Below, in pieces: positions 1 through 64,000 of a DNA stretch of 64,000 nt (the stretch's first letter is position 1; every line of letters begins with the position of its first letter). Position numbers and translations under genes: made by a program. Origin of the DNA: Elusimicrobiota bacterium (GTDB lineage: Bacteria; Elusimicrobiota; UBA8919); assembly GCA_016928195.1 (NCBI GenBank), contig JAFGLF010000076.1:1-64000 (forward strand), written 5' to 3'. The notes beneath the pieces were generated by a model. It did no database searches. It saw nothing but the letters and a program-made list of their open reading frames with translations, and was not told the origin of the DNA.

Positions 1-119
1 ATCCCTACGTAATACATAATGTACCCCCCTCTCTCTATTTTACTTTTTTTTCCTTGGGTACACTATGCCTTCATTATAACTCCTTTTGTAAATATTTTAG
101 GGCTTCACAAAAATCATTT

Positions 120-200
120 CGCCCTTGATTACATTGATTAAAAGTCAGATTACACAGATTAAAGCTCGACAGAAACATCTGTGTAATCAACAGCCCTGAA
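120..200. repeat. Family A intergenic repeat (GATTACACAGATT ... ATCTGTGTAATC)
   Basis: CTTGATTACATTGATTAAAAGTCAGATTACACAGATTAAAG...AACATCTGTGTAATCAAC. Confidence 0.7.
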
Positions 201-226
201 CGTATTTTGTAAAGGGCTGTAAATAT

Positions 227-868
227 TTAATCTAAACATTCTAAAAGAAGTTTTTTTAGTCTGTCCAAAGAAATATTATATGGTTCTATTGGGATTGCCA
301 TCCAATCTGAAAACTCAAGAATTTTTTCCGGGGAACTTTGTGAATATTCGTCAAAAACTGGTATAGAATCCAAAAATACTGCTTTTTCATTTTGCGGGAA
401 TGTTTCATTTGACTTAGCGTGGTCCCATGTTTTAAAAATATGCTTCCAATACTTTAACCACCCCGGTGAAAGCCAATAGACTTTTTTCCCTTCGCTTATT
501 TTTTCTCTATCTTTAATATCAGTAATCATATCAATACAATTCTTTGCTTTTATTCTTGAAATTTGTTCCCCTTGTTTTTGAATTATTTTATCTATATCTT
601 TAAAAGGGTCTACCGAATCAATATAACATCTGCTTCCATACGCCACAATAACTTTTTTAGAATATTTCTTGGCGGTTTCCAGTTGTTTTACAAGCTGCTT
701 TTCAAGTTCTTCCGGATCCTCATGTAGCCCGGGTTTAGTATATAAAATCTTATCCGCATTTAAAAATCCCGTTTCGCTTAAATAATTCAATTCCGGAGAC
801 AATGTCCCGCAGGAAACAATAGTATAACCTTTAAATGACGTGTTATCATTTATATGCATATATATCAA
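227..868 (-). CDS. DUF1638 domain-containing protein
   Basis: ORF 213 aa with VSCGTLSPELNYL, PGLHEDPEELEKQL and VAYGSRCYIDS, resembling the DUF1638 family. Confidence 0.7.
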   Translation of the reverse strand: MIYMHINDNTSFKGYTIVSCGTLSPELNYLSETGFLNADKILYTKPGLHEDPEELEKQLVKQLETAKKYSKKVIVAYGSRCYIDSVDPFKDIDKIIQKQGEQISRIKAKNCIDMITDIKDREKISEGKKVYWLSPGWLKYWKHIFKTWDHAKSNETFPQNEKAVFLDSIPVFDEYSQSSPEKILEFSDWMAIPIEPYNISLDRLKKLLLECLD

Positions 869-1224
869 ACTTTTTTTAACATTTCAAGCTGAGTTAAAGT
901 TTTCTCTGCAATAATTTTCTCCTTATTAAAATGTTTCTTCATTCTTTCCAAGCATTTCCATTTTTCATTATCATTGCCAAGATATTTTGCACATGCTTTC
1001 ATAAACTCCTTTGTAGTTTCTACATTTATCTTTACCTGTTCCGGTATTTTTTCACCGTCGTGTCTTACCGCCTCCAATTTGCAAACGTCATGGCAGGTGC
1101 CGCAACGAATACATTTATCCATATTTATCTTTGCTTTATCATTTTCCATTAATATTGCCCCTACCGGACATTTTTCCAAACAAACTTCACACCCAATACA
1201 TTTATCCTCATCAATCCAAGGCAT
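865..1224 (-). CDS. 4Fe-4S ferredoxin-type protein
   Basis: Two clusters CIGCEVCLEKCP and CIRCGTCHDVC; stop/start overlap with the next gene. Confidence 0.85.
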   Translation of the reverse strand: MPWIDEDKCIGCEVCLEKCPVGAILMENDKAKINMDKCIRCGTCHDVCKLEAVRHDGEKIPEQVKINVETTKEFMKACAKYLGNDNEKWKCLERMKKHFNKEKIIAEKTLTQLEMLKKV

Positions 1225-1268
1225 TTTAACACTCCCTAAAATTTAAAAAATATGTACAGATATCACCA

Positions 1269-1586
1269 TCACATGCCATATCCCTGGACAAAATTTTTTC
1301 CACGGCTCCAGCCGCGACCATTACCGAACCAACCTCTTCTTCCAAAACCCCGACCGCGTCCAAACCCAAACCAGCCGCGACCAAGTCTTATTCCAAACCG
1401 TGGTTCCCAATAAGAAACGGTTGACCTATAAGGATGCATCCTTGTTACAGATGTTCTATATCGCCCAGTACGACCATAAGAAATCCTACCCCCTGCTGAA
1501 CCTGAAAGAGGCACCACACAATAACCCATTCCCCAACCTGTCATCGGTCCTTCTCCCCTTGGTCCTGTTCCATCTCCAAACGGCAT
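1269..1586 (-). CDS. DUF5320-like Gly/Arg-rich protein
   Basis: MPFGDGTGPRGEGPMTGWGMGYC N-terminus followed by Gly/Arg/Phe-rich tail; start trimmed to internal Met. Confidence 0.7.
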   Translation of the reverse strand: MPFGDGTGPRGEGPMTGWGMGYCVVPLSGSAGGRISYGRTGRYRTSVTRMHPYRSTVSYWEPRFGIRLGRGWFGFGRGRGFGRRGWFGNGRGWSRGKNFVQGYGM

Positions 1587-1600
1587 ATTAACCTCCCCCA

Positions 1601-2449
1601 TTATTTAAATACTATATCACCAAGCTTTACTCTTAGATGTCCGGCAACAAGTGCACACTTCACTTTTAAAAGAAAAAAGATATTCTTTCCGGTTTCGGTA
1701 TCCAGTGTTTCATAATTACCCTGACCTTTGGAAATTATTAACTGTGCCTTATCATATATATTCTTAAATTCTTTTGAACATAAACTTAGTATGGTTCCAG
1801 GCGCACTGGAACCTGTAGTTATGACCTCTGCAACATCCTTCATTTTAACTTCATTTGCATCATCCAGTGTGGCATCATTGATAATAGGCCCGCTTTTAAC
1901 GGCATAATAAATTTTTAATTTGTATCTCTTTAAAATTTCTTCTATTAAAATCTTATCAAAAACAATCTCGCCTGAATTGTCGCCAAGATAAAGTAAAACT
2001 TTTGTTTTTTTCAACTTTTCTTTAAAAAAACTATAACGACAAACAGCAAATTTTTGAGAAAGTGTCTTTTTTAGAGTATTTTTAAGATTAAACCGGTTAC
2101 CGACTCCGAAATCTATGATGTTTCCGGCAATGGCTAATCTTACTGCTGTTAGTAAAGGTTCGTTAGAATTTCTGATTATGTTCTTCAGTTTAGGATACAT
2201 GTTTAAAGCTATCCGGTTATATTTCTTTTTTATACTATAATACGGGTCTGAATAACCGGTAATCTTTCTGACCATATCATAAACATAACAAGCAATATGC
2301 GGAGGGGTAAGCTGGCTGTCCGATTTAATAAGATATTCCATAACCCTGCCTAAAACCTTCTTTTGTTTTTCTTTGTCAGCCGTAGACAATCTTGTTGCTT
2401 CAAGGCTCTGTCTTAAAATGCAAGGGAAACAATCTAAATATGTTTTCAT
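1601..2449 (-). CDS. DUF89 / damage-control phosphatase-like protein
   Basis: [19 protein letters not shown]-terminus, [19 protein letters not shown] and [12 protein letters not shown] motifs of DUF89 proteins. Confidence 0.75.
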
Positions 2450-3258
2450 AGTTTATCGCAGATATTTTTTATGGCTGCCGCTGATTTCGATTGCGGATAT
2501 TTTTCAATAAACGGGGTGCCTTCATCCGAAGAACTTACTATATTTAACTCAAAAGGGATTTTACCTAGAAACGGAACACCTAATTCAGCCGATGCCTTTT
2601 CACCGCCGCCGATTTTAAAAAGTTCTATTTCTTTATTACAATGCGGACATGTAAACCCGCTCATATTTTCTAAAATTCCTAAAATAGGTATTGATAACTG
2701 TTTTAAAAAACTGACACATTTCCTTGAATCAAGCAGGGCAACATCCTGCGGTGTTGTAACAACAATTGCGCCTTTGATATCCTTTATCATCTGACATATT
2801 GATAAGGGTTCATCCCCTGTGCCTGGCGGTAAATCAACAACCAAAAAGTCCAGTTGACCCCAGTTTACTTCCGCTAAAAATTGTTTCAAAACACCCATCT
2901 TTAAAGGACCGCGCCAGATTACAGGAGAATCCGGCGTTTCCAGAAGAGATGCTATTGAAACGGCAAAAAGATTATTATTAACTTTATACGGGGATAACCC
3001 GGAAGAATCAAAGGACAACTTTTTACCTTCAAACCCGAGCATTTTTGCCACTGACGGACCATGAATATCCGCATCCAGAAGTCCGACTTTTTTTCCTTTC
3101 ATGGACAGACAAACAGCAATATTAACCGCTACGGCACTTTTACCGACACCGCCTTTATTCGATAAAACCAAGATTTTAGACTTTATACGGGACATATTTT
3201 TCTCTAATAAAATCTCCAATCTTTTTAATTCATTCTCTTTTTCATTAGAATTAGACAT
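2446..3258 (-). CDS. Mrp/NBP35-family P-loop ATPase (Fe-S carrier)
   Basis: [15 protein letters not shown] deviant Walker [32 protein letters not shown]. Confidence 0.9.
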
Positions 3259-3467
3259 TATTTCTCCTCCGTTAAGGGATTACCCGCCTGGCCAGTCCGC
3301 CGGCCGGCGGAGGCCGGCGTGCACCTTCTGCTAATATCAAAACTGTTTATCTCTGCTTTCTTTTCATCAATAACCTTTTGGTTATAAACCGTTGAATCTT
3401 TTGCATTACAGCCGATTAATAGTAATAATAAACTAACTGATAATATCAGATTTCTTTCTATTTTCAT
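3258..3467 (-). CDS. small putative lipoprotein with palindromic repeat in its 3' end
   Basis: LLLLLIGC lipobox; C-terminal [14 protein letters not shown] encoded by GC-rich palindrome. Confidence 0.5.
3296..3311. repeat. 16-bp perfect palindrome TCCGCCGGCCGGCGGA inside a small ORF
   Basis: Read directly; within the 3' end of the lipoprotein ORF 3258-3467. Confidence 0.85.
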
Positions 3468-3516
3468 TCCAGTCCCTGAATTTTTTATTTTCTAGTAGTA
3501 GGTTAGAATAAATTAC

Positions 3517-4158
3517 TTATTTTTCGGATACTAAAACCCAGTGGTATTTCTCTTTATATCTTTTAGTTCTATACCCCAATTTATTAAGATACGAATATGA
3601 ATAATCTTCTTTAATTCCAAGATTTTCATGAATCCTTCCTTCATCTTTATGGATTTTATTTACTATCTCTATCCCTTTTTTATTGAAATCTGCCAAAATA
3701 AACCTGCCTTTTTTAGATAAAACTCTGTCCGCTTCGGAAAGAACCTTGTCAACTTTTTTTATGTGATGGAATAAATTAACACAAATAGCACTTTTGAAGC
3801 TTTCCTTTTTAAAATCCATCGCCTCGGCATTCATTACGTAAAATTTGACATTAGGAAGTAAATTTTCATAGGCAAGATTGGCTGCCGCTATTTTAAGTGA
3901 TTCAATATCTCTATCTATCGCTGTTATTTTATATCCCGTCTTTGTTAAAGCTATTGCCGTATCCCCATAGCCTGTCCCGATTTCTAAAATACTATCGGAC
4001 AATATTCCTGCCTTCTGTAAAATAAACTTTCTGCTTTCTGCAAAATCAAAGCTCTTTGTCCTGTAAAGAGCACGTCTTTCGCTGAACTGTTTATGATTTT
4101 CTTCTTTTTCTTTTTCTGATACTTTTGGGACATATAACATTCTTAATCGCCCCCGCAA
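3517..4158 (-). CDS. class I SAM-dependent methyltransferase
   Basis: ILEIGTGYGDTAIALTKTGYKITAID motif I and ADRVLSKKGRFILADF. Confidence 0.85.
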   Translation of the reverse strand: MRGRLRMLYVPKVSEKEKEENHKQFSERRALYRTKSFDFAESRKFILQKAGILSDSILEIGTGYGDTAIALTKTGYKITAIDRDIESLKIAAANLAYENLLPNVKFYVMNAEAMDFKKESFKSAICVNLFHHIKKVDKVLSEADRVLSKKGRFILADFNKKGIEIVNKIHKDEGRIHENLGIKEDYSYSYLNKLGYRTKRYKEKYHWVLVSEK

Positions 4159-4868
4159 TAATTCGAAATATTACGAAGTCCTGCTAATGACTTAAACCCC
4201 GCCTGTCGTTCCTTTAATGATAGGCTCCTTGGTTTGCTCCATCTTGAATAATTTTTTGGGTTCTGATAGTTAAACATCAAATCCAATCTCCCTATCGATT
4301 TGAGACGTTTATATATTAACTCCCATCCGCAGTCCTGTTCCTTGTCGACTTCACATTTACCGTTTTTTGCTCCGCCGCACGGACCATTCAAGAGTCCTTT
4401 AGAACAAAGTGTTACCGGGCAAAGCCCTCCTGTTGTTTCAACAATACATTCCCCGCATAAAGAACAGTATTCTGTTATAAAATCGTCGGTAACAGTTTCT
4501 CCCCCAAAAATTGTATCACAGCCGGAGTGAACCAGTCCTCCGCCGGTTGCATCCATCACAGTGTGAATCCCCTGCCCGCAGGCAAGAATCAAAAATGAAT
4601 CTGCCTCTTCTGTTTCCTTTTTGTGTTTAACGTTTAACAAATCCTTTGCAAGAGAAAGTTTGCAAAGGGACTTCCCGGAATCAGTAGCCCCGTAGCCTGT
4701 TACTTTAACACCTTTACTCTCAAGACATTTTTTCATTTCTTTACATTGTTCATTCCCGCCTGATTTACATTTTTCGGCACAGTTGTCGCATCCTACAATA
4801 AAAACTTTTTCTCCTTCTTTTATATTATCTAGAATTTCTTCCAGCGGCTTCTGGATTGTTGCATGCAT
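4143..4868 (-). CDS. MetV-like protein (methylene-tetrahydrofolate reductase C-terminal/zinc-binding domain)
   Basis: CPVTLCSKGLLNGPCGGAKNGKCEVDKEQDCGWELIYKRLK signature and Cys-rich N-terminus. Confidence 0.8.
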   Translation of the reverse strand: MHATIQKPLEEILDNIKEGEKVFIVGCDNCAEKCKSGGNEQCKEMKKCLESKGVKVTGYGATDSGKSLCKLSLAKDLLNVKHKKETEEADSFLILACGQGIHTVMDATGGGLVHSGCDTIFGGETVTDDFITEYCSLCGECIVETTGGLCPVTLCSKGLLNGPCGGAKNGKCEVDKEQDCGWELIYKRLKSIGRLDLMFNYQNPKNYSRWSKPRSLSLKERQAGFKSLAGLRNISNYCGGD

Positions 4869-4916
4869 GATTCCTCCCGCAAATCTATAGTAATTCTTTA
4901 TATACTACTCCGCTGC

Positions 4917-5411
4917 TTAACTGCGTTTCCGCCCGCCGCCTGCGCCGCCACCACGCCCCCCGCCTGACCGGCCTTGGCGGGCAGGCATGCCGCCGCCTCG
5001 GCCCCCGCCGGATTTCCCCATACGGGAAGGAATATCATTACCGGATGCGGTTCCATAATGGCCAGGTACTGTTGATCCTTTTGTTTCTTCCAAACTGCCT
5101 TTTTTAAAAAGCTCTATGGCTTCTTTTATAGTACCTGATATACCGGTTATAACTTTTATCCCCGACATACTTAAAGTTGAAAAAGCATTTGGGCCAACAT
5201 TACCTGTTAAAACCGTTTTTACTCCTTTGTTGGCTATAATCTGCGCTGACTGGATACCGGCACCGCCCATAGCATTAATATTAGAATTTTCAATTACTTC
5301 AAATTCCTCGGTTGCCGGATCAACAATAATAAAATACTGACACCTGCCAAATCTTGGGTCAACCTGTGAATCCAGAGTATTACCCTGAGAAGTTATACAA
5401 ATTTTTGACAT
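4917..5411 (-). CDS. NifB/NifX-like dinitrogenase iron-molybdenum cofactor biosynthesis domain protein with Gly/Arg-rich tail
   Basis: MSKICITSQGNTLDSQVDPRFGRCQYFIIVD...GGAGIQSAQIIANKGVKTVLTGNVGPNA. Confidence 0.85.
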   Translation of the reverse strand: MSKICITSQGNTLDSQVDPRFGRCQYFIIVDPATEEFEVIENSNINAMGGAGIQSAQIIANKGVKTVLTGNVGPNAFSTLSMSGIKVITGISGTIKEAIELFKKGSLEETKGSTVPGHYGTASGNDIPSRMGKSGGGRGGGMPARQGRSGGGRGGGAGGGRKRS

Positions 5412-5812
5412 TATTCGTCACCTCCGTGTTCGCATTCTGTTTTATCAATTCCATAACCCTTTCCTGCACCGGGATTGCAAAGGGATTCCCCGCCCTTAAG
5501 AGTCCCCTTTAAAATCTGCTTTAATATATCATCAATTTTTCCTGAAACACCCATTATTGTTTTTATACCTGCATCATCAAAAAGTCCGACTGCACGCTGC
5601 CCCATTCCGCCTGCTATTATACATTCGACACCTTGTTTCTTGAGAAACTCCGGTAAAAAACCCGGGTGATGACCGGGATTTTCAATTACATCTTTGTTTT
5701 TTACCTCTTTTCCTTCTATCTCAGCAATAGTAAAAGAAGGACAGCGGCCAAAATGTTCAGACACAAAATCACCATCTGTGGATATTGCCACTTTCATAAA
5801 ATATTCCTCCAA
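5411..5812 (-). CDS. NifB/NifX-like dinitrogenase iron-molybdenum cofactor biosynthesis domain protein
   Basis: MKVAISTDGDFVSEHFGRCPSFTIAEI...IIAGGMGQRAVGLFDDAGI; likely start at the MKVAIS Met (about 5797). Confidence 0.85.
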   Translation of the reverse strand: MEEYFMKVAISTDGDFVSEHFGRCPSFTIAEIEGKEVKNKDVIENPGHHPGFLPEFLKKQGVECIIAGGMGQRAVGLFDDAGIKTIMGVSGKIDDILKQILKGTLKGGESLCNPGAGKGYGIDKTECEHGGDE

Positions 5813-5815
5813 ATT

Positions 5816-5869
5816 TAGTAGTGCGGCCTTACCTGTCTGCCGTCTTTGTGGCAGAAGGCCGCACTACTA
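5816..5869. repeat. Inverted repeat TAGTAGTGCGGCCTT ... AAGGCCGCACTACTA (perfect 15-bp arms) with nested TCTGCC/GGCAGA
   Basis: Arms read directly at 5816-5830 and 5855-5869. Confidence 0.85.
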
Positions 5870-5880
5870 GTTTTTGTTTA

Positions 5881-5955
5881 TCCCCACACCAATGGTCAGA
5901 ATATTGGTGTGGGGGTTTACCCTCCGCTATTAATCTATTGGTGTGGGGGTTTATT
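5881..5955. repeat. CACACCAATA/TATTGGTGTGGGGGTTTA dispersed intergenic repeat, copy 1
   Basis: CCCCACACCAAT...ATTGGTGTGGGGGTTTACCCTCCGCTATTAATCTATTGGTGTGGGGGTTTA; related words at 51200-51330. Confidence 0.75.
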
Positions 5956-6355
5956 TCTTTTCCGCAGCAATAGTTTTCTCCAGTACACTGATACGTTCAT
6001 TTATAGCAGCAACCTCTTCCTGCATTGCCTTTGCCTGCTCTTTGAGCATATCTGCTTCCTGTTGAGGAGTTATATCCGGAGTATAAGGATCTGCATATGG
6101 CACCCCATAGTAACCTGAATCATAAGGATATGCCCACCGTCCTCCGCGACCCCAGCCAAATCCTCTGCCACGGCCCCAGCCAAATCCTCTGCCCATACCG
6201 CGGCCCCTGCCCATACCGCGGCCAAACCCGAACCCTCTTCCTCGTCCGGGAATAGGGTTCATATAGCCCGGCACGTGATATCCGGCACAATACCCTGCTG
6301 CTCTTCCTGTCATTGGACCAGCACCCGCCGGTCCTGTCCCGTCTCCACCTGGCAT
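5951..6355 (-). CDS. DUF5320 domain protein (Gly/Arg-rich, coiled-coil C-terminus)
   Basis: [27 protein letters not shown]-terminus; GGAGGTGG Shine-Dalgarno just upstream of the trimmed start. Confidence 0.8.
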
Positions 6356-6389
6356 AAAAACCACCTCCTGTACATTTCATTCTATTTTG

Positions 6390-6412
6390 TTAATGAAAAC
6401 CATTTTCATTAA
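6390..6412. promoter_or_regulatory. Fur-box-like palindrome TTAATGAAAACCATTTTCATTAA
   Basis: Perfect arms around a central base; upstream of the DUF5320 gene, next to fur. Confidence 0.65.
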
Positions 6413-6433
6413 TGGAGAAAAAATATATGTTCT

Positions 6434-6889
6434 TTACCTTTTGCCCTTACATTTATTACATAATCCATGAAATTGTATTATATGTCCTTTGATATCAAAA
6501 TTATATTTTTTGGAAAGTCCTTTTTCGGTAAGCTGCAATAATTCAATCTCATCATCAATAAAATCCGTATAATCAATAACCCTCCCGCACCCGTTACAGA
6601 CCAGATGATGATGATGTCTTTTGCCCTTGGAATCCTCCATTAGTTCAAATCTTGCCCGCCCGTCGCCAAAATCAAACTTATAGACAAATCCCATCTGAAC
6701 CAGTATATCAAGGGTTCTGTATACTGTTGTAAGCCCTATTGCCGGATATTTTTTATGTACCGTAAAATAGATATCTTCAGCACTTAAATGTTTGTCACTT
6801 GAACCTAAAACATCCAGAATTGCTTCTCTGGCAACAGTTACCCTGTACCCATGTCCCCTGAACCTTCCGCACCACCAGTTGTTTCTCAT
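6434..6889 (-). CDS. Fur family transcriptional regulator
   Basis: HLSAEDIYFTVHKKYPAIGLTTVYRTLDILVQMGFVYKFDFGDGRARFE, HHHHLVCNGCGRVIDY. Confidence 0.92.
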   Translation of the reverse strand: MRNNWWCGRFRGHGYRVTVAREAILDVLGSSDKHLSAEDIYFTVHKKYPAIGLTTVYRTLDILVQMGFVYKFDFGDGRARFELMEDSKGKRHHHHLVCNGCGRVIDYTDFIDDEIELLQLTEKGLSKKYNFDIKGHIIQFHGLCNKCKGKR

Positions 6890-6901
6890 AACCTTATACC
6901 T

Positions 6902-6931
6902 TTAATGAAAATGATTTTCATTATCATTATA
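6902..6931. promoter_or_regulatory. Fur-box-like palindrome upstream of fur (TAATGAAAATGATTTTCATTATCATTAT)
   Basis: TAATGAAAA-TGA-TTTTCATTA shares both 9-bp arms with the 6390 site; overlapping second palindrome. Confidence 0.7.
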
Positions 6932-7011
6932 ACATGAAATATAAAATTTGTCAAGTACTTTTTTTAATTTTCTAATTTTTTATATTTAAGGTAAGCCCCA
7001 GCTGTTTGGAA

Positions 7012-7650
7012 TTAGTTTGTGGTTTTATCCGGAGATTTCACAAATAATAATGGGAATACAATATCGCTTATACAACAGGGAAGCCATACTGCAACAAAAA
7101 GAAAGAAAAATACAACAATATAAGAAACCCAGCTTAGTTCTTCGCCTCTTGCCATAATAATATGAAAAAGCGATGCCCATGTACTCAATAAAACATGCCC
7201 GGAATGAGGGATCTTGGTTGAAGGTTTAAAATAAGCTATTGCAACTCCTATAACTGCAAGCGGATTAATCAGCCACCATTCCTCGATAAAACCGATATGG
7301 ATTTCTCTTTTCGGCATATTAAGCAAAAATTCACCAAAATACGGAATTAATGAATCGCTTATTGTGGCTATACCGACAGATCCTGCATAACCAATAAGAA
7401 GTAATATCCACAGATTGCACTTCCCTCTTAGACACTTGCCGGTTATGCATTTGCATTCATGAAGTCCATACATGGAAGCTGTAACAAGCGCACTTAAAAC
7501 AACATGAATAGGATGAAGGACATAAAAAATATTATAGGAAACTTTGTGGGGTAGTTTCTGAAAAAAAATCATAATGATTATGCCGGTAATAGCACCGAAA
7601 ATAGTAAAAGGAGCATGATGCTTTAATTCTTTGGAAATATGGCTGAACAT
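7012..7650 (-). CDS. multi-pass membrane protein of unknown function
   Basis: Several hydrophobic segments; Cys-rich loop HECKCITGKCLRGKC. Confidence 0.6.
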   Translation of the reverse strand: MFSHISKELKHHAPFTIFGAITGIIIMIFFQKLPHKVSYNIFYVLHPIHVVLSALVTASMYGLHECKCITGKCLRGKCNLWILLLIGYAGSVGIATISDSLIPYFGEFLLNMPKREIHIGFIEEWWLINPLAVIGVAIAYFKPSTKIPHSGHVLLSTWASLFHIIMARGEELSWVSYIVVFFFLFVAVWLPCCISDIVFPLLFVKSPDKTTN

Positions 7651-7662
7651 ATCTGCGTTGTT

Positions 7663-8082
7663 TTACTCTCCTATAATTTTTACTACAAGACTTCTTTCCC
7701 GGGAACGATTATCCATTTCCACAAAAACAACCTGCTGCCATACACCTAAAACCATATCTCCGTTGTCAACAGGCACGGAAAGGGACGGGCCCAAAAGTGA
7801 CGCCCTGAGGTGAGAAGTTGCATTACCGTCGGAGTGTGTTTTGTTATGATTATATTCACAGTCTTCCCTGACAATTTCTTTAAGGAGGGCCTGAAAATCA
7901 CTGACCACGCCGGGTTCATATTCTATAGTTGTAATGGCTCCGGTTGCACCCGGAACAAATACATTTATAAGGCCATTTTTAATTCTTGATTTTGCAAGTA
8001 TACTTTTAAGCTTATCGGTGATGTTAATAATTTCACAGTTCCCGCGGGTTTTAAAAGAAATTTTATTGCTGTAAACACTCAT
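7663..8082 (-). CDS. YjbQ/UPF0047 family protein
   Basis: INITDKLKSIL...GLINVFVPGATGAITTIEYEPGV...HSDGNATSHLRASLLGPSLSVPVDNGDMVLGVWQQVVFVEMDNRSRERSLVVKIIG; start trimmed. Confidence 0.88.
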   Translation of the reverse strand: MSVYSNKISFKTRGNCEIINITDKLKSILAKSRIKNGLINVFVPGATGAITTIEYEPGVVSDFQALLKEIVREDCEYNHNKTHSDGNATSHLRASLLGPSLSVPVDNGDMVLGVWQQVVFVEMDNRSRERSLVVKIIGE

Positions 8083-8104
8083 AAGATTCAAATAATGACT
8101 ATTT

Positions 8105-8419
8105 TTATTCCTCTGCCTTTTTATGTCCGGCTGTGGGTTCCCATCGCACCCCAACTTTCTGCCACGCATCTAGTTTCCATTTTACACCGCGTAAATTCGG
8201 AAGCCCTTTTAACATCATATCAAGTGTTTTAAGAAAACTGATAATAGCTGCCCGGTCCATATCTGTAGCAAGCTTACCGGTAAATACAAGTTCCCCCTTA
8301 ATTTCGACATATCCTTTGGAGGTGGTAATCCTTAACTTCTGTGTATCTACCCATCTTTTAACAAGTTCTGTTTTTACAGCATTGTTCAACTGCCAGTCCA
8401 TCTTACGGGTATATTCCAC
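8105..8419 (-). CDS. conserved hypothetical protein (104 aa)
   Basis: ORF packed between serS and yjbQ, same strand. Confidence 0.5.
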   Translation of the reverse strand: MEYTRKMDWQLNNAVKTELVKRWVDTQKLRITTSKGYVEIKGELVFTGKLATDMDRAAIISFLKTLDMMLKGLPNLRGVKWKLDAWQKVGVRWEPTAGHKKAEE

Positions 8420-8421
8420 TT

Positions 8422-9672
8422 TTATCCTCCGATTTTTTCTTTACCAAAATACTTTACCAGCCCTTTCGGTATTGAAACAGAGCCGTCCCCGTTTTGAAAA
8501 TTTTCAAGAATTGCGGCAAAGGTCCTGCCGACGGCAACTCCAGAGCCGTTCAGGGTATGGACAAACTCAGGTTTTTTACCGCGCCGGAATCGATGAAACC
8601 GACAGTTTAACCTGCGGGCTTGAAAATCCTTGCAGTTGGATACAGAGGAAACCTCCCGCCATTTCTTTTCACCCGGCATCCATATTTCCAGATCATATGT
8701 CTTAGCCGATGCAAATCCTAAATCACCCGTACATAATTCTATAACGCGATACGGAAGTTCAAGCTGTCTTAAAACCTCTTCTGCATCCAGAACCATTTTT
8801 TCAAGTTCTTTCATAGAATCTTCGGGTTTTGTAAACTTTACAAGTTCAACCTTATTAAACTGATGATTTCTTATCAGGCCTCGTGTATCCTTTCCGTAAG
8901 AACCTGCTTCCCGCCTGAAACAGGCGGTATATGCGACATAATTTACAGGCAGGCTTTCTTCCGGAAGAATCTCTTCTCTATGGATATTTACAAGCGGGAC
9001 TTCTGCAGTTGGAATAAAATAAGTATTGTTTTCAGATTTATAAAGTTCTTCTTCAAACTTTGGGAGCTGTCCTGTGCCAATCAAACATTTTTTATCAACT
9101 ATAAACGGAGGGAAAACTTCTTTATAACCGCGGCCGATATGAATATCCAGCATAAAGTTGATCAGTGCTCGTTCCAGCTTTGCGCCGTCATCCCTTAATA
9201 ACGCAAACCGGCTTCCGGAAAGTTTCGAGGCGGTTTCAAAATCTAAAATCTTTAACCCCTCACCCAGCGCCTGATGGTCAAAATTGTATTCTTTTTTTTC
9301 TCCGGACTGTCTTATTTCTCTGTTATCCTCTGCTGATTCCCCAACCGGAACTGATTCATCCGGTATATTAGGAATATAAAGCAACTTCTCCGGAAGTTCT
9401 GCATCAATTTTTTTAATATTTTCATCTCCATCCTTTATCTTCTGCTTTAACTCCTGCATTTCTTTTATTAATTCATCCTTTTTGGACGGATCTTTGCCTA
9501 TTTCGCCGGATACTTTGTTTCTTTTTGATTTAAGGTCTTCATTTTCTTTCAGAATTTTTCTGTATTCTTTATCCAAAGAAATAATCTCATCCAAGTCAAA
9601 TTTAGAATTCCTGTTCTCAAGCGATTTCTTAACAGCTTCGGGATTTTCTCTAATAAGTTTTATATCTATCAT
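8422..9672 (-). CDS. serS: seryl-tRNA synthetase
   Basis: MIDIKLIRENPEAVKKSLENR, TACFRREAGSYGKDTRGLIRNHQFNKVEL, LNGSGVAVGRTFAAILEN. Confidence 0.97.
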   Translation of the reverse strand: MIDIKLIRENPEAVKKSLENRNSKFDLDEIISLDKEYRKILKENEDLKSKRNKVSGEIGKDPSKKDELIKEMQELKQKIKDGDENIKKIDAELPEKLLYIPNIPDESVPVGESAEDNREIRQSGEKKEYNFDHQALGEGLKILDFETASKLSGSRFALLRDDGAKLERALINFMLDIHIGRGYKEVFPPFIVDKKCLIGTGQLPKFEEELYKSENNTYFIPTAEVPLVNIHREEILPEESLPVNYVAYTACFRREAGSYGKDTRGLIRNHQFNKVELVKFTKPEDSMKELEKMVLDAEEVLRQLELPYRVIELCTGDLGFASAKTYDLEIWMPGEKKWREVSSVSNCKDFQARRLNCRFHRFRRGKKPEFVHTLNGSGVAVGRTFAAILENFQNGDGSVSIPKGLVKYFGKEKIGG

Positions 9673-9708
9673 AACCCTATAATACAAAATTTATATCATT
9701 TGTCAACT

Positions 9709-11103
9709 TTAACCTTTAACTACTCCAAAAGGCTTCATCTTGGCAACCTTTTTCGAGATACCGGCATTATGGCATACATCCACAACCATATCAACATCCT
9801 TATACGCATTTGGGGCTTCCTCGGCAAGTGTTTTCCATGTCTTTGCCTGAACAGTTATGCCGTTATTTTCAAGCTGTCTTGCAAGTTCGTTGCCCCGCAT
9901 ACCCTTCAATGCCTGTGTTCTTGACATTGTCCTGCCTGCACCGTGGCATGTAGAACCCCAGGTTTCTTTTAATGCTTGTTCCGTACCTACAAGAACATAA
10001 CTTGCGGTTCCCATTGTTCCTGGAATTAAAACAGGTATCCCCGGGAATGAGCGGGTGGCGCCTTTTCTGTGTATGAAAATCCTCTTGCCGGAATGTTCTT
10101 CGAATTTTCCTATATTGTGTGCAACATCATAAACAAGTTCAAGTCCCAAGTCCTTAGGTGATTTTGTAAGCACTCTCATAAATGTTTCCCTGACCCAATG
10201 CATAATAATCTGTCTGTTTGCCCATGCATAGTTTGCTGCTGAAGCCATTGCAGAAAAATATTTTCTCCCTTCTTCCGATAAAACCGGGGCACAGGCAAGC
10301 TGTCTGTCAGGAAGTACTATCCCATATTTTTTTGCTGCGGAATGCATTTCCTTTATATAATCATCGCATACCTGGTATCCGAGCCCGCGGCTGCCGGTAT
10401 GAATCATCAACGTAACCTGGCCGGGGAAAATTTTAAGTTTCTCTGCAAAATCTTTATCAAAAACCTCTACAACCTCTTGAATCTCCAAAAAGTGATTGCC
10501 AGCACCAAGTGTACCAAGCTGTTCTCTGCCTCTTTCTATTGCCCGTTGTGAAACGGTTGAGCTTTCGGCTCCTTCAAGCATTCCGGTTTCTTCAGTATTC
10601 TCCAGGTCATCATTCTGTCCGAAACCTTTTGACACCGCCCATTTCGCACCTTTTTTCAGAACATTTTTAACTTCCTGTGAAGACAGATTAATCTTTCCGG
10701 TCGAACCTACACCTGAAGGGATATTTGAAAATAACCCGGAAACCAGATTTTTAATATGTTTCTCAATATCTTTTTTCAACAAATTAGTTCTTAAAAGCCG
10801 CACCCCGCAGTTTATATCATAACCGATTCCGCCCGGTGAAATTACACCGTTATCAAGACTAAAAGCAGCAACGCCTCCTATAGGGAATCCATATCCCCAG
10901 TGAATATCCGGCATTGCAAGTGATTTGCCAAGGATTCCCGGCAGAGCTGCAACATTTGACACCTGCTGAAAGGCATTGTCACTGCAGATACTGGGGACCA
11001 TTTTTTCGGAAGCAAAAATTAGTCCCTCCGTTTTCATGGAACCGGTCTTTTCGATTCTCCATCTATACTCATCAATCTTTTTCAATGGACATTGTGGGGA
11101 CAT
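9709..11103 (-). CDS. rtcB: RNA-splicing ligase RtcB
   Basis: GGIGYDINCGVRLLRTNL, GAGNHFLEIQEV, CHGAGRTMSRTQA, VCHNAGISKKVAKMKPFGVVKG. Confidence 0.97.
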   Translation of the reverse strand: MSPQCPLKKIDEYRWRIEKTGSMKTEGLIFASEKMVPSICSDNAFQQVSNVAALPGILGKSLAMPDIHWGYGFPIGGVAAFSLDNGVISPGGIGYDINCGVRLLRTNLLKKDIEKHIKNLVSGLFSNIPSGVGSTGKINLSSQEVKNVLKKGAKWAVSKGFGQNDDLENTEETGMLEGAESSTVSQRAIERGREQLGTLGAGNHFLEIQEVVEVFDKDFAEKLKIFPGQVTLMIHTGSRGLGYQVCDDYIKEMHSAAKKYGIVLPDRQLACAPVLSEEGRKYFSAMASAANYAWANRQIIMHWVRETFMRVLTKSPKDLGLELVYDVAHNIGKFEEHSGKRIFIHRKGATRSFPGIPVLIPGTMGTASYVLVGTEQALKETWGSTCHGAGRTMSRTQALKGMRGNELARQLENNGITVQAKTWKTLAEEAPNAYKDVDMVVDVCHNAGISKKVAKMKPFGVVKG

Positions 11104-11191
11104 TTATTTCACTCCGTTTATAAACTTGAATTCTTATTCGCGTAAATTTGCGTTGCCTCTCCCATTTGCGGTAATTAGCGTTTCTCTTTAT
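11104..11191 (-). repeat. Family C foldback-type intergenic repeat (ACGCAAAT/ACGCGAAT words), copy C1
   Basis: Minus strand reads AACGCTAATTACCGCAAAT...AACGCAAATTTACGCGAATAAG...AAACGGAGTGAAATAA-ATG(rtcB). Confidence 0.7.
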
Positions 11192-11611
11192 TTACACATC
11201 AAAAATCACCTGGGTTTTAAAACCATCCGGTGTCTTTTCTATCTTCAGGTTATGGTGGGTTGCGGCTTTGATATCGTGGGTAATTTCGTGGCCGGAAATT
11301 TTCTCACCGGAAACATTTACATCAAGGCAAGTTTTGTTTAAGGTCAAAATTTTAAATCTTCGAAAAAGTATTTTTTTTACCGAATAATAATACTGAAGCT
11401 CATTCAAAAAACTAACTAACAACATCTCATAATCATCTGCTTCTAACCTAATGGGAATCAAAACTTTCTCTTTAATTTTCTCAATGGAAGTAATAAGCGA
11501 AAACATTCCGGTTGCTGCATTTTCAAAAAGTTCTTCCAGTGTTCTTCCGTAAATAATAATACCGAGATCTGCCGTATGATCTACTACTTTAAACTTTTTT
11601 ACCTGTGCCAT
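11192..11611 (-). CDS. archease (RtcB activator)
   Basis: [35 protein letters not shown]...[16 protein letters not shown]...[26 protein letters not shown]. Confidence 0.93.
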
Positions 11612-14120
11612 TTTCTTCTTCTTTGGCCACATGAGCAATTGAAGCAAGTTTATCCCCGGCTTCAAGCCGAATTAATCTTACCCCCTGGGTGTTTCTGCCT
11701 ATAATGGAAATGCCCTTAACTCCCATTCTAATCATTATTCCTTTCTGGGTCATAAGCATTATATCATCTTTGTCGTCAATCTTTTTTATACCGAGTGTGT
11801 TCCCGTTTCTCTCGGATGCTTTTATATTAATGACACCTTTGCCGCCGCGGGACTGGAGCCGATATTTATCAACATCCGTTCTTTTGCCGTAGCCATTCTC
11901 GGTTACCGTTAAAAATGCATCTTTCTGAGAAACTGCCTCCATACCAATCACCTCGTCATCCTTATTAAGGCGGATCCCGCGTACGCCTTTGCCGCCGCGG
12001 CCTATTGTTCTTACTTCACTTTCATGGAATCTTATGGCAAGTCCTTTCTTTGTAGCTATAATAACTTCACTCTTGCCGTCAGTATGCTTTACATCAATTA
12101 AAGAATCTCCATCCTCAAGATTTATGGCTATAATTCCTGTTCTTCTTATATTAGAGTATTCTGCAAGTTCCGTCTTTTTTATTGTCCCGTTCTTTGTTGC
12201 CATTAAAAGATATGATGTTTTTTCATCGTCAAAAGATTTTATAGGGATTGCTGCGGTAATTTTTTCTTCGGCAGAAGACAACTGAATAAGATTGATTATC
12301 GCTTTGCCTTTAGAAGTCCTGGCAGCTTCCGGAATTTCATAAACTCTCTTCCAGTAAACCCGTCCCCTGTTCGTAAAAAGAAGCATATATGCGTGGGTCG
12401 ATGTTACAAATAGGTCTTCTACAAAATCCTCTTCACGTGTAGTCATGCCGGTTACACCTCTTCCGCCCCGATGCTGTGACTTATAAGTTGTTATGGGCAG
12501 CCTTTTAATGTATCCTGCATGAGAAATGGTTACAACAACATCCTCTTCCTGAATCAGGTCGTCCATATCCAGATCCACGGCCTGTGCCTGGATTTTTGTT
12601 TTTCTGCCATCACCATATTTTTCTTTTATATCCATTAATTCTTGTTTTATTATGTTAAGAACCTTTTTGGGATCTGCAAGAATCGATTTCAGTTTTTCAA
12701 TTGTTTTTATAAGTTCAAGGTATTCGTCATCAATTTTCTTTCTTTCAAGACCGGTAAGCTGCACCAGCTTCATATCCAGTATTGCCTGTGCCTGAATCTT
12801 CGATAATTTAAATTCCTGCATCAGCCGCGTTCTTGCAATATCAGGATCTTTGGACTCCCTAATTAATCTTACAATCTTATTAAGATTATCCAGCGCAATT
12901 TTAAGCCCTTCTAATATATGGGCCCGGGCTTCTGCTTTTTGGAGTTCATATTTCGTTCTGCGTACAACTACTATTTTTCTGTGCTCAATATACTGCTGGA
13001 GCATCTCCTTCATATTCAGAATCCTCGGCCGGTTGTTTACAAGGGCAAGCATTATAACGCCAAAAGATGCTTCCATCTGGGTATGTTTAAAAAGCTGATT
13101 TAATACAACCTGCGGATTCCCGTCACGCTTAACTTCAACAACCAACTGCATACCGCGTCTGTCGGATTCATCTCTGATGTCCGAGATATCTTCTATTTTC
13201 TTATCTTTTACTAAATTGGCAATTGTTTCTATCAACTGTGCTTTATTTACCTGATATGGAAGTTCGCTTACTATTATTGCCGTTTTACCGCTTTTTATAT
13301 CTTCAATTTCTGCTTTTGCTCTAATTCTTATCGCTCCCCGGCCAGTCGCAAAATAATCTCTTATTCCCTGTTTACCAAAAATAATTCCAGCCGTTGGGAA
13401 ATCCGGACCTTTTATAATTTTTAAAAGTTCCGGTATTTCAATCCCCGGGTTATCAATCAATGCCATAATACCATCGGAAATTTCGGTAAGATTATGTGGA
13501 GGAATATTTGTTGCCATACCAACTGCAATCCCGGAAGAACCATTTAATAAAAGATTAGGCAATTTCGCAGGGAGCACAAGCGGCTCGGTAAGCGACCCGT
13601 CATAATTTGGCCCGAAATCAACGGTTTTTTTGTCAAGATCACCAAGGATTTCTTCAGAAATCCTGGCAAGCCTGACTTCCGTATACCGCATAGCTGCCGG
13701 AGGATCGCCGTCAATAGACCCAAAGTTGCCTTGTCCTTCTACAAGTGTATTTCTAAGCGAAAATTCCTGTGCCATACGCACCATCGCATCATAAACCGAC
13801 ATATCGCCATGCGGATGATATTTCCCAAGACAATCTCCGACAACTCTTGCTGATTTTTTATATGCTCCGCTATGCTTTAAGCCCATTTCTTTCATTGTGA
13901 AAAGAATCCTGCGATGTACAGGTTTTAATCCATCGCGAACATCGGGAAGCGCACGCCCCACAATAACAGACATGGAATAATCAATATAAGATGCTTTCAT
14001 TTCATCTTCTATATTCTTAGGAAGCACTCTGTCTTGTGATGATTGTTCATTAACTATCTGTAACAAATCCTGATTCCCCTGGGACTGTGGTTCTTGTTCT
14101 TTTTTCTTTCGTCTTGGCAT
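11589..14120 (-). CDS. gyrA: DNA gyrase subunit A
   Basis: [60 protein letters not shown], GyrA C-terminal repeats. Confidence 0.98.
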
Positions 14121-14133
14121 AGTTTAGTTTTCC

Positions 14134-16988
<2,855 letters not shown>

Positions 16989-17080
16989 AATAAAACCAGG
17001 CAGTAGGGAGTAGGCAGTAGATAGTAGTTAAAGTCAAAGACTTTTCTACACCCTATATCCTATTGCCTATACCCTGTCGT

Positions 17081-18187
17081 TTAATCAAGACGCATCGGCA
17101 TGATTATGTAAAGATAGTTTGAATTATTTGATGGCTTTAAAACCCCTGGACTAACTGGTGTAGAGAATTCAAAAACTATTTCATCGCTTCCGATAACCTT
17201 CAATACATCCATAATGTAGTTCGGGTTATATGCTACATCGAACGGTTCACCTTTATAATCCGTCTCTATTTCATCATTGCCTTCTCCGCGGCCCTGTTCC
17301 ATTGAATAAAGAAGAATTTTACCTTTATTTATTGAATATTTAATCGAAGAGGTTCTGCCGGATGAAATAAGTGAAACCCTGTTTGTTGCTTCTAAAAGAT
17401 CTTTTGTTTTTACTTTTAAGCTTCCTTTTTTTGTTTTCGGTATTACCTGGTCATAATTCGGGAAATGTCCATCAATAAGTCTCGATTTTAATACCGTATC
17501 CTTAATCTTAAAACCAAGCTGATTGTCAAACATTCCTATTTCCATTTTCTCATCATTTACTTCGGAAAGAATCTTCAATAACTCATCTATTGCTTTTGCC
17601 GGGACTATAAACGTAAACGAAATCTTTTTATCAATAATGCCTTCCCGGGATGTATACGCCAGCCTTTTTCCATCTGTAGCTACCATTATGGCTTTTCCTT
17701 TTTCAATTATAAAACAAATACCGTTTAATACATATCTTGTTTCATCTGTTGAAATGGCAATTTTTGTTTTTACTATCATATCTTTAATAATATCGGGCTC
17801 TATCTTAAATGTTTTTCCGCCTTCAAAATCAACTGCACATGGAAAATCATTTTTAGAAATACCTACGATTGAAAATTTTGTTTTTCCTGATTTTACAATA
17901 ACTTTATCATTTTCATCTACGGCGATCTCAATTTCCTGATGGTCTACTTTCCTTATAATATCTCCTATAAGTTTACCAGGAAGAGTAATCCCCCCTTCTT
18001 TGAGTACCTGTGCCTTTATAACGGTCTTAGCAGCGACCTCAAGATCGGTTGCCGCAAGCGTTAAATAGTTGTCCTTTGCATCAAAAAGTAAATTTGATAG
18101 TAACGGAAGTGTGCTCTTCTGAGATATTGCTCCCGAAACAATTCCTGTTCCTTTTATTAGGTCATCTTTCATACAGATGATTTTCAT
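17081..18187 (-). CDS. dnaN: DNA polymerase III beta subunit (sliding clamp)
   Basis: LPLLSNLLFDAKDNYLTLAATDLEV...YIIMPMRLD C-terminus. Confidence 0.97.
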   Translation of the reverse strand: MKIICMKDDLIKGTGIVSGAISQKSTLPLLSNLLFDAKDNYLTLAATDLEVAAKTVIKAQVLKEGGITLPGKLIGDIIRKVDHQEIEIAVDENDKVIVKSGKTKFSIVGISKNDFPCAVDFEGGKTFKIEPDIIKDMIVKTKIAISTDETRYVLNGICFIIEKGKAIMVATDGKRLAYTSREGIIDKKISFTFIVPAKAIDELLKILSEVNDEKMEIGMFDNQLGFKIKDTVLKSRLIDGHFPNYDQVIPKTKKGSLKVKTKDLLEATNRVSLISSGRTSSIKYSINKGKILLYSMEQGRGEGNDEIETDYKGEPFDVAYNPNYIMDVLKVIGSDEIVFEFSTPVSPGVLKPSNNSNYLYIIMPMRLD

Positions 18188-18426
18188 ACTTTCCTCCTAT
18201 TTTGAATTTCTTATTATTTAAATTTTATAATAAAAATCATAATAAATACTGTTAGTATGTTAGTTATTTTTTATTTTTGTTTTTTATTCTCTGATATATT
18301 TAGATTTTAACAATCTTTTAATGTTAATTATTATGTTGATAACAGCCGGATTTACTAACAATACTCTATTGAAATTAACTTTACTAACTTTTAGACAACT
18401 TTATTGACAACTTATAACCACAGTTA
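18188..18426. other. AT-rich dnaN-dnaA intergenic region, candidate origin segment
   Basis: Very AT-rich; TGTTGATAA (DnaA-box-like) at 18334-18342; repeated TTACTAAC words at 18352, 18381 and 18424. Confidence 0.5.
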
Positions 18427-19803
18427 CTAAGAAGAATGTTTTTTCTCTGTAGTAGTTTTTATTTCTTGAATTAGTTTTGTTATATCCGATGAAAAAACAG
18501 GATCCTTAGTTAAAATTTTTTCAATTTTATCATAAGCGTAAAGAACAGTTGTATGGTCTCTGCCGCCGAATGCTTCACCAATCTCGATTGTTGATAATTC
18601 TGTCAATTTTCTCGCCAGATACATTGCTATCTGACGGGGGTGAGCAATACTATCAGTCCTTTTTTTGCTTTTAAGGTCTTTTATATCTAAACTATAATGT
18701 TTTGCAATGATTTTTTGTATTCTTTCAATTGTTACAGGAACATCTTCGACCGTAGTCTTTATAATATCTTTAAGGATATCCTGAGCCCTGTTAACGGTTA
18801 TCTGACTACCGGTGAGAAAGGAATGGGCAACAATTTTTATAAGAGCTCCTTCTAATTCTCTAATATTTGCTTTTATATTAGAAGCAATATAAAGAATAAC
18901 ATCTTCTGGAACATAAATTTGTTCATCTACAACTTTACTTTTTAATATAGCAATTCTTGTTTCTAAATCCGGAGGAAGAATATCTGCAACAAGACCCCAT
19001 TCAAATCTGCTTTTAAGCCGGTCTTGGAGTGCGATTATTTCTTTTGGTGCCGAATCGGCCGAAAGAACAATCTGTTTTCCGGCATCATAAAGCGCGTTAA
19101 ATGTATGATGAAATACTTCCTGTATTTGTTCGCCTTTCCCGAGGAACTGCACATCATCAATAAGAAGAGCATCTAAAGAGCGGAACTTATGATGGAAATG
19201 GGGCATAGTACTTCTTGTCAGAGAAGCAATCATTTCATTAGCAAATCTTTCACAGGTTATATATAGAATTTTTGAAAGCGGGTTTTTTTGTTTCATTCTT
19301 TGTCCTATGGCATGAAAAAGATGAGTTTTTCCAAGCCCAACTTTCCCGTATATAAAAAGAGGATTGTAGGCTTTCCCGGGATCATCTGCGGCTGCCAGTG
19401 CCGCTGCCTGTGCGAATTTATTTGAACCGCCTACAATAAACTTTTCAAAAGTATACTTTGGATTAAACTGACTTTCTGTAAAAACCGATTCTTCCTTTGG
19501 GACAGGAATAGGTTCTATTGTCTGCTCAGTTTTTTTAAAGAATTCGTCGAGGTTTTGTATCACGGTGCAATTGAGTGTAATAATTTTTCCGGTTTGCCTG
19601 GAAAGATCCTTCTCGATTTTTTTCTGTAGATTTTCTTTAATCCAATCAGTGAAAAATTTATTTGGCACCTCAACTGTAAAGTTATCTTCAACGATTGAAA
19701 TAGGCTTGACGGGTTTTATCCACAGGTCGAAAGATTTTTCCGGTATTTTTTTCTTAATAATTTCTAAACAATTTTCCCACAATTCTTGAGGTGTTTTGGG
19801 CAT
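18427..19803 (-). CDS. dnaA: chromosomal replication initiator protein DnaA
   Basis: NPLFIYGKVGLGKTHLFHAIG, LLIDDVQFLGKGEQIQEVFHHTFNAL, GGRDHTTVLYAYDKIEK. Confidence 0.98.
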   Translation of the reverse strand: MPKTPQELWENCLEIIKKKIPEKSFDLWIKPVKPISIVEDNFTVEVPNKFFTDWIKENLQKKIEKDLSRQTGKIITLNCTVIQNLDEFFKKTEQTIEPIPVPKEESVFTESQFNPKYTFEKFIVGGSNKFAQAAALAAADDPGKAYNPLFIYGKVGLGKTHLFHAIGQRMKQKNPLSKILYITCERFANEMIASLTRSTMPHFHHKFRSLDALLIDDVQFLGKGEQIQEVFHHTFNALYDAGKQIVLSADSAPKEIIALQDRLKSRFEWGLVADILPPDLETRIAILKSKVVDEQIYVPEDVILYIASNIKANIRELEGALIKIVAHSFLTGSQITVNRAQDILKDIIKTTVEDVPVTIERIQKIIAKHYSLDIKDLKSKKRTDSIAHPRQIAMYLARKLTELSTIEIGEAFGGRDHTTVLYAYDKIEKILTKDPVFSSDITKLIQEIKTTTEKKHSS

Positions 19804-20066
19804 AGTCCACTTTCCAAATAGAAGTTGTTAACACAGTTACTAACAATTGTTAATAACTTCCCCCTATTGTTTTTATTTACCTAGTTTTACCATATTTTAT
19901 CAAGTATCTATGGTTTTGTAGCATTGTACAAAAGATATATTTAAAAGTCAAGAGGAATATTATTAATATATAAAATTCTTCAAAGGAGATGGGTTTTAAA
20001 ATTTTTTTACAGTTTTTTTAATATTGATTTATCTAAGGGAAATAACCCATAAAAAAATTTTTGGGA
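19804..20066. other. dnaA upstream region, candidate oriC segment
   Basis: AT-rich; TTACTAACAAT at 19837 identical to the word at 18352 across dnaA; gene orientation changes here. Confidence 0.45.
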
Positions 20067-20067
20067 C

Positions 20068-20096
20068 TTGACAGATTTCTGTAATTTTTGTATAAT
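20068..20096 (+). promoter_or_regulatory. Consensus sigma70-type promoter for ndk
   Basis: TTGACA (20068-20073), 17-bp spacer, TATAAT (20091-20096). Confidence 0.85.
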
Positions 20097-20098
20097 AG

Positions 20099-20122
20099 AA
20101 CAAATAATATATATTATTTGTT
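20099..20122. promoter_or_regulatory. 24-bp perfect palindrome AACAAATAATATATATTATTTGTT at predicted ndk transcription start
   Basis: Read directly; begins 3 bp after the -10 box. Confidence 0.8.
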
Positions 20123-20143
20123 AAAATTAGAACACGGAACATC

Positions 20144-20647
20144 ATGAAACAGCAAGCACTTGTTATTATCAAACCGGATGGATTAAAAAAGTCTTTGACA
20201 GGAAGTATTCTTACTAAACTTTCCGAATCGAAGCTTGAAATAATAGGCGCAAAAGTTGTAAGACCTACCCGAGAACTCACCGAAAAACATTATTCTCATA
20301 TGAAAGACAAACCATTTTTTGAAGACATCGTCAAGTATTTCTGCGGGGACATTCATAGGACAAGAAGAATCCTTTTACTTGTATATCAGGGTGAAAGTGC
20401 TATAGAAAAATTAAGAAGCATTGCAGGTTCAACCAACCCGGAGGAAGCAGAGCCAACAACAATCAGAGGATCATATGGAAGAATTACCACGAAAGGCGTA
20501 TATGAAAATGTACTACACGTATCGGGTAATGACAAAGAAGCTGAGCAGGAGATAAAACTCTGGTTTTTACCGTCTGAAATTGTCTATGAAATATACCCCA
20601 CCAAAGAGGTTGTTAAAGAAAAAGTTGATTTTAAAGAATGGGCGTAA
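20144..20647 (+). CDS. ndk: nucleoside-diphosphate kinase
   Basis: QALVIIKPDGLKKSLTGSIL, NPEEAEPTTIRGSYGR, ENVLHVSGNDKEAEQEIKLWF. Confidence 0.9.
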   Translation: MKQQALVIIKPDGLKKSLTGSILTKLSESKLEIIGAKVVRPTRELTEKHYSHMKDKPFFEDIVKYFCGDIHRTRRILLLVYQGESAIEKLRSIAGSTNPEEAEPTTIRGSYGRITTKGVYENVLHVSGNDKEAEQEIKLWFLPSEIVYEIYPTKEVVKEKVDFKEWA

Positions 20648-20703
20648 ATTCCCCATCAGATATTTTTATACCCTAACATTCCACCAGTCAGTTTTTTAAG
20701 AGT

Positions 20704-20850
20704 TTACTTTTTACCTAAAATTCTGAATACTTTTGTTCCGCAAGCAGGACAAACACCCTGGAGCGCCTTTCTCCCGCCCTTCATGTCGACTTCCTTTGCA
20801 TCTTTAATTTCTACCTGCTTTTTACATTTCATACATCTGCCTTCTGCCAT
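20704..20850 (-). CDS. 48-aa zinc-ribbon protein (DUF5679-like)
   Basis: Not in ORF track; translates MAEGRCMKCKKQVEIKDAKEVDMKGGRKALQGVCPACGTKVFRILGKK with two CxxC. Confidence 0.75.
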   Translation of the reverse strand: MAEGRCMKCKKQVEIKDAKEVDMKGGRKALQGVCPACGTKVFRILGKK

Positions 20851-20891
20851 TTGAATATCCTCCTTTTTAGATTTTCAAAAAAATGTTTAAA

Positions 20892-21755
20892 CTATTTTTT
20901 TGTAAGTTTTGATTTATATCTTAAAATATCAATAATACGGTTCAGATCACCGAGAGATGCACAGGATATTATTAATTTTCCTTTACCTCCGCGATATTTT
21001 ATTTCAACTTTTGTTCCCAGAATTTTCTGTAATTCTTCTTCTATGGCAATAACGTCACTGTCTTTCTTGGAAGGACTTATTCTGACTTTTTGAGATATTT
21101 TTTCCGCATCCCGGACAGTTAAATGTTGATTTATAATTTTTTCCAGCAGAAGTTTTTGTTTTAACGGGTCCTCAATGGCTGCTATTGCCCGTGCATGGCC
21201 TTCCCTGATTTTCCCTTCGGATATAGCATCTTGTATATTTTTCGGCATTGTGAGAATCCTTACAATATTCGCGATGGCCGAACGTGATTTGCCAAGGGTT
21301 GCTGCCAAATCTTCCTGACGCAGGCCGAATTCTGTCATTAGTCGTTTATATCCGTTGGCTTCTTCTACAGGATTAAAATCTTTTCGCTGAAGGTTTTCAA
21401 TTAATGATAGAATAAAGCTTTCTTTTTCGGAGACGGTTTTTACTATAGCAGGTATCTCGGAAAGGCCGGCAAGTTTAGCTGCCCGCCATCTCCTTTCGCC
21501 GGCTATCAGTTCATAAATTCCATCTTCACGCTTTGTTGATATGATTATCGGCTGGACAAGACCGTGCTCGGTAATTGATGCTGCAAGGTCCTTAAGCTCT
21601 GTTTCGTCGAATTTTGCTCTTGACTGGTATTTGTTGGGTTTAATCTGGTTGATTGGTATCTTTATTGTTCCTTCAACTGATTCTGATGTTGTAGAAAGCG
21701 CATTCCCGATTTCCGGTATCAATGCTTCCAATCCTTTCCCTAATGCCTTTCTCAT
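20892..21755 (-). CDS. parB: ParB family chromosome partitioning protein
   Basis: KALGKGLEALIPE, GERRWRAAKLAGLSEIPAIV, ENLQRKDFNPVEEANGYKRLM. Confidence 0.96.
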   Translation of the reverse strand: MRKALGKGLEALIPEIGNALSTTSESVEGTIKIPINQIKPNKYQSRAKFDETELKDLAASITEHGLVQPIIISTKREDGIYELIAGERRWRAAKLAGLSEIPAIVKTVSEKESFILSLIENLQRKDFNPVEEANGYKRLMTEFGLRQEDLAATLGKSRSAIANIVRILTMPKNIQDAISEGKIREGHARAIAAIEDPLKQKLLLEKIINQHLTVRDAEKISQKVRISPSKKDSDVIAIEEELQKILGTKVEIKYRGGKGKLIISCASLGDLNRIIDILRYKSKLTKK

Positions 21756-21793
21756 AAAACTCCTCCCTCCTTATTATTAAAGGGTTAAGTAAG

Positions 21794-22594
21794 TTAAGAA
21801 TTATTTTCGGAGTCTTCTTGCTCTATAGGTCCTTTGTCCTTTTCAATAATTTCCTTTGCAAAATTCATATATGCTTCTGCACCTTTTGAACGTTTGTCGT
21901 AGAGTATTACCGGTTTGCCAAATCCCGGCGCCTCTGCAATTTTAACATTCCTCGGAATAATTGTTTTATAAACCTTATCGGGAAAATACTTTTTAATCTC
22001 GCTTATGACCTGTCCGGAAAGATTAATACGCGCATCATACATAGTCAGCAATACACCGTCGATAATAAGAGAAGGGTTTAAAACCTGTTTTAGTTTTTTT
22101 TGAAGTTCCAAGAGCTGTCCAAGTCCTTCTAAAGCGTAATATTCGCACTGTATAGGTATTATTAATGAGTTGGCTGCAGTTAATGCATTAATGGTCAATA
22201 ATCCTAATGAAGGCGGACAGTCAATTATAATGTATTCGTAAACACGCTGAAATTTTTCCAGCGCATTTTTTAATTTTGTTTCCCGTGATAAAGTGTTTAC
22301 AAGTTCTACTTCAGCGCCAACTAAATCCAACCCGGAAGGTACGATTTCACACCATTCAATCTCCGTGGGTAAAATTGCATCTTCGAGCAGTTTATCTCTC
22401 ATCAGAACATCATATATACTTGTTTTACTTTCGTTTTTTTTTATTCCTAACCCACTTGTAGAGTTTGCCTGCGGGTCCAGGTCAATAAGAAGTGTTTCGT
22501 GGGAAAGCATAGCAAGTGAGGCAGAAAGGTTTATAGCAGTTGTTGTTTTCCCTACTCCGCCTTTTTGGTTTGCAATAACAATTATTTTACTCAT
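21794..22594 (-). CDS. parA: ParA family chromosome partitioning ATPase
   Basis: MSKIIVIANQKGGVGKTTTAINLSASLA, DLDPQANSTSGLG; start trimmed. Confidence 0.96.
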   Translation of the reverse strand: MSKIIVIANQKGGVGKTTTAINLSASLAMLSHETLLIDLDPQANSTSGLGIKKNESKTSIYDVLMRDKLLEDAILPTEIEWCEIVPSGLDLVGAEVELVNTLSRETKLKNALEKFQRVYEYIIIDCPPSLGLLTINALTAANSLIIPIQCEYYALEGLGQLLELQKKLKQVLNPSLIIDGVLLTMYDARINLSGQVISEIKKYFPDKVYKTIIPRNVKIAEAPGFGKPVILYDKRSKGAEAYMNFAKEIIEKDKGPIEQEDSENNS

Positions 22595-22639
22595 GGTGCA
22601 GGATAAGAGTTCCTTAGATAGAGTTATTTTGTTGATTCG

Positions 22640-22665
22640 CCCAGCCCTTGCATGCAAGGGCTGGG
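22640..22665. repeat. 26-bp perfect palindrome CCCAGCCCTTGCATGCAAGGGCTGGG in parA leader
   Basis: Read directly; between the predicted parA promoter and start codon. Confidence 0.85.
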
Positions 22666-22697
22666 TTCATTATATAAAAGGTTAAAAAAAAGTCAAG
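22666..22697 (-). promoter_or_regulatory. Predicted parA promoter
   Basis: Minus strand TTGACT-16 bp-TATAAT. Confidence 0.6.
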
Positions 22698-22719
22698 CAA
22701 AAACTGTTCACGTAAAACA

Positions 22720-24009
22720 TCAGGACGAAACAAGGTCATAAATTTTTTTGACTGCTAGAATCGGGGTTTTTAAAATTTCTCCCGGGAGGTGTTTTTTAGA
22801 AAAAAGGATTTTTCCGTCGATCTCAGGAGCCTGGAATTCAGTATGCCCGAGTTTTTCAGAATCAGCAAGGATATCAAAAGTTTTTCCCACCCGTTTTTCA
22901 TTTTTCTTTAATGTGATTTTTTGCTGAGTCTTCATTATTTCGGCAAGCCGGGTGTTTTTAGTTTTTTGAGAAACAGAATTATGCATATTAAAAGCTTTTG
23001 TTCCCGTCTGCGGCGAATAAACAAATCCGCCCAGCCAGTCAAATTCCAGCGCTTTTATATCATTTAGCAACTTTTTAAAATTTTTCTCCGTTTCGTCGGG
23101 GAATCCCACCATAATAGTTGTCCGCAGAGTAATACCATGGATTTTTTTTCTTAGTTTTTCAATTGTATCAAAAATAATTTTGGAATAGGGCCTCCCCATT
23201 TTCTTTAATATTATGTCGTCTGTATGCTGTATAGGGATATCAATATATTTACACAGTTTGCTGTTTTCAGCGATTACTGATATTAGTTCGTCGGTAAAAT
23301 GAGCCGGGTGGGTATATAAAATTCGTATCCATTTCAATCCTTTAATGCCGGATATATTTTTTAGGAGTAAAGACAGCGCGGGGCTCCCATAAATATCAAT
23401 GCCATATAAAGTTGTGTCCTGAGCCACCAATATAATCTCTTTTCTGCCTGTGTTTACGGCGTTTTGAATATCTTTTATTATATATTCAATATTTCGGCTT
23501 CTGAAATGACCCCGTAGTCTTGGTATTAAACAATAATTACATTTATTATTGCATCCATCTGCTATTTTTATGTATGCATAGCTTCTGGGTGTTGAAAATA
23601 TCTTTGGTTCGTCGGAAATAATAAATTTTGGCGTGGTTATTTTATTAATGGGTCTTCCGGTAGAATTTAATTTGTCTATTATATTTGGAATTATATTGAA
23701 ATCCGAACTCCCGAGAATAGCGTCAATACCAGGGTATGGTTTTAATAATGTCTTTTTTTCAAGTTGTGGTAAACAACCACAAACAATAAGTTTTTGCCAT
23801 GGTTGTTTGCTTTCTGAAATACCACTTATTGCTGTGTATGCCTCTTTTCTTGCCGAATCAATAAAAGCACAGGTATTTATTATTATTACGTCTGCAAGGT
23901 TACTGTTCTGGATAAAAGTATATCCTTTTTTAGCAAGGATTCCGGCTATTGTTTCTGAATCAACAAGATTTTTTGGACAACCAAATGAAATTATGTAAAT
24001 ATTGCGCAT
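22720..24009 (-). CDS. rimO: RimO-like ribosomal protein S12 methylthiotransferase (radical SAM, MTTase)
   Basis: MRNIYIISFGCPKNLVDSE, IKIADGCNNKCNYCLIPRLRG, TTIMVGFPDETEKNF. Confidence 0.93.
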   Translation of the reverse strand: MRNIYIISFGCPKNLVDSETIAGILAKKGYTFIQNSNLADVIIINTCAFIDSARKEAYTAISGISESKQPWQKLIVCGCLPQLEKKTLLKPYPGIDAILGSSDFNIIPNIIDKLNSTGRPINKITTPKFIISDEPKIFSTPRSYAYIKIADGCNNKCNYCLIPRLRGHFRSRNIEYIIKDIQNAVNTGRKEIILVAQDTTLYGIDIYGSPALSLLLKNISGIKGLKWIRILYTHPAHFTDELISVIAENSKLCKYIDIPIQHTDDIILKKMGRPYSKIIFDTIEKLRKKIHGITLRTTIMVGFPDETEKNFKKLLNDIKALEFDWLGGFVYSPQTGTKAFNMHNSVSQKTKNTRLAEIMKTQQKITLKKNEKRVGKTFDILADSEKLGHTEFQAPEIDGKILFSKKHLPGEILKTPILAVKKIYDLVSS

Positions 24010-24032
24010 ATTTTGTAGTATCAAGAACCCAA

Positions 24033-24118
24033 ACCGATACTTGATTAAAGGATTAATCCGCCAGTTGGCGGATAGATTACATATATTAAGACATACGTTG
24101 TAACTGTGTAATCTTGCG
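24033..24118. repeat. Family A intergenic repeat (GATTACA/TGTGTAATC words) with embedded TCCGCCAGTTGGCGGA
   Basis: GATTAAAGGATTAATCCGCCAGTTGGCGGATAGATTACAT...AACTGTGTAATC. Confidence 0.55.
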
Positions 24119-24134
24119 ATAAAGTCGCTTATTT

Positions 24135-24150
24135 TGTTTCACGTGAAACA
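24135..24150. promoter_or_regulatory. parS site TGTTTCACGTGAAACA (perfect)
   Basis: Exact consensus parS 16-mer, near parAB. Confidence 0.95.
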
Positions 24151-24151
24151 T

Positions 24152-25831
24152 TTATCTGTTAAACATTAATCTCCTGTTAAATGATGCATTTGCTTCATTT
24201 TGCCACCCTGCTTGTGTAAATACTACTCCGGAATTATGACATGAAGAAACGTAATAATTAATTACCTGTGTCCCATAGTACGTAGGATTTCCTGGCGGTT
24301 TGCGGAAAGGGTATAGGTCATACAAAAAAAGTCTTGTTTTTATCATCTTTGCCCTGTTTAGCATGTTTTTATCCTTTGAGATCCTGCAAATTATGCCTAT
24401 TGGTACAGAATATTCCTCTAATTCAGCATGTACCCCTTCTGCAAAAACAGGATATTTTTCTACAATCTTTAATAAACAATCGGTTGTTGATCCGGATTTA
24501 CCCATTGAGAACAGTTCAGGATATTTATTTTCATATTCTGCTATTCTCCAGGGCAGATACGAATGAAGGACAACTTTTATGTCTTGACGTTTTTTTTCTA
24601 CAGTTTGTAGATAATTAATAGTAAAAATAGGGATATCAGCAGTTATTGATAAAAATGAGTTTTTTGGTACGGAACGAGCCAAATTTTTAACATAATCATA
24701 AGCAAGAAAATCATACCTTTTATTTAATTTTGGTAAATTAATAAACCCAGCATATAAAGATATCCCTAAAAAGAAATATATTAATGGTTTTATTTTAGTC
24801 TTTTTTATTATGGAACCTATAATTAATGTTTCGAAAACCATTGGTAATACACATGCAGGTTCCAGAATTGCCAGGGAAAGCTCAGTATTTGGTAGCCTGG
24901 AGAGAAATATGAAAAAGGGCCCTGAAAATATAAATAGTAATAAAAGTGTTTTACCAAAAATGTCACTAAAGCACAAAATTGTCCCAATTAATAGTAATAT
25001 GAGTCCAGGCCAGCCAAGTTGCTTCTTTTGTAATTCCCAATACATTTTAACAGAGTCTGTTAGTGCGTTTACTGTCCCGGAATGCCGTCGAGAAAGCTTT
25101 ATAACACCATAATCCGCCCGTGTAATAACATTGGCAAAATTGCCGAGATTTTTAGGATTACCCCAGTTATTAATAGGTTGTTGGGCTGATCTTATAGGCA
25201 GGAATAGATAAATAGAGAATCCGAGTATAAAGGCAGAGAGAAGAGAAAGGAGAAAAGAGAGAGAGAATGAAGGCAAAAGACTTTTTCTTTTGTTCTTCAT
25301 TATTAGATATAAAATACCCGGTATTAAAAGAACTATGGAATGATGATTACCGAGTGCAAGACCAAGCAGAAAGGCAGAGAGTAGTAAGTACCCAGAGTAG
25401 GTTCGCCCGTGGCTAAGAATGGGGAGTAGCAAAAGATAAAGTATTAAAACTGCAAAGAGGGCATTTAGCGAATAAATCTCACTTATAATACTCTGTTGCC
25501 AAAAAGAACTTGAAAAAATCAAGAAAAAAGCAGAAACTAACGCTGGCCATGTAGTGCTAAATACTTTTTTGGCTATATAATAGGTAATTACTATGCATAA
25601 TGAAGAGATAAAAGCGGAAAGAAGATTTAGCCGATAGCCGATATTCCCAAAAGGAAGTAAAAAAGTCCATAATTTTCCCAGTATAACATATACAGGGTAC
25701 CCTGGAGGATGGGCTATTCCCAGAGTATATGCAGAAGTAATTAGATCTCCTGCATCTCTAAAAGCCGGTAATGTGGGATACAGGGTATAGAGGTAAATAA
25801 AAAAACTGATAAAAAATAGAAAAATGGCCAT
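24152..25831 (-). CDS. DUF2723 family membrane protein (lacks the TPR tail of its paralog at 40619)
   Basis: YPTLPAFRDAGDLITSAYTLGIAHPPGYPVYVILGKL; paralogous to the ORF at 40619. Confidence 0.85.
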   Translation of the reverse strand: MAIFLFFISFFIYLYTLYPTLPAFRDAGDLITSAYTLGIAHPPGYPVYVILGKLWTFLLPFGNIGYRLNLLSAFISSLCIVITYYIAKKVFSTTWPALVSAFFLIFSSSFWQQSIISEIYSLNALFAVLILYLLLLPILSHGRTYSGYLLLSAFLLGLALGNHHSIVLLIPGILYLIMKNKRKSLLPSFSLSFLLSLLSAFILGFSIYLFLPIRSAQQPINNWGNPKNLGNFANVITRADYGVIKLSRRHSGTVNALTDSVKMYWELQKKQLGWPGLILLLIGTILCFSDIFGKTLLLLFIFSGPFFIFLSRLPNTELSLAILEPACVLPMVFETLIIGSIIKKTKIKPLIYFFLGISLYAGFINLPKLNKRYDFLAYDYVKNLARSVPKNSFLSITADIPIFTINYLQTVEKKRQDIKVVLHSYLPWRIAEYENKYPELFSMGKSGSTTDCLLKIVEKYPVFAEGVHAELEEYSVPIGIICRISKDKNMLNRAKMIKTRLFLYDLYPFRKPPGNPTYYGTQVINYYVSSCHNSGVVFTQAGWQNEANASFNRRLMFNR

Positions 25832-25847
25832 TGTTTCACGTGAAACA
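25832..25847. promoter_or_regulatory. parS site TGTTTCACGTGAAACA (perfect)
   Basis: Exact consensus parS; contains the TGA stop of the phosphatase gene and abuts the DUF2723 ATG. Confidence 0.95.
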
Positions 25848-26318
25848 TTTAAATTTGAGTATTTTTGTTAGGCTTCTTTCTATACAATCTTTAATTTCTT
25901 TAAGTTTTAGCTTATTAGCCGGCGGAGGATGACCTAAAGGGTCTTCAATTTCGATTTCACCATCGTCTGCTAATTCTTTAAGTAGGAATGTTTTTGATTT
26001 TGTTCTCGGGAATAAGGTTGTTATAAAACTTTTGTGTCTTTTTTCCATAACAATTATTAGATCAGATTTGTTTATAATTTGTTCAGTAATCTGTGTAGAA
26101 ATATGGTTTGAGAAGTCAATACCGGCATTCTGCATGACTTCCGCAAGATCCCCGTATATCCTGTATTCAGGATTTGCTGCTGTTCCTGCAGAGCTAACTG
26201 TAATATTGGTTATCCCTTTTTCTTTTAGGAGGTTCTTTAAAATGCCCTCACCCATAACTGACCTGCAGACATTCCCAGTGCATACGAAAGTAATATGTTT
26301 TGGACCAGTAGACCCCAT
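25836..26318 (-). CDS. low-molecular-weight protein-tyrosine-phosphatase-like protein
   Basis: ITFVCTGNVCRSVMGEGILK (CX5R loop), IEDPLGHP. Confidence 0.88.
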   Translation of the reverse strand: MGSTGPKHITFVCTGNVCRSVMGEGILKNLLKEKGITNITVSSAGTAANPEYRIYGDLAEVMQNAGIDFSNHISTQITEQIINKSDLIIVMEKRHKSFITTLFPRTKSKTFLLKELADDGEIEIEDPLGHPPPANKLKLKEIKDCIERSLTKILKFKCFT

Positions 26319-26321
26319 AAG

Positions 26322-27257
26322 TTAGTCCTTTAACCATGCTTTTTCAAGGTCATATATTGTTTGGAATTCTGATTGATAGCCCAAAAATAATGCAGAGTCG
26401 AGATTTTCTGTTTCCCTTAGGGTTGCTAAAAAGTTATAAAAATTCGTTTTTGCTCTTTTTTCCAGCATAAATGTTATTAATGATTCTGCCTGAGCATACC
26501 AAATTTCTACTTTTTTTACAGGTGCAGTGTATAGATTTAACGTCAAGAATTCAGGCATTTCCATTCTTTTTGACTTATCAAATTCATATTTTTTTATATT
26601 GCTGTTTTTATTTTCTTCATACATAGCCAGCCCTTCATTTACCCAAACAGATATTTTTGTAGCTTTTCCTTGCATAAAGTCATTAAATATAAGATGAGTT
26701 GCTTCATGTGGAAGTATGTAATCAAGATGTGGCCCTTCAAAAGTATACATTTTTCTATCAAAAACAAATCCGCCTGACCATTCCGCTCTTTTTGTATTTT
26801 CTTTGTACATCTGCACATCCTTATATATGTAGATTTCGAACCTTTCAGGAGGATTAAAGTTATAAAGATTGGTATCAGCTATTATTGCATTATAGATTTT
26901 TTCCATTTTTGGAGCTAATTCCTCCAGTAATTGGTTGTTAAATGAATAAATTGTAAAGTGAACAGAGTATGTTTTGGAAAATCCGTTAGGGATATTGGGG
27001 GTAAATTCTCTTGAGGGAACGGATTCATATGCTTTTGCCCGTTGTAATGAAGCAATCTGACCTTTCAGGGACTCTAATTTTTCGTTATTTTTTCTGACAA
27101 TTTTTTCATTTTTTCTGTCAATAAAACTTGAAATAGCCATTAAAAAAAAACATAGATAAATTACCAGAGCTACACCAATTATCATAAGCCAGTGTATCCG
27201 GTTTGTTCCCATCGGCGAGGTTTTCACCCGTCTCCTCCAATACTTCTTTGTTTGCAA
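26322..27257 (-). CDS. membrane-anchored putative metallopeptidase (peptidase MA-like)
   Basis: N-terminal TM; DYILPHEATHLIFNDFM (HExxH) and WVNEGLAMYEE. Confidence 0.75.
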   Translation of the reverse strand: MQTKKYWRRRVKTSPMGTNRIHWLMIIGVALVIYLCFFLMAISSFIDRKNEKIVRKNNEKLESLKGQIASLQRAKAYESVPSREFTPNIPNGFSKTYSVHFTIYSFNNQLLEELAPKMEKIYNAIIADTNLYNFNPPERFEIYIYKDVQMYKENTKRAEWSGGFVFDRKMYTFEGPHLDYILPHEATHLIFNDFMQGKATKISVWVNEGLAMYEENKNSNIKKYEFDKSKRMEMPEFLTLNLYTAPVKKVEIWYAQAESLITFMLEKRAKTNFYNFLATLRETENLDSALFLGYQSEFQTIYDLEKAWLKD

Positions 27258-27286
27258 TTCCTACACATTATTATATTGTATACAAC

Positions 27287-27320
27287 CCACTCGTCTCCTG
27301 ATAAATTTCAGGAGGGACTG
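27287..27320. repeat. Imperfect hairpin AACCCA...TCTCCTGA-TAAAT-TCAGGAG...TGGGTTCAT
   Basis: Minus-strand head ATGAACCCAGTCC matches ATGAACCCAGCCC at the parA leader palindrome. Confidence 0.6.
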
Positions 27321-27334
27321 GGTTCATAAGAGGG

Positions 27335-27378
27335 ATTATACAACAAAACTTGATTTTTGACAAGAGTTTTAATATAAT
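27335..27378. promoter_or_regulatory. Overlapping divergent promoters
   Basis: Plus: TTGATT (27350)-17-TATAAT (27373). Minus: TTGTCA (27363-27358)-17-TATAAT (27340-27335). Confidence 0.6.
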
Positions 27379-27398
27379 AAGAATATTAAAAAAGTCCT

Positions 27399-27496
27399 CA
27401 AATGATTTACGAACCACACGAATATTACACCCAACGAATTCCACGAATAAAATTCATTCGGGGTATTTGTTATCATTAGTGTTATTCGTTACCATT
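27399..27496 (+). repeat. Family B intergenic repeat (CACGAAT/ATTCGTG words), copy B1
   Basis: ACGAACCACACGAATATTACACCCAACGAATTCCACGAATAAAATTCATTCGG...CATTAGTGTTATTCGTTACCATT-ATG. Confidence 0.65.
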
Positions 27497-29353
27497 ATGT
27501 ATAAAAAAACTATAATTTATTTGGTAGTACTTATAATAATACCCATAAGTGTTTATTTCAATTCATCTTTTAATAAATTTGCCTTTGATGATATACATAT
27601 TGTTGAAAAAAACCCGTTGATAAAAAATACCAAAAATATATTTTTACTCTTTAGAAAAGAATATGGAGCGGAAACAGCACATAAAGACAGCAAACTTTAC
27701 CGGCCTTTTATTATGGTGACATATCTGGTAACATATACTATTTTTGGCAGTGAGCCGTTATGGCATCATCTGGGCAATGTTTTGCTTCATACGGTTAATG
27801 TGCTTATAGTATTTTTTTTATGTAAGCAGATGCTTATTATTTTTTCGAAAAAAGCCGAGGTAGATACTTCTGCATTTCTCTGTGGGTTATTTTTTGCAGT
27901 TCATCCTGTATTAGTAGAATCGGTTGCCGGTATTGTCGGAAGAGCAGAGTTAATGACAGGATTCTTTTGTTTAGCGGCGTTTCTGCTTTATCTCAGAGGC
28001 AGGTTTTATTCATCTATGACATTTTTCTTTTGCGGACTTTTATCAAAGGAAACCGCTATTAGTTTATTCCCGCTGATTATTTTATATGAATTGTTTTTTA
28101 ATAAACGATTATCCAGAATAATCCCGGGATATTTTGCAGTAATACTGTTATATATACCTATAAGATTTCTTGCACTTGACGGACTTATCTCTGGAGAGAA
28201 AATATTTTATTTCAAAGAAGGTATTTTAACCAGAATCTTCACAATGGGAAAAGTTATGGTTTATTATATGAAACTTATGTTTATTCCTTATCCGCTGAAT
28301 CCTGATTGGGGAGTAAGCGGGGTAATATTAAAGTCGGACTCGATTATTGATCCATATGTTTTAATAAGCCTTTTAATTATTTTAGGTATATTTTTTCTTG
28401 CCTGGTTTCTGCTGAAGTCAAATCCGATAGTTACATTCTCGCTGTTATGGTTTTTTGTTTTTCTTCTGCCGGTATCTAATATTATACCTATTGGTGATTT
28501 AATGGCAGAAAGATTTTTATATTTACCTACTTTCGGATTTTGCCTGTTTGCAGGGGCCATGATTCCAAAATATAAAATACTTAAAAGAGCGGCCCCTGTT
28601 ATTTTGCTGCTTTTTGTGTTTATAACAATAAAACAAAATACTATCTGGAAAAACAATACTTCATTATGGAAATATGTTACCGAAAAATTCCCGAAGAACT
28701 GGCGGGCATATTGGGAATTAGGAAAATGTTACAGGGCTGAAGAAAATTATGCTGAGACAACCAGATTATTCGAAAAATCACTCGCCATCAGGGAAACGGA
28801 TTTAGTGTTGTTTGATTATGGTAATATACTACGCAGGCAGAATAATACTGTCGAGGCATTAAAGGTTTTCGATAAATATATTGTGATAAACAGAAATAAT
28901 CCGAAAGTATATTTAGAGAGGGCAAAATGCTTTAATGACATAAGGAATTATGAAAAAGCAAAGGATAATTTTGAAACAGCTATGCTGTTGTCTCCGGAAG
29001 ACGATAATGTTATTTACGAAACCGGCAGATTTTATTTATTGAGAAGTAATTGGCGCGTAGCAAAAGAGTATTTTGAAAAAGCAATCAGTATTAATAAAAA
29101 TAATGCCGGGGTTTTGGTGGGATTAGGTGTTTATTATTTCAAAATGGGAGAATTTAATAAAGCAAAAGGTTATTTTAGCAATGCACAGAGAATAGAACCC
29201 GATAATATGGAGGCAGCTTATAATTTAGTAGTTGTGAATATGGAACTTGGGGAAAAGGAAGAAGCGAAGCAATTATTTGAAAAGTTTAAGCAATTATTCC
29301 CAAACGATAAAAAAATTAAGCAGATGGAAGATAAGATATATGAAAAAGTTTAA
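27497..29353 (+). CDS. TMTC-like membrane protein with C-terminal TPR repeats
   Basis: N-terminal multi-TM with FDDIHIVEKNPLI and YRPFIMVTYLVTY, then several TPR units; start trimmed to the Met after the repeat. Confidence 0.75.
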   Translation: MYKKTIIYLVVLIIIPISVYFNSSFNKFAFDDIHIVEKNPLIKNTKNIFLLFRKEYGAETAHKDSKLYRPFIMVTYLVTYTIFGSEPLWHHLGNVLLHTVNVLIVFFLCKQMLIIFSKKAEVDTSAFLCGLFFAVHPVLVESVAGIVGRAELMTGFFCLAAFLLYLRGRFYSSMTFFFCGLLSKETAISLFPLIILYELFFNKRLSRIIPGYFAVILLYIPIRFLALDGLISGEKIFYFKEGILTRIFTMGKVMVYYMKLMFIPYPLNPDWGVSGVILKSDSIIDPYVLISLLIILGIFFLAWFLLKSNPIVTFSLLWFFVFLLPVSNIIPIGDLMAERFLYLPTFGFCLFAGAMIPKYKILKRAAPVILLLFVFITIKQNTIWKNNTSLWKYVTEKFPKNWRAYWELGKCYRAEENYAETTRLFEKSLAIRETDLVLFDYGNILRRQNNTVEALKVFDKYIVINRNNPKVYLERAKCFNDIRNYEKAKDNFETAMLLSPEDDNVIYETGRFYLLRSNWRVAKEYFEKAISINKNNAGVLVGLGVYYFKMGEFNKAKGYFSNAQRIEPDNMEAAYNLVVVNMELGEKEEAKQLFEKFKQLFPNDKKIKQMEDKIYEKV

Positions 29354-30242
29354 GATCGGATTAGCATTAGGCGGGGGCGGTGCCCGCGGACTCGCACATA
29401 TAGGTGTTTTACGGGTTCTTGAAAAAAATGGAATTATTCCTGATATTGTAACAGGCACGTCAATGGGTGCTATTATAGGCGCAATGTATTGCTACGGACT
29501 TTGTGCCGATGAAATAGAAAAAAAACTTAAAGAGTTCATGGATACGGATATTTATAAAGACCTGAAGTTTGAAAGTGTGCCGCAGGATAAATCAAAAAAT
29601 TTTATCAAAAATATTTATAACAAAATAAAACAAAAAATGATTTTTTATCTTTCAAGCGTAAAAATAGCTTTTTTGGAAAAATCAGCGCTTGATTCAATGA
29701 TAGCATACTTTTTACCTGACATTGATTTTTGTGATTTAAAGATTCCGTTTGCCTGTGTTGCAGTAGATATTTCACACAATAAAGAAATTGTGATGAAAGA
29801 AGGCCCTATATGGGAAGCAGTCTTATCAAGTATTTCGATCCCCGGAGTTATGCCTCCAGTAAAGGTCAAAGGACATATTTTTGTTGACGGCGGCGCTGTC
29901 CAGATGATTCCCTTGAATGCTGTACGGGATATGGGCTGTGATTTTTCTATAGGGGTTGATGTCAGTGCCGATATCCCGGAAATATCAGAAAATGATCTAA
30001 GAAATGCATTTGATATCACTCATCATACAAGCGATATAGCCCTTTCAGTTTTAAAACAGATTCAAATTAAAGATGCTGATTTTTTACTATCACCGCCTGT
30101 GGGAGGTATAAAGTGGTTTGAGTTAAAAAGATTTAGTGAGTGTATTATCGCCGGAGAGAAGGAAACAATAGCAAAAATTCCGGAACTTAAGAATAGAATA
30201 AAAAGCAAACGATCCCGGACATTTTTAAAAAGAATATTTTAA
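29340..30242 (+). CDS. patatin-like phospholipase family protein
   Basis: GLALGGGGARGLAHIGVLRVLE, GTSMGAIIGA (GxSxG), VDGGAVQMIP; start trimmed. Confidence 0.93.
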   Translation: MKKFKIGLALGGGGARGLAHIGVLRVLEKNGIIPDIVTGTSMGAIIGAMYCYGLCADEIEKKLKEFMDTDIYKDLKFESVPQDKSKNFIKNIYNKIKQKMIFYLSSVKIAFLEKSALDSMIAYFLPDIDFCDLKIPFACVAVDISHNKEIVMKEGPIWEAVLSSISIPGVMPPVKVKGHIFVDGGAVQMIPLNAVRDMGCDFSIGVDVSADIPEISENDLRNAFDITHHTSDIALSVLKQIQIKDADFLLSPPVGGIKWFELKRFSECIIAGEKETIAKIPELKNRIKSKRSRTFLKRIF

Positions 30243-30279
30243 AAATGAAAGATACTCCTTGTTGTTTTATGGTTTTTTA

Positions 30280-30308
30280 TTGACAAAAGGGTATAAATAA
30301 GGTAAAAT
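30280..30308 (+). promoter_or_regulatory. rpmH promoter
   Basis: TTGACA-17 bp-TAAAAT just upstream of rpmH. Confidence 0.75.
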
Positions 30309-30317
30309 TATAGTCTT

Positions 30318-30452
30318 ATGAAACCAACATTTAAGCCAAATGTAAGAAAACGGAAGAAGCACATTGGGTTCAGGGCAAGAATGAAAACTGCTGCCGGCAG
30401 GAAGATATTAAGCCGCCGTAGAAGAAAAGGAAGATACAAACTAACGGTTTGA
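30318..30452 (+). CDS. rpmH: 50S ribosomal protein L34
   Basis: Not in ORF track (44 aa): [44 protein letters not shown]. Confidence 0.97.
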
Positions 30453-30456
30453 TGAA

Positions 30457-30801
30457 ATGGCTCTTTCAAGAAAGAACCGTTTAACCAGGAAAGATAATTT
30501 TCTCAGAATAAAGAAATACGGGAAAAGAGTTGTTTCTAACGGGCTTATCTGCTATATTTATCCCAATAACAGCAAAGTTTCAAGGTTAGCCGTAGTGGCA
30601 TCCTCAAAATCGGGAATTGCCTGTAATCGGAACCGCCTAAAACGGTGTATACGGGAGGAGTTTCGATTGAATATGCAGCATTTTACCCGCAATGCGGATG
30701 TTATTGTTTTTGCACAAAAGGATGCTGTATCTTTGATAAGTCATACTAAAGTTAGAAAATATTTTCTGAATGTACTAAAGGAATCAAAGATTTTAAATTA
30801 A
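30457..30801 (+). CDS. rnpA: ribonuclease P protein component
   Basis: Position after rpm[32 protein letters not shown]. Confidence 0.93.
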
Positions 30802-30802
30802 A

Positions 30803-31009
30803 ATGAAACAATTATCGGTCTTCGTTATTAAAATATATCAGATTGTTTTTTATATATTCCCGCGACGCTGCAGATTTTATCCAAGCTGTTCGCAGTATGC
30901 GGTTGAGGCAATAGAAAAGTTTGGTTTTTTGAAGGGATGGCTGCTGGCAATAAAAAGAATTTTTAAGTGCGGCCCATGGCATCCCGGCGGATATGACCCG
31001 GTAGATTAG
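30803..31009 (+). CDS. yidD: membrane protein insertion efficiency factor YidD
   Basis: [47 protein letters not shown]. Confidence 0.96.
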
Positions 31010-31039
31010 AGATTACGGATTAAGGGATAGGGATTAAGG

Positions 31040-32596
31040 ATGGAAAAAAGGACTTTGGTAGCAATAATTTTATCATTAGCAATACTTTTTATATGGCAGG
31101 CAATATTTAGGCCGAAACACACCCAGATATCTTCGACATCTACAGGATCTGGTGAAACAACAAAGATAGTACCATCAGAACCTGGTGCACAGCCAGATCA
31201 TCCGCAGCTTATAGAATCTGTTGCCAAGCAGTCGTTAAGAGTAAAAGGTCCGGCTAAAACGATTCAGATTGAAACTGACAAGATGGTTTATGTTTTAAGT
31301 GAAGATGAGGCTTCGCTTGTTCACTGCTTTTTAAAAGAAGAGATGTTAAAAGAAAAAACAACTGTTGACCTGGTTTTAAACGGTAAATTGCTGAATGATA
31401 AAAATACCGGACAGTGGACATATGTACCGCAAGAGGCCGCCCTGTATCAGGTCAATTTTATAAGAACCATAGGTAATTTTAATATTGAAAAGACGTTTAA
31501 TTTTGATAACAATTCCTACCTGGTCGGTATAAAATATATTGTTACGAATATGACCGGAGTCTCTCAAAGTTTTAATGGTTTGACATTGTCAATTGGCCCC
31601 GGGCTTGGTACTGATATAAAAGGATTAAAGGATAACAAACGGCTTTTGCGTGCGATTTCTTATGTACATAAAAAAGTTGAAAAACTCGATTTTGACGATG
31701 GAGATAGCTGCACTTTTTCAGATAAGAAGTGGGCTGGCTTGGACAATCGCTATTTTCTTTCAGTTTTTCTTAGAACAAAGGATGGATTTAATAAAGTAGA
31801 AACCGAAAAAGTTGAGAAATTGCCGGTTCTGGGAATAACTACCGGGAAGATTGATTTTTCGCCGAATGGTAAGAAATTCTTTTCAACGATTTCTTATACA
31901 GGGCCTAAAGGATACAAACATCTGCAGGGGATAAAAATTGATGATATGAACCTGGAACTTGAGAAAGCAATTGATTTTGGTTTCTTCAGTGATTTGGGCA
32001 AGCTGGCGTTTAAAGTTCTAAACTACCTTTATAAAGTAACAAAGAATTACGGCTGGGCCATTTTTATAATTTCCATTTTTCTTAATATTATATTTTTTCC
32101 GCTTTCCAAGAAATCATTTCGGTCCGCACAGGCGATGAAATCTGTCCAGACAGATGTAAAGGCCCTTCAGGCAAGATATAAGAATGACCCAAAAAAAATG
32201 AATACTGAAGTATGGGCACTTTATAAAGCAAGAGGTGTTAACCCGTTTAGCGGCTGTCTTCCTATGCTGGTACAGCTGCCGATTTTCTTTGCACTTTTTA
32301 CAATGTTAAGAAATGCCTATGAACTTCGCGGGGCACCCTGGATTTTCTGGATAACTGATTTATCGGCAAAAGACCCATATTATATACTACCAATTATGAT
32401 GGGCGCAGGAATGTTTTTACAGCAGAAAATGACAGGGGCGGCATCAGACCCGACACAGAAACAAATGATGATATTTATGCCTGTAATATTTACAGTATTG
32501 TTTTTAGGTTTTCCTTCAGGGCTGGTACTTTACTGGTTAACCAACAGCATTGTAACGATTCTCGAACAGTGGCTGATATTTAAAAAAGCAAAATAG
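31040..32596 (+). CDS. yidC: membrane protein insertase YidC
   Basis: MEKRTLVAIILSLAILFIWQ, GWAIFIISIFLNIIFFPLSKKSF, GCLPMLVQLPIFFALF, LYWLTNSIVTILEQW. Confidence 0.97.
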   Translation: MEKRTLVAIILSLAILFIWQAIFRPKHTQISSTSTGSGETTKIVPSEPGAQPDHPQLIESVAKQSLRVKGPAKTIQIETDKMVYVLSEDEASLVHCFLKEEMLKEKTTVDLVLNGKLLNDKNTGQWTYVPQEAALYQVNFIRTIGNFNIEKTFNFDNNSYLVGIKYIVTNMTGVSQSFNGLTLSIGPGLGTDIKGLKDNKRLLRAISYVHKKVEKLDFDDGDSCTFSDKKWAGLDNRYFLSVFLRTKDGFNKVETEKVEKLPVLGITTGKIDFSPNGKKFFSTISYTGPKGYKHLQGIKIDDMNLELEKAIDFGFFSDLGKLAFKVLNYLYKVTKNYGWAIFIISIFLNIIFFPLSKKSFRSAQAMKSVQTDVKALQARYKNDPKKMNTEVWALYKARGVNPFSGCLPMLVQLPIFFALFTMLRNAYELRGAPWIFWITDLSAKDPYYILPIMMGAGMFLQQKMTGAASDPTQKQMMIFMPVIFTVLFLGFPSGLVLYWLTNSIVTILEQWLIFKKAK

Positions 32597-32623
32597 AAAC
32601 GTTGAAAAAGGCTTCAACAGTTT

Positions 32624-32710
32624 TGATTACACAGATTTTAGAAGACGATTACACAGATAATATTGACAGGATTTAATCTGTGTAATCTGTAATTAAATCG
32701 GTGTAATCAG
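32624..32710. repeat. Family A intergenic repeat (GATTACACAGAT / ATCTGTGTAATC)
   Basis: GATTACACAGATTTTAGAAGACGATTACACAGATAAT...AATCTGTGTAATCTGTAATTAAATCGGTGTAATC. Confidence 0.75.
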
Positions 32711-32743
32711 GCATAATAAATATTATGCCGGGGGGAGTTTATT

Positions 32744-33409
32744 ATGAGAAAAGAAGTTGAGATAACAGGCAAGACAGCAAATGCAGCAATAGAGAAAGGA
32801 TTAGAAGAACTAGGACTTGAAAAAAAAGATGTGGAGATTAAAATTCTAGATGAAGGTAAATCAGGACTATTCGGATTGATGGGATCCACCCCTGCAAGAA
32901 TAAAAATGTCGGTAAAAGATACTGCTCGTCTTTCCGGGAAAGGCAGAAAATCTTCAAATACTGCTTCCGAATTGCCAAAAAATGCTGCAGAAATATTATC
33001 GGAGATTTTTAAGTTATCCGGTTTTAAAACCAAAGTAGCAGCAGAGGTTACATCAATGGGTTCTGTTTTAAATGTTTCAAGCGATGATAGTGCAATTCTC
33101 ATAGGCCGCCAGGGTCAAACAATGAGGGCTCTTGAATACATAATGAGGTTAATTTTAAGTAAACAGGAAGGCAAGGGTGTAAAAGTTGCCATCAATGTGA
33201 ACGGTTATTTAGATAAAAAGAATGAAAAAATTATCCAAAAAGCAAAAGAACTTGAAAAGAAAGTAAAAGAAAAAGGCGGCCCTATAAGTATAAAACTCTC
33301 TGCAAGTGAACGAAAGATAATACATATGGAACTTCAAAATAGTCCGTATGTGGAAACGGTTTCCGAAGGTGTAGGTGACGATAGGAAACTTATTGTAAGA
33401 CCGAAGTAA
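32744..33409 (+). CDS. jag: Jag/KhpB family RNA-binding protein
   Basis: Jag-N KTANAAIEKGLEELGLEKKDVEIKILDEGKSGLFGLMG, KH ILIGRQGQTMRALEYIMRL, R3H. Confidence 0.93.
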   Translation: MRKEVEITGKTANAAIEKGLEELGLEKKDVEIKILDEGKSGLFGLMGSTPARIKMSVKDTARLSGKGRKSSNTASELPKNAAEILSEIFKLSGFKTKVAAEVTSMGSVLNVSSDDSAILIGRQGQTMRALEYIMRLILSKQEGKGVKVAINVNGYLDKKNEKIIQKAKELEKKVKEKGGPISIKLSASERKIIHMELQNSPYVETVSEGVGDDRKLIVRPK

Positions 33410-33470
33410 GCATATACCTCCCACCTGCTTATATACCAGAGGTGGAAGGGGTGTATATCAGTTTTAATAT

Positions 33471-34868
33471 TTGAAAGCAGGTGTTGGGGTGAAAATAAAT
33501 TCTGATGATACGATTGCTGCAATTTCAACTCTCATTGGTGAATCCGGCATAGGGATAGTACGCCTTAGCGGCAAAAATTCAATAAAAATTGTCTCCAAAA
33601 TCTTCCGACCAAACTCACAAAAAACCGTAAATACCCTGGCCACACATACCGTCAATCTCGGTAAAATACTGGATAAAAAAAAATTTATAGATGAAGTACT
33701 TCTTACGGTAATGAAAGCGCCAAAATCATATACGCGCGAAGATGTTGTTGAAATTTCTTGTCACGGCGGGATAGCAGCACTTAAGAAAACACTTGAACTC
33801 TGTTTAAAACATGGCGCGCGTATTGCAGAACCCGGTGAATTTACAAAACGGGCATATTTAAATGGTCGTATTGATTTATCACAGGCCGAAGCAGTATGCG
33901 ATATAATAAAGGCAAAAACAGATGTAGCATTGTCCTGTGCGGTAAACCAGCTTCATGGTACATTAACCGATATAATTAATGAACAAAAAAGTAAAATTGT
34001 GGACATGCTGGCTACAATAGAGGTATCAATTGATTATTCGGAGGATGAAATCCCCCAAAGAGATGATACTGGGACAGTTAAAAAAATAAATGATGCCGAA
34101 AAACCGCTGAAAAAGATACTTTCAACTTTCCAGACCGGCAGGATTTTCCAGGAAGGTGTTAGAACTGCTATTATAGGGAAACCCAACGTTGGGAAATCAT
34201 CATTGCTAAATGTACTCGCCGGGCAGGAAAAGGCAATAGTTACGGAGGTCCCAGGGACAACCAGAGATATTATAGAAGAGACTATAAATGTTTTTGGTAT
34301 TCCGCTTATTTTGACGGATACTGCGGGGATCAGAGGACACAGCCAGAATATTGTGGAAAAAAAGGGAATAGAGAAAACAAAAAAGATATTGAACAATGCA
34401 GATTTGATTTTATTTGTTTTAGATTCATCAAACAAATTTTCACCTGAAGATTTCCACATTGCTGAAATGCTTGTTTCAAAAAAGGTTATTTTGGTTTTAA
34501 ACAAATCAGATCTCCCCAGTAAAATTGGAAACATTTTAGAACTTAAACTTGATGCTTCAGTTGTTAAAGTATCTGCTATAAGAAACGAAGGTATAGAAAA
34601 GCTTAAAAGAGTTATTTATAATCTGTTTATAAAAGGGAATATAAACACCAGTGAATTTTTTATAACAAATACTAGACACAAAACATTAATAGAAAATGCG
34701 ATAAATGCACTTGAGAAGGCAAAGAATTCATGTATATCCGGTGCCTCAGAAGAATTTATTGCACTGGATCTGAGGGCCGCACTGAATTGTTTGGGTGAGA
34801 TTACTGGGGAAGTACCGACGGAAGAAATACTTAACAGAATTTTCTCCAATTTTTGTGTTGGGAAATAA
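33471..34868 (+). CDS. mnmE: tRNA uridine-5-carboxymethylaminomethyl modification GTPase MnmE
   Basis: DDTIAAISTLIGESGIGIVRLSG, GKPNVGKSSLLNVLAGQEKAIVTEVPGTTRD, IFSNFCVGK; true start may be GTG 33489. Confidence 0.97.
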   Translation: MKAGVGVKINSDDTIAAISTLIGESGIGIVRLSGKNSIKIVSKIFRPNSQKTVNTLATHTVNLGKILDKKKFIDEVLLTVMKAPKSYTREDVVEISCHGGIAALKKTLELCLKHGARIAEPGEFTKRAYLNGRIDLSQAEAVCDIIKAKTDVALSCAVNQLHGTLTDIINEQKSKIVDMLATIEVSIDYSEDEIPQRDDTGTVKKINDAEKPLKKILSTFQTGRIFQEGVRTAIIGKPNVGKSSLLNVLAGQEKAIVTEVPGTTRDIIEETINVFGIPLILTDTAGIRGHSQNIVEKKGIEKTKKILNNADLILFVLDSSNKFSPEDFHIAEMLVSKKVILVLNKSDLPSKIGNILELKLDASVVKVSAIRNEGIEKLKRVIYNLFIKGNINTSEFFITNTRHKTLIENAINALEKAKNSCISGASEEFIALDLRAALNCLGEITGEVPTEEILNRIFSNFCVGK

Positions 34869-34919
34869 GAAATATGTTTTACCCCAGACGGTTATCCGGA
34901 AGGAAATGCGGGATGAAAA

Positions 34920-36140
34920 ATGAATAGAAAGATAAAAATAATTTCCTGGTCATTGTATGATTTTGGAAATACAATATTTTCAATGAATATTGTATCAATG
35001 TATTTTGCTCTATGGATTGTTGTGGATAAAGGGGGTAAGGATATTTTTTATAGTATGGCTCTTTCTATATCAACATTTTTTATAGTACTTCTTATGCCGA
35101 TTCTTGGCGTAATTTCAGATGACTATAAAAGAAGAATGCCTTTTTTGATTTTTTTTACAGTTTTATGTGTAATTTTTACCGGATTAATAGGTATTTTTAA
35201 TGATATTTTTTTAGGGCTTTTATTTTTCGGAATAGCTAATTTTTTTTACCATACTTCATTGGTTTTTTATGATGCATTAATACCTCAGATCGCGGGAAGT
35301 CCCGATAAAATAGGCAAAGTGTCAGGATATGGTGTAGCATTCGGTTATCTCGGTGCTATATTGGGGCTTTTAATGGTAAAACCGTTCGTTGAAGCATATG
35401 GCAGGAGCGGAGCATTCATCCCTACGGCAGTTATGTTTTTAATTTTTTCACTCCCGCTGTTTTTTTTAATAAAAGATACTGAAAAACAAAAGATCTCATT
35501 CTCCGGGATTAATGCAAAACTCATCCCTGCAATCAAAAAACTTATACAGCCATTCAAAGAAATAAGAGCCTATGAATCAGTTTTTATGTTTTTACTTGCA
35601 AATTTTCTTTACTGTGATACCATAAATACGATTATTGCATTTATGGCTATATATGCAAGTAAAGTTATAGGATTCAGTAACGTCGGCCTTATAAATTTTT
35701 TTATTTTATCTACGGTATCGGCAATTATAACTTCATATTTTTGGGGACTGCTTACTGACAAGATAGGTGCAAAAGAATCACTGACATTGGTTCTTATAAC
35801 ATGGTGTATTGCACTTTTACTTGCGATTTTAAGTTTTAAAGATACAATATTTTGGATAGTTGGCGTTATTTCCGGTGCTGCACTGGCAGGGGTCTGGGTA
35901 ACCAGCAGGGTATTGATTGTAAAATTATCACCTCCTGATAAGTTGGGACAGTTTTTGGGGTTTTACGGATTGACTGAGAAAGTTTCAGCAATAGTAGGGC
36001 CTCTTATATGGGGATTGGCTGTTTTGGTATTTGAACCACTAGGCATAATCAGATACAGGATTGCTGTCGGGATTTTAATGGTTTTTATATTAGCAAGTAT
36101 TTTTATTCTTCAGAAGGTTAATTATGAAAAAGACAGTTAA
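34920..36140 (+). CDS. MFS transporter, UMF1/Atg22-like
   Basis: IISWSLYDFGNTIFSMNIVSMYFALW; about 12 TM segments. Confidence 0.85.
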   Translation: MNRKIKIISWSLYDFGNTIFSMNIVSMYFALWIVVDKGGKDIFYSMALSISTFFIVLLMPILGVISDDYKRRMPFLIFFTVLCVIFTGLIGIFNDIFLGLLFFGIANFFYHTSLVFYDALIPQIAGSPDKIGKVSGYGVAFGYLGAILGLLMVKPFVEAYGRSGAFIPTAVMFLIFSLPLFFLIKDTEKQKISFSGINAKLIPAIKKLIQPFKEIRAYESVFMFLLANFLYCDTINTIIAFMAIYASKVIGFSNVGLINFFILSTVSAIITSYFWGLLTDKIGAKESLTLVLITWCIALLLAILSFKDTIFWIVGVISGAALAGVWVTSRVLIVKLSPPDKLGQFLGFYGLTEKVSAIVGPLIWGLAVLVFEPLGIIRYRIAVGILMVFILASIFILQKVNYEKDS

Positions 36141-37353
36141 TGGTTTACTGCTGTTTACTGGTTGTCATATGGTATTTATTACTTATCTTTTTTGTAATTC
36201 GTTCCCGGATGTAAAGGATATTGACAATGAATATGAGATTGATATGTTCATGGATTATTACTTACCTGAATCGAATCAGTTGTATTGGTCGCATCCGACC
36301 GGATTAAGGATTGCCTGCGGCAGTATGGATATTAAACGGTTTTATTTCGATGAGGAGCTGAAAATACGGTTCCCACTCATAGATGAAAAGTTTTGGGCAA
36401 GATTTTACCATAAACGGTTAAAAACAATTGATTATGAGAACAATCTTAATGAAATTGAATTTGAACATTCTCCGGCAAAAAATCTTTTTCTGTCTCTTTT
36501 AGGAACACCGGGATTTGAAAAATATGAGGCTGATCTTGGCTGGGCGGTCCGCTATGCAGAGGATGAAGCAAACGGCATAAAGCTTGTTTATATACTTACA
36601 GATTTTGATAATAATTATGCTTTTAAAAACAGGTCAACAAATCTCGGTTTCGAAAAGTTTTACCGTAAAATGCCCAGACAATGGAAAATGGATGTTAGAA
36701 AAAACAATGACAGTATAAATAGCCGCATTTATTTTGAATACAACACGATGTCAGTTTTTGACTATACTGATTTGCTGAATTCAAACGAGAACTATACTAA
36801 GAAAAATGAGGATTATAAATTTGAATCAAATTTTAATTTGAACATATGTCCAGACTGGCTGACGGGTATGGATTTTTATTTAAGAGAGGATAGGGAAAGC
36901 AAGAAATTTTCTATTTCAAGACAAATGGAAAACTTTTCTTCCGATGAGAGAAAGGTTACAGTCAGGCCGTATGTTGAAAAACAAATTTTAAAAAACTTGA
37001 AAATATTTTCAGGTGTTACATTTATAAGACATGATTATGAGATTACTTATGCATATTTATCCACTGCAAGCTATGATTATGAAAGGAAAAATATGGGAGC
37101 TTTTTTAATTGGATATTTTGATTTAAAGCCGAATATAGCCTTTGAAACCGGATATCTGCATGATACAGTTAACTGGAGCAAGGATTTGATTTGCGGGCAT
37201 AACAGGGAAAACAGATTAAAGCTCAGCTGTATATATAAATTTAGTAAGAAATCACAGATAAGGATTATTACCGGCTGGGAGCTGGATAGTGAGGACCTGG
37301 GAAAATTTGCTGTCTTTGACGGCGGGCATGTACAGTTTCAGGCATTATTTTAA
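36124..37353 (+). CDS. putative outer-membrane beta-barrel protein
   Basis: Amphipathic strand pattern, signal-like N-terminus, C-terminal Phe (GGHVQFQALF). Confidence 0.5.
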   Translation: MKKTVNGLLLFTGCHMVFITYLFCNSFPDVKDIDNEYEIDMFMDYYLPESNQLYWSHPTGLRIACGSMDIKRFYFDEELKIRFPLIDEKFWARFYHKRLKTIDYENNLNEIEFEHSPAKNLFLSLLGTPGFEKYEADLGWAVRYAEDEANGIKLVYILTDFDNNYAFKNRSTNLGFEKFYRKMPRQWKMDVRKNNDSINSRIYFEYNTMSVFDYTDLLNSNENYTKKNEDYKFESNFNLNICPDWLTGMDFYLREDRESKKFSISRQMENFSSDERKVTVRPYVEKQILKNLKIFSGVTFIRHDYEITYAYLSTASYDYERKNMGAFLIGYFDLKPNIAFETGYLHDTVNWSKDLICGHNRENRLKLSCIYKFSKKSQIRIITGWELDSEDLGKFAVFDGGHVQFQALF

Positions 37354-37354
37354 A

Positions 37355-38194
37355 ATGAAAAATTTTACTAAATTTGTTATTTGTTATTTGTTATTTGTTA
37401 TTTGTTATGGGTGTTCTCTATACCGTTCTAAACAGAAACTGTGCAAGGTTATTTATTCTGAAAAATTATCCAGACCCATAGAGGCGATTGCTATTCTTCC
37501 TGCTTCAATCGGTTTTAAGACAGGGAATGCTACAGAATTCGTCCCGCTTGTAAAATCTCCATTGGTTATAGAGAATAAATCGGAAATATGGTCGGGTCAG
37601 CGTGAAGAAAAAATGATTGTTGACCGAACCACTGCGGAAGAGATAAGTAAACATACTTCGGAACATTTTTATAATATTATATTGAAAAGAAAAAAACTTA
37701 GACGTGTTGTGCACCCGGCGAGCGTGAGAAATGTAATGCGGGATAAAAAAGTAAGTATAGGAAGGTTTCAACATATAAGTGATTTAAATATACAGCCTGT
37801 CCTGGAAAAGTTGTTTAAGATTGCCGATAATTTAGAAGTTGATGCTTTGATAATAAGTATTATAAATAAGTGTGAGACCGCCATTGTTTATAAAAGAGTC
37901 CGTTCTATCGAGGGAGATGATTTCGGCGAGTATCACGGCGACATGGAATATTTTTATAAATTCAAACTTGAAGTCGGAGTTTTCAATGCTTCAGAAAAAA
38001 AAATCTGCTGGATTGGAGAATATGAAAAAATAAAATCAAACAGAACCCCTGAGTTAGAACAGAATGTTCTAGTTGCAGTAGTAACTAATGGTTTTGAAAA
38101 GTTTTTCAAGAAATATTTGACTGAAAAAATTGTAAAAGGCGGAGGGCCTGAATATCAATGTGTATCAAGAATAGTCGATACATTGCCGTTTTAG
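37355..38194 (+). CDS. putative lipoprotein
   Basis: MKNFTKFVICYLLFVICYGCSLYRS lipobox; start trimmed. Confidence 0.65.
   Translation: MKNFTKFVICYLLFVICYGCSLYRSKQKLCKVIYSEKLSRPIEAIAILPASIGFKTGNATEFVPLVKSPLVIENKSEIWSGQREEKMIVDRTTAEEISKHTSEHFYNIILKRKKLRRVVHPASVRNVMRDKKVSIGRFQHISDLNIQPVLEKLFKIADNLEVDALIISIINKCETAIVYKRVRSIEGDDFGEYHGDMEYFYKFKLEVGVFNASEKKICWIGEYEKIKSNRTPELEQNVLVAVVTNGFEKFFKKYLTEKIVKGGGPEYQCVSRIVDTLPF
37373..37407 (+). repeat. Heptanucleotide tandem repeat (TTTGTTA)x5 in lipoprotein signal sequence
   Basis: Five perfect tandem copies counted directly. Confidence 0.95.
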
Positions 38195-38847
38195 TTTTTT
38201 GTTTCTTATTATCCGTTTTTTCCTATACAGAATCCCTGACAAACAGAATTATTGTTATTGATCCTGGTCATGGAACAAAGAATTCCGGCGGAAAAATTGT
38301 AAATTACGGATGTAAAAGTTCACACGGTACAAAAGAAATGGATGTTGTTGTTGATATTTCGGAATTGTTAGGGACTGAATTTCAAAAAAAAGGTGCCACT
38401 GTTTATTTTACGCGTACAAAGAAAGACTTCTGGCGAATAGCCGAAAGTCAGGAGGATGATAATAAACAGCGTGCCGAGTTTGCAAATGAAAAGGAAGCGG
38501 ATGTTTTTTTAAGGGTTCATTGTAACTGGGCACCAAATAAAAAAAAGAGAGGGGCCCTTGTCCTATGGTATAAAAAGGATTCCGAAAAGATGGCTGAAAC
38601 CGTTTATAAAGAAATAAAAAAATCCGGTATCAAAGTAGACGGTATAAGAAAACAGCATCTTGTCGGATTCGAATTCGCCAATGTCCCTGCAATTCTGGTG
38701 GAATACGGATATCTTTCTAACAGCAGGGATGAAAAGCTTTTAAAAGATAAAGAATATATAAAAAAAATATCCAGAGCAATTGTAAAAGGATTTGAAAAGC
38801 ATTTTTTAATAAGAAATAATAAAAGCAATATATCTGAAAAAGAATAA
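38158..38847 (+). CDS. N-acetylmuramoyl-L-alanine amidase
   Basis: IVIDPGHGTKNSGG, FLRVHCNWAPN, VPAILVEYGYLSNSRDEKLL. Confidence 0.9.
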   Translation: MCIKNSRYIAVLVFCFLLSVFSYTESLTNRIIVIDPGHGTKNSGGKIVNYGCKSSHGTKEMDVVVDISELLGTEFQKKGATVYFTRTKKDFWRIAESQEDDNKQRAEFANEKEADVFLRVHCNWAPNKKKRGALVLWYKKDSEKMAETVYKEIKKSGIKVDGIRKQHLVGFEFANVPAILVEYGYLSNSRDEKLLKDKEYIKKISRAIVKGFEKHFLIRNNKSNISEKE

Positions 38848-38848
38848 T

Positions 38849-40606
38849 ATGTTCAACTATCCTCAAAAATTTGATGTTATTGTTGTTGGCGCAGGGCATG
38901 CGGGCTGTGAAGCAGCGCTGGCTTCTGCCCGTATAGGGCTTAAAACGCTTCTTCTTACAATAAACGCCGATACTGCCGCACAGATGTCCTGCAATACAGC
39001 AATCGGGGGCGTTGCAAAAGGTCAAATTGTCCGGGAAATAGATGCTCTAGGAGGCGAGATGGCAAAAAACACCGATGCCACCGGTATCCAATTCAGGATT
39101 CTTAACCGTTCAAAAGGTCCTGCTGTTCAATCACCACGTGCCCAATGTGACAAAAAACTTTATCAATTTACAATGAAACATACAATAGAAAATCAGAAAA
39201 ATCTATACTTTAAGCAGGCAGAAGTGACAGAGATTTTGACTTCCAAAAATAAGGCAATCGGAATAATAGCCAAGCCGTCGATAAAATTTTTTGGGGATAT
39301 GGTTATTGTCACAACAGGAACCTTTTTAAAAGGGCTTATACATATCGGAGAAACAACATATAATTCAGGACGTTCCGGTGAGTTTGCTGCAATGCATCTT
39401 TCGGATTCATTAAAAAAACTAGGATTTACGGTAGGAAGACTTAAAACAGGGACTCCTCCGAGAGTCAACGGAAAGACCGTTAATTACTCGAAGTGTGTAA
39501 AACAGCCGGGCGACGACCCGCCGACCCCGTTTTCGCATTTCACAGCCAAAATTTTACAGCCTCAGTTGCCCTGCTGGTTAACGTATACAAATAAAAAAAC
39601 ACATAAAATTATTGCTGAAAATTTTCATCGTGCTCCTCTTTTTTCTGGGCAGATTAAAGGTATAGGTACGAGATATTGTCCTTCCATTGAGGATAAAGTG
39701 AAGAAATTTCCCGAAAAAGAAAGACACCAGATTTTTCTTGAACCGGAAGGATATAATACGGAGGAGATTTATTGCAATGGTATTGCCACAAGCCTGCCGT
39801 ATGATGTTCAGTTTGAAATGTTGAAAACCATCCCCGGACTTGAAAAGTGTGAGATTATAAGACCCGGATATGCAATTGAATATGATTTCTGCCAGCCGAC
39901 ACAGCTGAAACCGACTCTTGAGACAAAGATTGTAGAAAATCTTTTTTTTGCAGGACAGATTAACGGCACATCAGGTTATGAAGAAGCTGGCGGCCAGGGG
40001 ATTATTGCCGGAATAAATGCTGCTTCAAAAATCAAGGGGAATCCGCCTTTAATCTTACGGCGCGATGAAGCATACATCGGAGTTTTAATTGATGATCTGG
40101 TGACTAAAGGCGTACTTGACCCCTACAGAATGTTTACATCCCGTGCGGAATACAGACTGCTTTTAAGGAGTGATAATGCTGATTTACGTTTAATGGATTA
40201 TGGGTATAAATATGGACTTATAAATAAGGATGTGTATGGAAAGTTTAAAAAATACAGAGAATTTGTCTTTAAGAAAAATGTTAAATTTAAAGAAGATATT
40301 TTGCCATGGACAAAAAAAATAGTAAAATATGAAATTGAAATCGGACAGAAATATGCCGGTTATATAAAAAGACAGATTGCAGATGTAGAAAGATTTAAAA
40401 AGATAGAGGATAAGAAAATTCCGGAACATATAAACTACAGTAAAATACCGGGGCTTTTAACGGAAAGCAGGCATAAACTTGAACAAATAAGACCGGTGTC
40501 CGTAGGCCAGGCCGCCAGAATTTCCGGAGTGACACCTGCTGATATAGGAATATTAATGGTTTGGTTTGCAAAGAATTCAAAAAAAAGCGAAAAATCATTT
40601 GTTTAG
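38849..40606 (+). CDS. mnmG: tRNA uridine-5-carboxymethylaminomethyl modification enzyme MnmG
   Basis: FDVIVVGAGHAGCEAALASARIGLKTLLLT, GTPPRVNGKTV, INGTSGYEEAGGQGIIAGINA, MFTSRAEYRLLLRSDNADLRL. Confidence 0.97.
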   Translation: MFNYPQKFDVIVVGAGHAGCEAALASARIGLKTLLLTINADTAAQMSCNTAIGGVAKGQIVREIDALGGEMAKNTDATGIQFRILNRSKGPAVQSPRAQCDKKLYQFTMKHTIENQKNLYFKQAEVTEILTSKNKAIGIIAKPSIKFFGDMVIVTTGTFLKGLIHIGETTYNSGRSGEFAAMHLSDSLKKLGFTVGRLKTGTPPRVNGKTVNYSKCVKQPGDDPPTPFSHFTAKILQPQLPCWLTYTNKKTHKIIAENFHRAPLFSGQIKGIGTRYCPSIEDKVKKFPEKERHQIFLEPEGYNTEEIYCNGIATSLPYDVQFEMLKTIPGLEKCEIIRPGYAIEYDFCQPTQLKPTLETKIVENLFFAGQINGTSGYEEAGGQGIIAGINAASKIKGNPPLILRRDEAYIGVLIDDLVTKGVLDPYRMFTSRAEYRLLLRSDNADLRLMDYGYKYGLINKDVYGKFKKYREFVFKKNVKFKEDILPWTKKIVKYEIEIGQKYAGYIKRQIADVERFKKIEDKKIPEHINYSKIPGLLTESRHKLEQIRPVSVGQAARISGVTPADIGILMVWFAKNSKKSEKSFV

Positions 40607-40618
40607 TAAGGATTTAAT

Positions 40619-42496
40619 ATGTTTTTCTTGATTTTCGGATGTACATTTATTTTTTATATTTTCTCCATGTACCCGACAATTTCTCCTTATCGTGACAGCG
40701 GGGATATGATAGTTTCGGCATTTACTCTCGGGATTGCCCATCCGCCCGGATATCCGCTTTACGTATTATTAGGTAAGATTTTTATCGTTTTATTCCCACT
40801 TGGTAATATTGCATATCGTATAAATTTGATGTCTGCCTTTTTCGGAGCGTTAGCCTGCGGGATATTATATCTGCTGATTAAAAGATTATGTATAGAAAGT
40901 ATAAGCATGGCAGACAAGCCCCGCTATTTATCTATAGCTCCCGCCGTAGCAGTAGTATTATTTGCATTTACATCAGCAATGCATTCTCTCAGTATTGTTT
41001 CTGAAATGTATTCAATAAATATATTTTTCGCTGTTTTAGTAATGTATATCTTATTTTTTCCCAGATACTTTTCGCCAGCCGGCAGATTACTTGCTGTATT
41101 TATTTTGGGGCTGGGAATGGGCAATCACCAGACACTTATACTTTTAATTCCCGGAATAATATATTTAATAATAAGAAATAAGAATAATAACCTTTTGAAT
41201 TTATCTGGCATACGTTATCTGTCATACATCATCTGTATTTTTATGTTGGGGTTATTCGTTTATCTTTTTCTTCCGGTTCGTTCTGCCCGGAATCCTGTCG
41301 CGGATTGGGGTTCTCCCGCTAAATCATTCAGGAATTTTGCAAGAGTTTTTACTCGCGCGGATTATGGTGCCGTACGTCTACATCCTGAGAAAAGCCCATC
41401 ACATCAGAACATCGCAGTGGCAGCCAGACATTTTGTTGATTTTTTAAAAATTTCGGTTGAAGGAAACAGGTTTTTGGTAATTCTCATAATTTGTTTTCTC
41501 TTGTTCGGGATGCAGTTTTCATTTAAAAAGAGTTTTTTCTGGCCGTTATTTTTGTTCTGGTTTTTTTCAGGTCCGTTCTTTTTCATAATTTCAAACCTTC
41601 CTTTGGAAGATAAGACATCGCTACCCATACTGGAACCATATCTTATAATGCCATTGGCAGTTTTTTCAATATGGATTGGACTCGGGATTCTTTATATACA
41701 TTGTAAATTGATTAAATTTGTCAATAATGAAATTGTTTTAATTTTAGCTGCAGGAATAGTAATATTAGGGATTTTTAGAGCACCCGAACTTAATAAACGA
41801 TACGAATTTATTGCCTATGACTATTCAAAAGACCTTCTTAAAACATTGCCTTATAACTCTGTATTGTTCAATCCGGATGATACAACAACCTTTACATTAA
41901 AATATCAGCAGGAATGTTTAGGAAAAAGAAAGGATATTAAACTCGCAGTTTTTTATAAGACATTATGGGGATATCAGCAAATCAAAGAGAGATATCCGGA
42001 AATTTTGCCGAATTATGAAATAAAAGGAGGAATAGAATTGGAGAAAACCCTTTTATCATATAACTTTAACCGGATCCCGTTTTATACGGATAATATAGTC
42101 AAAATACCGAAGCAGTATAAGATTTTTCCAAAGGGATTACTTTACGGTAATTCCGGTATTTTTGAGCAGATGTTTGATTTTTATATAAAAATGCGTACTT
42201 CAGGGAAAGAAAGATTTTTTACACATCAGATAATAAACTATTATTCTGCAGGTTATAATAATTCAGGGCTTGCATTTAATGAGAAAAAGTTGTACAATAA
42301 AAGTATACGGCTCTTTGAAAAAGCAATTGCTATTGATCCGTCATTGTCACAGGCATATAATAATTTAGGTGTCGTGTACTGGGAAAAGGGCGATTATAAA
42401 AAGGCAGCCGATTATTTCAGGGAAGCGCTTAAGTATGTGCCGTCGGATACGGGTGTTAAAGGAAATTTACAAATGGCAGAGGAAAAAATAAAATGA
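40619..42496 (+). CDS. DUF2723 family membrane protein with C-terminal TPR
   Basis: YPTISPYRDSGDMIVSAFTLGIAHPPGYPLYVLLGK; C-terminal SQAYNNLGVVYWEKGDYKKAADYFREALKY. Confidence 0.85.
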   Translation: MFFLIFGCTFIFYIFSMYPTISPYRDSGDMIVSAFTLGIAHPPGYPLYVLLGKIFIVLFPLGNIAYRINLMSAFFGALACGILYLLIKRLCIESISMADKPRYLSIAPAVAVVLFAFTSAMHSLSIVSEMYSINIFFAVLVMYILFFPRYFSPAGRLLAVFILGLGMGNHQTLILLIPGIIYLIIRNKNNNLLNLSGIRYLSYIICIFMLGLFVYLFLPVRSARNPVADWGSPAKSFRNFARVFTRADYGAVRLHPEKSPSHQNIAVAARHFVDFLKISVEGNRFLVILIICFLLFGMQFSFKKSFFWPLFLFWFFSGPFFFIISNLPLEDKTSLPILEPYLIMPLAVFSIWIGLGILYIHCKLIKFVNNEIVLILAAGIVILGIFRAPELNKRYEFIAYDYSKDLLKTLPYNSVLFNPDDTTTFTLKYQQECLGKRKDIKLAVFYKTLWGYQQIKERYPEILPNYEIKGGIELEKTLLSYNFNRIPFYTDNIVKIPKQYKIFPKGLLYGNSGIFEQMFDFYIKMRTSGKERFFTHQIINYYSAGYNNSGLAFNEKKLYNKSIRLFEKAIAIDPSLSQAYNNLGVVYWEKGDYKKAADYFREALKYVPSDTGVKGNLQMAEEKIK

Positions 42497-43554
42497 CACC
42501 CGAAATACTGGATATCTTTTCAAAGGGTTTAAAGCTATTAAATTTAGAGCTTAATCCGCAGCAGATTAAACAGTTTTCGCTTTATTTTGATGAATTAGAA
42601 AACTGGAATTCGAGATTTAACCTTATAAGCCGGAATGCGGATGATAAGATAATAATAAATCATTTTTTGGATTCTCTGAGTATCATTCCGGCGTTTTCGG
42701 ATACTGTTGAAAAAGATATAGCTGTTTTGGATGTCGGAAGCGGGGCAGGATTTCCGGGGATTCCTTTAAAAATCGCAAAACCGGAAATAGTATTAACGCT
42801 GTTAGACTCCTCAAGAAAGAAAACAGAGTTTTTGAGGCATCTCTGCAAAAAAATCGGCATAACGGCGGATGTTATATGCGATAGAGCAGAAAATGCAGCC
42901 AAAATTTCTGCATATGCAGAAAAATATGATATTGTCGTCGCAAGAGCTGTAGCTAAAATGGCGACAACAAAAGAATTGTGTTTTCCGTTTTTAAATAAAA
43001 ACGGTGCTTTAGTTTTACAGTTAGGCAGGGGAGTAAATATTAATATGGAGAACGGAGAAGTTATGTTAGAATTCAATCCTCCTTCTGAAATTTTGCCGGG
43101 GAAATCAGTCCTGAAGGTTAAGAGAAAACCGGCAGGATTTACTTTAATTGAACTTATGATAGTAGTTGCTATTATAGGAATTCTTGCTGCTATTGCGATC
43201 CCGAAATTTGCTGATGTATTAAGAAGAACTAAACAGGGGAGAACAAAAGGCGAATTAGGTACTTTAAGGAGTGCACTTACTTTATATTATGGAGGCATGG
43301 AAGGTGTTATGTACCCCCAAGATGCGGCTGCAATTGAGAATAGCGAGGGGCCAGTACAGACAAAATATCTGGATAGACTAAGCGAGGTTCAACTTGGTCC
43401 CAGTCTTCATAAGGACTCAGGTGAGATTACTGATTTTAATGTAGATGACCCTTTAACGGATTCTGGCAGTTGGGGATATATTTCGGCAAGGGGCAGCATT
43501 TTTGTTGATTGTACCCATTTTGATACTAAAGGCGAATATATAAGCAGTTGGTAA
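42493..43554 (+). CDS. RsmG 16S rRNA methyltransferase fused in frame to a type IV pilin-like domain
   Basis: RsmG part LDVGSGAGFPGIPLKIAKPEIVLTLLDSSRKKTEFL; pilin part KRKPAGFTLIELMIVVAIIGILAAIAIPKF in one frame. Confidence 0.9.
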   Translation: MTPEILDIFSKGLKLLNLELNPQQIKQFSLYFDELENWNSRFNLISRNADDKIIINHFLDSLSIIPAFSDTVEKDIAVLDVGSGAGFPGIPLKIAKPEIVLTLLDSSRKKTEFLRHLCKKIGITADVICDRAENAAKISAYAEKYDIVVARAVAKMATTKELCFPFLNKNGALVLQLGRGVNINMENGEVMLEFNPPSEILPGKSVLKVKRKPAGFTLIELMIVVAIIGILAAIAIPKFADVLRRTKQGRTKGELGTLRSALTLYYGGMEGVMYPQDAAAIENSEGPVQTKYLDRLSEVQLGPSLHKDSGEITDFNVDDPLTDSGSWGYISARGSIFVDCTHFDTKGEYISSW

Positions 43555-43629
43555 TCGGATTATATTGAAGTACCTAAGGGACGTATAAATTTGTTGTTTT
43601 TCTGAATTCCAAGTTTCGGGGTCGGGATT

Positions 43630-44001
43630 ATGGCAGATGAATCGTCCTTTTTTAATATGGCAGAATCGATAAATTCTGACAAAAGAAAATATCCAAGGGT
43701 TATTTATACTGCAGGCGTAGACATTACTTCTGCCAAAAATTGCGGAATTTCATATAAAGGACTTATAAAAAATATAAGTTTGGGCGGTATTTTTGTTGAG
43801 ACTGAAAATCAGTTAGTAATTGGGGATGGCCTTACTTTTACATTTTTACTTTCCGGTAAAAATAGAGTAAAGGCATCAGGAAAAATTGTTTGGGAATATA
43901 AAAATGAAAACTCGAATTATTACGGAGTACAGTTTACATCTATTGGGTTTTTAAGCAGGTTTAGGTTAAAGCGATTTATAAACAGGAAACTTAAAATATA
44001 A
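43630..44001 (+). CDS. PilZ domain-containing protein
   Basis: DKRKYPRVIYTAGV...IKNISLGGIFVETE...YGVQFTSI. Confidence 0.85.
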   Translation: MADESSFFNMAESINSDKRKYPRVIYTAGVDITSAKNCGISYKGLIKNISLGGIFVETENQLVIGDGLTFTFLLSGKNRVKASGKIVWEYKNENSNYYGVQFTSIGFLSRFRLKRFINRKLKI

Positions 44002-44098
44002 AAAATTATAACTTGCTTTTACCATACAAAATTCGTATAATAAATTCCATTCCTTTTCAAAATCTGCATTTAAATCTAAATTCCGAATAATACCTGTT

Positions 44099-45091
44099 GT
44101 GAGAATGAAAAATATAAAAATACTTGTTACTGGCGGCACCGGTTTTCTGGGAAGCCATTTGGTTGAAGAGCTGGTTAAAAGAAATTTTTTTGTAAGGTGT
44201 CTTATAAGAAACCCGAAAAAATTGAAATGGCTTGAAAATTTTCCGGTTGAGGTTGTTCGGGGCGACTGTAATGACAAAAAATCTTTGGATCCGGCGGTTT
44301 CGGGTGTTGATTATGTGATTCATGCTGCCGGACTTGTAAGAGCTATTGAACATAAAAAGCTTTATTTGACAAATGTTAAAGGCACAAAAAATCTTATAGA
44401 AAGTGTTGCAAATATAAACCCTGGCATAAAAAGGTTTGTTTATATTTCTTCACAGGCTGCTGCCGGGCCGGCAGTGAATGGCGGGAAAAAAGCAGAGAAT
44501 GACATACCTAATCCGGTTTCTCATTATGGATTATCGAAACTGCTGGGAGAGGCAGAAGTTTTTAAGTTTCAGAATAAACTGCCCGTAACGGTCTTGAGAC
44601 CTCCTTCCATTTACGGACCCAGGGATAAAGATATTTTTGTATTTTTTAAATATACAAAGAAGTCATTTTTTCCGATTGCAAATACGGAAAAACATTTTAA
44701 TATAAGTTTTGTATCAGATGTTGTAAACGGGATAATTGCAGCAATGGAGTCTGATAAAACAAAAGGTCAGAAATATAATATTGGAGATGATACCGTTTTT
44801 TCGTGGAATTCTCTTGCAGAAACATTGATAAAAGTAGTTAATTCAAGAGCAAAAACAATACGAATGCCGGAAACAGTTTTTTATTTATCAGCCTTTTTTT
44901 CTGAAATTTTTGCTAGATTAAAAAAAGATCCGGCCCTTTTTTCTTTTGATAAACTTAATGAAATTAAACAAAAAGACTGGCTTTTTTCAGCTAAAAAAGC
45001 AAAAGATGATTTCAGATACGAGCCGAAAATCCCGCTGGAAAAAGGGATAAAAATCACATATGATTGGTATTTGGATAAGGGTTGGTTATAA
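44099..45091 (+). CDS. NAD-dependent epimerase/dehydratase family protein
   Basis: ILVTGGTGFLGSHLVEELVKR, YGLSKLLGEAEV. Confidence 0.92.
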   Translation: MRMKNIKILVTGGTGFLGSHLVEELVKRNFFVRCLIRNPKKLKWLENFPVEVVRGDCNDKKSLDPAVSGVDYVIHAAGLVRAIEHKKLYLTNVKGTKNLIESVANINPGIKRFVYISSQAAAGPAVNGGKKAENDIPNPVSHYGLSKLLGEAEVFKFQNKLPVTVLRPPSIYGPRDKDIFVFFKYTKKSFFPIANTEKHFNISFVSDVVNGIIAAMESDKTKGQKYNIGDDTVFSWNSLAETLIKVVNSRAKTIRMPETVFYLSAFFSEIFARLKKDPALFSFDKLNEIKQKDWLFSAKKAKDDFRYEPKIPLEKGIKITYDWYLDKGWL

Positions 45092-45146
45092 AAAGAAGGT
45101 AGTAAATTAAGATAAACTAAAATAAATATGCTATAAGGAGGACAAA

Positions 45147-45461
45147 ATGCTGCTTACAAATATTGAAACGGTCCCTGGTAAAACCATTGTTGAGCATTTT
45201 GGTGTTGTATCAGGAAGTACCGTCCGTGCTAAACACATCGGCAGGGATATTATGGCCGGGCTAAAAAACATTGTTGGTGGTGAATTAAAGGGATATACAG
45301 AGCTTTTACAGGAATCCCGTAACCAGGCAATAAATCGTATGATAGAGCAGGCAAAACAGCTGGGAGCCAATGCTATCGTCAATGTTCGTTTTGCCACATC
45401 ATCTGTGGCTCAGGGTGCAGCTGAACTTTATGTTTATGGGACTGCTGTGCGTATAGAGTAA
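45147..45461 (+). CDS. YbjQ/UPF0145 family protein
   Basis: IVEHFGVVSGSTVRAKHIGRDIMAGLKNIVGGELKGYTELLQESRNQAI. Confidence 0.92.
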   Translation: MLLTNIETVPGKTIVEHFGVVSGSTVRAKHIGRDIMAGLKNIVGGELKGYTELLQESRNQAINRMIEQAKQLGANAIVNVRFATSSVAQGAAELYVYGTAVRIE

Positions 45462-45485
45462 CGGGTTAAAACAAAAGAGGAACTT

Positions 45486-45947
45486 ATGGAACAATTAATT
45501 CAATTAATTATACCTGTTGTCCTCATTGCTTTAGGTTATTTTGCCGGGACTATAGCTGAGTCTAGGCATTATACATCCATAAAAGAACGTGAGAATAAAT
45601 TTTTAAATCTTCCTGCCGTAACAATTAAAAATGTTTTAAGTAAAAACGCAGGAATTGAAAAAGCCGAGTTGGTTTATGGAAGCGTTGTTGTTTCATTAGA
45701 TTATTTTAAACGATTTCTGGCTGCTTTAAGAAATATTGTCGGGGGGGAGGTATCATCCTACGAAACCTTAATAGATAGGGCACGCCGCGAGGCCATTCTG
45801 CGGATGAAGGAAATGGCTGTTGGTGCGGATATTATTCTTAACTTACGTATCGAAACCTCTTCAATAAGTCAAAGTGCAAATAAGCGTAATGCTGTAGGAA
45901 GTATTGAAGTAATATCTTACGGGACAGCGGTTACCTTAAAAAAATAA
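45486..45947 (+). CDS. YbjQ/UPF0145 family protein with N-terminal TM segment
   Basis: LVYGSVVVSLDYFKRFLAALRNIVGGEVSSYETLIDRARREAILRM. Confidence 0.88.
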   Translation: MEQLIQLIIPVVLIALGYFAGTIAESRHYTSIKERENKFLNLPAVTIKNVLSKNAGIEKAELVYGSVVVSLDYFKRFLAALRNIVGGEVSSYETLIDRARREAILRMKEMAVGADIILNLRIETSSISQSANKRNAVGSIEVISYGTAVTLKK

Positions 45948-45948
45948 A

Positions 45949-46770
45949 TTGAAATACACGGCAAAAGAATTAAAAAAAAATGTCAATATTTCCAAGATTT
46001 CACCTATAAAGGAGTTTTTTTTTCTTTTAGGCGGTATTCTTGGAATAATTCTTGTTATATATGTTGTACTTGGTTTTGCAGTAGGTGTTGTTGTATCTAA
46101 GATAGATTTTGATACTGAAAAACGGTTAGAAAGGATTTTTTCAAAAACATATAAAATCAATAAGAGAACGGATAAGGAAATACGGCTTCAAAAGTTTCTG
46201 GATGGGCTTTTGAAAGAATTTCCCAAAGGAAAGAATCATTATAATGTTCGCATAGTTAACAATTCCAAAGTGAATGCCCTGGCTTTACCTGGCGGGAACA
46301 TTGTAGTATTTTCCAGCCTCATAAATGATGCCGAATCGGAAAACGAACTGGTTTTCGTGTTGGCTCATGAGTTAGGACATTTTGTTCATAAAGACCATTT
46401 ACGTATTTTAGGCAGAGGGCTGGTTTTATTGACAATTTCGACGGCCTTGTTCGGTTCAGAAAGTTTTATTACGAAATTTATGGTAAATTTCTTGTCAAAT
46501 GTAGAAATGAAATTTTCTCAACATCAGGAGCTTCTCGCTGATCAGTGGGCGTTGGATTTATTAAATAAACGGTACGGCCATGTTGCAGGAGCAACCGATT
46601 TTTTCAAAAAGATGGCAAAAAAAGAAACAAAAAGTCACTTCTTGTATTTCTTAGCAACGCATCCTCATCCACAGGAGCGTGTAAAGGCTATACAAGAACG
46701 AATTCAAAAAAAGAATTATTTAATAAAGGAAAAAATACCTTTAAATAGGGGTTATAAATCCATTAATTAG
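45949..46770 (+). CDS. M48 family metallopeptidase
   Basis: VLAHELGHFVHKDHLR (HExxH) and QELLADQWALDLL; TTG start. Confidence 0.9.
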   Translation: MKYTAKELKKNVNISKISPIKEFFFLLGGILGIILVIYVVLGFAVGVVVSKIDFDTEKRLERIFSKTYKINKRTDKEIRLQKFLDGLLKEFPKGKNHYNVRIVNNSKVNALALPGGNIVVFSSLINDAESENELVFVLAHELGHFVHKDHLRILGRGLVLLTISTALFGSESFITKFMVNFLSNVEMKFSQHQELLADQWALDLLNKRYGHVAGATDFFKKMAKKETKSHFLYFLATHPHPQERVKAIQERIQKKNYLIKEKIPLNRGYKSIN

Positions 46771-46782
46771 GTAAAGAAGAGG

Positions 46783-47826
46783 GTGATTATGAAAAACTAC
46801 AACGTAGCTGTGGTTGGTGCCACTGGTGCCGTAGGATTGGAAATGGTAAATATGCTTGAAAAAAGGGATTTCCCGGTAGGAAATTTATATCTTTTTGCAT
46901 CTTCAAGGACAGCGGGACGGAAGTTGAAATTCAGGGACAGAGAAATTATTGTAGAAGATATTAACAAAATATCAGATTATTCGGTACTTAAGACTAAATA
47001 CGCGCTGGAGGTAGCTCTTTTTTCCGCCGGAGGATCTGTATCAAAAGCACTGGCTCCGAAATTTGCCGAGCAGGGTATTTTTGTTATAGATAATTCTTCT
47101 GCGTTCAGAATGGAAAAAGAAGTTCCGCTGGTTGTTCCGGAGGTAAATTCCGGAGCACTTTCAAAGAATAAGAAGATTATAGCTAATCCGAACTGTTCAA
47201 CCATACAAATGGTTGTTGTGTTAAAACCGCTTCATGATGCTGTAAAGGTAAAAAAAATCATTGTATCGACCTATCAGGCTGTTTCGGGTGCAGGCGGGCG
47301 GGCAGTGGAGGAATTTCAAAGTCAGACATCAGCGTGGTCAAAAGGTGAAAAGATTCCGCCTGCGGTAAAACTGCCTCATCAGATTGTTTTCAATATTATA
47401 CCGCATATTGATGTTTTCGTTGAGAACGCATATACAAAAGAAGAAATGAAAATGGTCAATGAAACCAAAAAGATACTCGGAGATGATTCAATAAGGGTTT
47501 CCGCAACCTGTGCAAGAGTACCTGTTTTCAGGGGACACTCGGAGGCTGTATGGATTGAGACAGAAGAAAAACTTACAGCACAGGAAGCAAGAAATATATT
47601 GAAACATGCTGAAGGAATAGTGGTTGTAGACGAACCGGCACAAAATAGGTATCCTATGCCCATTAATGCAGCCGGGGAACAGGTAACGTATGTAGGTAGA
47701 ATTCGTGAGGATATTTCAACTGAAAACGGCATAGTTATGTGGATTGTATCTGACAATTTACTCAAAGGTGCGGCATTAAATGCTGTTCAGATTGCCGAAG
47801 GGCTTATAGCAAAGGGGATTTTGTAA
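46783..47826 (+). CDS. asd: aspartate-semialdehyde dehydrogenase
   Basis: NVAVVGATGAVGLEMVNMLEKRDFPV, IIANPNCSTIQMVV, VSATCARVPVFRGHSEAV. Confidence 0.96.
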   Translation: MIMKNYNVAVVGATGAVGLEMVNMLEKRDFPVGNLYLFASSRTAGRKLKFRDREIIVEDINKISDYSVLKTKYALEVALFSAGGSVSKALAPKFAEQGIFVIDNSSAFRMEKEVPLVVPEVNSGALSKNKKIIANPNCSTIQMVVVLKPLHDAVKVKKIIVSTYQAVSGAGGRAVEEFQSQTSAWSKGEKIPPAVKLPHQIVFNIIPHIDVFVENAYTKEEMKMVNETKKILGDDSIRVSATCARVPVFRGHSEAVWIETEEKLTAQEARNILKHAEGIVVVDEPAQNRYPMPINAAGEQVTYVGRIREDISTENGIVMWIVSDNLLKGAALNAVQIAEGLIAKGIL

Positions 47827-47840
47827 GATAAGGGGCTTAT

Positions 47841-47864
47841 CCCGCCCCGATATATCGGGGCGGG
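47841..47864. repeat. 24-bp perfect palindrome CCCGCCCCGATATATCGGGGCGGG
   Basis: Between asd and rplM; read directly. Confidence 0.85.
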
Positions 47865-47901
47865 GGTGACCCCGTATATATCCCGTAGGGATTCTTCGGG
47901 G

Positions 47902-47929
47902 TTGACAAAAGGGTATTTTTTAATATAAT
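47902..47929 (+). promoter_or_regulatory. rplM-rpsI promoter
   Basis: TTGACA-16 bp-TATAAT. Confidence 0.75.
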
Positions 47930-47949
47930 AGAAAAGAGGTGGTAAAATT

Positions 47950-48351
47950 ATGGTTATAAGAAATTGGTTTTTGATTGATGCAGGGGACACTGTACTTGGC
48001 CGGTTATCAACGGCTGCAGTTAGAGTTTTACAGGGTAAGGGGAAAATAGAATATTCCCATAACAAGGATGTCGGTGATTTTTTGGTTATTACTAATGCGG
48101 CAAAAGTAAAGCTAACCGGGAATAAACTTGAACAGAAGTTTGAATATAGGCATTCAGGGTATCCTGGAGGAGATAAGTACAAACCTTATAAGGATTTGAT
48201 GGAAAGTAATCCTGAAAGAATTGTAAGACTTTCCATAGGAGGGATGCTTCCTAAGAACAGACTAAGAGCAAAAATGCTTAAAAGGCTGAAAATTTTTAGA
48301 AATGAAGCAAAACAACTGGAGGGTAAATGTCAAAAGATAAAAGTAAAATAA
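47950..48351 (+). CDS. rplM: 50S ribosomal protein L13
   Basis: WFLIDAGDTVLGRLSTAAVRVLQGK, GGMLPKNRLRAKMLKRLKIF. Confidence 0.97.
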   Translation: MVIRNWFLIDAGDTVLGRLSTAAVRVLQGKGKIEYSHNKDVGDFLVITNAAKVKLTGNKLEQKFEYRHSGYPGGDKYKPYKDLMESNPERIVRLSIGGMLPKNRLRAKMLKRLKIFRNEAKQLEGKCQKIKVK

Positions 48352-48731
48352 TTATCGCAAAAGGAAGACGAAAAACAGCAGTTGCAAACATAAAACTTTC
48401 TGCTGGTTCCGGTAAGGTTACTGTCAACGGCAAGTCCTTGGACAGATATTTTGCAGGGCTGCAGAGGTTCCAGATGACCGCAATTGCCCCGCTTGCTTCG
48501 GTAAATTGTTCATCACAATATGATGTAGGTGTAAATGTATCCGGCGGCGGAGTAATGGCTCAGTCAGAGGCAATTCGTCACGGTCTTGCCCGTGCGCTTG
48601 CAAGCGTAGATTCGGGTTTTAAAAATACTATGAAGAAAGAAGGCTTTTTAACTCGTGATGACAGGATGGTTGAAAGGAAAAAACCTGGTCGCGCTAAAGC
48701 AAGAAAGAGTTTTCAGTGGACAAAACGTTAA
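48327..48731 (+). CDS. rpsI: 30S ribosomal protein S9
   Basis: GRRKTAVANIKLSAGSGKVTVNGK, DRMVERKKPGRAKARKSFQWTKR. Confidence 0.97.
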   Translation: MSKDKSKIIIAKGRRKTAVANIKLSAGSGKVTVNGKSLDRYFAGLQRFQMTAIAPLASVNCSSQYDVGVNVSGGGVMAQSEAIRHGLARALASVDSGFKNTMKKEGFLTRDDRMVERKKPGRAKARKSFQWTKR

Positions 48732-48759
48732 AACGCAAATGTGGTGAGCGAAGCAAACT

Positions 48760-50508
48760 ATGAGACGAAAGACAATAGCATATCTTTTAGGTGCAGTAGC
48801 GGTTTTTATAATCCTCATTCTTAATTTTCTCGGAACACTTGATTTGCTGGAATGGAAGTCATATGATTTCCGCCTGCAGCTTCGCGGGCAGAAAGAACCA
48901 ACCGGAGAAATAGTAATTGCCGCAATTGATGAACCCAGTTTGGCGCGGTACGGCAGATGGCCTTGGGATAGAAGTATACACGCAAGAATGGTTGATAGAC
49001 TTACCGATTTTGATGTAAAGACGATTGGTTTCGATGTCTTTTTCTCTGAAAAAAGTAATCCACGGAGCGATAGGTTATTGGAAGAAGCGATAGCAAGATC
49101 CCGCCGTTCGGTTAGCGAAGTTTATTTTGAAGTAGAAAATATGGTTGCCACAAAAGCCCACCCTCCTTCGGATGCGATTATAAAGGGGTCAGCTGGTCTT
49201 GGTTATCCGTATGTTGCTCCGGAAATGGACGGTATTATAAGAAAAATAATGCCGGTAATGAGGTACAAGGATGAATTATACCCGCACATTTCTATTGCCG
49301 TTGCGGCGGCGTATTTAGGAAAACCATGGAAAGAAGTAGTAAAAGAAATTCCGCTGGATAACTACGGCGAAATGCTTGTTAATCATTGCGGTGGATTTGA
49401 AACATACAAATACATTTCGTATTGTGATATACTTGACGCGAAAATTGACAAAGAGGAACTAAAAAATAAAATAGTACTTTTGGGTTTTGCAGCTTCTGGG
49501 CTTTATGATAGGCATGCTACTCCTTTTTCTCCGACACTCCCAGGAATCGAAACAGTTGCAAACAACATTAATGCCTGTCTAAATGCTGATTATATTTCAT
49601 ATCCAAGCGCCTGGACAGGATTTCTGTCAATAGTTATTATCGGCTGTATTCTTACAGTTCTTTTGCCGAAACTTTCACCTTGGAAGTCAACAGCTTTGAC
49701 ATTAGTTGTTTTTGCTTTGTGGTCAGGTATTTGTGTGTATTATTTTATAGGAAAGCAAATATGGATTCAGTATATACCATCCACTTTTTTAATTTTTCTC
49801 TCTTATATTTCAATTACTTCCTGGAGATTTATAACGGAAGAAAAAGAAAAAAGATGGCTGAAAAAAGCATTTGGACAGTATCTTTCACCTGTGGTAATCA
49901 CCGAGATTATGAAAAACCCGGATTCTCTTGCGCTTGGAGGTAAAAGACAGGAGTTGTCGGTTCTTTTTTCCGATATTCGCGGTTTTACGACAATTTCAGA
50001 AGCATCCACACCGGAAGAAATTGTTGCTCTTTTAAACGAATATCTTACAAAGATGACGGAAATAGTTTTTAAGTATGAAGGAACGCTTGATAAATTTATT
50101 GGAGATGCCGTAATGGCTTTCTGGAATGCGCCTATTGCCCAGGAAGACCATGCCCAACGGGCGGTTTTTTGTGCTATCGAAATGATAGAGGAATTGGCAA
50201 TACTTCAGGATAAATGGCGTGCTGAAAACAAACCCATTATTGATATAGGAATAGGTGTGAATACCGGTGAGATGGTCGTAGGAAATATGGGATCAGTTGA
50301 TAAAATGGATTATACTGTTATAGGGGATAATGTAAACCTCGGAGCGCGGCTCGAGAGTTTAAATAAGGAGTATAAAACACACATAATTATATCGGAGTCA
50401 ACATATAAGCTTGTCAAGGATAAAGTAAAGGTTAAAGATTTAGGGACGACAAAGGTTAAAGGGAAGGCAAAGCCAGTTGAAATTTACGAAGTAAAAGGAA
50501 GGAAGTAG
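48760..50508 (+). CDS. CHASE2 domain-containing adenylate/guanylate cyclase
   Basis: N-terminal CHASE2 (EWKSYDFRLQLRG...IAAIDEPSLARYGRWPWDRSIHA), TM segments, class III cyclase VLFSDIRGFTTISE...FIGDAVMAFWNAP. Confidence 0.92.
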   Translation: MRRKTIAYLLGAVAVFIILILNFLGTLDLLEWKSYDFRLQLRGQKEPTGEIVIAAIDEPSLARYGRWPWDRSIHARMVDRLTDFDVKTIGFDVFFSEKSNPRSDRLLEEAIARSRRSVSEVYFEVENMVATKAHPPSDAIIKGSAGLGYPYVAPEMDGIIRKIMPVMRYKDELYPHISIAVAAAYLGKPWKEVVKEIPLDNYGEMLVNHCGGFETYKYISYCDILDAKIDKEELKNKIVLLGFAASGLYDRHATPFSPTLPGIETVANNINACLNADYISYPSAWTGFLSIVIIGCILTVLLPKLSPWKSTALTLVVFALWSGICVYYFIGKQIWIQYIPSTFLIFLSYISITSWRFITEEKEKRWLKKAFGQYLSPVVITEIMKNPDSLALGGKRQELSVLFSDIRGFTTISEASTPEEIVALLNEYLTKMTEIVFKYEGTLDKFIGDAVMAFWNAPIAQEDHAQRAVFCAIEMIEELAILQDKWRAENKPIIDIGIGVNTGEMVVGNMGSVDKMDYTVIGDNVNLGARLESLNKEYKTHIIISESTYKLVKDKVKVKDLGTTKVKGKAKPVEIYEVKGRK

Positions 50509-51191
50509 TGTATTTTTTCTGGCGGTTATTATTAGCGCATATTTTGGCTGATTTTACATTTCAGACGAATAGAATTGCCAAGTGGAAAAGAGAAGATGTC
50601 TCCGGAGTGTTTTTTCATGTTTTAATTTTTCTTTTTTTTGCGGTTGCAATAAATTATCAATATTTACCTCGAAGAGATTTTGCATTAGCTTTACTTATTC
50701 TTGCGGCATCACATGTTATTGAGGACCAGTGGCGGGTTTATAGTATTACAAAATATAAATCTCCTGATAATTTAATATTTTTCCTCTGGGATCAATTTGT
50801 TCATATACTTTTAATATTTGTTCTGGCTCCAAAAGATCCTATTGAAGCAAGCCCGGAAAAGTGGGTTTATATTGTTATTATATTTGTTCTGGCATCCCAT
50901 TTTTCAACGGTTTTTATTTATTTTCTTAAAAAGGCGTTTTATTCCGACGCAACCATTGTTACAGAAGAAAAATATCATGGAATCGTTGAACGTCTGCTTA
51001 TAGTCGGATGTTTTATAATTCCCGGGAAATTGTATTGGATTATAATGCCGGTTGCTGCTATTCTTATTATTGGCCAGAGACTGTCAATTAAGAATATGCA
51101 GCCGAATTTAGACTTTTCAACGTTTAATATAGCAACATCAAGCATTATAGGTATAGTGCTGAGTATATTAGCAAGGGTAGTTTGGTATTGA
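50508..51191 (+). CDS. DUF3307 family membrane protein
   Basis: LLLAHILADFTFQTNRIAKWKRE...FHVLIFL...HVIEDQW; GTG start overlapping the upstream stop. Confidence 0.8.
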   Translation: MYFFWRLLLAHILADFTFQTNRIAKWKREDVSGVFFHVLIFLFFAVAINYQYLPRRDFALALLILAASHVIEDQWRVYSITKYKSPDNLIFFLWDQFVHILLIFVLAPKDPIEASPEKWVYIVIIFVLASHFSTVFIYFLKKAFYSDATIVTEEKYHGIVERLLIVGCFIIPGKLYWIIMPVAAILIIGQRLSIKNMQPNLDFSTFNIATSSIIGIVLSILARVVWY

Positions 51192-51199
51192 TGTTGTGT

Positions 51200-51330
51200 C
51201 TGGAGGAGTTTACCTCCACACCAATAGACCTCTTCAGTAATCTGGTTGGTGTGTAGGTAGATTGACTATTGATGTGGGGGTTTATCCGGCAAAACAGGTT
51301 CCGCGAATAGCGGAGGTTACCCCGAATAAT
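51200..51330. repeat. CACACCAATA/TATTGGTGTGGGGGTTTA dispersed repeat, copy 2 (degenerate)
   Basis: CTCCACACCAATAG...GGTTGGTGTG...CTATTGATGTGGGGGTTTATCC...CGAATAGCGGAGGTTACCCC. Confidence 0.65.
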
Positions 51331-51359
51331 TTTTTTTACGGGGATTATCCCGTTATTAT

Positions 51360-51433
51360 GCGCCGTTAGCTCAATCGGATAGAGCGTTCGGCTACGAACC
51401 GGAAGGCTGCAGGTTCAACTCCTGCACGGCGCG
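51360..51433 (+). tRNA. tRNA-Arg (anticodon ACG)
   Basis: Cloverleaf folds by eye: acceptor GCGCCGT/ACGGCGC, anticodon loop CTACGAA, T arm GCAGG-TTCAACT-CCTGC; CCA not encoded. Confidence 0.95.
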
Positions 51434-51450
51434 TTCCTTAGAAAGGAACG
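51432..51450 (+). other. Hairpin CGTTCCTT-AGA-AAGGAACG directly after tRNA-Arg
   Basis: Perfect 8-bp stem read directly. Confidence 0.75.
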
Positions 51451-51471
51451 GGAATATACGGCGCGTTTAAA

Positions 51472-51921
51472 ATGGATTTAGATATTTTTTTTATGAGGGA
51501 GGCAATAAGAGAAGCAAAAAAAGCGGAAAAAGAAGATGAAGTCCCTATCGGATGTGTAATAATAAAAGACAATAAAATTCTTGCCCGCGCCCACAATCAA
51601 ACACTTAAGAGAAATGATCCAACCGCTCATGCAGAAATTTTAGCGATTAGAAAAGTTGGAAATAAGTTAAGGAACTATCGGTTGGCAAGCTGTAGTATGT
51701 ATGTTACAATCGAGCCTTGTCCAATGTGTGCCGGCGCGCTTATCTGGGCACGCATTAAAAAGGTTATTTATGGAGCATCGGATAAAAAAGCAGGTTCATG
51801 CGGAAGCGTTATAAACATTGTACATAATAGAAAGTTTAACCATATTGTTGAAGTAAAAAACGGTATACTTGGGGCTGAGTGTGCAGGACTGTTGCAGAGA
51901 TTTTTTAGAAAGAAAAGATAA
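51472..51921 (+). CDS. tadA: tRNA-specific adenosine deaminase
   Basis: FFMREAIREAKKAEKEDEVPIGCVII, PTAHAEILAIRK, IEPCPMCAGALIWARI. Confidence 0.96.
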   Translation: MDLDIFFMREAIREAKKAEKEDEVPIGCVIIKDNKILARAHNQTLKRNDPTAHAEILAIRKVGNKLRNYRLASCSMYVTIEPCPMCAGALIWARIKKVIYGASDKKAGSCGSVINIVHNRKFNHIVEVKNGILGAECAGLLQRFFRKKR

Positions 51922-51928
51922 AGTAAAG

Positions 51929-52504
51929 ATGCCAGAAACAAAAAAACAAGGTAACAAGGTAATAAAGGAACAGGCAGGTTTTTGTTTTCTTATTTTTTTG
52001 TTTTCTTGTTTTCTTGTTCCCTGCCTCTATTGCGCTGATTTGGGTATAGATGTTGGAAATGAATCAATTAATTTTTCGCTGAGACAGGTTTCATCGACCG
52101 AAACTTTTAAGCTTTCAGATTATAAAACTAAAAATCCGGTTCTCTTAAGCTTTTTTGCGACATGGTGCCCTTCCTGTGTACGGGAAATACCAGAATTGAG
52201 CAAGATTTACAAAGAATATAATAAAAAAGGGCTTGAGATTGTTTCTGTAAATGTCCAGGAAAATGAGGAAAAAGTTACAACCTTTATGAGAAGGAAGAAT
52301 ATTAGCCATAAAGTTTTGCTTGATATAAATGCCGGGGTAACAAAAGAGTTTAAGGTTTACGGAATCCCAACAAACATTTTAATTAACACAGAGGGTATTA
52401 TAGTTTTTCGTGGTTATGATTTACCGGCAGAAAAAGAAATAGAAAAGGTTTTAATAAAACCAAAAAAGAAGTCTAAAAAAAGAAGAAAGTGGGAAGAAAA
52501 TTGA
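51929..52504 (+). CDS. TlpA-like thioredoxin-fold protein
   Basis: Signal-like N-terminus; PVLLSFFATWCPSCVREIPELSKIY; VYGIPTNILINTEG; start trimmed. Confidence 0.9.
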   Translation: MPETKKQGNKVIKEQAGFCFLIFLFSCFLVPCLYCADLGIDVGNESINFSLRQVSSTETFKLSDYKTKNPVLLSFFATWCPSCVREIPELSKIYKEYNKKGLEIVSVNVQENEEKVTTFMRRKNISHKVLLDINAGVTKEFKVYGIPTNILINTEGIIVFRGYDLPAEKEIEKVLIKPKKKSKKRRKWEEN

Positions 52505-53052
52505 AAATTTTTGGAATTTCTGCAGGTCCTAGTCCAGCCAGCCGCAGTGAATTATTGTTAAAAGCGGCGTTGGATGAGTTTTCAAAAGCAGGCTGTGAAA
52601 TAGAGAAAGTAGCCGTACGAGATATAAATATTTCTTTTTGTGATGGATTGAGAGGTTGTGAAAAGAGCGGAATATGTAAATGGAAAGACGATATGCAGAT
52701 TCTTGAAGGCAATATTTTGTCGTCTGATATTATAGTAATTTCATCTCCAATTTATTTCACATCGCTCCCGGCAAAACTAAAAGCAGTAGTTGACAGATGT
52801 CAGGTTTATTGGGTTCAGAAAAACCTGTTAAAAAAGTCCGGGCCGGAACCTAAAAGGGGAATTTTTATTTCTGTAGCAGGCCGCGAACCGGATTTTAAAC
52901 ATGCGGAAATAATAATAAAAGCATTTTTCAACGTTTTTAATATAAATTTTTCGGATAAATTTTATCTCTCCAATACCGATTATATAAGTAATAAGCAATT
53001 TGAAGAAGCGGTAGGGAGTGTTAAAAAATTAATCAAGGAGGTTGTAAAATGA
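52489..53052 (+). CDS. NADPH-dependent FMN reductase/flavodoxin-like protein
   Basis: KIFGISAGPSPASRSELLLKAAL...IVISSPIYFTSLPAKLKAVVDRCQVYW. Confidence 0.85.
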   Translation: MGRKLKIFGISAGPSPASRSELLLKAALDEFSKAGCEIEKVAVRDINISFCDGLRGCEKSGICKWKDDMQILEGNILSSDIIVISSPIYFTSLPAKLKAVVDRCQVYWVQKNLLKKSGPEPKRGIFISVAGREPDFKHAEIIIKAFFNVFNINFSDKFYLSNTDYISNKQFEEAVGSVKKLIKEVVK

Positions 53053-53234
53053 AAGCGGTTATTGACAAAGATTTGTGTACTGGTTGCGGATTATGTTGTG
53101 ATACTTGTCCTGATGTTTTTGAAATGCAGGATACGGTAGCGGTTGTAAAGGGTTCGGAGATTCCGGCGGCCTCGGAAGAAACTGCCAAACAAGCGGCAGC
53201 CGATTGTCCAGTTGAAGCTATAAAGATTGAATAA
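53049..53234 (+). CDS. ferredoxin
   Basis: DKDLCTGCGLCCDTCPDVFEM...AAADCPVEAIKI. Confidence 0.92.
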   Translation: MKAVIDKDLCTGCGLCCDTCPDVFEMQDTVAVVKGSEIPAASEETAKQAAADCPVEAIKIE

Positions 53235-53345
53235 ACACAAACAAAACGCAAATTGTCGCAAATAAATCCGCCAGCTGGCGGACCGGATCTCCGTCCCGCT
53301 ATAGCGGGATTGATTTGTGGTAATTCGCGTATTCGCGGAGCGAAC
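53235..53345 (+). repeat. Family C intergenic repeat, copy C2, with nested TCCGCCAGCTGGCGGA and TCCCGCTATAGCGGGA palindromes
   Basis: AACGCAAATTGTCGCAAATAAA-[palindromes]-TGATTTGTGGTAATTCGCGTATTCGCGGAGCGAAC-ATG(porG). Confidence 0.75.
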
Positions 53346-53924
53346 ATGAAAGATATAATTGAAATCAGGTGGCATGGTAGAGGTGGTCAGGGAGCAAAAA
53401 CTGCTGCGCTTCTTTTTGCTGAAGCTGCACTCGCTACAGGTAAATATGTTCAGGGATTTCCGGAATACGGTCCAGAAAGAATGGGCGCTCCGGTTCAGTC
53501 TTTTAATCGGTTATCCGATAAGCCGATTACACTGCATTGTGGAATTACAAATCCGGATTATGTGGTTATACTGGATCCGACACTTATTAAAACGGTAAAC
53601 GTTATTGCGGGTCTTTCTGAAACCGGTGCGATAATAGTAAATACAGAGAAATCTGCAGAAGAAATGAAAAAAGAATTAAATTGTAAAGCAAAAGTCTTTG
53701 TTATCAATGCGTCAAAGATTGCAAAAGAATCATTTGGGAAAGCCATACCAAATACCCCTATGATGGGCGCGCTGGTCAAGGTTACGGATTTTCTCGGTAT
53801 TGAAGGGGTTTTGGAGGATACAAGGAAAAAACTTCAAAAGAAATTTTCGCATAAACCGGAAATAATTGAAGGTAATATTAAATCTATAAAACGTGCATTC
53901 GAAGAAGTAAAAGGGGAACAATAA
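53346..53924 (+). CDS. porG: 2-oxoacid:ferredoxin oxidoreductase gamma subunit
   Basis: EIRWHGRGGQGAKTAALLFAEAAL...GPERMGAPVQSFNRL; start trimmed. Confidence 0.93.
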   Translation: MKDIIEIRWHGRGGQGAKTAALLFAEAALATGKYVQGFPEYGPERMGAPVQSFNRLSDKPITLHCGITNPDYVVILDPTLIKTVNVIAGLSETGAIIVNTEKSAEEMKKELNCKAKVFVINASKIAKESFGKAIPNTPMMGALVKVTDFLGIEGVLEDTRKKLQKKFSHKPEIIEGNIKSIKRAFEEVKGEQ

Positions 53925-54241
53925 TGTCGAGTAAAGAAAAGTCTATTTCTGTCGGAGATAAAAAACTTGGATGGAAAGAATTGCCGGAAGGCGATATTTT
54001 GGAAGCAGGAACAGCGGAAAAATTTAAGACTGGCGATTGGAGAAATCTTCGCCCAGTATATCATCCCGAGAAATGTATACATTGTTTTATATGCTGGATT
54101 AATTGTCCGGATTCATCAATTATTACTAAGGATGGTAAGGTTGTAGGCATAGATTATGAGCACTGCAAGGGTTGTGGTATTTGTGCAAAAGAATGCCCGC
54201 CGAAAGCAAGTGCTATAACAATGGAAGAAGAAAAGAAGTGA
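53924..54241 (+). CDS. porD: 2-oxoacid:ferredoxin oxidoreductase delta (ferredoxin) subunit
   Basis: CIHCFICWINCPD and CKGCGICAKECP. Confidence 0.92.
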   Translation: MSSKEKSISVGDKKLGWKELPEGDILEAGTAEKFKTGDWRNLRPVYHPEKCIHCFICWINCPDSSIITKDGKVVGIDYEHCKGCGICAKECPPKASAITMEEEKK

Positions 54242-54358
54242 GCGCAAATGAACGCAAATAGAAAGACAACGCGAATACACGCGAATTAGAAAAAGGTATT
54301 TGCGACAATTTGCGTTAGATTAGCGATAATTCGCGTTAGTGAACGGAGTGAACAACAT
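54242..54358 (+). repeat. Family C intergenic repeat, copy C3
   Basis: GCGCAAATGAACGCAAATAG...CAACGCGAATACACGCGAAT...ATTTGCGTTAGATTAGCGATAATTCGCGTTAGTGAACGGAGTGAACAACAT-ATG(porA). Confidence 0.85.
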
Positions 54359-55558
54359 ATGTCGAATGAAACAAGATCCGCCTCCGGCGGAAGAGTAGCA
54401 AGGACCGGTAATGAAGCAATGGCAGAAGCAATGAGGCAGATAAACCCTGACGTGGTTGCTGCATATCCTATAACACCGGCAACAGAAGTTGTTATGATTT
54501 TTTCACAATTTGTTGCAGACGGTCTTGTAAATACGGAGTATGTAGCAGTCGAATCGGAACATTCTGCAATGTCTGCTTGTATCGGAGCAGCAGCTGCAGG
54601 GGCCCGGGTTATGACATCCACATCATCACAGGGACTCGCCCTTATGTATGAAATGCTTTATATTGCGGCTGGGTTACGGTTGCCAATAGTTGTTGCAGAG
54701 GTGAATCGCGCACTTTCATCACCTATAAATATTCATGGAGACCATTCTGATACTATGGGTGCAAGGGATTCTGGCTGGATACAGATTTTTTCTGAGAACT
54801 CTCAGGAAGCATATGATAATATGATCCAGGCAGTTAAGATTTCTGAACTTACCAAACTTCCTGCTATGGTTACAACTGACGGGTTTATAATAAGTCACTG
54901 TATGGAAGTTATTGATATGATATCCGATGCAGATGTTAGGAAGTTTATAGGAGAATATAACCCGGAAAGATTTTTGCTGGATGTTAAAAGGCCGTATACA
55001 CTTGGCGCTATTGATCTTCAAGACTATTATTTTGAACATAAAATGCAAGAAGCAGAAGCTATGAAAAATTCGGGTGAAATTATATTAAAGGTTGCAGAAG
55101 AATTTAATAAAAAATTCGGACGTGAATACGGATTTTTCGAAAAATATAAACTTTCCGATGCTGAAGTAGCAATAGTTTGTCTCGGTTCTGCTGCAGGAAC
55201 ATCAAAAGTTGTAGTTGACGAATTGAGAGCAAAAGGAATAAAAGCAGGTCTTTTGAAACCCCGAATTTTCAGACCATTTCCCTATAGGGAAATAGCATCG
55301 GAACTGTCAAAGCTTAAAGCAATTGCTGTTCTTGACCGTTCCGACACATTTTCTTCATATGCCGGACCTGTTTATACAGAAATTACTTCCGCCCTTTATT
55401 CCTTTAATTATCAGATTCCGACAATTAATTACATTTATGGGCTGGGAGGAAGAGATATAGATAATCAGGATTTAAAAGATGTTTTTGATAAATTGATGAA
55501 TATTTCCAAGACAAGAAAAGTCGAAAAATTGATAAATTATATAGGAGTACGGGAATAA
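54359..55558 (+). CDS. porA: 2-oxoacid:ferredoxin oxidoreductase alpha subunit
   Basis: GNEAMAEAMRQINPDVVAAYPITPATEV...ALSSPINIHGDHSDTMGARDSGWIQ. Confidence 0.95.
   Translation: MSNETRSASGGRVARTGNEAMAEAMRQINPDVVAAYPITPATEVVMIFSQFVADGLVNTEYVAVESEHSAMSACIGAAAAGARVMTSTSSQGLALMYEMLYIAAGLRLPIVVAEVNRALSSPINIHGDHSDTMGARDSGWIQIFSENSQEAYDNMIQAVKISELTKLPAMVTTDGFIISHCMEVIDMISDADVRKFIGEYNPERFLLDVKRPYTLGAIDLQDYYFEHKMQEAEAMKNSGEIILKVAEEFNKKFGREYGFFEKYKLSDAEVAIVCLGSAAGTSKVVVDELRAKGIKAGLLKPRIFRPFPYREIASELSKLKAIAVLDRSDTFSSYAGPVYTEITSALYSFNYQIPTINYIYGLGGRDIDNQDLKDVFDKLMNISKTRKVEKLINYIGVRE
54377..54391. repeat. GC-rich palindromic word TCCGCCTCCGGCGGA inside porA N-terminus
   Basis: 6-bp arms plus 3-nt centre; encodes RSASGGR. 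Confidence 0.7.
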
Positions 55559-55563
55559 AAAAC

Positions 55564-56502
55564 ATGGCTAATTTAAAACAGCTTTCAAAGAAAGAAGAGT
55601 TATTTACCGGAGGACACAGGCTGTGTTCCGGTTGTGGGGCGGGAATTATCGCAAGACAGGTTCTGCTTGCCTGCGATAAACCTGTAGTTATTTCAAATGC
55701 TACCGGTTGTCTGGAAGTTGCAACAACAATTTTTCCATATACAGCATGGAAGGTACCATGGTTTCATTCGGCATTTGAAAATTCGGCGGCAACAATTGCC
55801 GGGATAGAGACTGCATATAATGCACTTAAAAAGAAAGGGAAGATCAAAGAAGATATAAATTTCATTGCTTTTGGCGGTGACGGCGGAACTTATGACATCG
55901 GGTTACAGGCATTATCAGGTGCTATGGAAAGAGGACACAGGATTCTTTATATTTGCTATAATAATGAAGCATATATGAATACTGGGATTCAGCGATCATC
56001 TGCAACCCCGAAGGGGGCACATACCACAACCGCTCCATCCGGTAAAAAATCGGCAGGGAAAGTTCAGTTAAGGAAAGACTTAACATCAATAATGGTTGCA
56101 CATAATATTCCGTATGCAGCACAGACCGCAGTTGGTTTCCATAATGATTTGATTTCAAAAGTACAAAAAGCACTATCAACAAATGGCCCGACATTCATGA
56201 ACATTATGCAGCCATGCCGCCTAGGGTGGGCATATCCTCCGGAAGATACAATTAGGCTCGGCAGGCTTGCTGCCGATACTTGTATCTGGCCTATCTATGA
56301 AGTTAACGACGGTAAATATAAACTTAATTATAAACCAAAAGAAAAAAAGCCCGTTGAGGAATGGTTAAAATCTCAAGGCAGGTTTAAACATCTTTTATTG
56401 CCGGCAAATGAGAGTATTTTAAAACAGATTCAGGAAGATGTTGATAAAGGATGGGAAAAACTTCTTGGACTTTGCGAAATGGACGCAAATGAACGCAAAT
56501 AA
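55564..56502 (+). CDS. porB: 2-oxoacid:ferredoxin oxidoreductase beta subunit
   Basis: GGHRLCSGCGAGIIARQVLLA, FGGDGGTYDIGLQALSGAMERGHRILYICYNNEAYMNTGIQRSSATP. Confidence 0.95.
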   Translation: MANLKQLSKKEELFTGGHRLCSGCGAGIIARQVLLACDKPVVISNATGCLEVATTIFPYTAWKVPWFHSAFENSAATIAGIETAYNALKKKGKIKEDINFIAFGGDGGTYDIGLQALSGAMERGHRILYICYNNEAYMNTGIQRSSATPKGAHTTTAPSGKKSAGKVQLRKDLTSIMVAHNIPYAAQTAVGFHNDLISKVQKALSTNGPTFMNIMQPCRLGWAYPPEDTIRLGRLAADTCIWPIYEVNDGKYKLNYKPKEKKPVEEWLKSQGRFKHLLLPANESILKQIQEDVDKGWEKLLGLCEMDANERK

Positions 56503-56593
56503 TAAGGCAACGCGAATACACGCGAATAATTCGCGATAATTTGCATTAGATTAGCGACCATTAGCGTTAGTGAACGAAGTGAACGGAGGAAGA
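56480..56593 (+). repeat. Family C intergenic repeat, copy C4
   Basis: GACGCAAATGAACGCAAATAA (codes the last residues and stop of porB)...CAACGCGAATACACGCGAATAATTCGCGATAATTTGCATTAGATTAGCGACCATTAGCGTTAGTGAACGAAGTGAACGGAGGAAGA-ATG. Confidence 0.85.
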
Positions 56594-56788
56594 ATGATAA
56601 CAAAAGTGATCGGATTGATAGGTGCGCTGGCCATCGGGATTATTGTTCCGCTAGTTTCGTTGCTTAAGGCATTTGAAAGTATTGAAAATATGACACCATG
56701 GGGCTGGGTTACTATAACAATCGTAAGTGTAGCTGCAATAAGCTGTACTGTTATAATAATTATTATTACTAAATTCTTCAAAGAATAG
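56594..56788 (+). CDS. small two-TM membrane protein
   Basis: MITKVIGLIGALAIGIIVPLVSLLKAFES...VTITIVSVAAISCTVIIIIITKFFKE; GGAGG upstream. Confidence 0.6.
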   Translation: MITKVIGLIGALAIGIIVPLVSLLKAFESIENMTPWGWVTITIVSVAAISCTVIIIIITKFFKE

Positions 56789-56832
56789 ATATATAAATTG
56801 AGCTATTAGGTAAAAGGGGAGGATAATAATAT

Positions 56833-57267
56833 ATGGAATTGGAACTTGATATATCCGATATAAAATGGGCGAAAGAATTTTTTAAGCATATTGACTTTTT
56901 GTCTCAGTTGCCCGAAAAGGATATAACCGCACTTATTTATAAAACCAGAAAGATACCGGCTAAAAACGGAAAAAGAATTTTGTTTCAAGGAGAATTTTCT
57001 AACAGACTTTTTATTATAAAAACAGGTAAGGTCGGTATATTTGTTTCAAAGGAAGGTCAGAAGAACAAGGTTGCTGAACTTAACGAAAATCATTATTTTG
57101 GAGAAATCTCATTGGTTCATCCTGTCCCTGCCTCTGCAACTGTCGTGGCAGAAACAGATTCGGAGATTCTTGTTATAGAGAAGGAAAGTCTTGACGAAGT
57201 ATTTCGGAACAACACTGCTGCGATAGGTATAATTCATAAGAAAATAGAAGAGAGAAGAAAGCAATAA
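56833..57267 (+). CDS. cyclic nucleotide-binding domain protein
   Basis: NGKRILFQGEFSNRLFIIKTGKVGIF...ELNENHYFGEISLVHPVPASATVVAETDSEILVIEKESL. Confidence 0.9.
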   Translation: MELELDISDIKWAKEFFKHIDFLSQLPEKDITALIYKTRKIPAKNGKRILFQGEFSNRLFIIKTGKVGIFVSKEGQKNKVAELNENHYFGEISLVHPVPASATVVAETDSEILVIEKESLDEVFRNNTAAIGIIHKKIEERRKQ

Positions 57268-57278
57268 AGAAAGTAGGC

Positions 57279-58007
57279 TTATTTTTTCACCTTTTCAAAA
57301 AAGACCATTTTAGTCTTACCAAATTCCAGCATATCACCATCCTTCAATTTTGTTTCACCTTTAAGACTTTTATCGTTTACTTTGGGATAGCCTTCTTTAA
57401 TAGCCTTTAGTACATAGCCGTCTGGTTTGCGTGCTATAGCAGCCGCAGCGCTTGGTGCAAACATTCCTTTGATTTTTACAAGTGAAGTTTCGCTTGTTCC
57501 TATATAGGTTAGAATTCCCGAAAGCTCTATTTCCGTTTTATCAACCACACCATCAACAATTCTTAATGCCCCGGTTTTTTCAATTGCCGCCGTTTGATCC
57601 GTAGTTCCGGTTGTTTTTGGTTTTGCCCCGCTGAGCAATTCACGCTGTTGCTTTGCGTCAATTACGATTGTTTCTCCTCCGCCTTTGGGTGGGGCTGCTT
57701 CTGGTGAGTCAGAAGCCTTATCGTCACTAACAAATGTCAAGGTATGTTTTGCAAGACCGATTTGATCTGAATTTTTCAAGGCTGCTTTAAGAACTTTTTT
57801 TTCGTTTATAAATGTTCCGTTTGTACTGCCAAGATCCTCTACAACATAAGAATTTCCCTGTTGGTAAATTTTTGCATGATGCCCCGATACAGCCGGATTG
57901 TCAATTACTATATCGTTATCCTCCTTTCTGCCCACAGTTAAAATGTTTTTTGTTATAGGGATATCTTTGATAACTGCAGGGCCAAACTTCAAAATAAGTT
58001 TCGGCAT
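57279..58007 (-). CDS. FHA domain protein (N-terminal FHA, FHA-like C-terminus)
   Basis: LTVGRKEDNDIVIDNPAVSGHHAKIYQQGNSYVVEDLGSTNGTFINEKKV. Confidence 0.93.
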   Translation of the reverse strand: MPKLILKFGPAVIKDIPITKNILTVGRKEDNDIVIDNPAVSGHHAKIYQQGNSYVVEDLGSTNGTFINEKKVLKAALKNSDQIGLAKHTLTFVSDDKASDSPEAAPPKGGGETIVIDAKQQRELLSGAKPKTTGTTDQTAAIEKTGALRIVDGVVDKTEIELSGILTYIGTSETSLVKIKGMFAPSAAAAIARKPDGYVLKAIKEGYPKVNDKSLKGETKLKDGDMLEFGKTKMVFFEKVKK

Positions 58008-58031
58008 TTTAGCCTCCGATTTTTTTATTTT

Positions 58032-58781
58032 TCAATTATTAAACCACGAAAATATTCCTTTTTGTATATAAGCAACAATTACTGTTATATTATCCTTGCC
58101 TCCGGCATCATTTGCTATAGTAATTAGTTTTTCACATATTAATTCCGGTTCTTTAAGAGCTTTAATAACTTCAAGAAACTGATTATCCTCTACCATTCTT
58201 GTTAAACCATCAGAACACAGTAAAAGATAATCTTTATTGGATAACGGTACTTCCGATACATCCACTTCAACAGATTCAGAGGTCCCCAGAGCTCTTGTTA
58301 AAATATTCTGAATTTCGGATTTATTTGCTTCTTCGAGCGTAATCATTCCTTTTCGGACCTGCTCCATAACTATTGAATGATCTTCAGTTAACAGATCAAT
58401 ATTATTATTGCGTATAAGATAGAGCCTACTGTCCCCTACATGCGCAATTGTCAATTTATTACCTGTTATGAGACCAGCAACTACAGTCGTTCCCATACCG
58501 CTGTTTTGTGGATATTTCTGGCTTGCTTCGAAAATAACCTGATTTGCCATTTTTATACAGCTTACCAGTGATGAAGAATCTATCTTTTTATTTTTTGATG
58601 TATAGAGCATCTGTTCTTTAATAACATCAACTGCTATTTTACTTGCAACCTGTCCTGATGCTGCTCCGCCCATACCGTCTGCTACCACAAAAAGGTTGAG
58701 GTCGTCAACTATACAGAAATTGTCTTCATTATTTTGCCGTTTCCGGCCCAAATCACTTTTTCCATATACCGTTGTTTTCAT
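58032..58781 (-). CDS. PP2C-family Ser/Thr protein phosphatase
   Basis: DLGRKRQNNEDNFCIVDDLNLFVVADGMGGAASG, IAHVGDSRLYLIRNN, LLCSDGLTRMVED, GGKDNITVIV. Confidence 0.95.
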   Translation of the reverse strand: MKTTVYGKSDLGRKRQNNEDNFCIVDDLNLFVVADGMGGAASGQVASKIAVDVIKEQMLYTSKNKKIDSSSLVSCIKMANQVIFEASQKYPQNSGMGTTVVAGLITGNKLTIAHVGDSRLYLIRNNNIDLLTEDHSIVMEQVRKGMITLEEANKSEIQNILTRALGTSESVEVDVSEVPLSNKDYLLLCSDGLTRMVEDNQFLEVIKALKEPELICEKLITIANDAGGKDNITVIVAYIQKGIFSWFNN

Positions 58782-58796
58782 ATCTTAATCCCGTCT

Positions 58797-61316
58797 TTAT
58801 AATGTTGCAATGGCGTCTCTAATATCCTTTGCCATTTCATTTCCCCTTTGATATCTTTTTTCCGGATCCTTTGCCAGGGCTTTATCAATTATTTTTATGC
58901 AAACATCCGGAATTTTATCATTTATTGTTTTTGGTGACGGATGCTGATCATTCGTTATCTGGAAAATCAGTGTTGCGATACTGTCCCCTTTAAACGGTTT
59001 ATCTCCGGCCAGCAGTTCATATAGGACAACCCCCAATGAAAACAGATCTGATCTGCCGTCAACCTTTTTTCCGGCTACCTGTTCAGGTGACATATAACTG
59101 GGAGTACCAAGTACTGTACCGGTCTGAGTTTTTGAGGAAGCCATTATTCTTGCTATACCGAAATCCGTTACACGTAAGGTTCCATCTTTAAGCAGCATAA
59201 TATTTGCCGGTTTTATATCCCTATGAACAACACCCTGCTGCTGTGCATAGTCAAGAGCATCCGCAATCTTTGCAACATACTCCATAGCATCTTTTATCGG
59301 TAAAAGTTTATCTTTTTCACAATAACTCTTTAAATCATTGCCATCGAGAAGTTCCATGGCAATGTATGATACGTCGTAATCTTCTCCTGCATCAAATATC
59401 TTTATTATATTAGGGTGTGAAAGATTCCCCGCAGACTCTGCCTCACGGAAGAATCTTTCTTTTATCGCTTTCATCTGGGCATCATCCACATCATCCTCAA
59501 AGCGCACTGTTTTTATGGCAACCTTTCGGTTTATTTTAGGATCTCTGCCTAAATATACGGTACCCATGGCACCTCTACCAAGTTCCTTTTCTACTTCATA
59601 CCTTCCAAGAGTGGGTTTCTGTTTTGCGCCTTCTATAATAACGGTTGTATCCTTGGCTTTTCCTCCGATTGAAATAGCCGTATCCGCAGATTTAAGAGTC
59701 TCAGTCCTTTCACCGATATCTTTGTATTTCGGATCAACCTTTTTTATATGTTCATAAACAGCTGCCGCTTTGTTGAACTGCCGTTTCCTTTCAAAATCAA
59801 GTCCAAGGTTGTAAAGAAGTTCTTTCATAGAATCGTCCAGCGGACATTTTCTGAATTTTTCAAATGCAATGTCAAGCATTCCCTGCCCCTGGAATGACAG
59901 TCCGAGCATCTTGTTTGTTTCTATGCTTTCAGCTTCCACAAGTTCTTTTCTTTTTTCCGTAAATAGGAAGTGTTTGGTTGTTATCAGTATATAGCCCAGA
60001 ACAAGAAGGATTATCAAATAGAAAATTTTAACCCAATATCCCTGAATGAATATATATGTTCCGGAACCCACAATAATGAGCAATAAAACCGTTGTTAAGA
60101 TAGCACCCCATTTTGCTTTCAGACGAGGGAGTCCCAGCATTACAAATAGACCGCATAAAATGAGTCCGTAGAATTCAAAATCAGCCGCCCATGAAGGTCT
60201 TACTATAAAATTATTATGGATTATGTTTTGAATCGCATTTGCGGTAATTTCAACACCCGGGAAGCTGTGCCCCAAAGGAATAACATTTAAATCCGCGATA
60301 CCTGTTGCCGTTATTCCAATCAGAACAATTTTATTTCTAAATGCTTCCGGAGGAATTTTATTTGTAAGTACATCGAATGCATTGCAATATTTAAATGTTC
60401 CAAAAGGACCGTTATAGTTAATTAATGTGAACATTGAAGAATCCGTAGGAATAACCGTTTTCCCGACAACTACTTTGTCGTCATTTCGTATTTTTATATC
60501 ACTAAGTTCAAAATTAAGGAATATTCTGGCAAGCTGTAATGCAAACGAAGGGTAGTATTTATCCTGATATCTGATTAATGCTAGTTCTTTTCTTTTTGCT
60601 CCGTCGGCATCGGATATTATGTTTACATGTCCGATACCCTTGGTGCTTTCAGCAAAGATATCTAGGGGGAGAAGCGGTGAATATCCCTGTGTAGCCATGG
60701 AGTTTATCCTTCCGGAAACGGAATTAGCCGCTAAAATTGGCGGTATCTCTGCAGCTTTCTCGCCAAGAGGTTCATTTAACTGAAAAAACATTGGAAGTAC
60801 AACTTTCTCGGCATCAAAAATGGCGTCTGAAAGGGCAGTATCATTATCTATATTGGCTTCAGCATTTGCTATTTCTCCCAGAAAAGTATTTAAAAAATTT
60901 ATATCTTTAGTTTTTATTTTATATCTTTTCTGAATTTTCTTTACTTTAAGAAGCATATCCACATACTGCGTTTTTAATGATCTTATTTCCTCCAAACCCA
61001 GAGCGCTGTCAGGTTCGCTGAAAAGAATGTTTAGGCCTATAACTTTTGGTTCTGCCTTTGCAACTTCCATTAGAAGCATTGCCATTATGGATCTAGGCCA
61101 GGGCCACCTGCCGATATTAGCTATGCTGTTGTCGTCTATTGCGACAATCATAATTTCTTTTCCGGGGTTTGAATTCTGTCTGAATTTACATCTTAAATCA
61201 TAGAATTTATATTCAAAAGCTTCAAAAAATCCTACCCTGAAAAAGTATAGAATGATTATTATTAGTGTAAATACGAAGCCTATAAGGAAATCAGCTAACC
61301 AGCCTTGTTTTTTCAT
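58797..61316 (-). CDS. CHASE2-TM-TPR-Ser/Thr protein kinase
   Basis: CHASE2 IMIVAIDDNSIANIGRWPWPRSIMA; kinase ELGRGAMGTVYLGRDPKINRKVAIK, VVHRDIKPANIMLL, DFGIARI; start trimmed. Confidence 0.94.
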   Translation of the reverse strand: MKKQGWLADFLIGFVFTLIIIILYFFRVGFFEAFEYKFYDLRCKFRQNSNPGKEIMIVAIDDNSIANIGRWPWPRSIMAMLLMEVAKAEPKVIGLNILFSEPDSALGLEEIRSLKTQYVDMLLKVKKIQKRYKIKTKDINFLNTFLGEIANAEANIDNDTALSDAIFDAEKVVLPMFFQLNEPLGEKAAEIPPILAANSVSGRINSMATQGYSPLLPLDIFAESTKGIGHVNIISDADGAKRKELALIRYQDKYYPSFALQLARIFLNFELSDIKIRNDDKVVVGKTVIPTDSSMFTLINYNGPFGTFKYCNAFDVLTNKIPPEAFRNKIVLIGITATGIADLNVIPLGHSFPGVEITANAIQNIIHNNFIVRPSWAADFEFYGLILCGLFVMLGLPRLKAKWGAILTTVLLLIIVGSGTYIFIQGYWVKIFYLIILLVLGYILITTKHFLFTEKRKELVEAESIETNKMLGLSFQGQGMLDIAFEKFRKCPLDDSMKELLYNLGLDFERKRQFNKAAAVYEHIKKVDPKYKDIGERTETLKSADTAISIGGKAKDTTVIIEGAKQKPTLGRYEVEKELGRGAMGTVYLGRDPKINRKVAIKTVRFEDDVDDAQMKAIKERFFREAESAGNLSHPNIIKIFDAGEDYDVSYIAMELLDGNDLKSYCEKDKLLPIKDAMEYVAKIADALDYAQQQGVVHRDIKPANIMLLKDGTLRVTDFGIARIMASSKTQTGTVLGTPSYMSPEQVAGKKVDGRSDLFSLGVVLYELLAGDKPFKGDSIATLIFQITNDQHPSPKTINDKIPDVCIKIIDKALAKDPEKRYQRGNEMAKDIRDAIATL

Positions 61317-61398
61317 TTTTTTCCCCCAATTTCTCAAATTTAGCTAATAACAATTATAATCTTTTATAGTATATAAAATATTGCGAAAAATGTCAATA

Positions 61399-62409
61399 TT
61401 AACAAATTCTTGATAATTGTTCGCCTTCAAGCATTTGAATAACTCTTTTCCCGCCTATTTTCGTCTTTAAAAATACACCTTTAGGTTTTTTAGTTATATA
61501 TCCTATAATTTCAGAATTTTTTCCCAAAGGATGTTTTTTCATGGCTAACAATATTTTTTTAGCATCTTTTGGTGCGGCAGTTATAACCAGTTTACCCTCG
61601 TTTGCAACGTATAGCGGGTCTAATCCTAATATATCACAGGCGGTTTTCACTGCTTTTTGTATGGGTATTTTTGCCTCTACCAGTTCTATGCCTACATTTG
61701 ATTGTTCGGCAATTTCATTCAAAGTTGTTGCTAATCCTCCGCGGGTTGGGTCACGCATGACATGTATGTCGTTCTTGTATAGTATTTTTTCGACAAGATT
61801 GTTCAATGGAGCAGTATCACTTATAAGGTTTCCCTTTAATCCCAGTTTTTGCCTTGCATTCAATACTGCGATTCCGTGGTCAGCAATCGTTCCGGAAACT
61901 ATAACAACATCCCCGGGTTTTGCATTATTTCCTGAAATATTTAATTTTTTATCAACAATGCCAATACCCGAAGTTGTTATAAAGATTTTATCAACAGCAT
62001 TTTTTTCAGCGACTTTTGTATCGCCACAGACGATTTTAACCTTTGCTTTTTTCGAAATTTCGGCAATTGAAGTAACGATTTTTTTGAGTTCTTCAATCTC
62101 AAAACCTTCCTCTATTATTACTGACAGAGAGATATATAGCGGTTTTGCACCCATTACAGACAGATCGTTTATTGTTCCGCATATGGAAAGTTTTCCGATA
62201 TCGCCACCGGGAAAAAAAATCGGTTTTACAATATAAGAGTCGGTAGTAAATGCAAGACAGCAATTGGAAGGCAAGGAATGAATAATGGCGGAATCGTCAA
62301 GTTTATTCAGTAGGGGATTTGATAGAGTGCTTAAAAAAACTTTCTTTATCAAATTATGGCTTAATTTGCCGCCTGCACCATCAGACAGAGTTATTTTATT
62401 GTTTTTCAT
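61399..62409 (-). CDS. hypE: hydrogenase expression/formation protein HypE
   Basis: LSDGAGGKLSHNLIKKVFL, DPTRGGLATTLNEIA, C-terminal SRIC. Confidence 0.96.
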   Translation of the reverse strand: MKNNKITLSDGAGGKLSHNLIKKVFLSTLSNPLLNKLDDSAIIHSLPSNCCLAFTTDSYIVKPIFFPGGDIGKLSICGTINDLSVMGAKPLYISLSVIIEEGFEIEELKKIVTSIAEISKKAKVKIVCGDTKVAEKNAVDKIFITTSGIGIVDKKLNISGNNAKPGDVVIVSGTIADHGIAVLNARQKLGLKGNLISDTAPLNNLVEKILYKNDIHVMRDPTRGGLATTLNEIAEQSNVGIELVEAKIPIQKAVKTACDILGLDPLYVANEGKLVITAAPKDAKKILLAMKKHPLGKNSEIIGYITKKPKGVFLKTKIGGKRVIQMLEGEQLSRIC

Positions 62410-63449
62410 TTTATGTATTTATAATGAGCTGCACATGTGCCTTCCGATGATACCATACATGGCCCGATCGGACTTGCCGGTGTACACTTTTTCCCGAAAT
62501 AACGGCATTGTTTTGGTTTCGCGATTCCCGTGAGTATTTTACCGCACAGACATCCTGCCGGTTCTTTTGTTGTTTTAACTTTTAGTCTGAATTTTTTTAG
62601 AGAATCAAATTTCATATATTTCTTTCGGAATTTTAACCCGGAATTTTTTATTGTTCCGATTCCGCGCCACTGTGTGTCTGCTTTTTCGAATATTGAATAT
62701 AAAAGCTTTAAAGCAAACGGATTGCCTTGTTCCTTAACAATTCCTTTATATTGAATTTCAATTTTAGCTTTACCTGATTTCGACTGATTTAATATTAAAA
62801 ATATTCCTTCCAGAATATCTGCTGATTCAAAACCGGTGATTACACCAGGTCTTTTGAAATTTTCGGCTATAAACCTGTATGGCCGGGAACCGATAATTGT
62901 TGAAACGTGTCCGGGAAGCATAAACCCATCGATTTTTATCTGTTTCTGTTCAAGGATTGTCTGAATTGCCGGGGGGATTAATTTAAAGGCCGGTAATACA
63001 GAAAAGTTTTTCAAGTTTTGCATGTCTGCAATATTTATTGTTGCCGCTATAGTTGGAGATGTAGTTTCAAAACCAACACCTATAAATATCACTTCCTTTT
63101 TGGGATTTTTTTGAGCAATTTCTATTACATCAAGACACGAGTAAACAATTCTTATATCACATTTATTTGATCTTTCTTTTTCAAGTGACGAACTACTGCC
63201 CGGGACCCGAACCATATCACCAAAAGTAGTAATAATACATCCGTTTTTTGCGAGTTCAACTGCGGAATCAATAATACCGGCAGGAGTTACACATACAGGG
63301 CATCCTGGGCCGGAGATCATGTTTATGTTTTTAGGAAGCAGGGATTTTATTCCGCTTGAGGCGATTGCCATTGTATGAGTACCACAAACTTCCATGATAT
63401 TAATCTGTTTATTTGATAGGGGCTTAATTTTTTCAATAATAGTATTCAT
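62406..63449 (-). CDS. hypD: hydrogenase formation protein HypD
   Basis: NIMEVCGTHTMAIASSGIKSLLPKNINMISGPGCPVCVTP, FIGVGFETTSPTIAATI. Confidence 0.97.
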   Translation of the reverse strand: MNTIIEKIKPLSNKQINIMEVCGTHTMAIASSGIKSLLPKNINMISGPGCPVCVTPAGIIDSAVELAKNGCIITTFGDMVRVPGSSSSLEKERSNKCDIRIVYSCLDVIEIAQKNPKKEVIFIGVGFETTSPTIAATINIADMQNLKNFSVLPAFKLIPPAIQTILEQKQIKIDGFMLPGHVSTIIGSRPYRFIAENFKRPGVITGFESADILEGIFLILNQSKSGKAKIEIQYKGIVKEQGNPFALKLLYSIFEKADTQWRGIGTIKNSGLKFRKKYMKFDSLKKFRLKVKTTKEPAGCLCGKILTGIAKPKQCRYFGKKCTPASPIGPCMVSSEGTCAAHYKYIK

Positions 63450-63466
63450 ACCGAATGGTAAGGTGG

Positions 63467-63676
63467 TTAAGAGATTTTTTCGAACAGCTTGATTCGTTCC
63501 TGTGCATCTTTTTCATCAAGAATCTGAATTGCAAAACCGGCATGTACAATGATATAATCGTTGATCTTCGCATTTGGTAAAAGATCAAGCCCAACCAATT
63601 TTTTCACTCCGCCAAAATCTACTTCTGCGATTTTAGCTTTTATAGAAATAATTCTTCCAGGGATTGCCAGGCACAT
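63467..63676 (-). CDS. hypC: hydrogenase assembly chaperone HypC
   Basis: MCLAIPGRIISI...ADYIIVHAGFAIQ-like pattern (NDYIIVHAGFAIQILDEKDA). Confidence 0.96.
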   Translation of the reverse strand: MCLAIPGRIISIKAKIAEVDFGGVKKLVGLDLLPNAKINDYIIVHAGFAIQILDEKDAQERIKLFEKIS

Positions 63677-63735
63677 ATTTTTAATACGAATGACACTAAT
63701 GGTAATGAATCACACGAATAGATATTCGTGAAATT
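63677..63735 (-). repeat. Family B intergenic repeat, copy B2
   Basis: Minus strand: CACGAATATCTATTCGTGTGATTCATTACCATTAGTGTCATTCGTATTAAAAAT-ATG(hypC). Confidence 0.6.
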
Positions 63736-63780
63736 TGGCTGTTTATTTGTTTGATTTGATATGTTCATTATACAAAAATC

Positions 63781-63809
63781 TTGACAAAAAGTCAAAAAAA
63801 TGGTTTAAT
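63781..63809 (+). promoter_or_regulatory. Predicted surE promoter
   Basis: TTGACA-17 bp-TTTAAT. Confidence 0.6.
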
Positions 63810-63818
63810 TTTACCCCT

Positions 63819-64000
63819 ATGAGAATTTTGATTACAAATGATGATGGATTATATGGTGCCGGGCTTGACCCCATAATAAACGCGATGAAAAAGCTGGGCG
63901 AGGTTTTTGTTGTTGTGCCAAATTCGCAGATGAGCGCATCCAGTCATTCAATAACTCTTCATAGACCTATACGGCTTATTCGTCAGAAAAAAAATGTTTA
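63819..64000 (+). CDS. surE: 5'-nucleotidase SurE (partial, runs off window)
   Basis: MRILITNDDGLYGAGLDPIINAMKKLGEVFVVVPNSQMSASSHSITLHRPIRL. Confidence 0.93.
   Translation, partial: MRILITNDDGLYGAGLDPIINAMKKLGEVFVVVPNSQMSASSHSITLHRPIRLIRQKKNV

Follow-up and report, generated by a model that had tools for sequence, protein, structure and literature searches.

Two copies of the palindrome TGTTTCACGTGAAACA flank a single DUF2723 gene in an Elusimicrobiota genome, which raises the question of whether this fit reflects a role of the sites for the gene or the way in which such sites are placed along the chromosome. The window analysed here is the whole stretch of 64,000 nucleotides that contains both copies. 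A first, sequence-only reading had reported two perfect 16-mers, one directly against the DUF2723 ATG with the phosphatase TGA inside it and CFT* coded from it, the other 1 bp from the DUF2723 stop. All of this was confirmed, with 0 mismatches at both positions (Table 1). These are exactly the two perfect copies in the window, and a scan of the whole 2.37-Mb genome recovered no third copy at ≤1 mismatch; one extra TGTTTCACGTGAAACA-like site with 2 mismatches sits on a different contig. Base composition predicts ~0.0009 perfect copies in the genome, and shuffled window sequence gave 0.32 matches even with three mismatches allowed. The identity between the copies extends beyond the 16-mer, as had been stated, although its length is 21 bp (TTGTTTCACGTGAAACATTTA) and not 20 bp.

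Two parS sites of a chromosomal ParABS system

The parB and parA genes lie 2-4 kb from the two sites, with the parA open reading frame (ORF) directly upstream of parB. The ParA protein matches AAA_31 (E 7e-65), and ParB possesses the domains PF02195, PF17762 and PF23552 together with the stretch GERRWRA, seen in the alignment, which contains the GERR motif of the CTPase. The best PDB matches of the window ParB are ParB/Spo0J structures. The window also holds dnaA, dnaN, rnpA and yidC, and the cumulative GC skew reaches its minimum at ~20-22 kb, alongside dnaA-dnaN. Given the distance to parA and parB, the presence of dnaA and dnaN, the skew minimum and the ParB domains, both repeats are almost certainly canonical chromosomal parS (centromere) sites of a standard ParABS system. 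The earlier identification of the repeats as parS therefore stands on the canonical sequence, the intact parA/parB pair, the oriC-type surroundings and the retention of the sites in relatives.

Residues 173, 179, 184 and 201 follow Caulobacter numbering, which was assigned by aligning ParB with the Myxococcus protein and from what we take to be the Caulobacter sequence context, the latter compared with the residues that PMC7383237 names. Nucleoid occlusion by Noc at its NBS site (Q173, K179, K184 and R201; site ATTTCCCGGGAAAT) was considered and rejected, as the window ParB has R-I-T-G at these positions and the sites are parS. Following established ParB biology, CTP-bound ParB dimers would load at each parS and then slide outward, so that one partition complex would form over the oriC-proximal segment, and ParA and SMC would act on this complex to segregate the origin. 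A literature search, which covered few subscription papers, returned nothing relevant on parS in Elusimicrobia, on MFHVKH or on TTTTCACGTGAAAA.

Table 1. Features at and around the two parS sites (window positions)
Feature	Position	Strand	Description
ParB	20892..21755	-	ParB_N, HTH_ParB, ParB_C; R-I-T-G at 173/179/184/201 (Caulobacter numbering)
ParA	21794..22657	-	ORF begins at upstream TTG; alignment with homologues starts at residue 22
RimO/MiaB-like radical SAM protein	22720..24024	-	gene between parS sites in relatives
parS site 1	24135..24150	.	perfect palindrome; in 127-bp DUF2723-rimO spacer; 1 bp past DUF2723 stop
DUF2723/TMEM260-like membrane protein, PF11028	24152..25831	-	between the two parS sites
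parS site 2	25832..25847	.	perfect palindrome; fills phosphatase/DUF2723 junction; holds phosphatase TGA, abuts DUF2723 ATG
Low-molecular-weight phosphotyrosine phosphatase	25836..26318	-	stop codon inside parS 2
Peptidase MA-like protein	26322..27257	-	opens apparent operon pepMA-phosphatase-DUF2723

The apparent operon pepMA-phosphatase-DUF2723 has gaps of 3 and 4 bp. The parS-flanked DUF2723 ORF comprises 559 residues and matches PF11028, a family that Pfam now calls TMEM260-like, with an E value of 5e-33 (114.8 bits against a curated cut-off of 24.2). A second DUF2723/TMEM260-like gene is located at 40619-42496 of the window. The true start of rimO is probably the ATG at 24009, residue 6 of the ORF. 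Promoter and terminator scans yielded matches no more often than in shuffled sequence, none of them overlapping parS 2, and an RNA hairpin formed by parS in the leader was weak (z -1.3).

Placement of parS in relatives and at gene borders

The comparison genomes with names are Elusimicrobia metagenome assemblies, in which gene calls are based on ORFs. Seven genomes of the same family contain 15 further perfect parS, and all of those listed fall in the segment pepMA/phosphatase-[DUF2723]-rimO-parA. On contigs where two or three sites could be read, neighbouring sites always enclose a single gene. This is rimO in G001, G003, G004 and G006, while G002 and G005 have rimO in one such interval and the orthologue of the DUF2723 gene in another. 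In the window, it is the DUF2723 gene that is bracketed, and the rimO-parA site is absent. This third parS, which would fall in the rimO-parA gap (22657-22720 in the window), is present in several same-family genomes. Orthologues of the parS-flanked gene were found in G002 and G005 only (53-54% identity), which belong to another genus than the window genome; G007 is too fragmented to judge. The best DUF2723 matches in G001, G003, G004 and G006 are orthologues of the window gene at 40619-42496 (61-64%). A gene-specific bracket was rejected, as relatives lacking the orthologue retain the sites and their DUF2723-family matches belong to that second gene.

The junctions themselves also vary. Upstream of the DUF2723 orthologue, parS is ~70 bp from the start in G005 and ~190 bp in G002. 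A flush junction of parS and ATG is found on rimO in G001, G003 and G004, which represent three genera, and opens reading frames of 422-430 residues. In G006 (L068:349-620), the flush ATG after parS opens just 14 codons and the rimO start follows ~230 bp on; in G003, of the same genus, rimO itself starts at the flush ATG. Because parS is kept around rimO where the orthologue is missing, and it is rimO that then has the flush junction, the sites follow the chromosomal segment and not the DUF2723 gene. The proposal of the sequence-only reading that the sites matter specifically for the DUF2723 gene is not supported, as relatives without an orthologue keep parS around rimO, and in the two relatives that have one, parS is tens to hundreds of bases away from the ends of that gene. 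That reading had suggested comparing synteny in relatives; the overlap is not conserved there, the outcome it had named beforehand as counting against it.

A rival reading takes the bracket as a regulatory device, through which ParB loaded at both parS would repress or tune expression of the DUF2723 gene and possibly of rimO. There is a precedent in Pseudomonas aeruginosa, where ParB at the intergenic parS3 and parS4 represses the adjacent promoters, one of which serves an envelope (lipid A) gene (PMC5521831). However, parS 2 lies inside the apparent operon and not at a predicted promoter, relatives without the DUF2723 orthologue keep the sites while the flush junction moves to rimO, and loss of Spo0J in Bacillus subtilis left the genes beside parS unchanged (PMC7022226). 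A regulatory device is thus unlikely. By analogy with P. aeruginosa, ParB may influence how neighbouring genes are transcribed, and any change in DUF2723 expression would be incidental to the occupancy of parS by ParB.

Alternatively, the DUF2723 gene and one parS might form a cassette that recombination between the parS copies, which are 21-bp direct repeats 1.7 kb apart, has inserted or removed. The window genome and two genomes from another genus have the orthologous gene with parS on both sides; no copy of it was found in the remaining same-family genomes, and these retain a single parS upstream of rimO. Simple recombination would, however, leave parS ~110-125 bp from rimO, and three relatives have it flush. 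Moreover, 21 bp is a short repeat length for homologous recombination, and support in the family tree is weak at the nodes concerned (31-78), which together make a cassette improbable.

The placement of parS across the phylum offers the preferred account of the bracket. Among 95 distinct parS (≤1 mismatch) in Elusimicrobiota loci, 80 touch no ORF of at least 90 residues, whereas such ORFs cover 77% of positions drawn at random from these loci. Two intergenic sites 1-2 kb apart (1.7 kb in the window) will consequently bracket exactly one gene; in the window, this happens to be DUF2723, and in relatives it is usually rimO. The tight fit around the DUF2723 gene is therefore mostly a packing accident. 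Exact abutment to a gene end was observed 7 times, against ~1 expected for uniform placement in spacers; as three of the 7 are rimO in one family and two come from related genomes, these represent ~4 independent events. This surplus of abutments over the expectation may mean that more than chance draws parS to gene borders.

Part of the flush fit can be traced to the flanking bases. After the parS core, A/T followed by T is preferred (54% T at the second base), so that the AT of an ATG is already supplied. The trinucleotides after exact phylum sites (ATG 10, ATT 12, ATC 7 and ATA 6) show no clear excess of ATG, and among the flush ATGs four open a long gene and the others 3-14 codons. When parS lies over a start codon, it codes MFHVKH, MFHMKQ or MFHVKQ of secreted-looking proteins (L075:9672-10466, L076:8851-9642, L109:1500-2226 and L072:7022-9214). 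The parS-coded N-terminus MFHVKH/MFHMKQ is conserved in two genera of family f11, and in G011 parS codes the first residues of a SpoIID/TPR protein. Given the abutments on rimO and the parS-coded N-termini in other families, overlap of parS with gene ends is a recurrent, mild feature that is not special to the DUF2723 gene. That parS in this phylum is actively held at gene borders, sharing start or stop bases and coupling ParB loading to adjacent transcription or translation, is very unlikely.

At the stop codon overlap in the window, the phosphatase ends with ...KILKFKCFT*, of which CFT* is read from parS; its homologues end at or near ...KILK, and FKCFT is an unaligned extension in the window protein. 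To judge from this unaligned tail, the phosphatase would have lost its old stop and now end at the TGA that every parS contains. The parS-coded tail lies beyond the conserved C-terminus, hence no coding constraint is visible on the phosphatase side, and the earlier claim of a dual coding and binding constraint on parS is not supported at this site. Joint selection of parS 2 as coding end, start region and ParB site is very unlikely: parS 2 does hold the phosphatase TGA and abut the DUF2723 ATG, and elsewhere parS codes the first residues of secreted-looking proteins in two genera of one family, but homologues lack the phosphatase tail read from parS, other members of the gene family do not share the overlap, and the ParB-binding requirement alone fixes the parS sequence.

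Variant parS sites and ParB residue 173

Canonical parS was found in 61 of the 295 Elusimicrobiota genomes, and HTH_ParB in 261 of them. In families without canonical parS, a different palindrome, GTTTTCACGTGAAAAC, recurs around parB. It occurs in 100 of the 295 genomes (about a third), and the reversed control pattern in one. Its half-sites differ from those of parS in their two outermost bases, which are GT instead of TG. The variant loci (L119-L133, L144-L152 and L190-L249) belong to Elusimicrobiota families other than that of the window, which has the canonical state. Canonical and variant sites occur together only in G167, whose parB contig carries the canonical site only.

Residue 173 of ParB contacts base 1 of parS and has been treated as invariant (Jalal et al. 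2020, PMC7383237). In the loci examined, which entered the site scan by having a core no more than 9 kb from parB, ParBs with K173 go with GT in 147 of 162 half-sites and with TG in 0, whereas those with R173 go with TG in 159 of 224 half-sites and with GT in 48. The GT half-sites of R173 ParBs come from a genus with mixed or hybrid sites (f6/g30), or from f6/g62 and f20. On a tree built from ParB alone (94 tips), the R173/TG proteins of f6/g40 and f18/g61 nest inside the K173/GT group, as do the R173 proteins with GT or mixed sites of f6/g62 and g30. This nesting suggests several changes of residue 173 and site, with the sites lagging behind the residue in g30. That ParB residue 173 and the parS sequence have changed together more than once is, taken as covariation, very likely. 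Several K173 genomes of f18/g47 (L126, L206 and L208-L211) have no site within 1 mismatch of the TTTCACGTGAAA core near parB, and for this reason the centromere of f18/g47 may have changed further.

The finding in the window locates the centromere in a lineage of uncultured Elusimicrobiota, and the object itself is ordinary. The bracket around one gene is explained by site spacing and avoidance of coding sequence, and gene regulation should not be read into the position of parS. More interesting than the two-site bracket is the parS/ParB change in other families, which merits its own study. A changed site, a matching residue, apparent reversals and mixed intermediates would together make the evolution of centromere specificity testable with purified proteins and short DNA.

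Comparison with known systems

The window system resembles the ParABS systems of B. subtilis (Spo0J), Caulobacter and P. aeruginosa in its identical 16-bp parS palindrome, its parA-parB pair, the location of the sites beside dnaA/oriC, and R173 and G201 of ParB. It differs in that there are no more than two sites and each lies at a gene junction, with one of them sharing stop-codon bases and abutting a start codon. Like parS3 and parS4 of P. aeruginosa (PMC5521831), the sites are intergenic, near oriC and beside an envelope-related gene; unlike them, one site is inside an apparent operon instead of a demonstrated promoter, and relatives do not consistently have the gene beside the site. In the other families, residue 173 covaries with parS base 1, similar to the specificity switching between ParB and Noc (Jalal et al. 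2020, PMC7383237). However, compared to the Noc/NBS combination described there, the Elusimicrobiota change consists of R173 to K, base 1 from G to T and base 0 from T to G, whereas residue 201 and base 6 are unchanged.
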